This document shows positions 1 to 64,000 of a stretch of DNA of 64,000 nt, piece by piece. Each line of letters begins with the position of its first letter. Positions within the stretch are counted from its first letter, which is position 1. This DNA comes from Chaenocephalus aceratus (Eukaryota > Chordata > Actinopteri > Perciformes > Channichthyidae), in NCBI GenBank assembly GCA_023974075.1, contig JAMFTG010000130.1, positions 1-64,000 of the forward strand, given 5' to 3'. The translations under genes and the position numbers were made by a program. Below the pieces are notes generated by a model. That model was not told the origin of the DNA and did not search any database. It saw only the letters and a list, made by a program, of their open reading frames with translations.

Positions 1-178
1 TATGGGTCGGGCTATTTCTTGGCTGGGACCAAAACAAGTTGACAAATAGTTTTTATATTTCAGTTTTCGTACAGAGATATATTAAGTACACTTAAAGGTG
101 TATTTTGTCATTTTTTGGAAAAAGCCAGGCTAACTATTTCCCCCTTTTCCGAGTATACATGCTAAACGAAGCTGATCT
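1..178. mobile_element. Junction MITE, right part, cut by window start
   Basis: The right portion of a roughly 320-bp inverted-repeat element that is complete at the other unit junctions. Its end near 137-178 (CAGGCTAACTATTTCCCCC through GCTAAACGAAGCTGATCT) is a degenerate reverse complement of the left end (TTAGCTTAGCATAAAGACTGG and following) seen at 16598. The left end lies outside the window. Confidence 0.55.
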
Positions 179-960
179 AAGTGTCTGATGGCTGCAGCCT
201 GTGTCAGTGAGAGCGGTCTGACTGGTTGGACTGCTTCTAATGATTATGATCTCATTCTTCACCTTGAACACACTCCAGCACTGCCTGCACAGGTGAGACT
301 AACTGACTGCAAACGTCCCGTCTGACTGGAGATAAATAAAGGGTTTTTTAAACATCAAAATTGCATGAAATATGCTTGTAAAGTCTATTTTATTAATGCC
401 CTGTTTATAAGATGGAGCTTATCATTTGAAATGTCATTATTTTTAAAGAGGTGGATGGTGAATAATATTACAATTAAAAATGTTTAACTTACATAATGAC
501 TTTGTTTTTTATTACAGAACACGTTTTCTGAAACAGATGTTATAATCCTTAACGCAATCATCAATAATCACTCAGTACATCTGGCTATTGATGATATATG
601 AAACAACCACTATTTTGATAAACAAATTAAAAAGGCCTTGTATCGTGAATTTACATTTTGCATTACACGGGTAATTAAGTTAAAAAAAATAGTAACTAAG
701 TCATATGACCACTTTTTGATTAAACCAAAACTGACATGGATAAGTATGGAGGCCGACATGTGCCAACACACTTATTATAAACACGCTGCAGTTTCAAAAC
801 GATGCAAATATAAAAACACAAACCTGCCAAAACATGCAAATGAAGAATCATCATTACCATCTTGACAACACATGCAACGTTTACTAAAAGTGCTGCATTC
901 ATGAAACGCTGCAAAAAGCTCAACGAAAACCAGTGGACAATAAGAGTCTGTCTCTTAACT

Positions 961-1175
961 GCATCTTTCAGCCGCTGCTTTTAATTGAACTATTCACATC
1001 TTAAACTGCACTGTAACTTTTATTCATGTATTTTTTCTTTTACGGTTTTATTTTATTATCTTTGCTTTTTAATGACTTTTTTTAAATGCCATTTTCTTAA
1101 TGTCTTTCATTTTGTAAAGCACTTTGAATTGCCTCGTGTTGAAAGGTGCTATATAAATAAACTTGCCTTGCCTTG
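961..1175 (+). mobile_element. 5'-truncated L2-like LINE 3' tail
   Basis: Non-coding tail ending in TTTGTAAAGCACTTTGAATT, then GTGCTATATAAATAAACTTG and CCTTG repeats. This is the 3' end style of fish L2/Maui-like LINEs. No reverse transcriptase sequence precedes it, so it is a short 5'-truncated copy. It recurs at the same place in all five units, so it inserted before the array formed. Confidence 0.6.
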
Positions 1176-1512
1176 AAATATGGATAACTGGCTAGATGAC
1201 ATTCATATTCATAACATAACAATCTTTAAAGATGGTCACTGGCTAGATGACACTGAGGATGATTGTGCAAGCTGTGTTTGAAATAGTATGTGACTCAAAA
1301 TGTATTATATCAGTATTTTTTATTGGCATTTCTGGATTGAGGCGTACATTTGAAACTTCTCATTAAAGTAAATGCTGTTGCAAAGGATCTGCCATTTACA
1401 TTCTGAGGAAAGCACATTTAGTTTTAGTGGTGATGCGTAAAGACCTGTGTCATTAAAGCAGTTCTGTAAAGGTGTGTTACTACCAGGTGTTTCCATGTGA
1501 ACTTTGAGGGTG

Positions 1513-1526
1513 TCGCCCCCTAGTGG
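1513..1526 (-). promoter_or_regulatory. CTCF-like motif A, unit 1
   Basis: The reverse complement of TCGCCCCCTAGTGG is CCACTAGGGGGCGA, which fits the CTCF core CCASYAGRKGGCRS except at the last base. It is conserved in units 1, 3 and 5 and damaged in units 2 and 4. Motif match only; binding is inferred. Confidence 0.45.
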
Positions 1527-2004
1527 ACAGACGTATACACTACATGCAGTCACGTTTTGTACTGATTCTGAGGTACTTTATTTGACTTACCTTGAATATG
1601 TTTTTTTGTATTAATTTGTCTTTTAAATAAAGTATACTGTAGTTGCATGGAGAAAATACCCTTTTGTTCATTCTCTCCATCGTTGTTCATTCATTAAAAG
1701 CAGAGCGTCTTTAAGCAACGACCTGCAGAGTGAACGCTTAATTTCAAAGCAGTTTATCAAGATCAATATCAACATTAAACATTCAAACACCTTCTCTTTT
1801 CTTTGGATTATGCAGCCTCATATCCACTAACAGTGTCAGCGAGAAAGATGTGGAACATCAGCTTCACATTATTGAGGTTTTAATAAAGAAATACCTTTTA
1901 TTTCCTCGATTGGAGAGTGAATGTCCTCTTTGAGTTCTAGTCAACAAGACTAAGAGATAGAATAAATGATGCTGAAGCCACAAACACTCAATATGAAGTC
2001 AGAC

Positions 2005-2119
<115 letters not shown>

Positions 2120-2586
2120 CGTGCCGACACCTTCCGCCGCCGATTCGACATGTCGAATCAGTAGGCCGTCGGCCAAGAAATCACTCCGATTGATTCAATC
2201 AAGCGAATCAGTGCATGAGAAGAAAGAAGCGAAACGGAAGTGAGGGACCCAAACAAACTATTAAGAAGGCACATCTGAGATTTCATTGAACTCCAGCTCT
2301 CGACTCAGGTTCGGGAAAGCCCCGTGAGCTGATCGCTGTAGAGTGAAAATGGAACGCGCCATTTGTTTGTTTGTTTATATCACGCAGTCTGTTCTTCTTC
2401 TCTCGGTTATCACGCAGTCTGTCTTCCAGTTGTTGCCTCTTTTGAATGACGAATACACACTACTGCCGCCTGCTGGTGAGAAGAGTTATTGCCAATCACG
2501 CATGCGCAGTTCGTACGTGCTACTTGGCCGTCGGCTGGAGTCTTTGCGGTTTGTTCCAGTGCGACACATGGCCAAGACGCAGAGAC

Positions 2587-2666
2587 GTGAGGCGACGTGA
2601 GGCGACGTGAGGCGACGTGAGGCGACGTGAGGCGACGTGAGGCGACGTGAGGCGACGTGAGGCGAC
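2587..2666. repeat. 10-bp minisatellite, 8 copies, unit 1
   Basis: Eight head-to-tail copies of GTGAGGCGAC, flanked by GACGCAGAGAC on the left and GTTCCGTCGG on the right. The same locus has 9, 6, 12 and 1 copies in units 2-5, so it is a within-array VNTR. Confidence 0.97.
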
Positions 2667-3004
2667 GTTCCGTCGGGACGTGTTCTTTGGTGTCAGCTTG
2701 GTGTGTAAGAGGCTTTAAAGAGTCGGTTGAGTCACCAAAACAAATCAGATCCATCTCAATAGTATGACGACAAATGTATTATGTAAATGAGAAAAAGGCC
2801 CATAAGGCAGTGTAGGCAAATTGTATATTTTTCATTTCTTTTGAGAGCTTGCCATCTATTATAATCCTGGTATCACTCTTATGTTTGCATTTAAATATTA
2901 TCTATCATTATTATTTGCCAATTGTTTATTCATTCTGTTGCTGTTATAACTTCATTTAGCTGCTTTGTATAATAAAATGAAAAGAAGAGATGGGCTGGAA
3001 TATT

Positions 3005-3240
3005 CAAACATTTTTCAGCTTTTTTTTCAGAATTAGAACAATTTCAATTTTTTCTTAGTTCTCACTTTTTCACAGAATTTGACTCTTTTTCATAATTTCA
3101 TGAGATTATTTTCTCATATTTGAACTTTTTTCTCAGAATTCAAACTCTTTAGCAGATTTGGACTTTCTTCTCACTTTTTCACGATTCTAATCTAATTATG
3201 TTTTTCATAATTAGATTTTCTTCTTTCTCAGAATTCAAAT
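3005..3240. repeat. Degenerate T-rich short-period repeat, unit 1
   Basis: Low-complexity tract with irregular recurrences of TTTTTCTCAGAATT and TTCACAGAATTTGA, about 20-30 bp apart. It is repeated at equivalent positions in units 2-4. No coding potential. Confidence 0.6.
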
Positions 3241-3457
3241 TTACCCTAAAATATATAAATGCTTAATGTTACTCACCTGTCAGGCTACCTGTAGTCCACA
3301 GGTTTATTTTTTCAAGTAAAAATTGAGCTTTTTGAAACATATTTTGCTGTTTTTGGGTCCGTAGAAATACATTTGCATATACACAACTACGGTGTAGTCA
3401 TGCAATGAATGAAACACTTGGGTCACAGGTTCCTCAACAGCGCATTACAAGACATCT

Positions 3458-3907
3458 GTGGGACGGGTGGCGCAGTGGTCTGTGCCTCTGATCATCAGAT
3501 CAAGGGGGGTGCTGGGGAACTCCAGTTCGAAACCCGCTCCTGCTGCCACTGCGTCAGGCCGTTGTGTCCTTGGGCAAGACACTTCACCCGGATTTGCTCC
3601 TATGGGTATTGTCCACAGTACATGTATAATATCAATGTGTACTTGTACAAGTGCCTCGATGACTGTGAGGCGTGATGGACGGTGTGGCGCAGTGCGCTGT
3701 GCAATGATCAAGGGGTGAAACCCGCTGCTGCTGCGTCTGTAAAGCCGGTGTGTCCTTGGGCAAGACACTTCACCTGAACTTGCTCCTGTGGGTATTGTCC
3801 ACAGTGACCATTGCATGTATAAAAAATATATGTGTAATGTGTATCTGTAAAGCGCTTTGAGCACTGGAAAAGCGCTATAATAAATGTAAGGAATTATTAT
3901 TATTATT
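3458..3907 (+). mobile_element. Dimeric tRNA-derived SINE, unit 1
   Basis: A 450-bp element with a tRNA-like head: A-box-like GGTGGCGCAGTGG at about 3466 and B-box-like AGTTCGAAACC at about 3523. A core GTGTCCTTGGGCAAGACACT follows. A second degenerate head starts near 3674 (GATGGACGGTGTGGCGCAGT) with a second copy of the same core. The tail has AAAGCGCTTTGAG and AAAAGCGCTATAATAAAT, ending in (ATT)n. It is flanked by ATCT on both sides (3454-3457, 3908-3911). The empty site is seen intact in unit 3 at 30881-30884, which defines the ends exactly. Confidence 0.88.
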
Positions 3908-3911
3908 ATCT

Positions 3912-5559
3912 ATCAATATGTACCTCCACCATTAAACTGTCGTATTCTGCACATTTCTTATTCTATCTACATACATAAGAGTATCATTAATGTGTATAAT
4001 ATCAGTTAAAATAAGTGCTTCAACATAGTTAACATTGCAGGAAAGCAATATATTAGACGTTAAGTACTTTGTCAGGCTTAATATTTAGCTGTAGATAGAC
4101 TTTTTTCTTAATCAAAAGAAGACCTTAACCTAAAGTGTTATTTAATGTTTAAATAAAGCCTAATTAGTTTGTATGTTTTGCACCTCCTGTAAATATCTTT
4201 GGACATCCTGCACTAAACTATTTTATCGTAGAGATCACTTAGAGTATCTTATTGATATTTTCTATTCTATATTTCTATCATTGACCTTCTTCTTTCCCCT
4301 ATGAAAGTATGTACTCTTAATATTTTTAGGTTTTCATCAAATATAACGTATCAACACAACAATGAAATAACCTGTTTTAACCACTAGGCGGTTAAAGCAC
4401 TCAGCAAATGTGCTGCTGTTTCCAGTTTAGTTTATGACGGATGTATTTTGTTATCCACACATATATTGTTTTTATATTTGTGACACCAAACCGACAGAAA
4501 GATGGTCTTAACATGACCCAGTGGTCTCGTTAATAAAAATAATATTATCAAACATAATATTAAAATGAACTCTTATTTTGAAAATACAGCTTCCTGTGTT
4601 CGAATGAGCTGCTCCGACCCTCGGTCCTGACGGAATCCAAAAGTCCGACATTATACAACAAACAAATAAATAAACACAAGGATAATCGTTTCTTATTGTT
4701 GAGTAAATAACAGTGTGGTTTAGAAAAGAATACAAAGTTAGACGGAGAAAACGATGAAGCAATACAGATGTCAGTTTTCTGAGCCCCTCCTCTCCCCGTA
4801 ACTGACGGCAACAAAAGTCAGACATTATTCAATTAAAATAAAGACGTAAACACAATAAGTGTGGCTTGATATTGAGTTAGAAACAGGTTGATAACGCTGT
4901 GAGAATGGATCTGCGGAGAGCGTTTCTCCGCCATCCCAACTCGTCTATTACCAACGTTCAGGGAGCTCAATGCAAGTCAATGGGACGCCCTGGTAGTTGA
5001 AACTCGATGCTAAAGGGCCCCCGTGCGTTGGAAGGTGACGACAGGGACCCTGACATAACGTCACCATCGGCCGAGTTGGCAGTGAGAATGTGTTGCATCG
5101 ACATGTGAAAAGACATTATCTTCTGAAGCTGAAACGATAACATGGACCTTTCTCTCAGAGCCAGCCTGCTCCACTCGGGGGAGAGGAAACATGTCAATGG
5201 AAACACAATGCATTTATATTTGTACCCTCTCTTTACGCGTGCAAGTAGAAATATTTGTATTAGTGTGTTGTATGAGCTGTATTTGATTTATTTACACAAT
5301 GATGTGATTTTTTCACGATAAATACAATTGTATTTATTTTACAATGTGTTTTCATACAATCATACGTAATGGGATGAACATTTACTTTAGCATCAGTAAC
5401 TAAAGATATTAAATAAATGTTAAAAGTACAAAGCAGCAAAACAAAAGTCACTTAATAACAGTCTGTTAAAGGTGATTTAAACCTGAGAGCAGGATTAGCT
5501 GAAAAGAGTCCAAGGAAGCTCATTTAACAAACCAATGATACGGTGATACAAATGGAATG
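3912..5559. other. Intergenic spacer, no recognised gene, unit 1
   Basis: AT-rich sequence to about 4850. Then a more GC-balanced stretch (4880-5220) has a hairpin of GCGGAGA and TCTCCGC at about 4913-4931 and the motif CAATGCAAGTCAATGGGA, which looks like part of a dispersed repeat. No open frame in either strand shows a recognisable domain. The 79-aa minus frame at 4967-5206 is not supported. Confidence 0.5.
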
Positions 5560-5765
5560 AGCAAGAGAGGTGCGGCTCTCCCGGTCGCGTGGGGTGCCTC
5601 CTCCCAGCTGGTGTTTATCGCGTGGCCGGGGTAGAGAGAGAGAGCGTTTTTTCCTGTCCATCATATGTTATAGTCTACAGTCCTCTCCTATTGGCCGGTC
5701 TCGACGGGGGCGGGTCTTCCTCCCGGGTTCGTTCCTCTGTTATTAATATCGCATAATAACAGGAT
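5560..5765 (+). promoter_or_regulatory. CCAAT/GC-box promoter-like block, TRIM copy 1
   Basis: A GC-rich island in AT-rich surroundings with an inverted CCAAT box (ATTGG, 5690-5694) and a GC box (GGGGGCGGG, 5706-5714). It lies about 500 bp upstream of the exon 1 donor. The spacing of the two boxes suits a core or proximal promoter. Conserved in units 1-3 and missing from unit 4. No start site can be mapped from sequence. Confidence 0.45.
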
Positions 5766-6119
5766 GTAGACGTTGTGTGTTTAGTGTATAACTCCACAAG
5801 CCTTCACTCCTCATATTTCTTACAAGACCCATTTTCAAGCCGTCTGTTCAGGGAGGAGGAAGTGTTTCACCAGCTGCTCTTAAACAGGGACCATAACACA
5901 GCGTTGTGAAATATAGCTATGAATCTCCAGATGTGTAAAGAGATGTCCTTTATGTATTGAGAACATATTCCTACTTATGCTCAATTCACTATTTGAAAAG
6001 CCTCTTGGATCAGCTGTAAAATGCATCGTCACAAAGTTCAATAACAAGCCTCAACAGTTCTTCCTCCACTCCCTCTTGGCAAACTGCCACTGACAGGTGG
6101 AACCACACGGGAAGAGAAG

Positions 6120-6137
6120 AGTTTCCATTTCCCAGAA
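6120..6137 (+). promoter_or_regulatory. Overlapping ISRE and GAS element, TRIM copy 1
   Basis: AGTTTCCATTTCCC (6120-6133) is an exact match to the ISRE consensus AGTTTCNNTTTCNY. It overlaps TTCCCAGAA (6129-6137), an exact TTCN3GAA STAT (GAS) site. It sits about 130 bp before the exon 1 splice donor. Known biology: ISRE binds ISGF3/IRFs and GAS binds STAT dimers. Interferon control is inferred from the match and from its preservation in all four genes. Confidence 0.75.
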
Positions 6138-6139
6138 AT

Positions 6140-6265
6140 GAAAGCTGAAGTTTGTCTGAGCGACAGCAGAGCAGCAGCCGAGACAAGTCTCTGATTCTCT
6201 GAAGAAACACTCAACTGAATCCAGCAGCTTCTTCTCAGCAACACAGCAGGACTCTGCAAACACTG
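6140..6265 (+). other. Non-coding first exon of TRIM copy 1 (5' end uncertain)
   Basis: The right boundary is the splice donor CACTG|GTGAGT (exon ends 6265). The left boundary is not visible and is given approximately. The segment has no ATG-initiated frame that continues into the TRIM coding exon and is strongly conserved in all units. It pairs with the acceptor TCCCCAG|AGAGACATG at 14043/14044. Confidence 0.6.
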
Positions 6266-6584
6266 GTGAGTTCACTACAGACACATCACTGACTGAACAT
6301 TTAGTCAAAGTTGGATTAAAATCTGACTGTATTACATCCATTTGACCATATAAAGAATATCACACAATATAAATGTGTCGGTTAAGATAAAAACCTCAAC
6401 ATTTACTTTAGCAACAGCCACAAAACAACTGCAATGTAAACTCTGGTTAAGTTAGAGAGATACAGTCAAAGCTAGCATTAGCTTGTACTGATTTCCATAT
6501 TTCCTGTATTTGAAAACATCTTTATAATTGACTCTATTAAACAAAGTAGAATCTAAATATTAGATTTGTTCTGGACTGTCTAAA

Positions 6585-6720
6585 GCAGGGGTGCCCACAC
6601 TTTTTGGGCCGGTGGGCTACTTTTGAAATGACCAGCTCACCGAGGTCTACCAACCAAAAATAAAGTCCCAAATTGCAAGGGGCTGAATAACACGTGTTAT
6701 GTATACATGGGATAACTACA
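6585..6720 (+). mobile_element. hAT-type element end, fragment
   Basis: Starts CAGGGGTGCCCACACTTTTT GGGCC, then a stretch resembling GAGCTACTTTT-AAATGACCAG, the terminal sequence style of vertebrate hAT elements. No matching inverted end and no transposase frame are found nearby, so the right limit is arbitrary. Confidence 0.45.
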
Positions 6721-6988
6721 ACAACTCTATTTGGGTTCTTGAACAGAAACAAATACATGAATACATAAAACTAAGATGGCATGTTAACCTCTCTATTTCT
6801 CTCTCTCTCTGTTAAGAAACACATAACAAGCAGGCTAAGAAAACCACTCTCCATGTCCTGAAATCTTAAACATAAAACACAAATATAAGTACAAGGAATA
6901 CAATAAACGAGTAGAACACTCAACTTAGACACCAGACTCAAATGGGTCCTATGAACAGTCTCTCAAAGTTATAATGATATATACATAG

Positions 6989-7098
<110 letters not shown>

Positions 7099-7578
7099 CG
7101 ACGGGAGCCGGTGTTGTGTCACATTATGCCTCCCCGTCATGAAATGCCCCCCTTGTCACGGGAACGCGCATTTCTAAATGATACGTTTACGCCTCTAAAT
7201 GACACGTTTACACCATAGGTTTACACCTTAAAAAGATGTTTAAAACGAAAAGTAAACGTTCAGGGTTTTTATTAATGGTAATATTCAGACTGTGAGTTGT
7301 TTAGTGGTAGCTCATAGTCTGATTCTTATGGTTTAACTTTCGCTCCGTATTTGAGATGTTGAAATGCATTCGTCACTTCCTTTTCAGTTTTTGTTTTTTT
7401 TAATCTTTTTTTTAATCATTATTGTTACGTCCTGTCTGTATAAACGTGCTTTAAAATGTATTGTTTAATCTTACATAGTTGTCATCTAATAATCAAAATA
7501 TGTTTACAAATGTTACATAGTCTTTGTCAGCATATTATTATATACGCTATGCGTACAAAATAAAAGTGTGACATTCAT

Positions 7579-7715
7579 GAAACTTGCTCCATTTATTGGT
7601 GCCAGTCCTAGAACCATACCCTGAAAAATGCTCGAGGGTGGGATTCATAGAAACATCTTTGGGGGGGGGGCATTTTATGACAGGCCTGGCCATCACGATA
7701 AATGGAGCAAGTTTC
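7579..7715. repeat. Perfect 18-bp inverted repeat
   Basis: GAAACTTGCTCCATTTAT at 7579-7596 is exactly reverse-complemented at 7698-7715. The spacer is about 100 bp and includes a run of ten G (7662-7671). It may be part of a larger folded or MITE-like structure with the adjacent hairpin. Confidence 0.7.
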
Positions 7716-7719
7716 AGGC

Positions 7720-7855
7720 AAAGCATTTCACTATAGGCCCAGCAGGTCAAAAACTAAAGAGGGGCTTCAAAATCCGGCAGTGCAGTTGCTAGAGCTGCTG
7801 GATTTTGAAGCCCCTCTTTATTTTTGTACCTGCTGGGCCCAGAGTGAAATGCTTT
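7720..7855. repeat. Long imperfect hairpin (56-bp arms)
   Basis: Arm 7720-7775 (AAAGCATTTCACTATAGGCC to AAAATCC) is nearly the reverse complement of 7800-7855 (GGATTTTGAAGCCCCTCTTT to AAATGCTTT), separated by about 24 bp. A few mismatches and small gaps occur. The arms contain no recognised gene. Confidence 0.75.
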
Positions 7856-9221
7856 TGTGAGCACAGACTAGAGGGGAACAGCCAGCACCAGTGTGATTTT
7901 GGTGAGTCTGTGACTATCCTGGACAAAGATAAAGGGGGGGTTCCAAATCCGGCAGGAGAAATACCTGCTCTGAACATGTTATGTAGAACAGTGCAGATCT
8001 TCCCTATTGACACCAGGATTAACCTAGTCTAAAATAAGGAACATTAATAGTGTGATAGAAAATGAAATGTAATGTAATAGAGGCACAGATACAAGATCAA
8101 TAATACACTTTATTTTAGGGCACCTTTCAAAGCATTCAATGTCACCTTAAAATACAATAGAAAAAAAATAGGAGTGGCATTACAATACAAACATGTGTTG
8201 AGTAGGGATATATACAAATTATATTAAAAGGAGCAATTCAAGTGAGTGAAGCCAGTTTGAACACATAATTTTGTAGGCTTGATTGAAAATAACACAGTGT
8301 CTGATATCATTACTGTTATATCATTGCTTACTATTCGTGGTTATCAGACACTTAAACAACAGAGAAGGTTTTAAGAAATAGGACTATTTACAAATCACAT
8401 ATTATCCTGTCATTGTCTGTTCTGTAGGAAGGAGGAATATGACAGAGTGGGACTATACACTCAGAAACGGAAGTTTATTCCAATACGAAGATTGTGACAG
8501 ATCTGAAAAGTGTCCTTAAAACGAGCCTCCTCGCAATTGTATGCACATTATGTATTCAGCCGTTTGCTGTTTAATCTGATATATCACTCAACAGCCACAA
8601 AACAACTGCAATGTAAACTCTGGTTAAGTTAGGTTAGAGAGCATACAGCCTGTGACTGCCCGTTTGGCATTGCACAAGCGCGAGATGGTCCGCCATATTG
8701 CACAGCTGCATACGGCAACCCTAATAGGACATTAGACGTCTAGACGTCTGCCCGATTTGCATTGCGCATGCGCGAGTCATAAACGTCTCAAATATCTATA
8801 CAACAATATTTTATTTTATTTGAAATAAAATGAAAGACATTCACAGTTAATGTAATTAGATATGAATTATTAATGCCATACATCTTTGCATACATTCACA
8901 GTTAATATTTCTTCAGTATGATAGCTGTCTAACAGAAGTTAAATCCATTCCTCACTTATTCTGAGATTGTAGTTAACCCAATAAAAGTAGTTAAATAATA
9001 GTGAAGTCACATTGTAATAACATTAACTCATATCTCTCGTTCAGATGAATGTTGAGTTTTTTTGTGGGGTTTTTTGTATTCTTTGCGAAACAAATGTCCT
9101 ATTTGGGTTCTATTTCGTCCCTACTGACCGCCAGAGGCGGTGCTTTAGCACTGGATATGTACATCGCGCGCATGCGCAGCTCGAGTACCAATAACAACAA
9201 AGTCACCTGTGACCCACGTGA

Positions 9222-9242
9222 CACCGGCTATATCAGCCGGTG
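9222..9242. repeat. Palindrome in left DIRS terminus
   Basis: CACCGGCT and AGCCGGTG form an 8-bp perfect stem around ATATC. Only the AGCCGGTG arm recurs in the right terminus (11737 onward), so the right end lacks this hairpin. Confidence 0.7.
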
Positions 9243-9919
9243 TCGTCAGAGGATCTGTTCCTTTCATCTTCTCGCTGCGCGAGGATACCGTGGCTACATT
9301 TTTGTAGCCTACAGCGTTCAGGTTTGAACGTTTGATCTGAGGGATTTCTCTGCAAGCAGCTGGCCGTGTGCAGCTTCGCGACTGACAGTCGGAGCTACGG
9401 GTCGTTAATGCGTCCTCCAGGAGCTGTGGCCGGCTGTGCAGAGCCTCGACAGACAGGTTTGTGTCAGCTTGTTGCTGGTGATGGCTGTGTCCCCGCACCC
9501 TCTCCCAGCCCAGTTGTCCTGATTGCCGTCTTATTTTTTGTTTGGCTTATACTTTCTGGTGGTGCCCTTATGCTGTTTTGAAAGTTCTGCTTGTGGCGTT
9601 GTGCCCGAGCTATCATTAGCATTTGAGTCCCAGCTTTGGCTGTGTCCCTCATTCAATTTACTATGGAAAGCCCAGCGTGTCATACTTTAAACCCGTTTTT
9701 CGTTTAGATGCAGAGAGTAAGGTAGCCCTCACTCCTGTTAGACGCCAAACGGCCTCGTTTTTCCGTTAAGCAGGTAACTGGTGAAGGCTGTGTTCCCGCA
9801 CCCGCTCCCGGTTACGCTGCATCTGGCATTCGTCTCTAACTCAACCAGTGAAGGCAGTTCTCGCCCCCGCTCCTGGTAGACGCCAAACTGCCTTGTTTCT
9901 CCGTTAAGCAGGTAGCTGC

Positions 9920-10447
9920 ATGCCTCGGGCGCTCAGAGTGGCTAGAATTACTGAGGTGGAACGTCTGGCAGCAGCCAACAGACACCTCTCCTTGTCACAT
10001 CCTCCTCCAGATCAATTCGGCCGTTCCCGGCGACATGAGGGAGCGATGGCTATGTGTGCTCCCCCCAATAGAAGGACTAGAAACAGGCTGTCCTCTAAAG
10101 TGGATCGGCTAGCTGCCGATAGTGGCATGATGAAGTCGGTTGGCGCCCCTCCTTCGGTTGGCGCCCCTCCTTCGGTTGGCGCCCCTCCTTCGGTTGGCGC
10201 CCCTCCTTCGGTTGGCGCCCCTCCTTCGGTTGGCGCCCCTCCTTCGGTTGGCGCACCTCTGTATGAGGACGCCTTGTCGCTGGTACAGACTCATCGCCAG
10301 GTTTCGCTGGCCCAGTCACCACTAACTGAGGCATGTAGGAGAGTCCTCCGTAGCGTACCAGTCGAGCCAGGGGAGCTGTTTAGGTCAGCTGCCCTGGAGA
10401 CACTGGAGCGTGCCGCCCAACCTAGGCAGACCAGGCAGCAGCACTAG
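9920..10447 (+). pseudogene. DIRS gag-like frame with SVGAPP repeats
   Basis: A 175-codon open frame at the position expected for DIRS ORF1. It is basic and proline-rich, with about seven copies of a six-residue unit (SVGAPP) encoded by an 18-bp repeat at about 10138-10252. The next stretch, in another frame (about 10447-10680), is Arg/Pro/Ser-rich and looks like its continuation after a frameshift. No zinc knuckle is seen. The gag assignment rests on position within the DIRS. Confidence 0.5.
10138..10252. repeat. 18-bp tandem repeat
   Basis: Repeats of GTTGGCGCCCCTCCTTCG, about six and a half copies, all in phase with the surrounding frame. Confidence 0.93.
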
Positions 10448-10945
10448 GGTCTTCGCAGACCTGTGCCCGCTCCCAGCAGGCCCAGGGGCCGCTCTAGCAG
10501 CCGCACTCAGCCGCCGGATTACAGGGGTGGTCTGCAGAGGTCTTAGCGGCCCACTCAACCGCCTCCCAATGACTTTTGTGCCCCAGGTCGCCCGCCTTCT
10601 AGGCGGCCTCGTGCCCCAGAGCCTTACCGGAGCCCCCCAAGAGGCTCCAGGGTCCGGGGGGCTGGGCCCTCAAATCCCGGGGGTGGTTGTCGGCTGCTTT
10701 CCCAGCAGCAGCTCAGTTACTGGGCGGTCTGTACTTTCGTCCCTTGGGTAGTTTTCACCTTAACCAAGGGGTACGGACCGCAGCTCCGGCCCCTAGCCTT
10801 CGGCTGGGTCTAATTGACAGTCGTCAGCGATCCGGCAGGAGCCCTAGCTCTGGGCCAAGAGTTGTCCGTCCTTCTGTCCAAGGACGCAATCAAGCCAGTA
10901 AGACCCTCTGCTTAGCCCAGGGGGTTCTACTCGGCGTACTTTCTC

Positions 10946-11149
10946 GTGAGCAAGAAAGTCGGAATCAACAGATTCCTGAAGGTGCTGCCATTCTATATGC
11001 TGACCACTGCATATGCACAGGTGGAGTGGTTCTCAACCGTGGACTTGAGGGATGCCTACTTCCACGTGGGCCGGGCAAGAGGGTGCCTTATATTCAGTTC
11101 CTTCCTTCGTTGGGCAGACTGGCAGCTGCCTCGGCCGCTGGGCCCTTAG
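10946..11149 (+). pseudogene. DIRS reverse transcriptase, N-terminal remnant
   Basis: The frame reads VEWFSTVDLRDAYFHV, the RT motif A block (catalytic Asp in VDLRDAYF) typical of DIRS and Ty3-like polymerases. It is preceded by the KVGINRFLKVLPF region. The frame runs out at 11149 and reading must shift to continue. The later YxDD catalytic block is not present before RNase H begins, so a deletion has removed the centre of RT. Confidence 0.75.
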
Positions 11150-11319
11150 GCCCGCTGTCGTTGCGCCCCATGCAGATGTGGCTGAACAGCCTTCACTTGG
11201 ACGCCCACAGGCACAGGGAAGTCAGGATGTCGCAGCATTGCCTCCACTCTCTGTCAAGCTGGAGGGGCAGGGCCTATCTCCTGGTAGGCGTGCCCATGGG
11301 CGCCATCCCATCCCGCCAG

Positions 11320-11500
11320 GAGACCATCACCATAGGTGCATGTCTCTCAGGGTGGGGTGCAGTGCGGCAGGGCAGGACCGTTCAGGGTCAGCGGTCTGCC
11401 CAGGAGAGTGCGCGCCAGGTCAACGTGCTAGAGCTTCGGGCTGTGCAGCTTGCACTCACGCACTTTCTACCCCAACTGGGGCGTCTTCTAGCACATTCTC
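11320..11500 (+). pseudogene. DIRS RNase H remnant
   Basis: Within an open frame spanning 10687-11604, residues ACLSGWGAV, then VNVLELRAVQLALTHFLP, match the start and the Glu-containing helix of DIRS RNase H. The usual Asp before SLTGWG is replaced by Gly-Ala (IGACLSGWG), which would remove the first catalytic acid. It lies in a different frame from the RT remnant. Confidence 0.7.
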
Positions 11501-12457
11501 CAGTTGTCATCAGGTCAATGTCGCCACTCCCCATTCTTTGGGCGTGGTCCTTTTGCCGGGCTCCGCTGCTTCCAGTGGTGAGCAAGGGCTTGGATTCTTC
11601 ATGACATTGTTGGTATAAGTCATCCAGTGCTTAAAGCACCGCCTCCGTGCTTTAACTACGGTTCTATGAGTCCCGGATGACCGCCAGAGTTCCCTGTCAC
11701 TCAGAATTCTTGTGTGCTCGCGAGAAGATTCTGGGCAGCCGGTGTCACGTGGGTCACAGTTGACTTTGTTGTTATTGGTACTCGAGCTGCGCATGCGCGC
11801 GATGGACATATCCAGTGCTTAAAGCACCGCCTCTGGCGGTCATCCGGGACTCATAGAACCGTAGTTACAGCCGTAACTATCGTTGCTGTGTGTAGCTGTC
11901 CAATATGGCGCACAATCTCGAGCATGCGCAATGCAAATCAGATAGTCACATAGCCAAAGCTAGCATTAGCTTATACTTATTTTCATATTTCCTGTATTTG
12001 AAAACATCTTTATAATTGACTCTATTAAACAAAGTAGAATCTAAATAGTAGATTTGTTCTGGACCGTCCAAAGCAAGGGATCTGGTGTTATGTTACAAGT
12101 GTTGCTTATAAAAAGGCATGACAATTACATATTTCATCTTATATCATTTGTACACACTGAGGTAAGTATCCTTGAGCTTTGAACCTGTTTCTGTAGTAAC
12201 TGCTGTCTGCCTTTTGAAGCTGATAACGTGTACTGTTTTTTAACAACTAGTATTAACTTCAGTGATGCTCAGCGGGAGGTTTCACTCCTCTGTTCAACAA
12301 TAGCAAAATCCCCCAACAGCATTAGAGCTTACACATTGTGTTTCTTGTAATTCGTACCGACAAGAAACCTAAATGTGTTTGGTTGTCATTGGTCTACGTA
12401 TGCAGTTTCTAACATAAAATGTTGGGGTAGTTTACATTTTCGGGTTCATAGTAGGAC

Positions 12458-13971
12458 CAGGGGCGGATCTAGACAAATATTCATGGGGTGGCAAGAGGGT
12501 GGCAGGAGAATTTCAGGGGTGGCATCCCCTGGCAGAAGTATATGCTGATTTAATCGCAGTCATATCAACAATGTTAACTTGGAAAGCCACAATATTGATA
12601 TTTTAACTCAATAACATTAGATGACATTATTGTGGCACATCAGTAAAGCCTTACATATACATATATAAGGTGGCAGACATAATTTAATTAATTTTAACTG
12701 AATAATAACTGAATGAGTTGGTTTCACTCTTAGACCAGCAGGGGTACCAATCTATGCAGACTGCTGCAATAAGTACATTAATGAACTGTCTCATCGATGT
12801 TTGTCTGTATGAATATGATAATATTAACAATCATATTATTCCTATTAGCTGTCAATCACTGTTATGATTCACATATTCAGTGTTATTATTAAATAAACTA
12901 TATTTTTTGGAGGAGTTAATGATGAATGTTCCTCAAGATGCTTGCTCACCCAAGTGAAAGAGTTGACATGCTGAAAACCCAACCTGCGGGGGACTGAGGG
13001 GATTCTCCCCCAGGAGATTTTTTGAAATACTAACAAAATACACATTCTGGTACTCTCTTGAGAAGAAAAATAAATAAATCTATTACTACATATTTAAAAA
13101 AATGAATGCCATTTTAGTTTTTTGTGACTTTGTTCTGAAAGCTGAACCTGCTGCTCCTCACAGAGAGAAGACGGAAGAGGCTGTGTGAATTACTTTACAT
13201 TGTGGATAAGGGTTGATAGCCCCCATTGTTCTGTGTGTCAAAATGAAAGACAGCCCACACACCTATCAATCATCAAACCGTGGGGTCTTCTTTCATTACG
13301 TGTTGATTTCTATCAACACATAATATTGTATCGATGTATATAGAGATGTACTACAGCAAAAGTATTCTCCGTCGGGACTTCCTGCAACAACACCACGCCG
13401 TTATCGTGATTCTGATTCAGAAGACATTATCAAAGATGTTCTATTAAGAAGACGATCATTACGTGACAAAAGTTTTCAAAACCGTTTCTAGTCTTCGGTA
13501 TTTCCAGACAAGTGGCTACTGAAATCAATCTTACGAACTGCTGTCTGTGCAATTTACTCCGCGTGAGTTGGCTGACTTTATTTTGCTTACTTTAACATCA
13601 TTTTCATGGTGGGGCTAAGACATTTCTTGGTATGGCTGTAGCCTACCCCAGCCATACCCTGACCGCAAATACCTCATTCCTTCCGTCTACTTGGATCCGA
13701 AATGCTTCTCGTTTTGAGCTGTCCCCCGTTCAAATGAAATCGCCGCCAATCATATTTCCAAGCTCGCGCCAGGGGGGGAGGGGTTACAAGGCTCGCGTCT
13801 TGTGCTGCATTCACTTGCACTCGGACATTAGAGATTTTCTCTCATAAATGTCCGATGAGCCACAACTTTTCTTTCAAAACAAAGCTGCCAAATGGGGTGG
13901 CAGCTGGGGTGGCAAGGCCTTTTTCTGAGGTGGCAGCTGCCACCCCGTGCCACCCCGTAGAACCGCCACTG
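12458..13971. mobile_element. Non-autonomous hAT element, 1514 bp
   Basis: Ends CAGGGGCGGATCTAGAC at the left and, reverse-complemented, CAGTGGCGGTTCTACGGGG at the right, both followed by GGGTGGCA repeats. The flanking 8-bp duplication AGTAGGAC is at 12450-12457 and 13972-13979. Units 2-4 carry the uninterrupted site (ATAGTAGGACTC), proving the boundaries. No transposase frame inside; the 71-aa frame at 13632-13847 has no recognisable domain. Confidence 0.92.
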
Positions 13972-14049
13972 AGTAGGACTCTATGAACTGGCAAAAAGAG
14001 AATATGTAAAACAGTTGTGTTTTTTTCAAACTTTTGTCCCCAGAGAGAC

Positions 14050-15693
14050 ATGGCTGCTGCCAGCTGCCTGCTGACTGAAGATCAGTTTCTGTGCTCCATC
14101 TGTCTGGATGTGTTCACTGATCCAATCGCCATACCATGTGGACACAACTTCTGCAAAGCCTGCATCTCTCAACACTGGGATAGAAATGTCCAGTTAAAGT
14201 GTCCTAACTGTAATAAGCTCTTCTACAAAAGACCTGAGCTGCTGGTCAACACGTTCATCTCTGAGATGGCTGCTCAGTTCAGACAGTCAGCTCAACAGAA
14301 AGCCAGCAGAAGCAGCTCAGAGCAACACGTTTTCAAACCAGGAGAAGTTCCCTGTGACGTATGCACTGGAACTAGACTGAAGGCCCTGAAGTCCTGCCTG
14401 GTGTGTCTGGAGTCCTACTGTGAGACTCACCTGGAGCCTCACCTGACAAGAACAGGCCTGAAGAAACATCAGCTGATCGACCCTGAGGAGAACCTGGAAG
14501 GCAGGATGTGTGTGAAGCACAATAAACTGCTGGAGCTGTTCTGTAAGACCGACCAGGTGTGTGTCTGCATGCTCTGCACTGTTTTAGACCACAAGACACA
14601 TGATGTTGTTCCTCTGAAAGAAGAATATGAAGGAAAGAAGGCTGAGCTGGGGAAGACAGAGGCTGAAATTCAGCAGATGATCCAGAAGAGACGACTGAAG
14701 ATCCAGGAGATGAATCGCTCAGTGGAGCTCAGTAAGGAAGGAGCAGACAGAGAGATAGCAGATGGTGTTCAGGTCTTCACCGCTCTGAAGGAGTCTGTTG
14801 AGAGAAGCCAGGCCGAGCTCATGGACACCATCAAAGAGAAGCAGAGAGAGACAGAGGAACAGGCTGAAGGCTTCATCAAAGAGCTGGAACAGGAAGTCTC
14901 TGAGCTGAAGAAGAGAAGCTCTGAGGTGGAGCAGCTCTCACGCTCTGAAGACCAGCTCCACCTCCTCCAAAGCTTCACGTCCCTGAACGCTGCTCCACCC
15001 ACCAAGAACTGGACAGAAGTCAGGGTCCGTCCTCCTTCATATGAGGGGACTGTGAGTAGAGCTGTGACTCAGCTGGAGGAGACGCTCAGGAAACAGATGA
15101 AGAAGCTGCTCGAGGTGGAGCTGAAGAGGGTCCAGCGGTCTGAGGTGGAGGTGACTCTTGATCCTGATACAGCACATCCCAGACTCATCCTGTCTGATGA
15201 TAGAAAACAAGTGAAACATGGTGATGTGAGGAAGAATCTCCCAAACAATCCAGAGAGATTTGATTCTTGTGTCACTGTTTTAGCAAAGCAGAGTTTCTCT
15301 TCAGGAAGATTTTATTACGAGGTTCAGGTTGAAGGGAAGACTAAGTGGGATCTAGGAGTGGCCAGAGAGTCGATCAACAGGAAGGGAATCATCACAGCGT
15401 CTCCTCAGGAAGGTTACTGGGTGATATGGTTGAGGAATGGAAATGAGTACAAAGCTTGTGCTGTTCCTCGAGTCGATCTCTCTCTGAAGTCTCAGCCTCA
15501 GAAGGTGGGGGTGTTTGTGGATTATGAGGAGGGTCTGGTCTCCTTTTATGATGTTGATGCTGCAGCTCTGATCTACTCCTTCACTGGCTGCTGCTTCAAA
15601 GAGAAACTCTACCCATTCTTTGGTCCCTATCTTAATGAAGGTGGTAAAAACTCTGCCCCTCTGATCATCTCTCCTGTCAATCACACCGAGTAG
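14050..15693 (+). CDS. TRIM E3 ubiquitin ligase, copy 1 (547 aa)
   Basis: Predicted RING-type E3 ubiquitin ligase of the TRIM C-IV class, closest by eye to fish bloodthirsty-related/TRIM39-like proteins. TRIM25-like or finTRIM names are alternatives. RING ligands: C15, C18, C30, H32, C35, C38, C51, C54. B-box-1-like cysteines 102-124; B-box 2 C154, H157, C165, C173, C176, H181, H184. Coiled coil about 190-305; PRY-SPRY about 366-545 (LDPDTAHPRLILS, FSSGRFYYEVQVEGKTKWDLGVA). The whole protein lies in one exon. The start at 14050 was chosen because the acceptor CCCCAG ends at 14043, so the in-frame ATG at 14017 is intronic. Its RING flank (RNVQLKCPNCNKLFYKRPEL) differs most from the other copies. 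One copy of the ten-residue linker unit (EVELKRVQRS). Likely interferon-induced through the 6120 element. Confidence 0.93.
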   Translation: MAAASCLLTEDQFLCSICLDVFTDPIAIPCGHNFCKACISQHWDRNVQLKCPNCNKLFYKRPELLVNTFISEMAAQFRQSAQQKASRSSSEQHVFKPGEVPCDVCTGTRLKALKSCLVCLESYCETHLEPHLTRTGLKKHQLIDPEENLEGRMCVKHNKLLELFCKTDQVCVCMLCTVLDHKTHDVVPLKEEYEGKKAELGKTEAEIQQMIQKRRLKIQEMNRSVELSKEGADREIADGVQVFTALKESVERSQAELMDTIKEKQRETEEQAEGFIKELEQEVSELKKRSSEVEQLSRSEDQLHLLQSFTSLNAAPPTKNWTEVRVRPPSYEGTVSRAVTQLEETLRKQMKKLLEVELKRVQRSEVEVTLDPDTAHPRLILSDDRKQVKHGDVRKNLPNNPERFDSCVTVLAKQSFSSGRFYYEVQVEGKTKWDLGVARESINRKGIITASPQEGYWVIWLRNGNEYKACAVPRVDLSLKSQPQKVGVFVDYEEGLVSFYDVDAAALIYSFTGCCFKEKLYPFFGPYLNEGGKNSAPLIISPVNHTE

Positions 15694-16594
15694 AACAACC
15701 ACTTGATTTTCCTCAGAAAGAGTCACTCTCACTAAATGTAATACATGTATTCAACTGGGGAAGTACATTGTACACACTGTTAATGTTTCAGAATCTGATC
15801 ACTTATGGTTCACCTTGATGAGACGCACAATACTGATGAGTATGTTCTAATGTAGTCTAGTTTATTCTACGGATTGCACTCCCTGCCGTCATGACTTGAA
15901 GTGATCAGAAAACTATTTACCACTTCTTTATATCTTCTTTATATCTCAGGGGGACAACAAAGTATTTATTGTCTCAGAATTGTGTGTTCATTGTGTTTCA
16001 TACTTGCAGACATTACTCGTGGAAGTAATGCATTCCTTTATCATTAGTAAAATACTGTATATACACATTTATTTTATAATTTTCAAGTGAGGGGAACATG
16101 ATGGGTCTCTGGTGTGTTTTAAAGGGGAAGTTCAGGATTCATTATGTTGGTACAAAATGTATTAACAGTTACTTTGAACATCAACAATATCTGATCATAA
16201 ACATTAGGCTGCAGTGGTTTCACAAACGAGGGAAATTCAAATGTTACCTCTCAGCTGTCTGTGGTGTTATGGTAATTGTATTTCGTCCACCTCTCTGCAC
16301 ACTGCTTGTAAAGTTTGAACAAAGTCTCAATGGATTAAAAAAAAAAGGAACAAAGAATGTTATTTTTTGTCTTTTTTTAAATGTACGAACTGAAGTACAG
16401 TTTTCACTAGTTCTCAATTAAGGGAAAGTAGCTTAAAAAAATGTACTTAACTATTTCCATTTCTACTGAACTACATTTGTCTGACAGCTTTGGTTCTTCT
16501 GAAGCTTTATAAACTATTTAAAACCCTCTTGGATCAGCTGATCATAGATATTAAGATTGCTGTATATGTCTGCTAGAAATAAGGCCATCAACTG
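15694..16594 (+). other. 3' UTR and downstream spacer of TRIM copy 1
   Basis: Begins AACAACCA and matches the 3' regions of the other copies. The AATAAA-bearing piece found in copies 2-4 is deleted or rearranged here (CTATTTACCACTTCTTTATA and following), leaving no canonical AATAAA close to the stop. An ATTAAA before an A-run occurs near 16334. A 107-codon frame at 16098-16421 is shared by units only through recent duplication and is not called a gene. Confidence 0.55.
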
Positions 16595-16597
16595 GTT

Positions 16598-16921
16598 AGC
16601 TTAGCTTAGCATAAAGACTGGAAACAGGGGAAGACAGCCTGTCCAAAGGTAACAAAATCCACCTATCAGCAGCTCTGAATCCAGTTAGTTTAATCCATTC
16701 CAAATCAGAGGAGTAAAAACATCAATCAGACGTTTAACAGGGGATTATGGGTCGGGCTACTTCTTGGCTGGGACCAAAAGAAGTTGCCAAATTGTTTTTA
16801 CATTTCAGTTTTCGTACAGAGATATATTAAGTACACTTAAAGGTGTATTTTGTCATTTTTTGGAAAAAGCCAGGCTAACTATTTCCCCCTTTCCGAGTAT
16901 ACATGCTAAACTAAGCTGATC
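16598..16921. mobile_element. Junction MITE between units 1 and 2
   Basis: About 324 bp with degenerate inverted ends: TTAGCTTAGCATAAAGACTGG followed by AAACAGGGG at the left, and CCCCCTTTCCGAGTATACAT followed by GCTAAACTAAGCTGAT at the right. The internal sequence (AAAGGTAACAAAATCCACCT, GGGCTACTTCTTGGCTGGGA) resembles a MITE common in percomorph fish genomes. It has no coding capacity and spans the point where repeat units meet. Confidence 0.65.
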
Positions 16922-17705
16922 TAAGTGTCTGATGGCTGCAGCCTGTGTCAGTGAGAGCGGGCTGACTGGTTGGACTGCTTCTAATGATTATGATCTCATT
17001 CTTCACCTTGAACACACTCCAGCACTGCCTGTACAGGTGAGGCTAACTGACTGCAAACATCCCGTCTGACTGGAGATAAATAAAGGGTTTTTTAAATATC
17101 AAAATTGCATGAAATAAGCTTGTAAGTCTATGTTATTAATGCCCTGTTTATAAGATGGAGCTTGTCATTTGAAATGTCATTATTTTTAAAGAGGTGGATG
17201 GTGAATAATATTACAATTAAAAATGTTTAACTTACATAATGACTTTGTTTTTTATTACAGAACACGTTTTCTGAAACAGATGTTATAATCCTTAACGCAA
17301 TCATCAATAATCACTCTGTACATCTGGCTATTGATGATATATGAACAAACCACTATTTTGATAACAAAATTAAAAAGGCCTTGCATCGTGAATTTACATT
17401 TTGCAGTACACGGGTAATTAAGTTAAAAAAATAGTAACTAATTCATATGACCACTTTTTGTTTAAACCAAAACTGACATGGATAAGTATGGAGGCCGACA
17501 TGTGCCAACACACTTATTATAGACACGCTGCAGTTTCAAAACGATGCAAATATAAAAACACAAACCTGCCAAAACATGCAAATGAAGAATCATCATTACC
17601 ATCTTGACAACACATGCAACGTTTACTAAAAGTGCTGCATTCATGAAACGCTGCAAAAAGCTCAACGAAAACCAGTGGACAATAAGAGTCTGTCTCATAA
17701 CTGCA

Positions 17706-17914
17706 TCTTTCAGCCGCTGCTTTTAATTGAACTATTCACATCTTAAACTGCACTGTAACTTTTATTCATGTATTTTTTCTTTTACGGTTTATTTTATTAT
17801 CTTTGCTTTTTAATGACTTTTTTAAATGCCATTTTCTTAATGTCTTTCATTTTTGTAAAGCACTTTGAATTGCCTTGTGTTGAAAGGTGCTATATAAATA
17901 AACTTGCCTTGCCT
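17706..17914 (+). mobile_element. L2-like LINE 3' tail, unit 2
   Basis: Same insertion as 961-1175, with GCACTTTGAATTGCCTTGTG and the CCTTG tail. Confidence 0.6.
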
Positions 17915-18738
17915 TGAAATATGGATAACTGGCTAGATGACATTCATATTCATAACATAACAATCTTTAGAGATGGTCACTGGCTAGATGACACTGAGGA
18001 TGATTGTGCAAGCTGTGTTTGAAATAGTATGTGACTCAAAATGTATTATATCAGTTCTTTTTTATTGGCATTTCTGGATTGAGGCGTACATTTGAAACTT
18101 CTCATTAAAGTAAATGCTGTTGCAAAGGATCTGCCATTTACATTCTGAGGAAAGCACATTTAGTTTTAGTGGTGATGCGTAAAGACCTGTGGCATTAAAG
18201 CAGTTCTGTAAAGGTGTGTTACTACCAGGTGTTTCCATGTGAACTTTGTCCCCCTGGTGGACAGACGTATACACTACATGCAGTCAAGTGTTGTACTGAT
18301 TCTGAGGTATTTTATTTGACTTACCTTGAATATGTTTTTTTGTATTAATTTGTCTTTTAAATAAAGTATACTGTAGTTGCATGGAGAAAATACCCTTTTG
18401 TTCATTCTCTCCATCGTTGTTCATTCATTAAAAGCAAAGCGTCTTTAAGCAACGACCTGCAGAGTGAACGCTTAATTTCAAAGCAGTTTATCAAGATCAA
18501 TATCAACATTAAACATTCAAACACCTTCTCTTTTCTGTGGATTATGCAGCCTCATATCCACTAACAGTGTCAGCGAGAAAGATGTGGAACATCAGCTTCA
18601 CATTATTGAGGTTTTAATAAAGAAATACCTTTTATTTCCTCGATTGGAGAGTGAATGTCCTCTTTGAGTTCTAGTCAACAAGACTAAGAGATAGAATAAA
18701 TGATGCTGAAGCCACAAACACTCAATATGAAGTCAGAC

Positions 18739-18841
<103 letters not shown>

Positions 18842-19187
18842 CGTGCCGACACCTTCCGCCGCCGATTCGACATGTCGAATCAGTAGGCCGTCGGCCAAGA
18901 AATCACTCCGATTGATTCAATCAAGCGAATCAGTGCATGAGAAGAAAGAAGCGAAACGGAAGTGAGGGACCCAAACAAACTATTAAGAAGGCACATCTGA
19001 GATTTCATTGAACTCCAGCTCTCGACTCAGGTTCGGGAAAGCCCCGTGAGCTGCTCGCTGTAGAGTGAAAATGGAACGGACACGCTATTTGTTGTTTGTT
19101 TATATCACGCAGTCTGTTCTTCTTCTCTCGGTTATCACGCAGTCTGTCTTCCAGTTGTTGCCTCTTTTGAATGACGAATACACACTA

Positions 19188-19201
19188 CCGCCACCTGCTG
19201 G
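19188..19201 (-). promoter_or_regulatory. CTCF-like motif B, unit 2
   Basis: The reverse complement of CCGCCACCTGCTGG is CCAGCAGGTGGCGG, a full match to CCASYAGRKGGCRS. Units 1, 3 and 5 have CCAGCAGGCGGCAG here, with a mismatch at the K position. Motif evidence only. Confidence 0.45.
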
Positions 19202-19311
19202 TAAGGAGAGTTATTGCCAATCACGCATGCGCAGTTCGTACGTGCTTCTTGGCCGTCGGCTGAAGTCTTTGCGGTGTGTTCCAGTGCGACACATGGCCAA
19301 GACGCAGAGAC

Positions 19312-19401
19312 GTGAGGCGACGTGAGGCGACGTGAGGCGACGTGAGGCGACGTGAGGCGACGTGAGGCGACGTGAGGCGACGTGAGGCGACGTGAGGCGA
19401 C
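19312..19401. repeat. 10-bp minisatellite, 9 copies, unit 2
   Basis: Nine copies of GTGAGGCGAC between CAGAGAC and GTTCCGTCGG. Confidence 0.97.
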
Positions 19402-19739
19402 GTTCCGTCGGCACGTGTTCTTTGGTGTCAGTTTGGTGTGTAAGAGGCTTTAAAGAGTCGCCAAAACAAATCAGATCCATCTCAATAGTGTGACGACAAA
19501 TGTATTATGTAAATGAGAAAAAGGCCCATAAGGCAGTGTAGGCAAATTGTATATTTTTCATTTCTTTTGAGAGCTTGCCATCTATTATAATCCTGGTATC
19601 ACTCTTATGTTTACATTTAAATATTATCTATCATTATTATTTGCCAATTGTTTATTCATTCTGTTGCTGTTATAACTTCATTTAGCTGCTTTGTATAATA
19701 AAATGAAAAGAAGAGATGGGCTGGAATATTCAAACATAT

Positions 19740-19975
19740 TTCAGCTTTTTTTTCAGAATTAGAACAATTTCAAATGTTTCTTAGTTCTAACTTTTTCACA
19801 GAATTTGACTCTTTTTCATAATTTCATGAGATTATTTTCTCATATTTGAACTTTTTTCTCAGAATTCAAACTCTTTAGCAGATTTTGACTTTCTTCTCAC
19901 TTGTTCACGATTCTAATCTAATTATGTTTTTCATAATTAGATTTTCTTCTTTCTCAGAATTCAAATTTACCCGAA
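19740..19975. repeat. Degenerate T-rich short-period repeat, unit 2
   Basis: Equivalent to 3005-3240, with recurring TTTCTCAGAATTCAAA and TTCACAGAATTTGA blocks. Confidence 0.6.
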
Positions 19976-20183
19976 AATATATAAATGCTTAATGTTACTC
20001 ACCTGTCAGGCTACCTTTAGTCCAAAGGTTTATTTTTTCAAGTAAAGATTGAGCTTTTTGAAACATATTTTGCTGTTTTTGGGTCCGTAGAAATACATTT
20101 GCATATACACAACTACGGTGTAGTTATGCAATGAATGAAACACTTGGGTCACAGGTTCCTCAACAGCGCATTACAAGACATCT

Positions 20184-20633
20184 GTGGGACGGGTGGCGCA
20201 GTGGTCTGTGCCTCTGATCATCAGATCAAGGGGGGTGCTGGGGAACTCCAGTTCGAAACCCGCTCCTGCTGCCACTGCGTCAGGCCGTTGTGTCCTTGGG
20301 CAAGACACTTCACCCGGATTTGCTCCTATGGGTATTGTCCACAGTACATGTATAATATCAATGTGTACTTGTACAAGCGCCTCGATGACTGTGAGGCGTG
20401 ATGGACGGTGTGGCGCAGTGCGCTGTGCAATGATCAAGGGGTGAAACCCGCTGCTGCTGCGTCTGTAAAGCCGGTGTGTCCTTGGGCAAGACACTTCACC
20501 TGAACTTGCTCCTGTGGGTATTGTCCACAGTGACCATTGCATGTATAAAAAATATATGTGTAATGTGTATCTGTAAAGCGCTTTGAGCACTGGAAAAGCG
20601 CTATAATAAATGTAAGGAATTATTATTATTATT
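20184..20633 (+). mobile_element. Dimeric tRNA-derived SINE, unit 2
   Basis: 450 bp, same length and ends as the unit 1 copy, flanked by ATCT. It differs from the unit 1 copy by very few bases (for example CAAGCGCC against CAAGTGCC), so the copies were duplicated with the unit rather than inserted independently. Confidence 0.88.
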
Positions 20634-20637
20634 ATCT

Positions 20638-22779
20638 ATCAATATGTACCTCCACCATTAAACTGTCGTATTCTGCACATTTCTTATTCTATCTACATAC
20701 ATAAGAGTATCATTAATGTGTATAATATCAGTTAAAATAAGTGCTTCAACATAGTTAACATTGCAGGAAAGCAATATATTAGACGTTAAGTACTTTGTCA
20801 GGCTTAATATTTAGCTGTAGATAGACTTTTTTCTTAATCAAAAGAAGACCTTAACCTAAAGTGTTATTTAATGTTTAAATAAAGCCTAATTAGTTTGTAT
20901 GTTTTGCACCTCCTGTAAATATCTTTGGACATCCTGCACTAAACTATTTTATCGTAGAGATCACTTAGAGTATCTTATTGATATTTTCTATTCTATATTT
21001 CTATCATTGACCTTCTTCTTTCCCCTATGAAAGTATGTACTCTTAATATTTTTAGGTTTTCATCAAATATAACGTATCAACACAACAATGAAATAACCTG
21101 TTTTAACCACTAGGCGGTTAAAGCACTCAGCAAATGTGCTGCTGTTTCCAGTTTAGTTTATGACGGATGTATTTTGTTATCCACACATATATTGTTTTTA
21201 TATTTGTGACACCAAACCGACAGAGAGATGGTCTTAACATGACCCAGTGGTCTCGTTAATAAAAATAATATTATCAAACATAATATTAAAATGAACTCTT
21301 ATTTTGAAAATACAGCTTCCTGTGTTCGAATGAGCTGCTCCGACCCTCGGTCCTGACGGAATCCAAAAGTCCGACATTATACAACAAACAAATAAATAAA
21401 CACAAGGATAATCGTTCCTTATTGTTGAGTAAATAACAGTGTGGTTTAGAAAAGAATACAAAGTTAGACGGAGAAAACGATGAAGCAATACAGATGTCAG
21501 TTTTCTGAGCCCCTCCTCTCCCCGTAACTGACGGCAACAAAAGTCTTTATTCAATTAAAATAAAGACGTAAACACAATAAGTGTGGCTTGATATTGAGTT
21601 AGAAACAGGTTGATAACGCTGTGAGAATGGATCTGCGGAGAGCGTTTCTCCGCCATCCCAACTCGTCTATTACCAACGTTCAGGGAGCTCAATGCAAGTC
21701 AATGGGACGCCCTGGTAGTTGAAACTCGACGCTAAAGGGCCCCCCGTGCGTTGGAAGGTGACGACAGGGACCCTGACATAACGTCAACATCGGCCGAGTT
21801 GGCAGTGAGAATGTGTTGCATCGACATGTGAAAAGACATCATCTTCTGAAGCTGAAACGATAAACATGGATCTTTCTCTCAGAGCCAGCCTGCTCCACTC
21901 GGGGGAGAGGAAACATGTCAATGGAAACACAATGCATTTATATTTGTACCTTCTCTTTACACATGCTACAACAAAGTAGAAATATTTGTATTAGTGTGTT
22001 GTATGAGCTGTGTTTGATTTATTTACACAATGATGTGATTTTTTCACCATAAATACAATTGTATTTATTTTACAATGTGTTTTCATACAATCATACGTAA
22101 TGGGATTCATGAGGATTAATGTGTGAGCAATGATAAGTTTCAATATACGTTTATATTTCATTTCCAACCTAATGAGTAATATATTTGTCACTGTGGTCCA
22201 GGTTCATAAAGCATCAAACAACACCATCAAACCAATCTTCATGAACTCGTGGCGTTCCCTCAGAGGTCACGGAGTAGTGGTTAGGAAAAGACCATAGGAG
22301 CTGATTTTTGGACAATTCCACTGCAACCCAAAAATCTCAATGTTTGTATTGAGCTAAAAAGGAGCAGGAGACAGAGACTGGAGCACGCTCACTTTCTCTG
22401 GTGGAGTTGTGCTGTGTGCATTAAATCATATTTAAGGTCAATCTCAATTAAGATTCATGTTAAATAACTTGATGACGAGGATATCCTGCTTTTCATTTCT
22501 TATCCTGATTTCTTATTCTAATTCTTTTTTATCAGATGTTCAGAATATATTCAAGGTAACGTTTAATAACAAATGAACATTTACTTTAGCATCAGTGGTC
22601 AGAGAGCTGTGTGGTTTACCATTGAAATGTTTAGAACATTCTGATTGGTGTCAATTTTGATTAACACAAATAAAACTAGGAGGAATCCAGAAGTATATCC
22701 AAACCCTGAAGACCATTACAAAGTAACATGTGAAATATTGACTTGTTAACAAACCAATGATACGGTGATACCAATGGAA
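20638..22779. other. Intergenic spacer, unit 2
   Basis: Unassigned spacer. From about 22105 to 22740 it includes a segment (GATTCATGAGGATTAATGTG to ATTGACTTGTTAAC) shared with unit 3 and absent from unit 1. No domain-bearing frame on either strand. Confidence 0.5.
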
Positions 22780-22985
22780 TGAGCAAGAGTGGTGCGGCTC
22801 TCCCGGTCGCGTGGGCTGCCTCCTCCCAGCTGTTGTTTATCGCGTGGCCGGGGTAGAGAGAGAGAGCGTTTTTTCCTGTCCATCATATGTTATATTCTAC
22901 AGTCCTCTCCTATTGGCCGGTCTCGACGGGGGGCGGGTCTTCCTCCCGGGTTCGTTCCTCTGTTATTAATATCGCATAATAACAG
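22780..22985 (+). promoter_or_regulatory. CCAAT/GC-box promoter-like block, TRIM copy 2
   Basis: Inverted CCAAT box at 22912-22916 and a GC box GGGGGGCGGG at 22928-22937, in the same arrangement as in unit 1. Confidence 0.45.
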
Positions 22986-23342
22986 GATGTAGACGTTGTG
23001 TGTTTATTGTATAACTCCACAAGCCTTCACTCCTCATATTTCTTACAAGACCCATTTTCAAGCCGTCTGTTCAGGGAGGAGGAAGTGTCTCACCAGCTGC
23101 TCTTAAACAGGGACCATAACACAGCGTTGTGAAATATAGCTATGAATCTCCAGATGTGTAAAGACATGTCCTTTATGTATTGAGAACATATTCCTACTTA
23201 TGCTCAATTCACTGTTTGAAAAGCCTCTTGGATCAGCTGTAAAATGCATTGTCACAAAGTTCAATAACAAGCCTCAGCAGTTCTTCCTCCACTCCCTCTT
23301 GGCAAATTGCCACTGAGAGGTGGAACCACACGGGAAGAGAAG

Positions 23343-23360
23343 AGTTTCCATTTCCCAGAA
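23343..23360 (+). promoter_or_regulatory. Overlapping ISRE and GAS element, TRIM copy 2
   Basis: AGTTTCCATTTCCC (23343-23356) overlaps TTCCCAGAA (23352-23360). Identical to copy 1. Confidence 0.75.
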
Positions 23361-23362
23361 AT

Positions 23363-23488
23363 CAAAACTGTTGTTTGTCTGAGCGACAGCAGAGCAGCTG
23401 CCGAGACAAGTCTCTGATTCTCTGAAGAAACACTCAACTGAATCCAGCAGCTTCTTCTCAACAACACAGCAGGACTCTGCAAACACTG
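23363..23488 (+). other. Non-coding first exon of TRIM copy 2 (5' end uncertain)
   Basis: Ends at the donor CACTG|GTGAGT (exon end 23488). The matching acceptor TCCCCAG|AGAGACATG places exon 2 at 24748, giving an intron of 1259 bp. Confidence 0.6.
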
Positions 23489-23879
23489 GTGAGTTCACTA
23501 CAGACACATCACTGACTGAACATTTAGTCAAAGTTGGATTAAAATCTGACTGTATTACATCCATTTGACCATATAAAGAATATTACACAATATACATGTG
23601 TCGGTTAAGATAAAAACCTCAACATTTACTTTAGCAACAGCCACAAAACAACTGCAATGTAAACTCTGGTTAAGTTAGAGAGATACAGTCAAAGCTAGCA
23701 TTAGCTTGTACTGATTTTCCATATTTCCTGTATTTCAAAACATCTTTATAATTGACTCTATTAAACAAAGTAGAATCTAAATAGTAGATTTGTTCTGGAC
23801 TGTCCAAAGCAAGGGATCTGGTGTTATGTTACAAGTGTTGCTTATAAAAAGGCATGACAATTACATATTTCATCTTATA

Positions 23880-24319
23880 AAACGGACAAGTCAAATCAAG
23901 CAATCTGATTGGTTCTTAGCTGTGATATGCTGAGCGTATACCACGGGTAGAATTGTAAGTTACTTTTCACAACAAGTCAGTATCCCTCCGCGTCTGAGAA
24001 AAACAGTATACCGTTGGGCTGAAAAGCATGCTTTTCAAACTGGAACAAGAAAGCAGCGGAGAAGTAACGGGGCAGAAACCCTCCTTTTTACGCAGCGGTC
24101 TAGACATAGACATAAAACGGCAAAACATATTCAGTGTGCAGTTCCTTTGGCATGAGGGCAGGGATATCTAGATACTTTCCAAGGTTTGACATCATGAATT
24201 GTGCTACTTTTAAAGCAAGCAACGATGTTTTCAAATCTGTAATCGCGTCGGGCCGAACCACGCCCCTTAGCTGTGATATAATGAGCATATACCACGGCCT
24301 GTCGTGAGCTATTGCTTAA
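23880..24319. mobile_element. 440-bp MITE-like insertion in intron, unit 2
   Basis: Flanked by TTATA on both sides (23875-23879, 24320-24324). Unit 1 has the uninterrupted site (CATCTTATATCATTTG, about 12136-12151), so both ends are defined. Inside, TTAGCTGTGATAT-GAGC-TATACCACGG occurs near both ends in direct orientation. No transposase frame; family unassigned. Confidence 0.8.
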
Positions 24320-24753
24320 TTATATCATTTGTACACACCGTGGTTAGTAGCCTTGAGCTTTGAACCTGTTTCCGTAGTAACTGCTGTCTGCCTTTTGAAG
24401 CTGATAACGTGTACTGTTTTTAACGACTAGTATTAACTTCAGTGACGCTCAGCAGGAGGTTTCACTCCTCTGTTCAACAACGGCAAAATCCCCCAACAGT
24501 ATTAGAGCTTACACATTGTGTTTCTTAGAGTTTAAATCGAATGCTGCTATGACTTTCCAGATTTCATTTGAACTTGAATTGTAATTCGTACAGACAAGAA
24601 ACCTAAATGTGTTTGGTTGTCATTGGTCTACGTATGCCATTTCTAACATAAAACGTTGGGGTAGTTTACATTTTCGGGTTCATAGTAGGACTCAAAGAGA
24701 GAATATGTAATTACAGTTTTTGTTTTTTTCACACGTTTTGTCCCCAGAGAGAC

Positions 24754-26397
24754 ATGTCTGCTGCCAGCTGTCTGCCGACTGAAGATCAGTGTCTGTGCTC
24801 CATCTGTCTGGATGTGTTCACTGATCCAGTCAGCACACCATGTGGACACAACTTCTGTAAAGCCTGCATCTCTCAACACTGGGACAGAAATGTCCCGAGT
24901 CAGTGTCCCAACTGTAAAAAGGTGTTCAACATAAAGCCTGATCTGCAGGTCAACACTTTCATCTCTGAGATGGCTGCTCAGTTCAGACAGTCAGCTCAAC
25001 AGAAAGCCAGCAGCAGCAGCTCAGAGCAACACGTTGTCAAACCAGGAGAAGTTCCCTGTGACGCCTGCACTGGAACCAGACTGAAGGCCCTGAAGTCCTG
25101 CCTGGTGTGTCTGGAGTCCTACTGTGAGACTCACCTGGAGCCTCACCTGACAAGAGCAGGCCTGAAGAAACATCAGCTGATCGACCCTGAGGAGAACCTG
25201 GAAAGCAGGATGTGTGTGAAGCACGATAAACTGCTGGAGCTGTTCTGTCAGACCGACCAGGTGTGTGTCTGCATGCTCTGCACGGTTTTAGACCACAAGA
25301 CACATGACGTTGTTCCTCTGAAAGAAGGATATGAAGGAAAGAAGGCTGAGCTGGGGAAGACAGAGGCTGAAATTCAGCTGATGATCCAGAAGAGACGACT
25401 GAAGATCCAGGAGATGAATCGCTCAGTGGAGCTCAGTAAGGAAGGAGCAGACAGAGAGATAGCAGATGGTGTTCAGGTCTTCACCGCTCTGAAGGAGTCT
25501 GTTGAGAGAAGCCAGGCCGAGCTCATGGACACCATCAAAGAGAAGCAGAGAGAGACAGAGGAACAGGCTGAAGGCTTCATCAAAGAGCTGGAACAGGAAG
25601 TCTCTGAGCTGAAGAAGAGGAGCTCTGAGGTGGAGCAGCTCTCACGCTCTGAAGACCAGCTCCACCTCCTCCAAAGCTTCACGTCCCTGAACGCTGCTCC
25701 ACCCACCAAGAACTGGACAGAAGTCAGGGTCCGTCCACCTTCATATGAGGGGACTGTGAAGAGAGCTGTGACTCAGCTGGAGGAGACACTCAGGAAACAG
25801 ATGAAGAAGCTGCTCGAGGTGGAGCTGAAGAGGGTCCAGCAGTCTGAGGTGGAGGTGACTCTTGATCCTGATACAGCACATCCCAGACTCATCCTGTCTG
25901 ATGATAGAAAACAAGTTCAACATGGTGATGTGAAGAAGGATCTCCCAGACAATCCAGAGAGATTTGATTCTTGTGCTTGTGTTTTAGCAAAGCAGAGTTT
26001 CTCTTCAGGAAGATTTTATCACGAGGTTCAGGTTGAAGGAAAGACTGACTGGGATCTAGGAGTGGCCAGAGAGTCGATCAACAGGAAGGGAAAGATCTCA
26101 CTGTCTCCTCAGAAAGGTTACTGGGTGATATGGTTGAGGAATGGAAATGAGTACTCAGCTCTTGCTGTTCCTCCAGTCCGTCTCTCTCTGAAGTCTCAGC
26201 CTCAGAAGGTGGGGGTGTTTGTGGATTATGAGGAGGGTCTGGTCTCCTTTTATGATGTTGATGCTGCAGCTCTGATCTACTCCTTCACTGGCTGCTGCTT
26301 CAAAGAGAAACTCTACCCATACTTTTGTCCTTGTAAGAACAATGATGGTAAAAACTCTGCCCCTCTGATCATCTCTCCTGTCAATCACACCGAGTAG
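24754..26397 (+). CDS. TRIM E3 ubiquitin ligase, copy 2 (547 aa)
   Basis: Same architecture and length as copy 1, starting six bases after the AG acceptor at 24747. All eight RING ligands and the B-box 2 ligands are present, and the coiled coil is uninterrupted. RING second half reads RNVPSQCPNCKKVFNIKPDL, the form shared with copies 3 and 4. One linker unit (EVELKRVQQS, residues 355-364). PRY carries KDLPDNPERFDSCACV, like copy 4. SPRY carries GYWVIWLRNGNEYSALAV, like copy 1. The C-terminal loop reads YFCPCKNNDGKN, with two extra cysteines not found in copies 1 and 3. The reading frame is intact and it is probably functional. Cytoplasmic location is expected from the family: no signal peptide or membrane segment is seen. 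Confidence 0.94.
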   Translation: MSAASCLPTEDQCLCSICLDVFTDPVSTPCGHNFCKACISQHWDRNVPSQCPNCKKVFNIKPDLQVNTFISEMAAQFRQSAQQKASSSSSEQHVVKPGEVPCDACTGTRLKALKSCLVCLESYCETHLEPHLTRAGLKKHQLIDPEENLESRMCVKHDKLLELFCQTDQVCVCMLCTVLDHKTHDVVPLKEGYEGKKAELGKTEAEIQLMIQKRRLKIQEMNRSVELSKEGADREIADGVQVFTALKESVERSQAELMDTIKEKQRETEEQAEGFIKELEQEVSELKKRSSEVEQLSRSEDQLHLLQSFTSLNAAPPTKNWTEVRVRPPSYEGTVKRAVTQLEETLRKQMKKLLEVELKRVQQSEVEVTLDPDTAHPRLILSDDRKQVQHGDVKKDLPDNPERFDSCACVLAKQSFSSGRFYHEVQVEGKTDWDLGVARESINRKGKISLSPQKGYWVIWLRNGNEYSALAVPPVRLSLKSQPQKVGVFVDYEEGLVSFYDVDAAALIYSFTGCCFKEKLYPYFCPCKNNDGKNSAPLIISPVNHTE

Positions 26398-27301
26398 AAC
26401 AACCATTTGATTTTCCTCAGAAAGAGTCACTCTCACTAAATGTAATACATGTATTCAACTGGGGAAGTACATTGTACACACTGTTAATGTTTCAGAATCT
26501 GATCACTTCTGGTTCACCTTGATGAGACGCACAATACTGATGAGTATGTTCTAATGTACTCTAGTTTATTCTACGGATTGCACTTCCTGCCGTCATGACT
26601 TGAAGTGATCAGAAAACTATTTACTCAGAAATAAACTTTTGCCACTTCTTTATATCTCAGGGGGACAACAAAGTATTTATTGTCTCAGAATTGTGTGTTC
26701 ATTGTGTTTCATACTTGCAGACATTACTAGTGGAAGTAATGCAGTCCTTTTTCATTAGTAAAATACTGTATATACACATATATTTTATAATGTTCAATTG
26801 AGGGGAACATGATGGGTCTCTGGTGTGTTTTAAAGGGGAAGTTCAGGATTCATTATGTTGGTACAAAATGTATTAACAGTTACTTTGAACATCAACAATA
26901 TCTGATCATAAACATTAGGCTGCAGTGGTTTCACAAACGAGGGAAATTCAAATGTTACCTCTCAGCTGTCTGTGGTGTTATGGTAATTGTATTTCGTCCA
27001 CCTCTCTGCACACTGCTTGTAAAGTTTGAACAAAGTCTCAATGGATTAAAAAAAAAAGGAACAAAGAATGTTATTTTTTGTCTTTTTTTAAATGTACGAA
27101 CTGAAGTACAGTTTTCACTAGTTCTCAATTAAGGGAAAGTAGCTTAAAAAAATGTACTTAACTATTTCCATTTCTACTGAACTACATTTGTCTGACAGCT
27201 TTGGTTCTTCTGAAGCTTTATAAACTATTTAAAACCCTCTTGGATCAGCTGATCATAGATATTAAGATTGCTGTATATGTCTGCTAGAAATAAGGCCATC
27301 A
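26398..27301 (+). other. 3' UTR and downstream spacer of TRIM copy 2
   Basis: Contains AATAAA at 26630-26635, about 235 bp after the stop, the best poly(A) signal. The rest matches the other units and holds no further gene. Confidence 0.55.
26630..26635 (+). terminator. Poly(A) signal AATAAA, TRIM copy 2
   Basis: Canonical hexamer in CAGAAATAAACTTTT. Conserved in copies 3 and 4 and missing from copy 1. Confidence 0.5.
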
Positions 27302-27308
27302 ACTGGTT

Positions 27309-27632
27309 AGCTTAGCTTAGCATAAAGACTGGAAACAGGGGAAGCCAGCCTGTCCAAAGGTAACAAAATCCACCTATCAGCAGCTCTGAATCCAGTTAGT
27401 TTAATCCATTCCAAATCAGAGGAGTAAAAACATCAATCAGACGTTTAACAGGGGATTATGGGTCGGGCTACTTCTTGACTGGGACCAAAACAAGTTGACA
27501 AATAGTTTTTATATTTCAGTTTTCGTACAGAGATATATTAAGTACACTTAAAGGTGTATTTTGTCATTTTTTGGAAAAAGCCAGGCTAACTATTTCCCCC
27601 TTTTCCGAGTATACATGCTAAACGAAGCTGAT
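27309..27632. mobile_element. Junction MITE between units 2 and 3
   Basis: Same element as 16598-16921, complete with both degenerate inverted ends. Confidence 0.65.
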
Positions 27633-28426
27633 CTAAGTGTCTGATGGCTGCAGCCTGTGTCAGTGAGAGCGGTCTGACTGGTTGGACTGCTTCTAATGAT
27701 TATGATCTCATTCTTCACCTTGAACACACTCCAGCACTGCCTGCACAGGTGAGACTAACTGACTGCAAACGTCCCGTCTGACTGGAGATAAATAAAGGGT
27801 TTTTTAAACATCAAAATTGCATGAAATATGCTTGTAAAGTCTATTTTATTAATGCCCTGTTTATAAGATGGAGCTTATCATTTGAAATGTCATTATTTTT
27901 AAAGAGGTGGATGGTGAATAATATTACAATTAAAAATGTTTAACTTACATAATGACTTTGTTTTTTATTACAGAACACGTTTTCTGAAACAGATGTTATA
28001 ATCCTTAACGCAATCATCAATAATCACTCAGTACATCTGGCTATTGATGATATATGAACAAACCACTATTTTGATAAACAAATTAAAAAGGCCTTGTATC
28101 GTGAATTTACATTTTGCATTACACGGGTAATTAAGTTAAAAAAAATAGTAACTAAGTCATATGACCACTTTTTGATTAAACCAAAACTGACATGGATAAG
28201 TATGGAGGCCGACATGTGCCAACACACTTATTATAAACACGCTGCAGTTTCAAAACGATGCAAATATAAAAACACAAACCTGCCAAAACATGCAAATGAA
28301 GAATCATCGTTACCATCTTGACAACACATGCAACGTTTACTAAAAGTGCTGCATTCATGAAACGCTGCAAAAAGCTCAACGAAAACCAGTGGACAATAAG
28401 AGTCTGTCTCTTAACTGCATCTTTCA

Positions 28427-28629
28427 GCCGCTGCTTTTAATTGAACTATTCACATCTTAAACTGCACTGTAACTTTTATTCATGTATTTTTTCTTTTACG
28501 GTTTATTTTATTATCTTTGCTTTTTAATGACTTTTTTTAAATGCCATTTTCTTAATGTCTTTCATTTTTGTAAAGCACTTTGAATTGCCTCGTGTTGAAA
28601 GGTGCTATATAAATAAACTTGCCTTGCCT
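28427..28629 (+). mobile_element. L2-like LINE 3' tail, unit 3
   Basis: Same insertion as 961-1175. Confidence 0.6.
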
Positions 28630-28969
28630 TGAAATATGGATAACTGGCTAGATGACATTCATATTCATAACATAACAATCTTTAAAGATGGTCACTGGCT
28701 AGATGACACTGAGGATGATTGTGCAAGCTGTGTTTGAAATAGTATGTGACTCAAAATGTATTATATCAGTTATTTTTTATTGGCATTTCTGGATTGAGGC
28801 GTACATTTGAAACTTCTCATTAAAGTAAATGCTGTTGCAAAGGATCTGCCATTTACATTCTGAGGAAAGCACATTTAGTTTTAGTGGTGATGCGTAAAGA
28901 CCTGTGTCATTAAAGCAGTTCTGTAAAGGTGTGTTACTACCAGGTGTTTCCATGTGAACTTTGAGGGTG

Positions 28970-28983
28970 TCGCCCCCTAGTGG
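28970..28983 (-). promoter_or_regulatory. CTCF-like motif A, unit 3
   Basis: TCGCCCCCTAGTGG, identical to the unit 1 site. Confidence 0.45.
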
Positions 28984-29461
28984 ACAGACGTATACACTAC
29001 ATGCAGTCACGTTTTGTACTGATTCTGAGGTACTTTATTTGACTTACCTTGAATATGTTTTTTTGTATTAATTTGTCTTTTAAATAAAGTATACTGTAGT
29101 TGCATGGAGAAAATACCCTTTTGTTCATTCTCTCCATCGTTGTTCATTCATTAAAAGCAGAGCGTCTTTAAGCAACGACCTGCAGAGTGAACGCTTAATT
29201 TCAAAGCAGTTTATCAAGATCAATATCAACATTAAACATTCAAACACCTTCTCTTTTCTTTGGATTATGCAGCCTCATATCCACTAACAGTGTCAGCGAG
29301 AAAGATGTGGAACATCAGCTTCACATTATTGAGGTTTTAATAAAGAAATACCTTTTATTTCCTCGATTGGAGAGTGAATGTCCTCTTTGAGTTCTAGTCA
29401 ACAAGACTAAGAGATAGAATAAATGATGCTGAAGCCACAAACACTCAATATGAAGTCAGAC

Positions 29462-29566
<105 letters not shown>

Positions 29567-30033
29567 CGTGCCGACACCTTCCGCCGCCGATTCGACATGT
29601 CGAATCAGTAGGCCGTCGGCCAAGAAATCACTCCGATTGATTCAATCAAGCGAATCAGTGCATGAGAAGAAAGAAGCGAAACGGAAGTGAGGGACCCAAA
29701 CAAACTATTAAGAAGGCACATCTGAGATTTCATTGAACTCCAGCTCTCGACTCAGGTTCGGGAAAGCCCCGTGAGCTGATCGCTGTAGAGTGAAAATGGA
29801 ACGCGCCATTTGTTTGTTTGTTTATATCACGCAGTCTGTTCTTCTTCTCTCGGTTATCACGCAGTCTGTCTTCCAGTTGTTGCCTCTTTTGAATGACGAA
29901 TACACACTACTGCCGCCTGCTGGTGAGAAGAGTTATTGCCAATCACGCATGCGCAGTTCGTACGTGCTACTTGGCCGTCGGCTGGAGTCTTTGCGGTTTG
30001 TTCCAGTGCGACACATGGCCAAGACGCAGAGAC

Positions 30034-30093
30034 GTGAGGCGACGTGAGGCGACGTGAGGCGACGTGAGGCGACGTGAGGCGACGTGAGGCGAC
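30034..30093. repeat. 10-bp minisatellite, 6 copies, unit 3
   Basis: Six copies of GTGAGGCGAC. Confidence 0.97.
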
Positions 30094-30429
30094 GTTCCGT
30101 CGGGACGTGTTCTTTGGTGTCAGCTTGGTGTGTAAGAGGCTTTAAAGAGTCGGTTGAGTCACCAAAACAACTCAGATCCATCTCAATAGTATGACGACAA
30201 ATGTATTATGTAAATGAGAAAAAGGCCCATAAGGCAGTGTAGGCAAATTGTATATTTTTCATTTCTTTTGAGAGCTTGCCATCTATTATAATCCTGGTAT
30301 CACTCTTATGTTTGCATTTAAATATTATCTATCATTATTATTTGCCAATTGTTTATTCATTCTGTTGCTGTTATAACTTCATTTAGCTGCTTTGTATAAT
30401 AAAATGAAAAGAAGAGATGGGCTGGAATA

Positions 30430-30665
30430 TTCAAACATTTTTCAGCTTTTTTTTCAGAATTAGAACAATTTCAATTTTTTCTTAGTTCTCACTTTTTCAC
30501 AGAATTTGACTCTTTTTCATAATTTCATGAGATTATTTTCTCATATTTGAACTTTTTTCTCAGAATTCAAACTCTTTAGCAGATTTGGACTTTCTTCTCA
30601 CTTTTTCACGATTCTAATCTAATTATGTTTTTCATAATTAGATTTTCTTCTTTCTCAGAATTCAA
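30430..30665. repeat. Degenerate T-rich short-period repeat, unit 3
   Basis: Equivalent to 3005-3240. Confidence 0.6.
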
Positions 30666-32934
30666 ATTTACCCTAAAATATATAAATGCTTAATGTTACT
30701 CACCTGTCAGGCTACCTGTAGTCCACAGGTTTATTTTTTCAAGTAAAAACTGAGCTTTTTGAAACATATTTTGCTGTTTTTGGGTCCGTAGAAATACATT
30801 TGCATATACACAACTACAGTGTAGTTATGCAATGAATGAAACACTTGGGTCACAGGTTCCTCAACAGCGCATTACAAGACATCTATCAATATGTGTGTCT
30901 CCACCATTAAACTGTCGTATTCTGCACATTTCTTATTCTATCTACATAAGAGTATAATTAATGTGTATAATATCAGTTGAAATAAGTGCTTCAACATAGT
31001 TAACATTGCAGGAAAGCAATATATTAGATGTTAAGTACTTTGTCAGGCTTAATATTTATCTGTAGATAGATACCCCCAAACCTTTTTTCTTAATCAAAAG
31101 AAGACCTTAACCTAAAGTGTTATTTAATGTTTAAATAAAGCCTAATTAGTTTGTATGTTTTGCACCTCCTGTAAATATCTTTGGACATCCTGCACTAAAC
31201 TATTTTATCGTAGAGATCACTTAGAGTATCTTATTGATATTTTCTATTCTATATTTCTATCATTGACCTTCTTCTTTCCACTATGAAAGTATGTACTCTT
31301 AATATTTTTAGGTTTTCATCAAATATAACGTATAACACATATATTGTTTTTATATTTGTGACACCAAACCGACAGAAAGATGGTCTTAACATGACCCAGT
31401 GGTCTAGTTAATAAAAATAATATTATCAAACATAATATTAAAATGAACTCTTATTTTGAAAATCCAGCTTCCTGTGTTCGAATGAGCTGCTCCGACCCTC
31501 GGTCCTGACGGACTCCAAAAGTCCGACATTATACAACAAATAATAAATAAACACAAGGATAATAGTTTCTTATTGTTGAGTAAATAACAGTGTGTGGTTT
31601 AGAAAAGAATACAAAGTTAGACGGAGAAAACGATGAAGCAATACAGATGTCAGTTTTCTGAGCCCCTCCTCTCCCCGTAACTGACGGCAACAAAAGTCAG
31701 ACATTATTCAATTAAAATAAAGACGTAAACACAATACGTGTGGCTTGATATTGAGTTAGAAACAGCTTGATAACGCTGTGAGAATGGATCTGCGGAGAGC
31801 GTTTCTCCGCCATCCCAACTCGTCTATTACCAACGTTCAGGGAGCTCAATGCAAGTCAATGGGACGCCCTGGTAGTTGAAACTCGACGCTAAAGGGCCCC
31901 CCGTGCGTTGGAAGGTGACGACAGGGACCCTGACATAACGTCAACATCGGCCGAGTTGGCAGTGAGAATGTGTTGCATCGACATGTGAAAAGACATCATC
32001 TTCTGAAGCTGAAACGATAAACATGGATCTTTCTCTCAGAGCCAGCCTGCTCCACTCGGGGGAGAGGAAACATGTCAATGGAAACACAATGCATTTATAT
32101 TTGTACCTTCTCTTTACACATGCTACAACAAAGTAGAAATATTTGTATTAGTGTGTTGTATGAGCTGTGTTTGATTTATTTACACAATGATGTGATTTTT
32201 TCACCATAAATACAATTGTATTTATTTTACAATGTGTTTTCATACAATCATACGTAATGGGATTCATGAGGATTAATGTGTGAGCAATGATAAGTTTCAA
32301 TATACGTTTATATTTCATTTCCAACCTAATGAGTAATATATTTGTCACTGTGGTCCAGGTTCATAAAGCATCAAACAACACCATCAAACCAGTCTCCATG
32401 AACTCGTGGCGTTCCCTCAGAGGTCACGGAGTAGTGGTTAGGAAAAGACCATAGGAGCTGATTTTTGGACAATTCTACTGCAACCCAAAAATCTCAATGT
32501 TTGTATTGAGCTAAAAAGGAGCAGGAGACAGAGACTGGAGCACGCTCACTTTCTCTGGTGGAGTTGTGCTGTGTGCATTAAATCATATTTAAGGTCAATC
32601 TCAATTAAGATTCATGTTAAATCACTTGATGACGAGGATATCCTGCTTTTCATTTCTTATCCTGATTTCTTATTCTAATTCTTTTTTATCAGATGTTCAG
32701 AATATATTCAAGGTAACGTTTAATAACAAATGAACATTTACTTTAGCATCAGTGGTCAGAGAGCTGTGTGGTTTACCATTGAAATGTTTAGAACATTCTG
32801 ATTGGTGTCAATTTTGATTAACACAAATAAAACTAGGAGGAATCCAGAAGTATATCCAAACCCTGAAGACCATTACAAAGTAACATGTGAAATATTGACT
32901 TGTTAACAAACCAATGATACGGTGATACCAATGG

Positions 32935-33140
32935 AATGAGCAAGAGTGGTGCGGCTCTCCCGGTCGCGTGGGCTGCCTCCTCCCAGCTGTTGTTTATCGC
33001 GTGGCCGGGGTAGAGAGAGAGAGCGTTTTTTCCTGTCCATCATATGTTATATTCTACAGTCCTCTCCTATTGGCCGGTCTCGACGGGGGGCGGGTCTTCC
33101 TCCCGGGTTCGTTCCTCTGTTATTAATATCGCATAATAAC
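32935..33140 (+). promoter_or_regulatory. CCAAT/GC-box promoter-like block, TRIM copy 3
   Basis: Inverted CCAAT box at 33069-33073 and a GC box at 33085-33094. Near-identical to unit 2. Confidence 0.45.
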
Positions 33141-33499
33141 AGGATGTAGACGTTGTGTGTTTATTGTATAACTCCACAAGCCTTCACTCCTCATATTTCT
33201 TACAAGACCCATTTTCTAACCTTCTGTTCAGGGAGGAGGAAGTGTCTCACCAGCTGCTCTTAAACAGGGACCATAACACAGCGTTGTGAAATATAGCTAT
33301 GAATCTCCAGATGTGTAAAGAGATGTCCTTTATGTATTGAGAACATATTCCTACTTATGCTCAATTCACTATTTGAAAAGCCTCTTGGATCAGCTGTAAA
33401 ATGCATCGTCACAAAGTTCAATAACAAGCCTCAGCAGTTCTTCCTCCACTTCCTCTTGGCAAATTGCCACTGAGAGGTGGAACCATACGGTAAGAGAAG

Positions 33500-33517
33500 A
33501 GTTTCCATTTCCCAGAA
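33500..33517 (+). promoter_or_regulatory. Overlapping ISRE and GAS element, TRIM copy 3
   Basis: AGTTTCCATTTCCC (33500-33513) overlaps TTCCCAGAA (33509-33517). Preserved although nearby bases differ (CATACGGTAAGAG against CACACGGGAAGAG). Confidence 0.75.
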
Positions 33518-33519
33518 AT

Positions 33520-33645
33520 CAAAACTGTTGTTTGTCTGAGCGACAGCAGAGCAGCTGCCGAGACAAGTCTCTGATTCTCTGAAGAAACACTCAACTGAAT
33601 CCAGAAGCTTCTTCTCAGCAACACAGCAGGACTCTGCAAACACTG
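33520..33645 (+). other. Non-coding first exon of TRIM copy 3 (5' end uncertain)
   Basis: Ends at CACTG|GTGAGT (33645). Exon 2 starts at 34905 after TCCCCAG, giving an intron of 1259 bp. Confidence 0.6.
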
Positions 33646-34036
33646 GTGAGTTCACTACAGACACATCACTGACTGAACATTTAGTCAAAGTTGGATTAAA
33701 ATCTGACTGTATTACATCCATTTGACCATATAAAGAATATTACACAATATACATGTGTCGGTTAAGATAAAAACCTCAACATTTACTTTAGCAACAGCCA
33801 CAAAACAACTGCAATGTAAACTCTGGTTAAGTTAGAGAGATACAGTCAAAGCTAGCATTAGCTTGTACTGATTTTCCATATTTCCTGTATTTCAAAACAT
33901 CTTTATAATTGACTCTATTAAACAAAGTAGAATCTAAATAGTAGATTTGTTCTGGACTGTCCAAAGCATGGGATCTGGTGTTATGTTACAAGTGTTGCTT
34001 ATAAAAAGGCATGACAATTACATATTTCATCTTATA

Positions 34037-34476
34037 AAACGGACAAGTCAAATCAAGCAATCTGATTGGTTCTTAGCTGTGATATGCTGAGCGTATACCA
34101 CGGGTAGAATTGTAAGTTACTTTTCACAACAAGTCAGTATCCCTCCGCGTCTGAGAAAAACAGTATACCGTTGGGCTGAAAAGCATGCTTTTCAAACCGG
34201 AACAAGAAAGCAGCGGAGAAGTAACGGGGCAGAAACCCTCCTTTTTACGCAGCGGTCCAGACATAGACATAAAATGGCAAAACATATTCAGTGTGCAGTT
34301 CCTTTGGCATGAGGGCAGGGATATCTAGATACTTTCCAAGGTTTGACATCATGAATTGTGCTACTTTTAAAGCAAGCAACGATGTTTTCAAATCTGTAAT
34401 CGCGTCGGGCCGAACCACGCCCCTTAGCTGTGATATAATGAGCATATACCACGGCCTGTCGTGAGCTGTTGCTTAA
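34037..34476. mobile_element. 440-bp MITE-like insertion in intron, unit 3
   Basis: Same length and TTATA flanks (34032-34036, 34477-34481) as in unit 2. Confidence 0.8.
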
Positions 34477-34910
34477 TTATATCATTTGTACACACCGTGG
34501 TTAGTAGCCTTGAGCTTTGAACCTGTTTCCGTAGTAACTGCTGTCTGCCTTTTGAAGCTGATAACGTGTACTGTTTTTAACGACTAGTATTAACTTCAGT
34601 GACGCTCAGCAGGAGGTTTCACTCCTCTGTTCAACAACGGCAAAATCCCCCAACAGCATTAGAGCTTACACATTGTGTTTCTTAGAGTTTGAACCGAATG
34701 CTGCTATGACTTTCCAGATTTCATTTGAACTTGAATTGTAATTCGTACAGACAAGAAACCTAAATGTGTTTGGTTGTCATTGGTCTACGTATGTCATTTC
34801 TAACATAAAACGTTGGGGTAGTTTACATTTTCGGGTTCATAGTAGGACTCTAAGAGAGAATATGTAATTACAGTTTTTGTTTTTTTCACACGTTTTGTCC
34901 CCAGAGAGAC

Positions 34911-36854
34911 ATGTCTGCTGCCAGCTGTCTGCCGACTGAAGATCAGTGTCTGTGCTCCATCTGTCTGGATGTGTTCACTGATCCAGTCAGCACACCATGT
35001 GGACACAACTTCTGTAAAGCCTGCATCTCTCAACACTGGGACAGAAATGTCCCGAGTCAGTGTCCCAACTGTAAAAAGGTGTTCAACATAAAGCCTGATC
35101 TGCTGGTCAACACTTTCATCTCTGAGATGGCTGCTCAGTTCAGACAGTCAGCTCAACAGAAAGCCAGCAGCAGCAGCTCAGAGCAACACGTTGTCAAACC
35201 AGGAGAAGTTCCCTGTGACGCCTGCACTGGAACCAGACTGAAGGCCCTGAAGTCCTGCCTGGTGTGTCTGGAGTCCTACTGTGAGACTCACCTGGAGCCT
35301 CACCTGACAAGAGCAGGCCTGAAGAAACATCAGCTGATCGACCCTGAGGAGAACCTGGAAAGCAGGATGTGTGTGAAGCACGATAAACTGCTGGAGCTGT
35401 TCTGTCAGACCGACCAGGTGTGTGTCTGCATGCTCTGCACTGTTTTAGACCACAAGACACATGATGTTGTTCCTCTGAAAGAAGGATATGAAGGAAAGAA
35501 GGCTGAGCTGGGGAAGACAGAGGCTGAAATTCAGCTGATGATCCAGAAGAGACGACTGAAGATCCAGGAGATGAATCGCTCAGTGGAGCTCAGTAAGGAA
35601 GGAGCAGACAGAGAGATAGCAGATGGTGTTCAGGTCTTCACCGCTCTGAAGGAGTCTGTTGAGAGAAGCCAGGCCGAGCTCATGGACACCATCAAAGAGA
35701 AGCAGAGAGAGACAGAGGAACAGGCTGAAGGCTTCATCAAAGAGCTGGAACAGGAAGTCTCTGAGCTGAAGAAGAGGAGCTCTGAGGTGGAGCAGCTCGC
35801 ACGCTCTGAAGACCAGCTCCACCTCCTCCAAAGCTTCACGTCCCTGAACGCTGCTCCCCCCACCAAGAACTGGACAGAAGTCAGGGTCCGTCCTCCTTCA
35901 TATGAGGGGACTGTGAGGAGAGCTGTGACTCAGCTGGAGGAGACGCTCAGGAAACAGATGAAGAAGCTGCTCGAGGTGGAGCTGAAGAGGGTCCAGCAGT
36001 CTGAGGTGGAGCTGAAGAGGGTCCAGCAGTCTGAGGTGGAGGTGAAGAGGGTCCAGCAGTCTGAGGTGGAGCTGAAGAGGGTCCAGCAGTCTGAGGTGGA
36101 GCTGAAGAGGGTCCAGCAGTCTGAGGTGGAGCTGAAGAGGGTCCAGCAGTCTGAGGTGGAGCTGAAGAGGGTCCAGCAGTCTGAGCTGGAGCTGAAGAGG
36201 GTCCAGCAGTCTGAGGTGGAGGTGAAGAGGGTCCAGCAGTCTGAGGTGGAGCTGAAGAGGGTCCAGCAGTCTGAGGTGGAGCTGAAGAGGGTCCAGCAGT
36301 CTGAGGTGGAGGTGACTCTTGATCCTGATACAGCACATCCCTATCTCATCCTGTCTGATGATAGAAAACAAGTGAAACATGGCGATGTGAAGAAGAACCT
36401 CCCAAACAATCCAGAGAGATTTGATTCTTGTGTCACTGTTTTAGCAAAGCAGAGTTTCTCTTCAGGAAGATTTTATTACGAGGTTCAGGTTAAAGGAAAG
36501 ACTGACTGGGATCTAGGAGTGGCCAGAGAGTCGATCAACAGGAAGGGAAGCATCACACTGTCTCCTCAGAAAGGTTACTGGACGATAGTGTTGAGGAATG
36601 AAAATGAGTACCAAGCTTTTGCTAGTCCTCCAGTCCGTCTCTCTCTGAAGTCTCAGCCTCAGAAGGTGGGGGTGTTTGTGGATTATGAGGAGGGTCTGGT
36701 CTCCTTTTATGATGTTGATGCTGCAGCTCTGATCTACTCCTTCACTGGCTGCTGCTTCAAAGAGAAACTCTACCCATACTTTGGTCCCAGTCTTAATGAT
36801 GGTGGTAAAAACTCTGCCCCTCTGATCATCTCTCCTGTCAATCACACCGAGTAG
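34911..36854 (+). CDS. TRIM E3 ubiquitin ligase, copy 3 (647 aa, repeat-expanded)
   Basis: RING, B-box and coiled coil match copy 2 almost residue for residue (one visible coil change, QLARSED for QLSRSED). Residues 355-464 are eleven copies of a ten-residue unit, consensus EVELKRVQQS, with variants EVEVKRVQQS (twice) and ELELKRVQQS (once). This makes the protein exactly 100 residues longer than copies 1 and 2. The PRY-SPRY that follows (from about 469) is complete. It has KNLPNNPERFDSCVTV, as in copy 1, but GYWTIVLRNENEYQAFA, as in copy 4. The expansion is in frame, with no stop or frameshift, so a full-length product is expected. The insert is highly charged and predicted helical, and would lengthen the arm between dimer core and ligand-binding domain. 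Confidence 0.94.
   Translation: MSAASCLPTEDQCLCSICLDVFTDPVSTPCGHNFCKACISQHWDRNVPSQCPNCKKVFNIKPDLLVNTFISEMAAQFRQSAQQKASSSSSEQHVVKPGEVPCDACTGTRLKALKSCLVCLESYCETHLEPHLTRAGLKKHQLIDPEENLESRMCVKHDKLLELFCQTDQVCVCMLCTVLDHKTHDVVPLKEGYEGKKAELGKTEAEIQLMIQKRRLKIQEMNRSVELSKEGADREIADGVQVFTALKESVERSQAELMDTIKEKQRETEEQAEGFIKELEQEVSELKKRSSEVEQLARSEDQLHLLQSFTSLNAAPPTKNWTEVRVRPPSYEGTVRRAVTQLEETLRKQMKKLLEVELKRVQQSEVELKRVQQSEVEVKRVQQSEVELKRVQQSEVELKRVQQSEVELKRVQQSEVELKRVQQSELELKRVQQSEVEVKRVQQSEVELKRVQQSEVELKRVQQSEVEVTLDPDTAHPYLILSDDRKQVKHGDVKKNLPNNPERFDSCVTVLAKQSFSSGRFYYEVQVKGKTDWDLGVARESINRKGSITLSPQKGYWTIVLRNENEYQAFASPPVRLSLKSQPQKVGVFVDYEEGLVSFYDVDAAALIYSFTGCCFKEKLYPYFGPSLNDGGKNSAPLIISPVNHTE
35973..36302 (+). repeat. 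30-bp coding minisatellite, 11 copies
   Basis: Unit GAGGTGGAGCTGAAGAGGGT plus CCAGCAGTCT. Copies differ only by CTG/GTG swaps at the fourth codon (copies 3 and 9) and the GTG/CTG second codon (copy 8). Such near identity suggests recent slippage or unequal exchange. Confidence 0.98.
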
Positions 36855-37755
36855 AACAACCATTTGATTTTCCTCAGAAAGAGTCACTCTCACTAAATGT
36901 AATACATGTATTCAACTGGGGAAGTACATTGTACACACTGTTAATGTTTCAGAATCTGATCACTTCTGGTTCACCTTGATGAGACGCACAATACTGATGA
37001 GTATGTTCTAATGTACTCTAGTTTATTCTACGGATTGCACTTCCTGCCGTCATGACTTGAAGTGATCAGAAAACTATTTACTCAGAAATAAACTTTTTCC
37101 ACTTCTTTATATGTCAGGGGGACAACAAAGTATTTATTGTCTCAGAATTGTGTGTTCATTGTGTTTCATACTTGCAGACATTACTAGTGGAAGTAATGCA
37201 GTCCTTTTTCATTAGTAAAATACTGTATATACACATTTATTTTATAATGTTCAAGTGAGGGGAACATGATGGGTCTCTGGTGTGTTTTAAAGGGGAAGTT
37301 CAGGATTCATTATGTTGGTACAAAATGTATTGACAGTTACTTTGAACATCAACAATATCCGATCATTAAACATTAGGCTGCAGTGGTTTCACAAACGAGG
37401 GAAATTAAAATGTTACCTCTCAGCTGTCTGTGGTGTTGTGGTAATTGTATTTCGTCCACCTCTCTGCACACTGCTTGTAAAGTTTGAACAAAGTCTCAAT
37501 GGATTAAAAAAAAGGAACAAAGAATGTTATTTTTTGTCTTTTTTTAAATGTACGAACTGAAGTACAGTTTTCACTAGTTCTCAACTTAGGGAAAGTAACT
37601 TAAACATTTACTTAACTATTTCCATTTCTACTTAACTACATTTGTCTGATAGCTTTTGTTCTTCTGAAGCTTTATAAACTATTTAAAACCCTCTTGGATC
37701 AGCTGATCATAGATATTAAGATTGCTGTATATGTTTGCTAGAAATAAGGCCATCA
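36855..37755 (+). other. 3' UTR and downstream spacer of TRIM copy 3
   Basis: AATAAA at 37087-37092, about 235 bp after the stop. Downstream sequence matches the other units, with small indels that break the 107-codon frame seen in units 1 and 2, arguing that frame is not a gene. Confidence 0.55.
37087..37092 (+). terminator. Poly(A) signal AATAAA, TRIM copy 3
   Basis: Canonical hexamer at the position equivalent to copy 2. Confidence 0.5.
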
Positions 37756-37761
37756 ACTGGT

Positions 37762-38062
37762 TAGCTTAGCTTAGCATAAAGACTGGAAACAGGGGAAGCC
37801 AGCCTGTCCAAAGGTAACAAAATCCACCTATCAGCAGCTCTGAATCCAGTTTGTTTAATCCATACCAAATCAGAGGAGTAAAAACATCAATAAGACGTTT
37901 AACAGGTTGGCTGGGACCAAAACAAGTTGCCAAATAGTTTTTACATTTCAGTTTTCATACAGAGATATATTAAGTACACTTAAAGGTGTATTTTGTAATT
38001 TTTTGGAAAAAGCCAGGCTAACTATTTCCCCCTTTCCGAGTATACATGCTAAACTAAGCTGA
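37762..38062. mobile_element. Junction MITE between units 3 and 4, internally shortened
   Basis: Same element as 16598-16921 but missing about 23 bp (GGGATTATGGGTCGGGCTAC and following) at about 37905. Confidence 0.65.
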
Positions 38063-38849
38063 TCTAAGTGTCTGATGGCTGCAGCCTGTGTCAGTGAGAG
38101 CGGTCTGACTGGTTGGACTGCTTCTAATGATTATGATCTCATTCTTCACCTTGAACACACTCCAGCACTGCCTGTACAGGTGAGGCTAACTGACTGCAAA
38201 CATCCCGTCTGACTGGAGATAAATAAAGGGTTTTTTAAATATCAAAATTGCATGAAATAAGCTTGTAAGTCTATGTTATTAATGCCCTGTTTATAAGATG
38301 GAGCTTGTCATTTGAAATGTCATTATTTTTAAAGAGGTGGATGGTGAATAATATTACAATTAAAAATGTTTAACTTACATAATGACTTTGTTTTTATTAC
38401 AGAACACGTTTTCTGAAACAGATGTTATAATCCTTAACGCAATCATCAATAATCACTCTGTACATCTGGCTATTGATGATATATGAACAAACCACTATTT
38501 TGATAACAAAATTAAAAAGGCCTTGCATCGTGAATTTACATTTTGCAGTACACGGGTAATTAAGTTAAAAAAATAGTAACTAATTCATATGACCACTTTT
38601 TGTTTAAACCAAAACTGACATGGATAAGTATGGAGGCCGACATGTGCCAACACACTTATTATAGACACGCTGCAGTTTCAAAACGATGCAAATATAAAAA
38701 CACAAACCTGCCAAAACATGCAAATGAAGAATCATCATTACCATCTTGACAACACATGCAACTGTTTACTAAAAGTGCTGCATTCATGAAACGCTGCAAA
38801 AAGCTCAACGAAAACCAGTGGACAATAAGAGTCTGTCTCATAACTGCAT

Positions 38850-39060
38850 CTTTCAGCCGCTGCTTTTAATTGAACTATTCACATCTTAAACTGCACTGTA
38901 ACTTTTATTCATGTATTTTTTCTTTTACGGTTTATTTTATTATCTTTGCTTTTTAATGACTTTTTTTAAATGCCATTTTCTTAATGTCTTTCATTTTTGT
39001 AAAGCACTTTGAATTGCCTTGTGTTGAAAGGTGCTATATAAATAAACTTGCCTTGCCTTG
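38850..39060 (+). mobile_element. L2-like LINE 3' tail, unit 4
   Basis: Same insertion as 961-1175. Confidence 0.6.
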
Positions 39061-39882
39061 AAATATGGATAACTGGCTAGATGACATTCATATTCATAAC
39101 ATAACAATCTTTAGAGATGGTCACTGGCTAGATGACACTGAGGATGATTGTGCAAGCTGTGTTTGAAATAGTATGTGACTCAAAATGTATTATATCAGTT
39201 CTTTTTTATTGGCATTTCTGGATTGAGGCGTACATTTGAAACTTCTCATTAAAGTAAATGCTGTTGCAAAGGATCTGCCATTTACATTCTGAGGAAAGCA
39301 CATTTAGTTTTAGTGGTGATGCGTAAAGACCTGTGGCATTAAAGCAGTTCTGTAAAGGTGTGTTACTACCAGGTGTTTCCATGTGAACTTTGTCCCCCTG
39401 GTGGACAGACGTATACACTACATGCAGTCAAGTGTTGTACTGATTCTGAGGTATTTTATTTGACTTACCTTGAATATGTTTTTTTGTATTAATTTGTCTT
39501 TTAAATAAAGTATACTGTAGTTGCATGGAGAAAATACCCTTTTGTTCATTCTCTCCATCGTTGTTCATTCATTAAAAGCAAAGCGTCTTTAAGCAACGAC
39601 CTGCAGAGTGAACGCTTAATTTCAAAGCAGTTTATCAAGATCAATATCAACATTAAACATTCAAACACCTTCTCTTTTCTTTGGATTATGCAGCCTCATA
39701 TCCACTAACAGTGTCAGCGAGAAAGATGTGGAACATCAGCTTCACATTATTGAGGTTTTAATAAAGAAATACCTTTTATTTCCTCGATTGGAGAGTGAAT
39801 GTCCTCTTTGAGTTCTAGTCAACAAGACTAAGAGATAGAATAAATGATGCTGAAGCCACAAACACTCAATATGAAGTCAGAC

Positions 39883-39883
<1 letters not shown>

Positions 39884-39946
<63 letters not shown>
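39884..39946. repeat. (TG)n microsatellite, unit 4 (shortest)
   Basis: About 63 bp of uninterrupted TG. Confidence 0.98.
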
Positions 39947-39947
<1 letters not shown>

Positions 39948-40293
39948 CGTGCCGACACCTTCCGCCGCCGATTCGACATGTCGAATCAGTAGGCCGTCGG
40001 CCAAGAAATCACTCCGATTGATTCAATCAAGCGAATCAGTGCATGAGAAGAAAGAAGCGAAACGGAAGTGAGGGACCCAAACAAACTATTAAGAAGGCAC
40101 ATCTGAGATTTCATTGAACTCCAGCTCTCGACTCAGGTTCGGGAAAGCCCCGTGAGCTGCTCGCTGTAGAGTGAAAATGGAACGGACACGCTATTTGTTG
40201 TTTGTTTATATCACGCAGTCTGTTCTTCTTCTCTCGGTTATCACGCAGTCTGTCTTCCAGTTGTTGCCTCTTTTGAATGACGAATACACACTA

Positions 40294-40307
40294 CCGCCAC
40301 CTGCTGG
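40294..40307 (-). promoter_or_regulatory. CTCF-like motif B, unit 4
   Basis: CCGCCACCTGCTGG, identical to unit 2. Confidence 0.45.
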
Positions 40308-40417
40308 TAAGGAGAGTTATTGCCAATCACGCATGCGCAGTTCGTACGTGCTTCTTGGCCGTCGGCTGAAGTCTTTGCGGTGTGTTCCAGTGCGACACAT
40401 GGCCAAGACGCAGAGAC

Positions 40418-40537
40418 GTGAGGCGACGTGAGGCGACGTGAGGCGACGTGAGGCGACGTGAGGCGACGTGAGGCGACGTGAGGCGACGTGAGGCGACGTG
40501 AGGCGACGTGAGGCGACGTGAGGCGACGTGAGGCGAC
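40418..40537. repeat. 10-bp minisatellite, 12 copies, unit 4
   Basis: Twelve copies of GTGAGGCGAC, the longest version in the window. Confidence 0.97.
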
Positions 40538-40869
40538 GTTCCGTCGGCACGTGTTCTTTGGTGTCAGTTTGGTGTGTAAGAGGCTTTAAAGAGTCGCCAA
40601 AACAAATCAGATCCATCTCAATAGTGTGACGACAAATGTATTATGTAAATGAGAAAAAGGCCCATAAGGCAGTGTAGGCAAATTGTATATTTTTCATTTC
40701 TTTTGAGAGCTTGCCATCTATTATAATCCTGGTATCACTCTTATGTTTACATTTAAATATTATCTATCATTATTATTTGCCAATTGTTTATTCATTCTGT
40801 TGCTGTTATAACTTCATTTAGCTGCTTTGTATAATAAAATGAAAAGAAGAGATGGGCTGGAATATTCAA

Positions 40870-41100
40870 ACATATTTCAGCTTTTTTTTCAGAATTAGAA
40901 CAATTTCAAATGTTTCTTAGTTCTAACTTTTTCACAGAATTTGACTCTTTTTCATAATTTCATGAGATTATTTTCTCATATTTGAACTTTTTTCTCAGAA
41001 TTCAAACTCTTTAGCAGATTTTGACTTTCTTCTCACTTGTTCACGATTCTAATCTAATTATGTTTTTCATAATTAGATTTTCTTCTTTCTCAGAATTCAA
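40870..41100. repeat. Degenerate T-rich short-period repeat, unit 4
   Basis: Equivalent to 3005-3240. Confidence 0.6.
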
Positions 41101-41320
41101 ATTTACCCGAAAATATATAAATGCTTAATGTTACTCACCTGTCCTGGCTACCTTTAGTCCAAAGGTTTATTTTTTCAAGTAAAGATTGAGCTTTTTGAAA
41201 CATATTTTGCTGTTTTTGGGTCCGTAGAAATACATTTGCATATACACAACTACGGTGTAGTTATGCAATGAATGAAACACTTGGGTCACAGGTTCCTCAA
41301 CAGCGCATTACAAGACATCT

Positions 41321-41770
41321 GTGGGACGGGTGGCGCAGTGGTCTGTGCCTCTGATCATCAGATCAAGGGGGGTGCTGGGGAACTCCAGTTCGAAACCCGC
41401 TCCTGCTGCCACTGCGTCAGGCCGTTGTGTCCTTGGGCAAGACACTTCACCCGGATTTGCTCCTATGGGTATTGTCCACAGTACATGTATAATATCAATG
41501 TGTACTTGTACAAGCGCCTCGATGACTGTGAGGCGTGATGGACGGTGTGGCGCAGTGCGCTGTGCAATGATCAAGGGGTGAAACCCGCTGCTGCTGCGTC
41601 TGTAAAGCCGGTGTGTCCTTGGGCAAGACACTTCACCTGAACTTGCTCCTGTGGGTATTGTCCACAGTGACCATTGCATGTATAAAAAATATATGTGTAA
41701 TGTGTATCTGTAAAGCGCTTTGAGCACTGGAAAAGCGCTATAATAAATGTAAGGAATTATTATTATTATT
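41321..41770 (+). mobile_element. Dimeric tRNA-derived SINE, unit 4
   Basis: 450 bp, flanked by ATCT (41317-41320, 41771-41774). Shares CAAGCGCC with the unit 2 copy. Confidence 0.88.
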
Positions 41771-41774
41771 ATCT

Positions 41775-43576
41775 ATCAATATGTACCTCCACCATTAAAC
41801 TGTCGTATTCTGCACATTTCTTATTCTATCTACATACATAAGAGTATCATTAATGTGTATAATATCAGTTAAAATAAGTGCTTCAACATAGTTAACATTG
41901 CAGGAAAGCAATATATTAGACGTTAAGTACTTTGTCAGGCTTAATATTTAGCTGTAGATAGACTTTTTTCTTAATCAAAAGAAGACCTTAACCTAAAGTG
42001 TTATTTAATGTTTAAATAAAGCCTAATCAGTTTGTATGTTTTGCACATCCTCCTGTTAATATCTTTGGACATCCTGTACTAAACTGTTTTATCGTAGAGA
42101 TCACTTACAGTATCTTATTGATATTTTCTATTCTACATCTCTATCATTGACGTTCTTCTTTCCACTATGAAAGTATGTACTCTTAATATTTTTAGGTTTT
42201 CATCAAATATAACGTATCAACACAACAATGAAATAACCTGTTTTAACCAGTAGGCGGTTAAAGCACTCAGCAAATGTGCTGCTGTTTCCAGTTTAGTTTA
42301 TGACGGATGTATTTTGTTTTCCACACATATATTGTTTATATATTTGTAACACCAAACCGACAGAAAGATGGTCTTAACATGACCCAGTGGTCAAGTTAAT
42401 ACAAATAATATTATCAAACATAATATTAAAATGAACTCTTATTTTGAAAATACAGCTTCCTGTGTTCGAATGAGCTGCTCCGACCCTCGGTCCTGACGGA
42501 CTCCAAAAGTCTGACATTATACAACAAACAAATAAATAAATAAACACAAGGATAATAGTTTCTTATTGTTGAGTAAATAACAGTGTGTGGTTTAGAAAAG
42601 AATACAAAGTTAGACGGAGAAAACGATGAAGCAATACAGATGTCAGTTTTCTGAGCCCCTCCTCTCCCCATAACTGACGGCAACAAAAGTCAGACATTAT
42701 TCAATTAAAATAAAGACGTAAACACAATAAGTGTGGCTTGATATTGAGTTAGAAAAAGGTTGATAACGCTGTGAGAATGGATCTGCGGAGAGCATTTCTC
42801 CGCGATCCCAACTCGTCTATTACCAACGTTCAGGGAGCTCAATGCAAGTCAATGGGACGCCCTGGTAGTTGAAACTCGACGCTAAAGGGCCCCCCTTGCG
42901 TTGGAAGGTGACGACAGGGACCCTGACATAACGTCAACATCGGCCGAGTTGGGAGTGAGAATGTGTTGCATCGACATGTGAAAATACATTATCTTCTGAA
43001 GCTGAAACGATAAACATGGATCTTTCTCTCAGAGCCAGCCTGCTCCACTCAGGGGAGAGGAAACATGTCAATGGAAACACAATGCATTTATATTTGTACC
43101 CTCTCTTTACGCGTGCAACAACAAAGTAGACATATTTGTATTAGTGTGTTGTATGAGCTGTGTTTGATTTATTTACACAATGATGGGATTTTTTCACGAT
43201 AAATACAATTTACAATGTGTTTTCATACAATCATACGTAATGGGATTCATGAGGATTAATGTGTGAGCAATGATAAGTTTCAATATACGATTATATTTCA
43301 ATTCCAACCAAATGAATAATATATTTTTAATAATAATAATATATATATTTTTTTTTTATCAGATGTTCAGAATATATTCAAGGTAACGTTTAATAACAAA
43401 TGAACATTTACTTTAGCATCAGTGGTCAGAGAGCTGTGTGGTTTACCATTGAAATGTTTAGAACATTCTGATTGGTATCAATTTTGATTAACAAAAGTAA
43501 AACTAGGAGGAATCCAGAAGTATATCCAAACCCTGAAGACCATTACAAAGTAACATGTGAAATATTGACTTGCTAA
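41775..43576. other. Intergenic spacer, unit 4
   Basis: Matches the unit 2 spacer up to TGAAATATTGACTTG (43575), then breaks. The part equivalent to about 22180-22530 is replaced by a short AT run (about 43320-43355). No gene recognised. Confidence 0.5.
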
Positions 43577-43802
43577 TGTTGTGACTTTTGTGAATGAATG
43601 TGAATAAGGTTCCTTTTATATATAATATCTCAGAGAAAGGGAATCACAACACATGTTATAATACACACATTCATCTTTATTGTTTCAAAATGTTGAAACC
43701 ATCGACACGAGCAGAAACAGGTTGATGTTGAAACATGTCCTGAGAGCCAGAGAGCAGACTGAGAGCAGTGTGAGAGAGAAAGCAGAGTCCCAGTGAGTCA
43801 GC
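43577..43802 (-). other. Probable 3' UTR of the immunoglobulin light-chain fragment
   Basis: Follows the stop codon at 43803-43805 on the minus strand. It includes TTTATT at 43676-43681 (AATAAA on the minus strand), about 125 bp beyond the stop, a reasonable poly(A) signal. It is absent from all other units, so it arrived with the fragment. Confidence 0.5.
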
Positions 43803-43949
43803 TCAGGACTGGGAGCACTGGTCTCTCCTCAGTGTCTCTGAGAGCGGAGTCTGGGAGCCCTGGGTGGCCTCACAGGTCACAGAGCCCACCTTCCTCCACT
43901 GGTCTGCAGGGAGCCTCAGGGTGCTGCTCCAGCTGTAGTGGGCGTCCTT
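43803..43949 (-). pseudogene. Immunoglobulin light-chain constant domain, C-terminal fragment
   Basis: Read on the minus strand, 48 codons then TGA. The peptide begins KDAHYSWSSTLRLPADQW, continues RKVGSVTCEATQGSQTPLSE and ends TLRRDQCSQS. This is the last half of a C1-set Ig domain: the E-strand serine-rich segment, then the F-strand Cys in VTCEATQ, and the near-terminal Cys (RDQCSQS) that pairs with heavy chain. It has the form of fish light-chain constant regions. The fragment stops exactly where the 5' LTR begins (43950). The first half of the exon, the V and J segments and the rest of the gene are not in the window, and the far side of the LTR element does not continue it. Confidence 0.88.
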
Positions 43950-44780
43950 TGCAGCATCTGATATTTAAGAAGTGTGTTACATTTGAAATGGCAGAAAGTC
44001 TTGTTGCAATTTCCAGATATTAAAAGAGGTCCTTTGAGTTTCTCTGGTAATTATCAATAGTAGCAGTTAAGTGAATACTGTTCAAACAATACTTGTGTTT
44101 GTGTTTTATATTGATTTCTCTGTTTTATCCTTTCATAAATGTGAGGACTAAAATGGCTATGAACAAAGGGCTAGTAAAACACGGTTTTATTGCTCTGTGG
44201 GGGAGGTGTTATGCAGGACATGGTGCTAGGTGGGGGAATATCGCTAGCATGTCATGTTTTCAGGGAAGTCTACATATCTTGAATAGTATATGTGTGGGTT
44301 TAATTACTTTGTATTTTGTGTAACCAGAAGTTGGAGATATGAGAGGTGAAATATTTGTGTTATCTTTGGAAGCAAAGAAATATCCTTTAAGACACATCTG
44401 AGGTCTCTGGAATGTGGGGGGGGGGTGTGTGTGTGTGTGTGGAGGTTGAGTAAACTCCACCCCTTCCTGTATCTATTGGTATGAAAGCCTATTCAGCTTT
44501 TTGTTCTCTCTCTCTCTTCTGGCGCCGCCGGACCGGAAGGTCGTGGCGGCCCGTGAACAAGGGCCAGGAGTAGGCCTACTCCTGACATTACGCATATGAT
44601 ATGATATGGTTTTGTATGGTAATGTATTGATTGAATTGCATTGTTATATTAACATTAAAATAGATTATTGTTTTTAACGGATACTTGTATGTTCTGGATT
44701 CCTTCCTGTATGATAACCAGCTTGTTAGGGACGCGCAGAGATTTGGAAAGCGGACCAGTTGTCCCTACAAATTTCTAACA
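43950..44780 (+). repeat. 5' LTR, 831 bp
   Basis: TGCAGCATCTGATATTTAAG to TACAAATTTCTAACA. It differs from the 3' LTR by about eight visible substitutions, an indel near 44175 (CTAGTAAAACACGG against CTAGTTGCAGTAAACAGGG) and a different GT/G tract near 44416. An inverted CCAAT box (TATTGG) lies at about 44473-44478. Differences between LTRs mean the insertion is not recent. Confidence 0.93.
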
Positions 44781-44782
44781 AA

Positions 44783-44800
44783 TGGTGACCCGACGTGCCT
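44783..44800 (+). other. Primer binding site, tRNA-Trp-like
   Basis: TGGTGACCCGACGTGCCT begins two bases after the LTR end. It resembles the complement of the tRNA-Trp 3' end (TGGTGACCCCGACGTG), the primer used by avian alpharetroviruses, but has one C fewer. tRNA identity is therefore probable, not certain. Confidence 0.65.
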
Positions 44801-47800
44801 GGTAAACAAGGCTGTGGAAGAATCTGGACGACCGGAATGGGTCGGGAACAAACACTTTTAAACATCTCAGACAATCAGCAGGGCCCTGCAACTACAAATA
44901 AGGTAAAACTTTAGGATTGTCTGTAGGCGTTTCACAGTGTTTTTGAAGTTTAAATGGAATATACAATGCATATTTTACTATGTTAGGAAAGTTATATACA
45001 ACACGTGAACGTTGATCGCAAGGTAGACAGAAAGTCCGGCGTAACGTAAAATAGAGCAGTTTGGCGTGGACCACAGGTATACTTATTCCTGAGTGGCGTG
45101 AAAACGGTGCAGTTTGTGGGTTGCGAGGTTATATTCCTGTACGACAAAACCTGGAAACTCGATATTTTAGATCGGGTCGCCGTTTAAAACTGGGGTTAAA
45201 TAGCAGACTAAGGCTAAAAGCTAAGGGCCAGCGGTCTGCTATATGTTCAATCGAGGGGAAAGAGAACGCAAACCTCACCGAAATTGTGACGGGACCGGCT
45301 CTCGTTTCCCTTTGTCTGTAAACTTAATTTGAAAAGCTAACGTGTGATAAAGGGCTCGCTAAGATGCCCCATGGAATGGTCACATTCTTTATGGGTGTCG
45401 AAGCGGGGTCTTGCTTGTCTGTTGAAATACACATCACATTATCAAGCTGGACAAACTGTACGGGGAATAAATCTGTGTGATTTTTACCTAAAATACCTGT
45501 GTGAGCGATTGTCTGTGGAACTCAGACAATGCACTCAGAAGAGTGAAGCTCATTTGTGCTCTGCTGCTGCCATCTAGTGGCTGAAAGGGGGGGGGAAGCA
45601 CGTTAACAACGACAATAGCCCAGTATATTAATACAAGTGAACACATATTAATTAAGTCAGATAAATAAAAGCGAAGTGAATATGGAACGTCAGAATGGTT
45701 AAGACAATTCTGAAATTCCAGGGAGTTACCGGGAGCAATGGGAACAGATTAAGAGATTGATTTTAAGTGGAATCAAACAGGGGGCTAAAGAAAAGGCTTG
45801 TATATTTAAATAAATAAGAAACATTGCATTGTGAATTTTGTACTATTCGTCAGTAACTGATCATTCAAATATATTTCAGAGGAACTTAATTGCATACAGT
45901 AACGTTGAGGGAAAGTAGAAAGTAGTTTGCTGAGTAGGCTATATGTAGTACATGCAGGTTAAAGTTTGATTCAAATTGAATATAATAGTGGATTGTTCCA
46001 CCTACATAACACAACTTAGATAAACAATTTGAAAATGAATAGAATTAACCAAGTAGATAGAATAAGCAAGTGGTAAAGGGGGTTTCCTGTTTGGCTCATT
46101 TGGTTTAGAACTGAAGTAAGGAAGAATAGTGTTTTATGAGAACTGTCATTCCTCATGGTTTCTAAAGATAAATCATCAGTTTGTATGGACTTTGATGTAG
46201 AGATAGGATCATGGTGGAGAAGGAAGACCTTTTTTGGTTTCAAATTAAAGAAGATTTTAAAGATGAAGTAAGCAGGACTTCAACTAGACAAAAGAGATTT
46301 TACAATGTGGTTTTACTACTTTTAATGGAGTAAAGAATCTGGGTAGACTACTGCCATTGATTTGTTTTAACATTCACATGTTTCAGCATTCCTGACCATA
46401 TAGACACTCAGCCGTTTTATTTTGTAACCCGTTGGGAGAGAGATTTAATTTGAGTTTTTCTCAGTAGCTGAATGTGATTACATCAGCATTGGATAGTTCT
46501 GCACCACCTTTTGGGTTCTCTGAATCAGTGTGTTGGTGAAGAGTTGCTCACTGCGAACAGAAGAAGTGTGCAAAGAATGCATCTCTGAGGAGATATTGAC
46601 ATTATGCTTGTGCCTCGTTGTCAAGGCAACAGTGGTGTGAAGAGGTACTGCGGTTTTGGGGGATTTCTGCCGTACAGAGGACAACGTGTGTCTGCCAAGT
46701 GATTCCTTCCCTCATCCCAAAGCCAGGGAGAGTTTCCTTGGAGCCCACTGACCAGGGCCGGTCCTAGCTTTTTTGGGGACCCTGCCACTGACTACAGCTG
46801 CATCACTGACTGTGCTCATTATGACAAGATCTTGAGACATGCTTGTCTCAGATTGTTCTGGAGGAAGGATGCAATGATTTTACAGCATAATTGTGCAAGA
46901 GTTTCCCAGTTGGTGGTGTAGAAACCTTAATGCTTAGTGTTTAGATAAGAGGCTGCTTGTTTATATGATGGTCTGGAATGCTGAAAAGATTAAAGTTTAA
47001 TATTCTTGGTTAGCAAACAAGACATCTGATTATTATGTCACACATAATAATCTTGTTATAGAAACTAGCTATGGGTAAAACGTGTGGTTGTTATACCATT
47101 GTTATCATGAACAAAAGATAAATAAGGAAATAGTATCTGCTTAAAGATGAATGGATTTCATATCCTTGAGGGGATTAGTTATTGTGAATACTCCACAAGG
47201 TATCTACTAATGTATTGTAGAGAACTTGAATTGACTTGATAAATAAGTGAAGATAAGAAGATGTATTGACCATAAATTAGTCAATTGGTAAATAAAAGAT
47301 AGCGGAAAAGAGGAGAACTATTAAAGTGAAGTGAAAAATCATTCTAAAACACACTGATAGGAAAGGGGGGGGCATGAAGGAAGTATGCACTAGACTTTTT
47401 ATTCGTGTGTGAATTTGGTAGTGTTTTAATTTGTTACAGTATTGATCAGTTCAAAGGGAGAGTTTTAGTAACAGCTCTATAAGATCAGACAAATATTTAT
47501 TTATATAGGTCATGTTGAAGGGAAAGCTGGTTCTAAACAAAATATAGTATTTCAATTTGAGGTACTGGTTTCACCATTGTGGATTACCATAGGAGGGCTT
47601 TCGGATGGACATACGAAATGACTTCTGTTTTTAAATCCTTGATGAAATAGGGAGTAATTGTTGCATGTTCGGACACCCAGAGTTCCACGCACTGTTAAAG
47701 AGGGTAACATTGTTCTTTAAGTGCACCAGAATTGAAGATAAATTAATAGAATGAGTTATGGAATACATAGCAGAGCTTTACAGATCCTAGTAATGTTTTG

Positions 47801-50247
47801 ACACAAGATAATAGTGATGTACACAAGTTTCTGAAATAGATCTATTAGTCATTTTAATACTAATTAGGTGTAAATGAATTGCAGTAATAGTAGTAGTACT
47901 CTAAGGAGGTGACACTTTTCAGGGAATGTTGGAAACGGCAATGAGGGGTTGGAGATATCTTGAACATTATAGTTGTAATTGTGAATTAATAAATGATGGC
48001 GCTCCATATATACAGATTTTTATAGACGGAGGATGCTGGCCTGTGCTGGAACATCTCTGCAGGGCACGACACATGGCCAAAAAGACTGAGACCAACTGAC
48101 CTTTGACCCTGACCGACAGGGTAACTTGGGAAGGCACTGTCAATGACTGACTCTGAGGTGTACCTGACCAAACTTAACTTTACAACCTGACAGTGTGAGT
48201 GTGAGTGAGTGTATGTCTGCATCTGATCAGTGCAACGGCATGATTTAAAACAATGACTAATCAAGCATGTTTTTGGACTAACACATTATTTTTGTGTGAT
48301 AATAATGTGTGAAATGGGAGGTTTCCTAAACATTCCACAAAAGGGGAAACCGCCCACATGTGACCCGTTTCTAATCTGCTTGATGATATTTCACTCCCAC
48401 AGGAGGTGGCGGTTTGCAGAATGTGAAACTCAAACTAAAACATGAAGATTCTGTTTCTTTTAGGACTGAAAGATGGAGAGAAACACTTCATTTCACTGAA
48501 GTGTTTACTGTGGAAATGATGAATGTACATTTGGGAAAAATGTTTGGTATTGTCTTATAATCCATTATGACCTGAAGGTTTTCTTCCCATACAGGATTTT
48601 GTTTACACATGAGATAATGTGTAAAAAAGGGGGAGTGTAAACTTCACAATGTACATTTTTCATTTAGGGACTGAAAGTAACCGGCTGCCCCAATTCGATT
48701 GTTCAATCTGACCATTGATTGACAGTTTTAGAATTGACCTGCTCCATATCTGGGGATAAGACACTCTTTGATGAATGTTGACATGTCTCTAATATTGATT
48801 GAGTTATAGCAGGTAACACAGATAAAGAATCAGTGGCCAAGGGGCTACCAGAGAGATGTAAGTCCAGAATGGAATACTGAAGAAGCTGACCTGTGAGTAA
48901 TGTTTCAACAGGTATTAAAGTAACTGAGGTTTGAAATGTAGAAAGAACATATTTACAGTTAAAGCTAAAACATAGTAATGTAATGAGACACAATGTAATT
49001 TAAACAACATCATGTAACTAGTCTGGTAAAGAAGTAAAAGCCATAGACGTTATTGTTTAGGTCATTATGGGGATATACATTTCATCTACATTTATAATAG
49101 AAAGACATTTGAGGACAGTTTGTTGGAATTCTGTATTTATTTTTTCAGCGGGATAATATCTAAGCACTGATGGGTAGAAGCAGTATCACCAGGAAGCCAT
49201 TCACTTTATTAGTATCGTGATTTTGGTTGTTTTTGAATCCATAACATTAGTGTGTTTCTTTACAAGAAACATTAGCAGTTCAAATCATATTTAGATTTTT
49301 AATGGAATCTCAAGGATTTCATTTAAAAATAAACACAGATGCTTGTCAGAAATTCAGAGCTATTGAAATATGTTATTTAGTTTACCTAAAGATGTTGGGG
49401 TTCTTATTTAGTTGGCACAGTCCAAGTATTAAGATTCTGAAGCTGCACAAGTAATTTAGAAAACCTGTTCACAGACGTCTGTTGTTTTAAGACACCCCAC
49501 CAACAGGCTCCAAGTTGCCTACGCAGTGGTGGGTCAAACGAGCGTAGGCTTGAGGGATTTTGTATCAGATTTCTCCACACAGGTTGTTGACGCCAAAAGG
49601 GGGACCCGAGACGCAGGAGGCTGAAGGTCATCGGGACAAGGTGGATCAACCCCAGGTGCTCCGGCCCCGACCGAGTGACCCAGCGGATCGCTCAGGCCGT
49701 CCGCATAGGAGGAAAGGGGGACAGCTCGTACCACGGGAGCCAGTGTGCGGCGGGGAAAGAACCACCTGCTAGGACCAGGGGACGACATCAAGACGGATCT
49801 GGGTCTCGTCATGGAGGTCGACATGGATGCTGTCATCAGTGGACTGGAGGAGAAGGACCTCGAGGACATCCATGCAGCAGACGACTTGGAAGCGGCTGGC
49901 AGTGGGCTGGGGGACTTGTCGAGGCAGCAGAGGAGTCTACTTCTCTCTGATCAGTTCCACCCGTGAAGGGAAAGCCGCATCTCCCCCTCCCTATCAGCTG
50001 TCGTGTGGGCTATTCCTTTGGGGGGGGGCGGGCAGGCGGGCTGATGATTCACCACGAGGAGACTGCTTCTTAGCACTCAGCTGCCCCCTCATGGTTCCTT
50101 CACTGCCATGGGAAGTGATGTTCTGTTCCTTCACGATTTCAAATACTTTGGATCTCAGTTTCTGATGGATTTATACGATATTGGAGAGGAATGACAATAG
50201 TTATGTTTCAAGTGCCTTGTGTAAGTTGCACTCTTTTAGAAGAGTGC
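44801..50247 (+). other. LTR element interior, non-coding
   Basis: AT-rich and stop-rich. A CTCF-like motif (CTGCCATCTAGTGG, minus) is at 45567-45580. A GC-rich patch at 49545-49970 holds overlapping short frames, one ending in an acidic peptide (DMDAVISGLEEKDLEDIHAA) that I cannot assign. GCACTCTT-TTAG-AAGAGTGC forms a perfect hairpin at 50228-50247, touching the polypurine tract. No retroviral protein domains seen. Confidence 0.6.
45567..45580 (-). promoter_or_regulatory. CTCF-like motif in LTR element interior
   Basis: The reverse complement is CCACTAGATGGCAG, a full match to CCASYAGRKGGCRS. Present only in this element. Binding is inferred. Confidence 0.4.
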
Positions 50248-50257
50248 AAAAGAGGGA
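50248..50257 (+). other. Polypurine tract
   Basis: AAAAGAGGGA immediately before the 3' LTR (TG at 50259), the expected plus-strand primer site. Confidence 0.75.
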
Positions 50258-50258
50258 T

Positions 50259-51097
50259 TGCAGCATCTGATATTTAAGAAGTGTGTTACATTTGAAATGG
50301 CAGAAAGTCTTGTTGCAATTTCCAGATATTAAAAGAGGTCCTTTGAGTCTCTCTGGTAATTATCAATAGTAGCAGTTAAGTGAATACTGTTCAAACAATA
50401 CTTGTGTTTGTGTTTTATATTGATTTCTCTGTTTTATCCTTTCATAAATGTGAGGACTAAAATGGCTATGAACAAAGGGCTAGTTGCAGTAAACAGGGTT
50501 TTATTGCTCTGCGGGGGAGGTGTTATGCAGGACATGGGGCTAGGTGGGGGAAGATCGCTAGCATGTCATGTTTTCAGGGAAGTCTACATCTCTTGAATAG
50601 TATATGTGTGGGTTTAATTACTTTGTATTTTGTGTAACCAGAAGTTGGAGATATGAGAGGTGAAATATTTGTGTTATCTTTGGAAGCAAAGAAGTATCCT
50701 TTAAGACACATCTGAGGTCTCTGGAATGTGGGTGTGTGTGTGTGTGTCTGTGTGTGTGGAGGTTGAGTAAACTCCACCCCTTCCTGTATCTATTGGTATG
50801 AAAGCCTATTCAGCTTTTTGTTCTCTCTCTCTCTTCTGGCGCCGCCGGACCGGAAGGTCGTGGCGGCCCGTGAACAAGGGCCAGGAGTAGGCCTACTCCT
50901 GACATTACGCATATGATATGATATGGTTTTGTATGGTAATGTATTGATTGAATTGCATTGTTATATTAACATTAAAATAGATTATTGTTTTTAACGGATA
51001 CTTGTATGTTCTGGATTCCTTCCTGTATGATAACCAGCTTGTTAGGGACGCGCAGAGATTTGGAATGCGGACCAGTTGTCCCTACAAATTTCTAACA
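50259..51097 (+). repeat. 3' LTR, 839 bp
   Basis: Same ends as the 5' LTR. It lies in sense orientation about 620 bp upstream of where TRIM copy 4 sequence resumes, so its promoter could read into exon 1. Confidence 0.93.
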
Positions 51098-51720
51098 AAA
51101 CCAATCAATGTTGTGTAATTAACAAGGATAATCTGGTGTTTTTTAGTCGATGAGTAGTGCAGATATCACTGTAAAATCAATCGACAGTAAGGAGAACACA
51201 TACTTCCGGGTGTACAATTCTCCGTTATCCAATGGGAATGGACGCTCATAATACAATAGAGGGGACATGATCATTATCTTTTAAATAACGTTAACTAAAG
51301 GGAACAATCTATTTGACACAGCTGAAGCTCTGGCCTTCCTTAAAAACTAACTAATTTAATAAAAATCACAGTTGCATTACACACAATGCAGTTTTTTGAG
51401 AACAAAAATTCGTAACTAATGTAATTTTTACATTTTGACGAAAAATGAAAATAATTATGAATAAAAATAAAATAAAAGAAGCCTCCCGTGAGTTACTACA
51501 AGCTATAAAGTAGATTTTAAAAAGGTTTTATAGAATAAAAGCTCACTGCAGGACGTGGTAGAAATGCGTGTGTGCACCACGACAAAGGAGCCTCATTCAC
51601 TTTACATAGCGGTTGTTTGCGTGGTGCAGACACGTAAATGTAACAAAGTTCGTGACTGCACCACGCATTGTGGTGTTAAGAAGTCGTGGTGGAGTCACGC
51701 ATTCTGGTGAGATCAGGTTG
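51098..51720. other. Unassigned segment replacing the TRIM promoter block
   Basis: Not found in other units. AT-rich to about 51540. Then several copies of GCACCACG and its complement CGTGGTGC in both orientations (about 51570-51710), as in ATGCGTGTGTGCACCACGAC and CACCACGCATTGTGGTG. These suggest the folded end of a small DNA element. Array sequence resumes at GTCACAAAGTT (51721). Confidence 0.5.
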
Positions 51721-51812
51721 GTCACAAAGTTAAATAACAAGCCTCAACAGTTCTTCCTCCACTCCCTCTTGGCAAACTGCCACTGACAGGTGGAACCACA
51801 TTGTAAGAGAAG

Positions 51813-51830
51813 AGTTTCCATTTCCCAGAA
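51813..51830 (+). promoter_or_regulatory. Overlapping ISRE and GAS element, TRIM copy 4
   Basis: AGTTTCCATTTCCC (51813-51826) overlaps TTCCCAGAA (51822-51830). It survives only about 90 bp downstream of the rearrangement junction. Confidence 0.75.
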
Positions 51831-51832
51831 AT

Positions 51833-51958
51833 CAAAGCTGTTGTTTGTCTGAGCGACAGCAGAGCAGCAGCCGAGACAAGTCTCTGATTCTCTGAAGAAA
51901 CACTCAACTGAATCCAGCAGCTTCTTCTCAGCAACACAGCAGGACTCTGCAAACACTG
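51833..51958 (+). other. Non-coding first exon of TRIM copy 4 (5' end uncertain)
   Basis: Donor CACTG|GTGAGT, exon end 51958. Acceptor TTCCCAG at 53212-53218, exon 2 from 53219; intron 1260 bp. Note the acceptor tract reads GTTCCCAG where other copies have GTCCCCAG. Confidence 0.6.
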
Positions 51959-52350
51959 GTGAGTTCACTACAGACACATCACTGACTAAACATTTAGTCA
52001 AAGTTGGATTAAAATCTGACTGTATTACATCCATTTGACCATATAAAGAATATTACACAATATAAATGTGTCGGTTAAGATAAAAACCTCAACATTTACT
52101 TTAGCAACAGCCACAAAACAGCTGCAATGTAAACTCTGGTTAAGTTAGAGAGCATACAGTCAAAGCTAGCATTAGCTTGTACTGATTTTCCATATTTCCT
52201 GTATTTGAAAACATCTTTATAATTGACTCTATTAAACAAAGTAGAATCTAAATAGTAGATTTGTTCTGGACTGTCCAAAGCATGGGATCTGGTGTTATGT
52301 TACAAGTGTTGCTTATAAAAAGGCATGACAATTACATATTTCATCTTATA

Positions 52351-52790
52351 AAACGGACAAGTCAAATCAAGCAATCTGATTGGTTCTTAGCTGTGATATA
52401 CTGAGCGTATACCACGGGTAGAATTGTAAGTTACTTTTCACAACAAGTCAGTATCCCTCCGCGTCTGAGAAAAACAGTATACCGTTGGGCTGAAAAGCAT
52501 GCTTTTCAAACTGGAACAAGAAAGCAGCGGAGAAGTAACGGGGCAGAAACCCTCCTTTTTACGCAGCGGTCCAGACATAGACATCAAACGGCAAAACATA
52601 TTCAGTGTGCAGTTCCTTTGGCATCAGGGCAGGGATATCTAGATACTTTCCAAGGTTTGACATCATGAATTGTGCTACTTTTAAAGCAAGCAACGATGTT
52701 TTCAAATCTGTAATCGCGTCGGGCCGAACCACGCCCCTTAGCTGTGATATAATGAGCATATACCACGGCCTGTCGTGAGCTATTGCTTAA
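52351..52790. mobile_element. 440-bp MITE-like insertion in intron, unit 4
   Basis: TTATA flanks at 52346-52350 and 52791-52795. Same insertion as in units 2 and 3. Confidence 0.8.
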
Positions 52791-53224
52791 TTATATCATT
52801 TGTAGACACCGTGGTTAGTAGCCTTGAGCTTTGAACCTGTTTCTTTAGTAACTGCTGTCTGCCTTTTGAAGCTGATAACGTGTACTGTTTTTAACGACTA
52901 GTATTAACTTCAGTGATGCTCAGCAGGAGGTTACACTCCTCTGTTCAACAACGGCAAAATCCCCCAACAGTATTAGCGCTTACACATTGTGTTTCTTAGA
53001 GTTTAAATCGAATGCTGCTATGACTTTCCAGATTTCATTTGAACTTGAATTGTAATTCGTACAGACAAGAAACCTAAATGTGTTTGGTTGTCATTGGTCT
53101 ACGTATGCCATTTCTAACATAAAACGTTGGGGTAGTTTACATTTTCGGGTTCATAGTAGGACTCAAAGAGAGAATATGTAATTACAGTTTTTGTTTTTTT
53201 CACACGTTTTGTTCCCAGAGAGAC

Positions 53225-55012
53225 ATGTCTGCTGCCAGCTGTCTGCTGACTGAAGATCAGTGTCTGTGCTCCATCTGTCTGGATGTGTTCACTGATCCAG
53301 TCAGCACACCATGTGGACACAACTTCTGTAAAGCCTGCATCTCTGAACACTGGGATAGAAATGTCCCGAGTCAGTGTCCCAACTGCAAAGAGGTGTTCAA
53401 CATAAAGCCTGAGCTGCGGGTCAACACGTTCATCTCTGAGATGGCTGCTCAGTTCAGACAGTCAGCTCAACAGAAAGCCAGCAGCAGCAGCTCAGAGCAA
53501 CACGTTGTCAAACCAGGAGAAGTTCCCTGTGACGCCTGCACTGGAACCAGACTGAAGGCCCTGAAGTCCTGCCTGGTGTGTCTGGAGTCCTACTGTGAGA
53601 CTCACCTGGAGCCTCACCTGACAAGAGCAGGCCTGAAGAAACATCAGCTGATCGACCCTGAGGAGAACCTGGAAAGCAGGATGTGTGTGAAGCACGATAA
53701 ACTGCTGGAGCTGTTCTGTCAGACCGACCAGGTGTGTGTTTGCATGCTCTGCACGGTTTCAGACCACAAGACACATGATGTTGTTCCTCTGAAAGAAGGA
53801 TATGAAGGAAAGAAGGCTGAGCTGGGGAAGACAGAGGCTGAAATTCAGCTGATGATCCAGAAGAGACGACTGAAGATCCAGGAGATGAATCGCTCAGTGG
53901 AGCTCAGTAAGGAAGGAGCAGACAGAGAGATGGCAGATGGTGTTCAGGTCTTTACCGCTCTGAAGGAGTCTGTTGAGAGAAGCCAGGCCGAGCTCATCGA
54001 CACCATCAAAGAGAAGCAGAGAGAGACAGAGGAACAGGCTGAAGGCTTCATCAAAGAGCTGGAACAGGAGGTCTCTGAGCTGAAGAAGAGAAGCTCTGAG
54101 GTGGAGCAGCTCTCACGCTCTGAAGACCAGCTCCACCTCCTCCAAAGCTTCACGTCCCTGAACGCTGCTCCCCCCACCAAGAATTGGACAGAAGTCAGGG
54201 TCCGTCCACCTTCATATGAGGGGACTGTGAGGAGAGCTGTGACTCAGCTGGAGGAGACGCTCAGGAAACAGATGAAGAAGCTGCTCGAGCTGAAGAGGGT
54301 CCAGCAGTCTGAGGTGGAGCTGAAGAGGGTCCAGCAGTATGAGGTGGAGCTGAAGAGGGTCCAGCAGTCTGAGGTGGAGCTGAAGAGGGTCCAGCAGTCT
54401 GAGGTGGAGCTGAAGAGGGTCCAGCAGTCTGAGGTGGAGCTGAAGAGGGTCCAGCAGAATGAGGTGGAGGTGACTCTTGATCCTGATACAGCACATCCCA
54501 GACTCATCCTGTCTGCTGATGGAAAACAAGTGAAACTTAGTGATGTGTGGAAGGATCTCCCAGACAATCCAGAGAGATTTGATTTGTGTGCTTGTGTTTT
54601 AGCAAAGCAGAGTTTCTCTTCAGGAAGATTTTATTACGAGGTTCAGGTTGAAGGGAAGACTCACTGGGATCTAGGAGTGGCCAGAGAGTCGATCAACAGG
54701 AAGGGACAGATCTCACTGACTCCTCAGGAAGGTTACTGGACGATAGTGTTGAGGAATGAAAATGAGTACCAAGCTTTTGCTGGTCCTCCAGTCTGTGTCT
54801 CTCTGAAGTCTCAGCCTCAGAAGGTGGGGGTGTTTGTGGATTATGAGGAGGGTCTGGTCTCCTTTTATGATGTTGATGCTGCAGCTCTGATCTACTCCTT
54901 CACTGGCTGCTGCTTCAAAGAGAAACTCTACCCATACTTTAGTCCTTGTAACAACTATGGTGGTAAAAACTCTGCCCCTCTGATCATCTCTCCTGTCAAT
55001 CTCACTGAGTAG
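53225..55012 (+). CDS. TRIM E3 ubiquitin ligase, copy 4 (595 aa, repeat-expanded)
   Basis: Complete RING (ISEHWDRNVPSQCPNCKEVF), B-box, coiled coil and PRY-SPRY. Residues 355-412 hold six linker units, the first shortened by two residues (LLELKRVQQ for LLEVELKRVQQ), with S-to-Y and S-to-N variants in units 2 and 6 (VQQYE, VQQNE). PRY has the most divergent start of the four (ILSADGKQVKLSDVWKDLPD). SPRY has GQISLTPQEGYWTIVLRNEN, an added Cys (PPVCVSL), and the C-terminal loop YFSPCNNYGGKN. The last residues read SPVNLTE, where the others have SPVNHTE. The frame is intact despite the rearranged promoter side and a LINE in the 3' UTR. Expression may differ from its siblings. Confidence 0.93.
   Translation: MSAASCLLTEDQCLCSICLDVFTDPVSTPCGHNFCKACISEHWDRNVPSQCPNCKEVFNIKPELRVNTFISEMAAQFRQSAQQKASSSSSEQHVVKPGEVPCDACTGTRLKALKSCLVCLESYCETHLEPHLTRAGLKKHQLIDPEENLESRMCVKHDKLLELFCQTDQVCVCMLCTVSDHKTHDVVPLKEGYEGKKAELGKTEAEIQLMIQKRRLKIQEMNRSVELSKEGADREMADGVQVFTALKESVERSQAELIDTIKEKQRETEEQAEGFIKELEQEVSELKKRSSEVEQLSRSEDQLHLLQSFTSLNAAPPTKNWTEVRVRPPSYEGTVRRAVTQLEETLRKQMKKLLELKRVQQSEVELKRVQQYEVELKRVQQSEVELKRVQQSEVELKRVQQSEVELKRVQQNEVEVTLDPDTAHPRLILSADGKQVKLSDVWKDLPDNPERFDLCACVLAKQSFSSGRFYYEVQVEGKTHWDLGVARESINRKGQISLTPQEGYWTIVLRNENEYQAFAGPPVCVSLKSQPQKVGVFVDYEEGLVSFYDVDAAALIYSFTGCCFKEKLYPYFSPCNNYGGKNSAPLIISPVNLTE
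54287..54460 (+). repeat. 30-bp coding minisatellite, 6 copies (first partial)
   Basis: 174 bp: one 24-bp copy and five 30-bp copies of the same unit as at 35973-36302. An A substitution gives QQYE in the second copy and TCT to AAT gives QQNE in the last. Confidence 0.97.
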
Positions 55013-55148
55013 AACAACCATTTGATTTGCTTCAGAAAGAGTCACTCTCACTAAATGTAATACATGTATTCAACTGGGGATGTACATTGTACACACTGTT
55101 AATGTTTCAGAATCTGATCACATATGGTTCACCTTGATGAGACGCACA

Positions 55149-55173
55149 ATACTGATGAGTATGTTCTAATGTA
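55149..55173. repeat. LINE target-site duplication, left copy
   Basis: 25 bp from ATACTGATGAGTATG to TCTAATGTA, repeated exactly at 58245-58269. In other units this sequence occurs once in the TRIM 3' UTR. Confidence 0.95.
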
Positions 55174-55239
55174 ATAGTCCCCCCACCAAGAACTAATAGT
55201 CAGATCGCTACTCCTGCTGATTTTAAAGCTAGGTCTGGG

Positions 55240-55785
55240 TTGGGTTTCATCCACTTGAATGTGCGCAGTCTGTTAGGTAAACTAGATTTTGTCCATATCT
55301 GGGCAAAATCGACTGACGCTGACGTCATTGTCTTATCTGAAACATGGCTAAATAAATCTATTTTGGCCTCTGACATTGCCTTAAATGGTTTTAATGTGTA
55401 TCGTACCGACCGGCCTAATAAAGGTGGTGGCGTTGCAATTTATGTTAAGAATAAGTTCAGTGTAACCACATTAATTTCCAAATCGATCAGTAAGCAATTT
55501 GAATTTTTAGCCTTAAATATAGAAGTGGCAAAGGGTCAACAGGTCATGGTGGTGGGCTTCTACAGACCCCCCTCAGCTGTCAAAGACTCCTTGTCTTCAC
55601 TAGCAAATCTTTTATCTCAACTAGACTACAAGGAAATAGTGCTACTTGGAGATTTTAACTGGGACTGGTTAACTGCAGTGTCAGAGGATTTTAAAAACCT
55701 TTGTATCTCTTTAAATGTTACTCAGATTGTGGACAGTCCTACTCGCCCAAATATTAAGTCCCCTAATAAATCCTTCCCTAATTGA
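55240..55785 (+). pseudogene. LINE endonuclease domain
   Basis: Exonuclease-endonuclease-phosphatase fold of a non-LTR element: FIHLNVRSLLGKLD at the start, VIVLSETWLN (catalytic Glu), GGGVAIYVK, VVGFYRPP, then VLLGDFNWDW (Asp-x-Asn). The frame ends at 55785 by a frameshift near 55760. The terminal SLIDLILTN and SDHCVV motifs lie in the next frame. Confidence 0.9.
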
Positions 55786-57409
55786 TCTCATTTTAACTAA
55801 TGTGCCCCATAAATATTCTTCTGTGGGAGTATTTGCAAATGATCTGAGCGATCACTGTGTTGTAGCCACAATTAGGGACACTAAGGTCCAAAAGGTTAAA
55901 CCTCGCATTATCATCAAGAGAGACAGAAAACATTTTGTGGAGCAGGGTTTTGTTCATGCTCTGTTTGATTTTGATTGGGGTAAAATCGATCTGTGTGCTG
56001 ATCTAGAAACCGCATGGTCTTATTTTTATCTTGGTTTTATGGAGATCATTGATAGACATGCACCCCTGCGTAAATTTAGAATAAAGGGACGAGACAATCC
56101 TTGGTTTTCTGTTGAGCTGTCTAGTCTCCTTCATGAGAGAAACAAGGCCTGGGCAAAGGCTAGGAAACCAGGCTCAGAGATAGAATGGCTGCGTTTTAGG
56201 CAGCTAAGGAATAGCTTCACTTCACATGTCAAAAGTGCAAAGTCGAAGTACTATTTGTCAGTTACCACAAAGAATCTGAATAATCCTAGGAAATTTTGGA
56301 AAGCAATAAAATCGATATCAACCGGTGAGATCCGTAATGAGCTACCTCCGTGCCTTCCCACAGCATCTGGCTCTATATCGGACAGGGCTACTATGCTCAA
56401 TTGCTTTAATGAGCATTTTGTGTCCTGCGGTTCTCTATTTGATTCTGTCACTAACTCTGCTTCTGTGAACACCACAGTCTGTGACTCTGAACAACGTGGT
56501 CTGGAAAACCCTTTCAGTTTTACCCCTTTTACTGTTGATGTTGTTCATGAAGCATTATCCAAGCTAGATCCTAGGAAACCGGCTGGCCCGGACAACATAG
56601 AACCTTTCTTTTTAAAGATATCTGCAGATTTTATTTCTCCACCTCTTACTTCTCTTTTTAACCTCTCCCTCAGCACTAACACAATTACAAAAGTATGGAA
56701 GTCTGCTTATGTCTTGCCTTTACTGAAAGGAGGGGAGGCAACTATTTTAAATAACTATAGACCTATCTCTAAGTTGTCAGTTCTGGCTAAGGTTCTTGAA
56801 CGCCTAGTGAGTGAACAGGTAAAGGAGTTTTTATGTACAAATGACATCCTGTCTGAGCATCAGTCAGGCTTCAGAAAGCAGCACAGCACCATCACTGCCA
56901 CGATGAAAGTGGTAAATGACATCACTAGTATTTCAGATAATAAGCAGAGTTGTGCAGCTCTGTTTATTGACCTTTCCAAAGCGTTTGACACCGTTGATCA
57001 TCGCATTTTAAAGCAGAGGCTACTCAGTATTGGCATATCCAGCCTTGCAGTGGGGTGGTTTGTGAACTACCTCTCTGAAAGGTCCCAATGTGTTCACTTT
57101 GATGGACTGTCTTCTGAGTGGTTAAACATTTCTAATGGTGTACCACAAGGTTCTGTTTTAGGACCACTTTTATTCTCCATATATATTAACAGCGTAGGTG
57201 ATAATGTGGATTAAGCTACTTTACATTTGGATGCGGATGATACCGTGATGTTCTGTGCAGGTCCCACCGTTAAAGAGGCTGTTGTTAAATTACAGGCTGT
57301 TTTTAACACTATTCAGACTCAGCTCTCTGAACTAAAGCTTCTTTTAAATGTGGATCAAACCAAGGTAATGCTCTTTCAAAAGCTAAAAAGACACCAGAGC
57401 CTGTTTTAG
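55715..57409 (+). pseudogene. LINE reverse transcriptase, with stop and altered catalytic motif
   Basis: Continues from the end of the endonuclease (LIDLILTN, SDHC) into RT: GPDNIEPFFLK, NNYRPISKLSVLAKVLERLV, EHQSGFRKQHST, LFIDLSKAFDTVDH (motif A Asp), NGVPQGSVLGPLLFSIYIN. A TAA stop at 57212-57214 interrupts the frame just before the catalytic box, which reads LDADDTVMF instead of the usual LYADDT. Both changes are inactivating. A frameshift follows near 57385. Confidence 0.92.
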
Positions 57410-58084
57410 ATATTGTAACTACGCAAGGAACAAAACTTGAAGTTGTTGCCTGTTACAAATACCTTGGTATCTGGCTTGATGATTGTCTCTCTTTTAAACT
57501 TCATGTCAATAACCTGCTAAAAAAACTGAGGGTTAGGCTAGGGTTCTTCTCCAGGAACATGTCCTGTTTCTCGCTTGAGGCCAGGAAGAGGCTAGTCACT
57601 GTGACCTTTGACCTGTGCTGGACTATGGGGATCTGATCTATATGAATGCACCTGCCCATTGCCTGGTCAAGTTAGATGCTGCGTATCACAGCGCTCTGAG
57701 ATGTGTGACAAACTGTAAAGCATTAACCCATCACTGTACCCTGTATGCAAGGGCTGGTTTGCTTTCACTAACTGTACGGAGGCTCAGTCACTGGTAAATT
57801 TTTATATACAAAGCCATGCTAGGGAAACTTGCATCTTATATCTGCTCCCTGATCTCACGGAGAATTGTAAGTGGCTACTGCCTGAGATCGAATGCTGTGG
57901 TTTTATTAAATGTGCCAACTGCTAGGACTGTCTTAGGGAAGACAGCTTTTAGATGCGCAGCTCCTCTGTCTTGGAACAGTCTGCAAATTAAATGGAAACT
58001 GAACAATCTGGTGCCACTAAATGTTTTTAAAGCTCGGTTGGATGCTAGTCAATCGGAAGCTGTTGGTACCTGCTCATGTGGATA
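57410..58084 (+). pseudogene. LINE RT thumb and C-terminal region, frameshifted
   Basis: In shifted frames: YKYLGIWLDD near 57449-57483, then LDYGDLIYMNAP at 57618, HHCTLYARAGLLSLTVRRLS, and TAFRCAAPLSWNSL at about 57940. At least two more frame changes and a stop separate these. Only decay products. Confidence 0.8.
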
Positions 58085-58269
58085 ATTATGTAAATGATGC
58101 TGGATGATGTCCTTTTGTTGTTCTGTTTATGCTTTTATGTTTCATGTGGAACTACTTGAACAGGTCTCCCTTGGAAAAGAGATCAATGATCTCAATGGGA
58201 TTTTATCTGTATAAATAAAGGTTTGAAATTAAATGAAATGATGTATACTGATGAGTATGTTCTAATGTA

Positions 58270-59011
58270 CTCTAGTTTATTCTACAGATTGCACTTCCTG
58301 CCGTCATGACTTGAAGTGATCAGAAAACTATTTACTCAGAAATAAACTTTTGCCACTTCTTTATATGTCAGGGGGACAAGAAAGTATTTACTGTCTCAGA
58401 ATTGTGTGTTCATTGTGTTTCATACTTGCAGACATTACTAGTGGAAGTAATGCAGTCCTTTGTCATTAGTAAAATACTGTATATACACATTTATTTTATA
58501 ATTTTCAATTGAGGGGAACATGATGGGTCTCTGGTGTGTTTTAAAGGGGAAGTTCAGGATTCATTGTGTTGGTACAAAATGTATTGACAGTTACTTTGAA
58601 CATCAACAATATCTGATCATAAACATTAGGCTGCAGTGGCTTAACAAACGAGGGAAATTCAAATGTTACCTCTCAGCTGTCTGTGGTGTTGTGGTAATTG
58701 TATTTCGTCCACCTCTCTGCGCACTGCTTGTAAAGTTTGAACAAAGCCTCAATGGATTAAAAAAAAAAGGAACAAAGAATGTTATTTTTTGTCTTTTTTT
58801 AAATGTACGAACTGAAGTACAGTTTTCACTAGTTCTCAATTTAGGGAAAGTAGCTTAAAAAAATGTACTTAACTATTTCCATTTCTACTTAACTACATTT
58901 GTCTGATAGATTTGGTTCTTCTGAAGCTTTATAAACTATGTAAAACCCTCTTGGATCAGCCGATCATAGATATGAAGATTGCTGTATATGTCTGCTAGAA
59001 ATAAGGCTATC
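58270..59011 (+). other. Distal 3' UTR and spacer of TRIM copy 4
   Basis: Resumes exactly after the right target duplication. The original AATAAA (58341-58346) is now about 3.3 kb from the stop codon because of the LINE. Confidence 0.6.
58341..58346 (+). terminator. Poly(A) signal AATAAA, TRIM copy 4 (displaced)
   Basis: Equivalent to 26630-26635. The LINE's own ATAAATAAAGG at about 58211-58221 lies upstream and may be used instead. Confidence 0.45.
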
Positions 59012-59019
59012 AATTGGTT

Positions 59020-59344
59020 AGCTTAGCTTAGCATAAAGACTGGAAACAGGGGAAGCCAGCCTGTCCAAAGGTAACAAAATCCACCTATCAGCAGCTCTGA
59101 ATCCAGTTTGTTTAATCCATACCAAATCAGAGGAGTAAAAACATCAATAAGACGTTTAACAGGGGATTATGGGTCGGGCTATTTCTTGGCTGGGACCAAA
59201 ACAAGTTGACAAATAGTTTTTATATTTCAGTTTTCGTACAGAGATATATTAAGTACACTTAAAGGTGTATTTTGTCATTTTTTGGAAAAAGCCAGGCTAA
59301 CTATTTCCCCCTTTTCCGAGTATACATGCTAAACGAAGCTAATC
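59020..59344. mobile_element. Junction MITE between units 4 and 5
   Basis: Same element as 16598-16921, full length. Confidence 0.65.
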
Positions 59345-60125
59345 TAAGTGTCTGATGGCTGCAGCCTGTGTCAGTGAGAGCGGTCTGACTGGTTGGACTG
59401 CTTCTAATGATTATGATCTCATTCTTCACCTTGAACACACTCCAGCACTGCCTGCACAGGTGAGACTAACTGACTGCAAACGTCCCGTCTGACTGGAGAT
59501 AAATAAAGGGTTTTTTAAATATCAAAATTGCATGAAATATGCTTGTAAGTCTATGTTATTAATGCCCTGTTTATAAGATGGAGCTTATCATTTGAAATGT
59601 CATTATTTTTAAAGAGGTGGATGGAGAATAATATTACAATTAAAAATGTTTAACTTACATCATGACTTTGTTTTTATTACAGTACACGTTTTCTGAAACA
59701 GATGTTATAATCCTTAACGCAATCATCAATAATCACTCTGTACATCTGGCTATTGATGATATATGAACAAACCACTATTTTGATAAACAAATTAAAAAGG
59801 CCTTGCATCGTGAATTTACATTTTGCAGTACACGGGTAATTAAGTTAAATAAATAGTAACTAATTCATATGACCACTTTTTGATTAAAACAAAACTGACA
59901 TGGATAAGTATGGAGGCCGACATGTGCCAACACACTTATTATAAACACGCTGCAGTTTCAAAACGATGCAAATATAAAAACACAAACCTGCCAAAACATG
60001 CAAATGAAGAATCATCGTTACCATCTTGACAACACATGCAACGTTTACTAAAAGTGCTGCATTCATGAAACGCTGCAAAAAGCTCAACGAAAACCAGTGG
60101 ACAATAAGAGTCTGTCTCATAACTG

Positions 60126-60318
60126 CATCGTTCAGCCGCTGCTTTTAATTGAACTATTCACATCTTATACTGCACTGTAACTTTTATTCATGTATTTTTT
60201 CTTTTACGGTTTATTTTATTATCTTTGCTTTTTAATGACTTTTATCATTTTTTGTAAAGCACTTTGAATTGTCTTGTGTTGAAAGGTGCTACATAAATAA
60301 ACTTGCCTTGCCTTGAAA
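60126..60318 (+). mobile_element. L2-like LINE 3' tail, unit 5
   Basis: Same insertion as 961-1175, with a deletion of about 25 bp after TTTTTAATGACTTTT (AAATGCCATTTTCTTAATG missing). Confidence 0.6.
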
Positions 60319-60653
60319 TATGGATAACTGGCTAGATGACATTCTTATTCATAACATAACAATCTTTAAAGATGGTCACTGGCTCGATGACACTGAGGAT
60401 GATTGTGCAAGCTGTGTTTGAAATAGCATGTGACTCTAAATGTATTATATCAGTTCTTTTTTATTGGCATTTCTGGATGGAGGCGTACATTTGAAACTTC
60501 TCATTAAAGTAAATGCTGTTGCAAAGGATCTGCCATTTACATACTGAGGAAAGCACATTTAGTTTTAGTGGTGATGCGTAAAGACCTGTGGCATTAAAGC
60601 AGTTCTGTAAAGGTGTGTTACTACCAGGTGTTTCCATGTGAACTTTGAGGGTG

Positions 60654-60667
60654 TCGCCCCCTGGTGG
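60654..60667 (-). promoter_or_regulatory. CTCF-like motif A, unit 5
   Basis: TCGCCCCCTGGTGG; the reverse complement CCACCAGGGGGCGA fits the CTCF core except the last base. Confidence 0.45.
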
Positions 60668-61145
60668 ACAGACGTATACACTACATGCAGTCAAGTGTTG
60701 TACTGATTCTGAGGTATTTTATTTGACTTACCTTGAATATGTTTTTTTGTATTAATTTGTCTTTTAAATAAAGTATACTGTAGTTGCATGGAGAAAATAC
60801 CCTTTTGTTCATTCTCTCCATCGTTGTTCATTCATTAAAAGCAAAGCGTCTTTAAGCAACGACCTGCAGAGTGAACGCTTAATTTCAAAGCAGTTTATCA
60901 AGATCAATATCAACATTAAACATTCAAACACCTTCTCTTTTCTTTGGATTATGCAGCCTCATATCCACTAACAGTGTCAGCGAGAAAGATGTGGAACATC
61001 AGCTTCACATTATTGAGGTTTTAATAAAGAAATACCTTTTATTTCCTCGATTGGAGAGTGAATGTCCTCTTTGAGTTCTAGTCAACAAGACTAAGAGATA
61101 GAATAAATGATGCTGAAGCCACAAACACTCAATATGAAGTCAGAC

Positions 61146-61146
<1 letters not shown>

Positions 61147-61235
<89 letters not shown>
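61147..61235. repeat. (TG)n microsatellite, unit 5
   Basis: About 89 bp of uninterrupted TG. Confidence 0.98.
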
Positions 61236-61236
<1 letters not shown>

Positions 61237-63525
61237 CGTGCCGACACCTTCCGCCGCCGATTCGACATGTCGAATCAGTAGGCCGTCGGCCAAGAAATCA
61301 CTCCGATTGATTCAATCAAGCGAATCAGTGCATGAGAAGAAAGAAGCGAAACGGAAGTGAGGGACCCAAACAAACTATTAAGAAGGCACATCTGAGATTT
61401 CATTGAACTCCAGCTCTCGACTCAGGTTCGGGAAAGCCCCGTGAGCTGCTCGCTGTAGAGGGAAAATGGAACGCGCTATTTGTTTGTTTGTTTATATCAC
61501 GCAGTCTGTTCTTCTTCTCTCGGTCATCACGCAGTCTGTCTTCCGGTTGTTGCCTCTTTTGAATGACGAATACACACTACTGCCGCCTGCTGGTGAGGAG
61601 AGTTATTGCCACTCACACATGCGCAGTTCGTACGTGCCACTTGGCCGTCGGCTGAAGTCTTTGCGGTGTGTTCCAGTGCGACACATGGCCAAGACGCAGA
61701 GACGCAGAGACGTGAGGCGACGTTCCGTCGGGACGTGTTCTTTGGTGTCAGTTTGGTGTGTAAGAGGCTTTAAAGATGTATTTGCAATGTGGCTAGGCCT
61801 AATCAGAATCATTTCAAGTCCAGATTCATTGTTGTTTGCATTAGTAGGCTATATTTTTCGTTTTGTTTATTTAATAAGTTAATTTCAGGACAACTTTGGG
61901 AATTGTGTTTGTTTGTTATGAGTTTTAAATAGATTATGAAAGTGGAGATGGAGGGAGAGAGAGAAGCAGCGCTGTCTGCTTAGTTGCAATACTGTAGCTT
62001 ATGCAATTTAGGCCTATACATTGTTTATGTAACGTATGTGCCAGTGTGTCCATGGTTTTGAGTGTGTGTCTGTTGAGCACAGCGCCGTCTGCTTTTTGCA
62101 GTACAGTAACTAAAGTAGGACTAAGCATACCGGTAGTTTCTGTGGACCTGTCTGCCCGTTTTGCGAGTGCACTGCGCACTTGTGTGGCATTGTTTGGTAT
62201 GACCTGATTAAAATAGCGTCCCCCCAGTAAAAAAATCCCCACTACAACACTGCCAGTTAAATCGACCGGACTTCTTTCTGCAGATGTGAGCGTCCTTACC
62301 AACGGTCAATACGTCCTTGACAGCGGTCTGTCTGTACTGGATTAACAACGTGTCACGTGTTCTGAATTGACCAATCAGAATCGAGTATTCAACTAAGCCA
62401 TGTAATAAATATACCATTAATATATATGAAAGTATGGATAATGGTGAATATGATTTGCCTCCATTCGCACATAACTTATTCATTTCTGAGCAGCCAAACT
62501 GAAAACTGCGTCTTATAAATGTCCATAGGCCTACGCATATGGATATGGAATGTTTTGCTTTGGAAATAAAAGGTCAAACGCATACTTTTGGAAAGACTGA
62601 GTTTTTGCGCGTCCACCGTGTTTTTTCTCTTGTTTAGTCCCGCGCGGCACTTCGTTTGGATACTACTGCCGCAATATGGTTTCCGCAGTGCGTTATTGAT
62701 ATAAGATCAATATTTAATATAAAAGAAAACCTGAAGACGGTCAAGAAAAGAGTTTTCTCCGCTTTCACTTGACGATTCCTCTCAAAAGGTTGCTTCTACT
62801 GCAGACTTGTTACATCCTGTCGAGAGCTAAGGCCTCAAAGAAGCTTCTGGAAGCGACGTTGAGCATGGAACATGTGAGATTTGATCGCTTTGAAAATCTG
62901 CACGTTTTTGAATGTCATTTACCGCCGAAGCTTCCAGAGGCCTGAGAGTGAACCGATGTTTCCTCCAAACATCTACTGGACTGATTCACCATTACACAGT
63001 TAGCATTAGACTCAGGTAACCTACTGGCCCGACTCGATGCAAAAACTCATTACAAATAAATGGATAACATTTAAATTAGGCCTCTGCCTTGCTAACAATA
63101 CTGTTTTAGCGAGCTAACATTCTTATGAAACATCTAACAAAGGATTAATATTCCCTATGTATCCCAAAGCACCCAGCTAAGATGCATTCATATTGTGGAT
63201 ATTGTTAATTAAAGGTAACTTTAAAGTACTTTTACTCAGTACATTATTCCCAGAAGATATGTGACATTATATTGTTGTAGAGTATGTGGAAATGTGTGCA
63301 ATATTTAATTTGTAATATGAACATGATGTGCAATATAAGCGTCACAGTATTCCCTGGCATGAGGGCCAACAGGTGGGTTTGTTTCCTGACCTTTCTCAAA
63401 GAGCTTTTTAGACTTTCTATATTGTGCTTACATGGTGCATATTTCTAAATGCATGTTGTTAATCAGGCTACCACAATACATCCAGTGCCGGTAAAGGTCC
63501 AGCACACGTTTCCTACAATGACAGG

Positions 63526-63579
63526 CCTGCAGCCTCCGGCCTCCGCCTGCAGCCTCCGGCCTCCACCTGCAGCCTCCGT
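63526..63579. repeat. 20-bp tandem repeat, about 2.7 copies
   Basis: Unit CCTGCAGCCTCCGGCCTCCG, with G to A in the last base of the second copy and a partial third copy. Confidence 0.9.
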
Positions 63580-63826
63580 CAGCAAACCTCCATCCTGTTG
63601 ACACGTGGAGGTCTCAGTGAAACAGCAAGGACCAGACACTAACATGTCAATATAATGCTTCAGGTGACATGCTGAAACACAGCAGTGCAATGATAACATG
63701 CCAACACTGATTACATCATGTTGCTTTATTGTCTTCTTCTCCTCTCAGGTATATCCATAGGTGTTGTGAGAGACAGAGCAAACTCACATCAACTGAACCC
63801 TGATTGACTGCGATGCTGAACGTCAT

Positions 63827-63840
63827 CCACCAGATGGCGC
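63827..63840 (+). promoter_or_regulatory. CTCF-like motif, array flank
   Basis: CCACCAGATGGCGC is a full match to CCASYAGRKGGCRS on the + strand, opposite in orientation to the motifs in the array. Motif evidence only. Confidence 0.45.
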
Positions 63841-63902
63841 TCCTCTCCCTCACTCGCCTCTGAACGCCAGGTGGTGTTAATCAGGCTGATGTATGGAAGC
63901 AG

Positions 63903-64000
63903 GGCCGTATTCACCATATACATTGGGGGGGACACATCCCCCCCAATATTCAGATACACTCAAAATGTCCCCCCCAATAAATAGTAAAAAAAAAAAAAGT
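63903..64000 (+). mobile_element. Start of a dispersed repeat, cut by window end
   Basis: AGGGCCGTATTCACCATATA followed by C-rich and G-rich blocks (GGGGGGGACACATCC, GTCCCCCCCAATAAATAG) and an A-run. This looks like a DNA-transposon end or MITE terminus, but only 98 bp are visible. Confidence 0.35.

Follow-up and report, generated by a model that had tools for sequence, protein, structure and literature searches.

The window analysed here, a 64-kb stretch of DNA from the icefish Chaenocephalus aceratus, contains four tandem genes of the btr (bloodthirsty, TRIM39-like) family, all on the forward strand and each with its whole coding sequence in a single open frame. A splice-acceptor-like CCCCAG lies just 5' of the ATG in g1, g2 and g3, and a TCCCAG in g4. 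The genes are as follows:

14050..15693, + strand: g1, btr/TRIM39-like, 547 aa, one linker unit
24754..26397, + strand: g2, btr/TRIM39-like, 547 aa, one linker unit
34911..36854, + strand: g3, btr/TRIM39-like, 647 aa, eleven linker units
53225..55012, + strand: g4, btr/TRIM39-like, 595 aa, six linker units

The domain order is RING, B-box, TRIM_CC, PRY and SPRY in all four proteins, and in each of them the curated Pfam cut-offs are exceeded for TRIM_CC, PRY, SPRY, B-box and at least one RING model. Among the best 120 of 7976 database matches, the closest relatives are notothenioid, namely the bloodthirsty proteins of N. coriiceps and C. aceratus at 94% identity; the other notothenioid matches listed are named TRIM39-like, TRIM21-like, TRIML1, RFP-like or hypothetical. 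Some proteins of other fish, 1000-1130 residues long, outscore these relatives in bits because they carry two TRIM units per chain. Based on domain order and on the names of their relatives, the four genes are classified as btr/TRIM39-like class IV TRIM genes. In trees, the window proteins cluster mostly with proteins of Chaenocephalus aceratus and Pseudochaenichthys georgianus (2 of 75 proteins, P0086 and P0122, were dropped because a search for the linker pattern failed in them, and fragments shorter than 300 residues for the RING-B-box-coiled-coil part, RBCC, or 150 for SPRY were excluded). The family is an expanding one, probably with an immune role; for another icefish, C. hamatus, the available text of PMC9560024 gives up to 36 trim35 and trim39-like homologs, places trim genes within regions of selective sweep and describes two cDNAs that reduced SVCV replication in carp cells.

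The window also holds other repeats and elements. A non-coding 10-bp minisatellite, GACGTGAGGC, lies in duplicated blocks with 8, 9, 6 and 12 complete copies at 2584, 19309, 30031 and 40415; an identical 154-residue open frame recurs on the reverse strand of three duplicated blocks (3445-3909, 20171-20635 and 41308-41772); and an 18-bp tandem repeat of 6.9 copies (10136-10259) sits within an open frame reading (SVGAPP)n. About 160 bp past the g4 stop codon is a LINE-like insert (55174-58244) with endonuclease- and reverse-transcriptase-like frames, recognised by eye; a 25-bp target-site duplication, its two copies beginning at 55149 and 58245, encloses it.

The four genes differ in the copy number of a 30-bp unit in the linker that joins the coiled coil to PRY-SPRY:

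15112..15141, + strand: single linker unit of g1, EVELKRVQRS
25816..25845, + strand: single linker unit of g2, EVELKRVQQS
35973..36302, + strand: g3 array of 11 in-frame 30-bp units, residues 355-464 (TRF)
to 36311, + strand: 9-bp tail GAGGTGGAG, the start of a twelfth unit, 3' of the g3 array
54287..54460, + strand: g4 array of 6 units, of which the first has only 24 bp (TRF)

Unit counts, together with TRF on the arrays, bear out the copy numbers of 1, 1, 11 and 6 that a sequence-only reading of this DNA had given, as well as its exact gain of 100 residues in g3 (647 against 547, in a set of 547, 547, 647 and 595 aa). In g4 the gain over the one-copy genes is 48 residues and not 50 because the first unit holds just 8 residues. 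On the g3 array, whose unit is GAGGTGGAGCTGAAGAGGGTCCAGCAGTCT (EVELKRVQQS), TRF returns 11.4 copies with 97% matches and a score of 658, whereas none of 30 codon shuffles of the g3 coding sequence scores above their maximum of 41. The same reading had named EVELKRVQQS as the unit throughout; this fits g2 and most units of g3 and g4, but g1 has EVELKRVQRS, and single-residue deviations occur in 3 of the 11 g3 units and in 2 of the 6 g4 units besides the truncated first one. Its placement of the array between coiled coil and PRY-SPRY agrees with the Pfam boundaries in g3, where residue 352 is the last of TRIM_CC and residue 468 the first of PRY. That the reading frame is always kept is true of all four genes but trivial, since a 30-bp unit preserves it automatically, and a kept frame alone is thus no sign of selection.

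The one-copy genes themselves contain what looks like the seed of these arrays:

25816..25858, + strand: seed of the one-copy locus in g2, two copies of GAGGTGGAG(C/G)TGA at a distance of 30 bp that agree at 12 of 13 bases; g1 has the same pair

The two seed copies in g1 and g2, GAGGTGGAGCTGA and GAGGTGGAGGTGA, form a 13-bp direct repeat, and their 30-bp spacing explains both the length of the unit and the kept frame. In most of the non-notothenioid fish proteins that could be parsed, the unit is followed by AVDV or EVDV, and in notothenioids by EVEV; at the protein level, the second EVEV copy therefore looks like a notothenioid novelty. Ancestrally, the unit would be the last part of the L2 helix leading from the coiled coil into PRY-SPRY, and the change to EVEV after it in notothenioids would have created the near-perfect 13-bp repeat of the one-copy genes. 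Slippage or unequal crossing-over between the seed copies, an event that we infer, would then have added 30-bp units in icefishes. Some units read EVEV in place of EVEL, like the terminal EVEV, which would be the trace expected from slippage between internal and terminal copies.

The distribution of the expansion was assessed in 121 proteins besides those of the window, 71 from notothenioids and 50 from other fish, taken from the best 120 of 7976 matches to an eleven-unit query and from a repeat-centred search. Among the matches listed, 14 of 35 icefish entries have 2-10 units, and more than one unit occurs in none of the 36 entries from other notothenioids (Fisher 9.6e-6, for a list that is repeat-biased and entries that are not independent). 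By species, multi-copy entries make up 6 of the 15 listed for C. aceratus (2, 4, 4, 5, 5 and 5 units), all 3 for C. esox (9, 9 and 10), 5 of 16 for P. georgianus (2, 2, 3, 3 and 4) and neither the single C. gunnari entry nor any of those listed for Gymnodraco (0 of 15), Trematomus (0 of 19), Notothenia (0 of 1) and Pogonophryne (0 of 1). Ranking by an eleven-unit query, with the best 120 of 7976 matches listed, biases the icefish fraction upward, but it would also have favoured multi-unit proteins from outside the icefishes. Two repeat-centred searches, in which 7994 and 7993 candidates were scored, returned 11 and 13 proteins, from icefishes only (P0127 and P0128, from the second, stand outside the copy-number counts).

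Fish btr/TRIM39-like proteins at large, a large family, share the five domains, and 33 of the 50 non-notothenioid proteins yielded 54 linkers, 53 with one ELKRVQQ-like motif and 1 with none (the linker was not parsable in the other 17); in contrast to the icefish arrays, no parsed entry from outside the icefishes has more than one unit. The bloodthirsty entries of N. coriiceps and C. aceratus, 547 and 548 aa long, also contain the unit. The expansions are preceded by three junction types, LLE-VELK, LLE-LK and LLSE-VELK, which suggest that expansion recurred or that genes converted one another. Within the reach of these searches, the array appears to be a recurrent coding minisatellite that is confined to icefishes and makes the L2 helix longer. 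The novelty claimed for it holds in part: the titles and abstracts of the top open-licence PMC matches report no TRIM linker expanded by decapeptides, but the same expansion is found in 14 icefish database entries.

These entries do not always represent separate genes. In P. georgianus, P0046, P0070 and P0071 have a common RBCC part, the isoform names X3, X4 and X5, 3, 2 and 1 units respectively, and SPRY domains that partly differ, which hints at splice models joining neighbouring genes within the repeat array. That such isoform-named entries share an RBCC and differ in unit number, that GT and AG dinucleotides occur in every unit, and that the translations of g3 and g4 are absent among the best 120 of 7976 matches where g1 and g2 are present (clustering at 90% identity could hide them) would all suit the view that the arrays are an assembly artefact or are spliced out, leaving no long protein. 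We regard this as very improbable, as expanded arrays occur in database entries of C. esox, P. georgianus and the window's own species, unit variants differ in a way that is no plain echo, and the unit itself is found in the bloodthirsty entries mentioned above.

A more serious challenge, and the main rival to any function that depends on the length of the arm, is neutral tolerance, according to which the seed destabilises the site, additional in-frame residues are tolerated in the L2 hinge and the copy number of a coding minisatellite drifts without effect. The non-coding minisatellite at the locus varies in copy number too (8, 9, 6, 12), the frame is preserved without selection by the 30-bp unit, and close paralogs range from 1 to 11 copies. 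All six base differences between the full units of the g3 and g4 arrays change amino acids and none is silent, so that purifying selection is not visible, at very few sites. Furthermore, SPRY is damaged in two multi-unit entries, P0124 (5 units, 467 aa), which has an unrelated tail inside SPRY, and P0055 (9 units), which is missing a stretch of PRY-SPRY. On the other side, the array is in frame with SPRY in g3 and g4, and of the 19 Trematomus entries listed, most of which have a very similar one-copy linker, EVELKRVQQYEVEV, none is expanded. In 78 full units (83 of 84 units were counted), positions 2 and 4 vary between V and L alone, and K5, V7 and Q8 are invariant, the exception being the first unit of P0125, beyond the scanned range, with F at position 7. 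Youth or homogenisation could also explain this uniformity. Altogether, the neutral reading is a real possibility, albeit one that we think less probable, and a length-dependent function of the arm is plausible.

Directly 3' of the array begins a part of the protein that changes fast:

36312..36851, + strand: PRY-SPRY part of g3, fast-evolving compared with RING-B-box-coiled coil

Pairwise dN/dS among g1-g4 is 1.04-2.55 in SPRY and 0.16-0.71 in RBCC, in all six pairs each; by counts of changes, the contrast falls below 0.05 in 4 of the 6 pairs, which are not independent, the others being g1-g2 and g1-g3. Variable residues number 36 of 180 in SPRY and 32 of 354 in RBCC (33 and 10 without g1), and those of SPRY are mostly clustered at 377-408, 422-431, 446-476 and 522-530 of the one-copy protein. 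At sites that differ between g1 and g2, mapped with the array excised (position 1 close to the g3 ATG, array at 1062), g3 resembles g2 at 233 of 238 sites up to position 866, then g1 at 12 of 14 sites in 983-1227, again mostly g2 in 1613-1999, and g1 at all 27 sites in 2925-4331. It is laid out as a g2-like upstream region and RBCC, a mostly g1-like stretch around the array that begins about 80 bp 5' of it and ends about 165 bp 3' of it, a mixed SPRY, mostly g2-like sequence around and after the stop codon and g1-like sequence farther downstream. Such a mosaic would point to exchange between the tandem genes, by gene conversion or unequal crossing-over.

This raises the question as to whether the array acts mainly at the level of DNA, as a recombination joint between a constrained RBCC and a fast SPRY at which paralogs swap SPRY, its length being a by-product. 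The switch of g3 from g2-like to g1-like sequence, the fall in g2/g3 identity from 99.3% in RBCC to 93.2% in SPRY at the array, and RBCC and SPRY trees of notothenioid proteins that are discordant by eye are all in keeping with a joint. However, parentage already changes at sites 983, 1006 and 1034, roughly 28-79 bp 5' of the array, and alternates through SPRY, with g2-like sequence returning in 1613-1999, and the switch is therefore not pinned to the array; one-unit g1 and g2 likewise diverge more in SPRY (93.2% identity) than in RBCC (95.9%), and rapid amino-acid change in SPRY alone reduces identity there. A role chiefly as a joint thus seems unlikely.

In terms of structure, AlphaFold models the one-copy protein with a helix at 332-362, with block means of 80 and 88 at its end, and the eleven-copy protein with two helices, 332-401 and 408-462, separated by a break at 402-407. 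The block-mean pLDDT within the eleven-copy array is low to moderate (44-77), and such repeats may perhaps be drawn as helix regardless. The array is composed of 40% DEKR and 30% V/L, has a net charge of 0 and contains 11 i,i+3 and 11 i,i+4 pairs of opposite charge, all acid-to-base, the order that stabilises a helix; like charges are never paired at either spacing. Its hydrophobic moment is 0.051 at 100 and 0.075 at 102.86 degrees per residue and, across seven angles, peaks at 0.375 at 108 degrees; for comparison, H1 of this protein gives 0.327 at 100 degrees. A 108-degree stripe would require a pitch of about 59-68 Å. The near-zero moment at 100-103 degrees makes a normal heptad coiled coil unlikely, as had been argued from the ten-residue period, and a left-handed heptad coiled coil was rejected for lack of a stripe at these angles.

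Single alpha-helix (SAH) domains have a very high content of E, K and R and few hydrophobic residues. At 40% DEKR and 30% V/L the array has too many hydrophobic residues to pass as a classic SAH domain, and this candidate was rejected; given its favourable i,i+3 and i,i+4 pairs, it may still behave like one. The charged single helix proposed earlier is thus matched by the helix in AlphaFold, at low to moderate confidence, but is not typical by composition. The array may instead form an isolated or loosely packed helix, aided by the near-zero body temperature of icefishes. Each unit would add about 15 Å of helix (the 100-residue insert, if helical, is computed to add about 150 Å), and eleven units would give an arm of up to about 165 Å, comparable to the coiled-coil rod of TRIM20. 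An arm of this length would release SPRY from a site near the centre of the dimer and alter how far the two ligand-binding domains reach and how they are spaced; SPRY may thus be moved away from the dimer, with changed function.

In comparison, the L2 of TRIM5alpha is likewise helical between coiled coil and SPRY; in the available text of PMC5667893, it tethers SPRY, sets its spacing and tunes avidity; polymorphisms and selected residues within L2 also come up there. That text mentions no tandem repeat, as opposed to the up to 100 extra residues in icefish, and names it an important unresolved question whether a flexible link or a precise placement holds the SPRY domains of TRIM proteins. TRIM20 (pyrin, PDB 4cg4) is similar in CHS-B30.2 sequence and fold, and the icefish unit aligns with its NVPELIGAQAHAV, directly before B30.2, so that it falls between the last CHS helix and B30.2. 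TRIM20 has, in the accessible portion of PMC4455283, no repeat, a PYD in place of RING, a coiled-coil helix of about 155 Å and a flexible CHS-B30.2 linker, and for this last reason no rigid ruler need follow for the icefish array. Since the linkers of TRIM5alpha and TRIM20, as far as these two sources extend, place SPRY/B30.2, the location of the array supports its reading as a linker or spacer. A tandem duplication also changes the length of an antiviral TRIM in Chlorocebus TRIM5, but there the change lies inside PRYSPRY and not in the preceding helix, and the available part of PMC6907815 describes no long array.

The explanation that we consider best, and somewhat probable, is that btr genes duplicated in tandem and that slippage or unequal crossing-over at the seed repeat lengthens the L2 helix, changing the reach and spacing of SPRY. 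A stronger version, in which the number of units sets SPRY reach and spacing as a length-tunable L2 arm and the array serves in addition as a joint for swaps of SPRY modules, appears rather doubtful; if true, this family would scan the geometry of its targets by repeat number and their chemistry by SPRY sequence. Icefishes offer a natural series of close relatives with 1, 2, 3, 4, 5, 6, 9, 10 and 11 tether units, and the question of SPRY positioning (PMC5667893) is therefore directly testable. On our preferred explanation, a chance direct repeat can become a length-variable coding element in an expanding and probably immune gene family.
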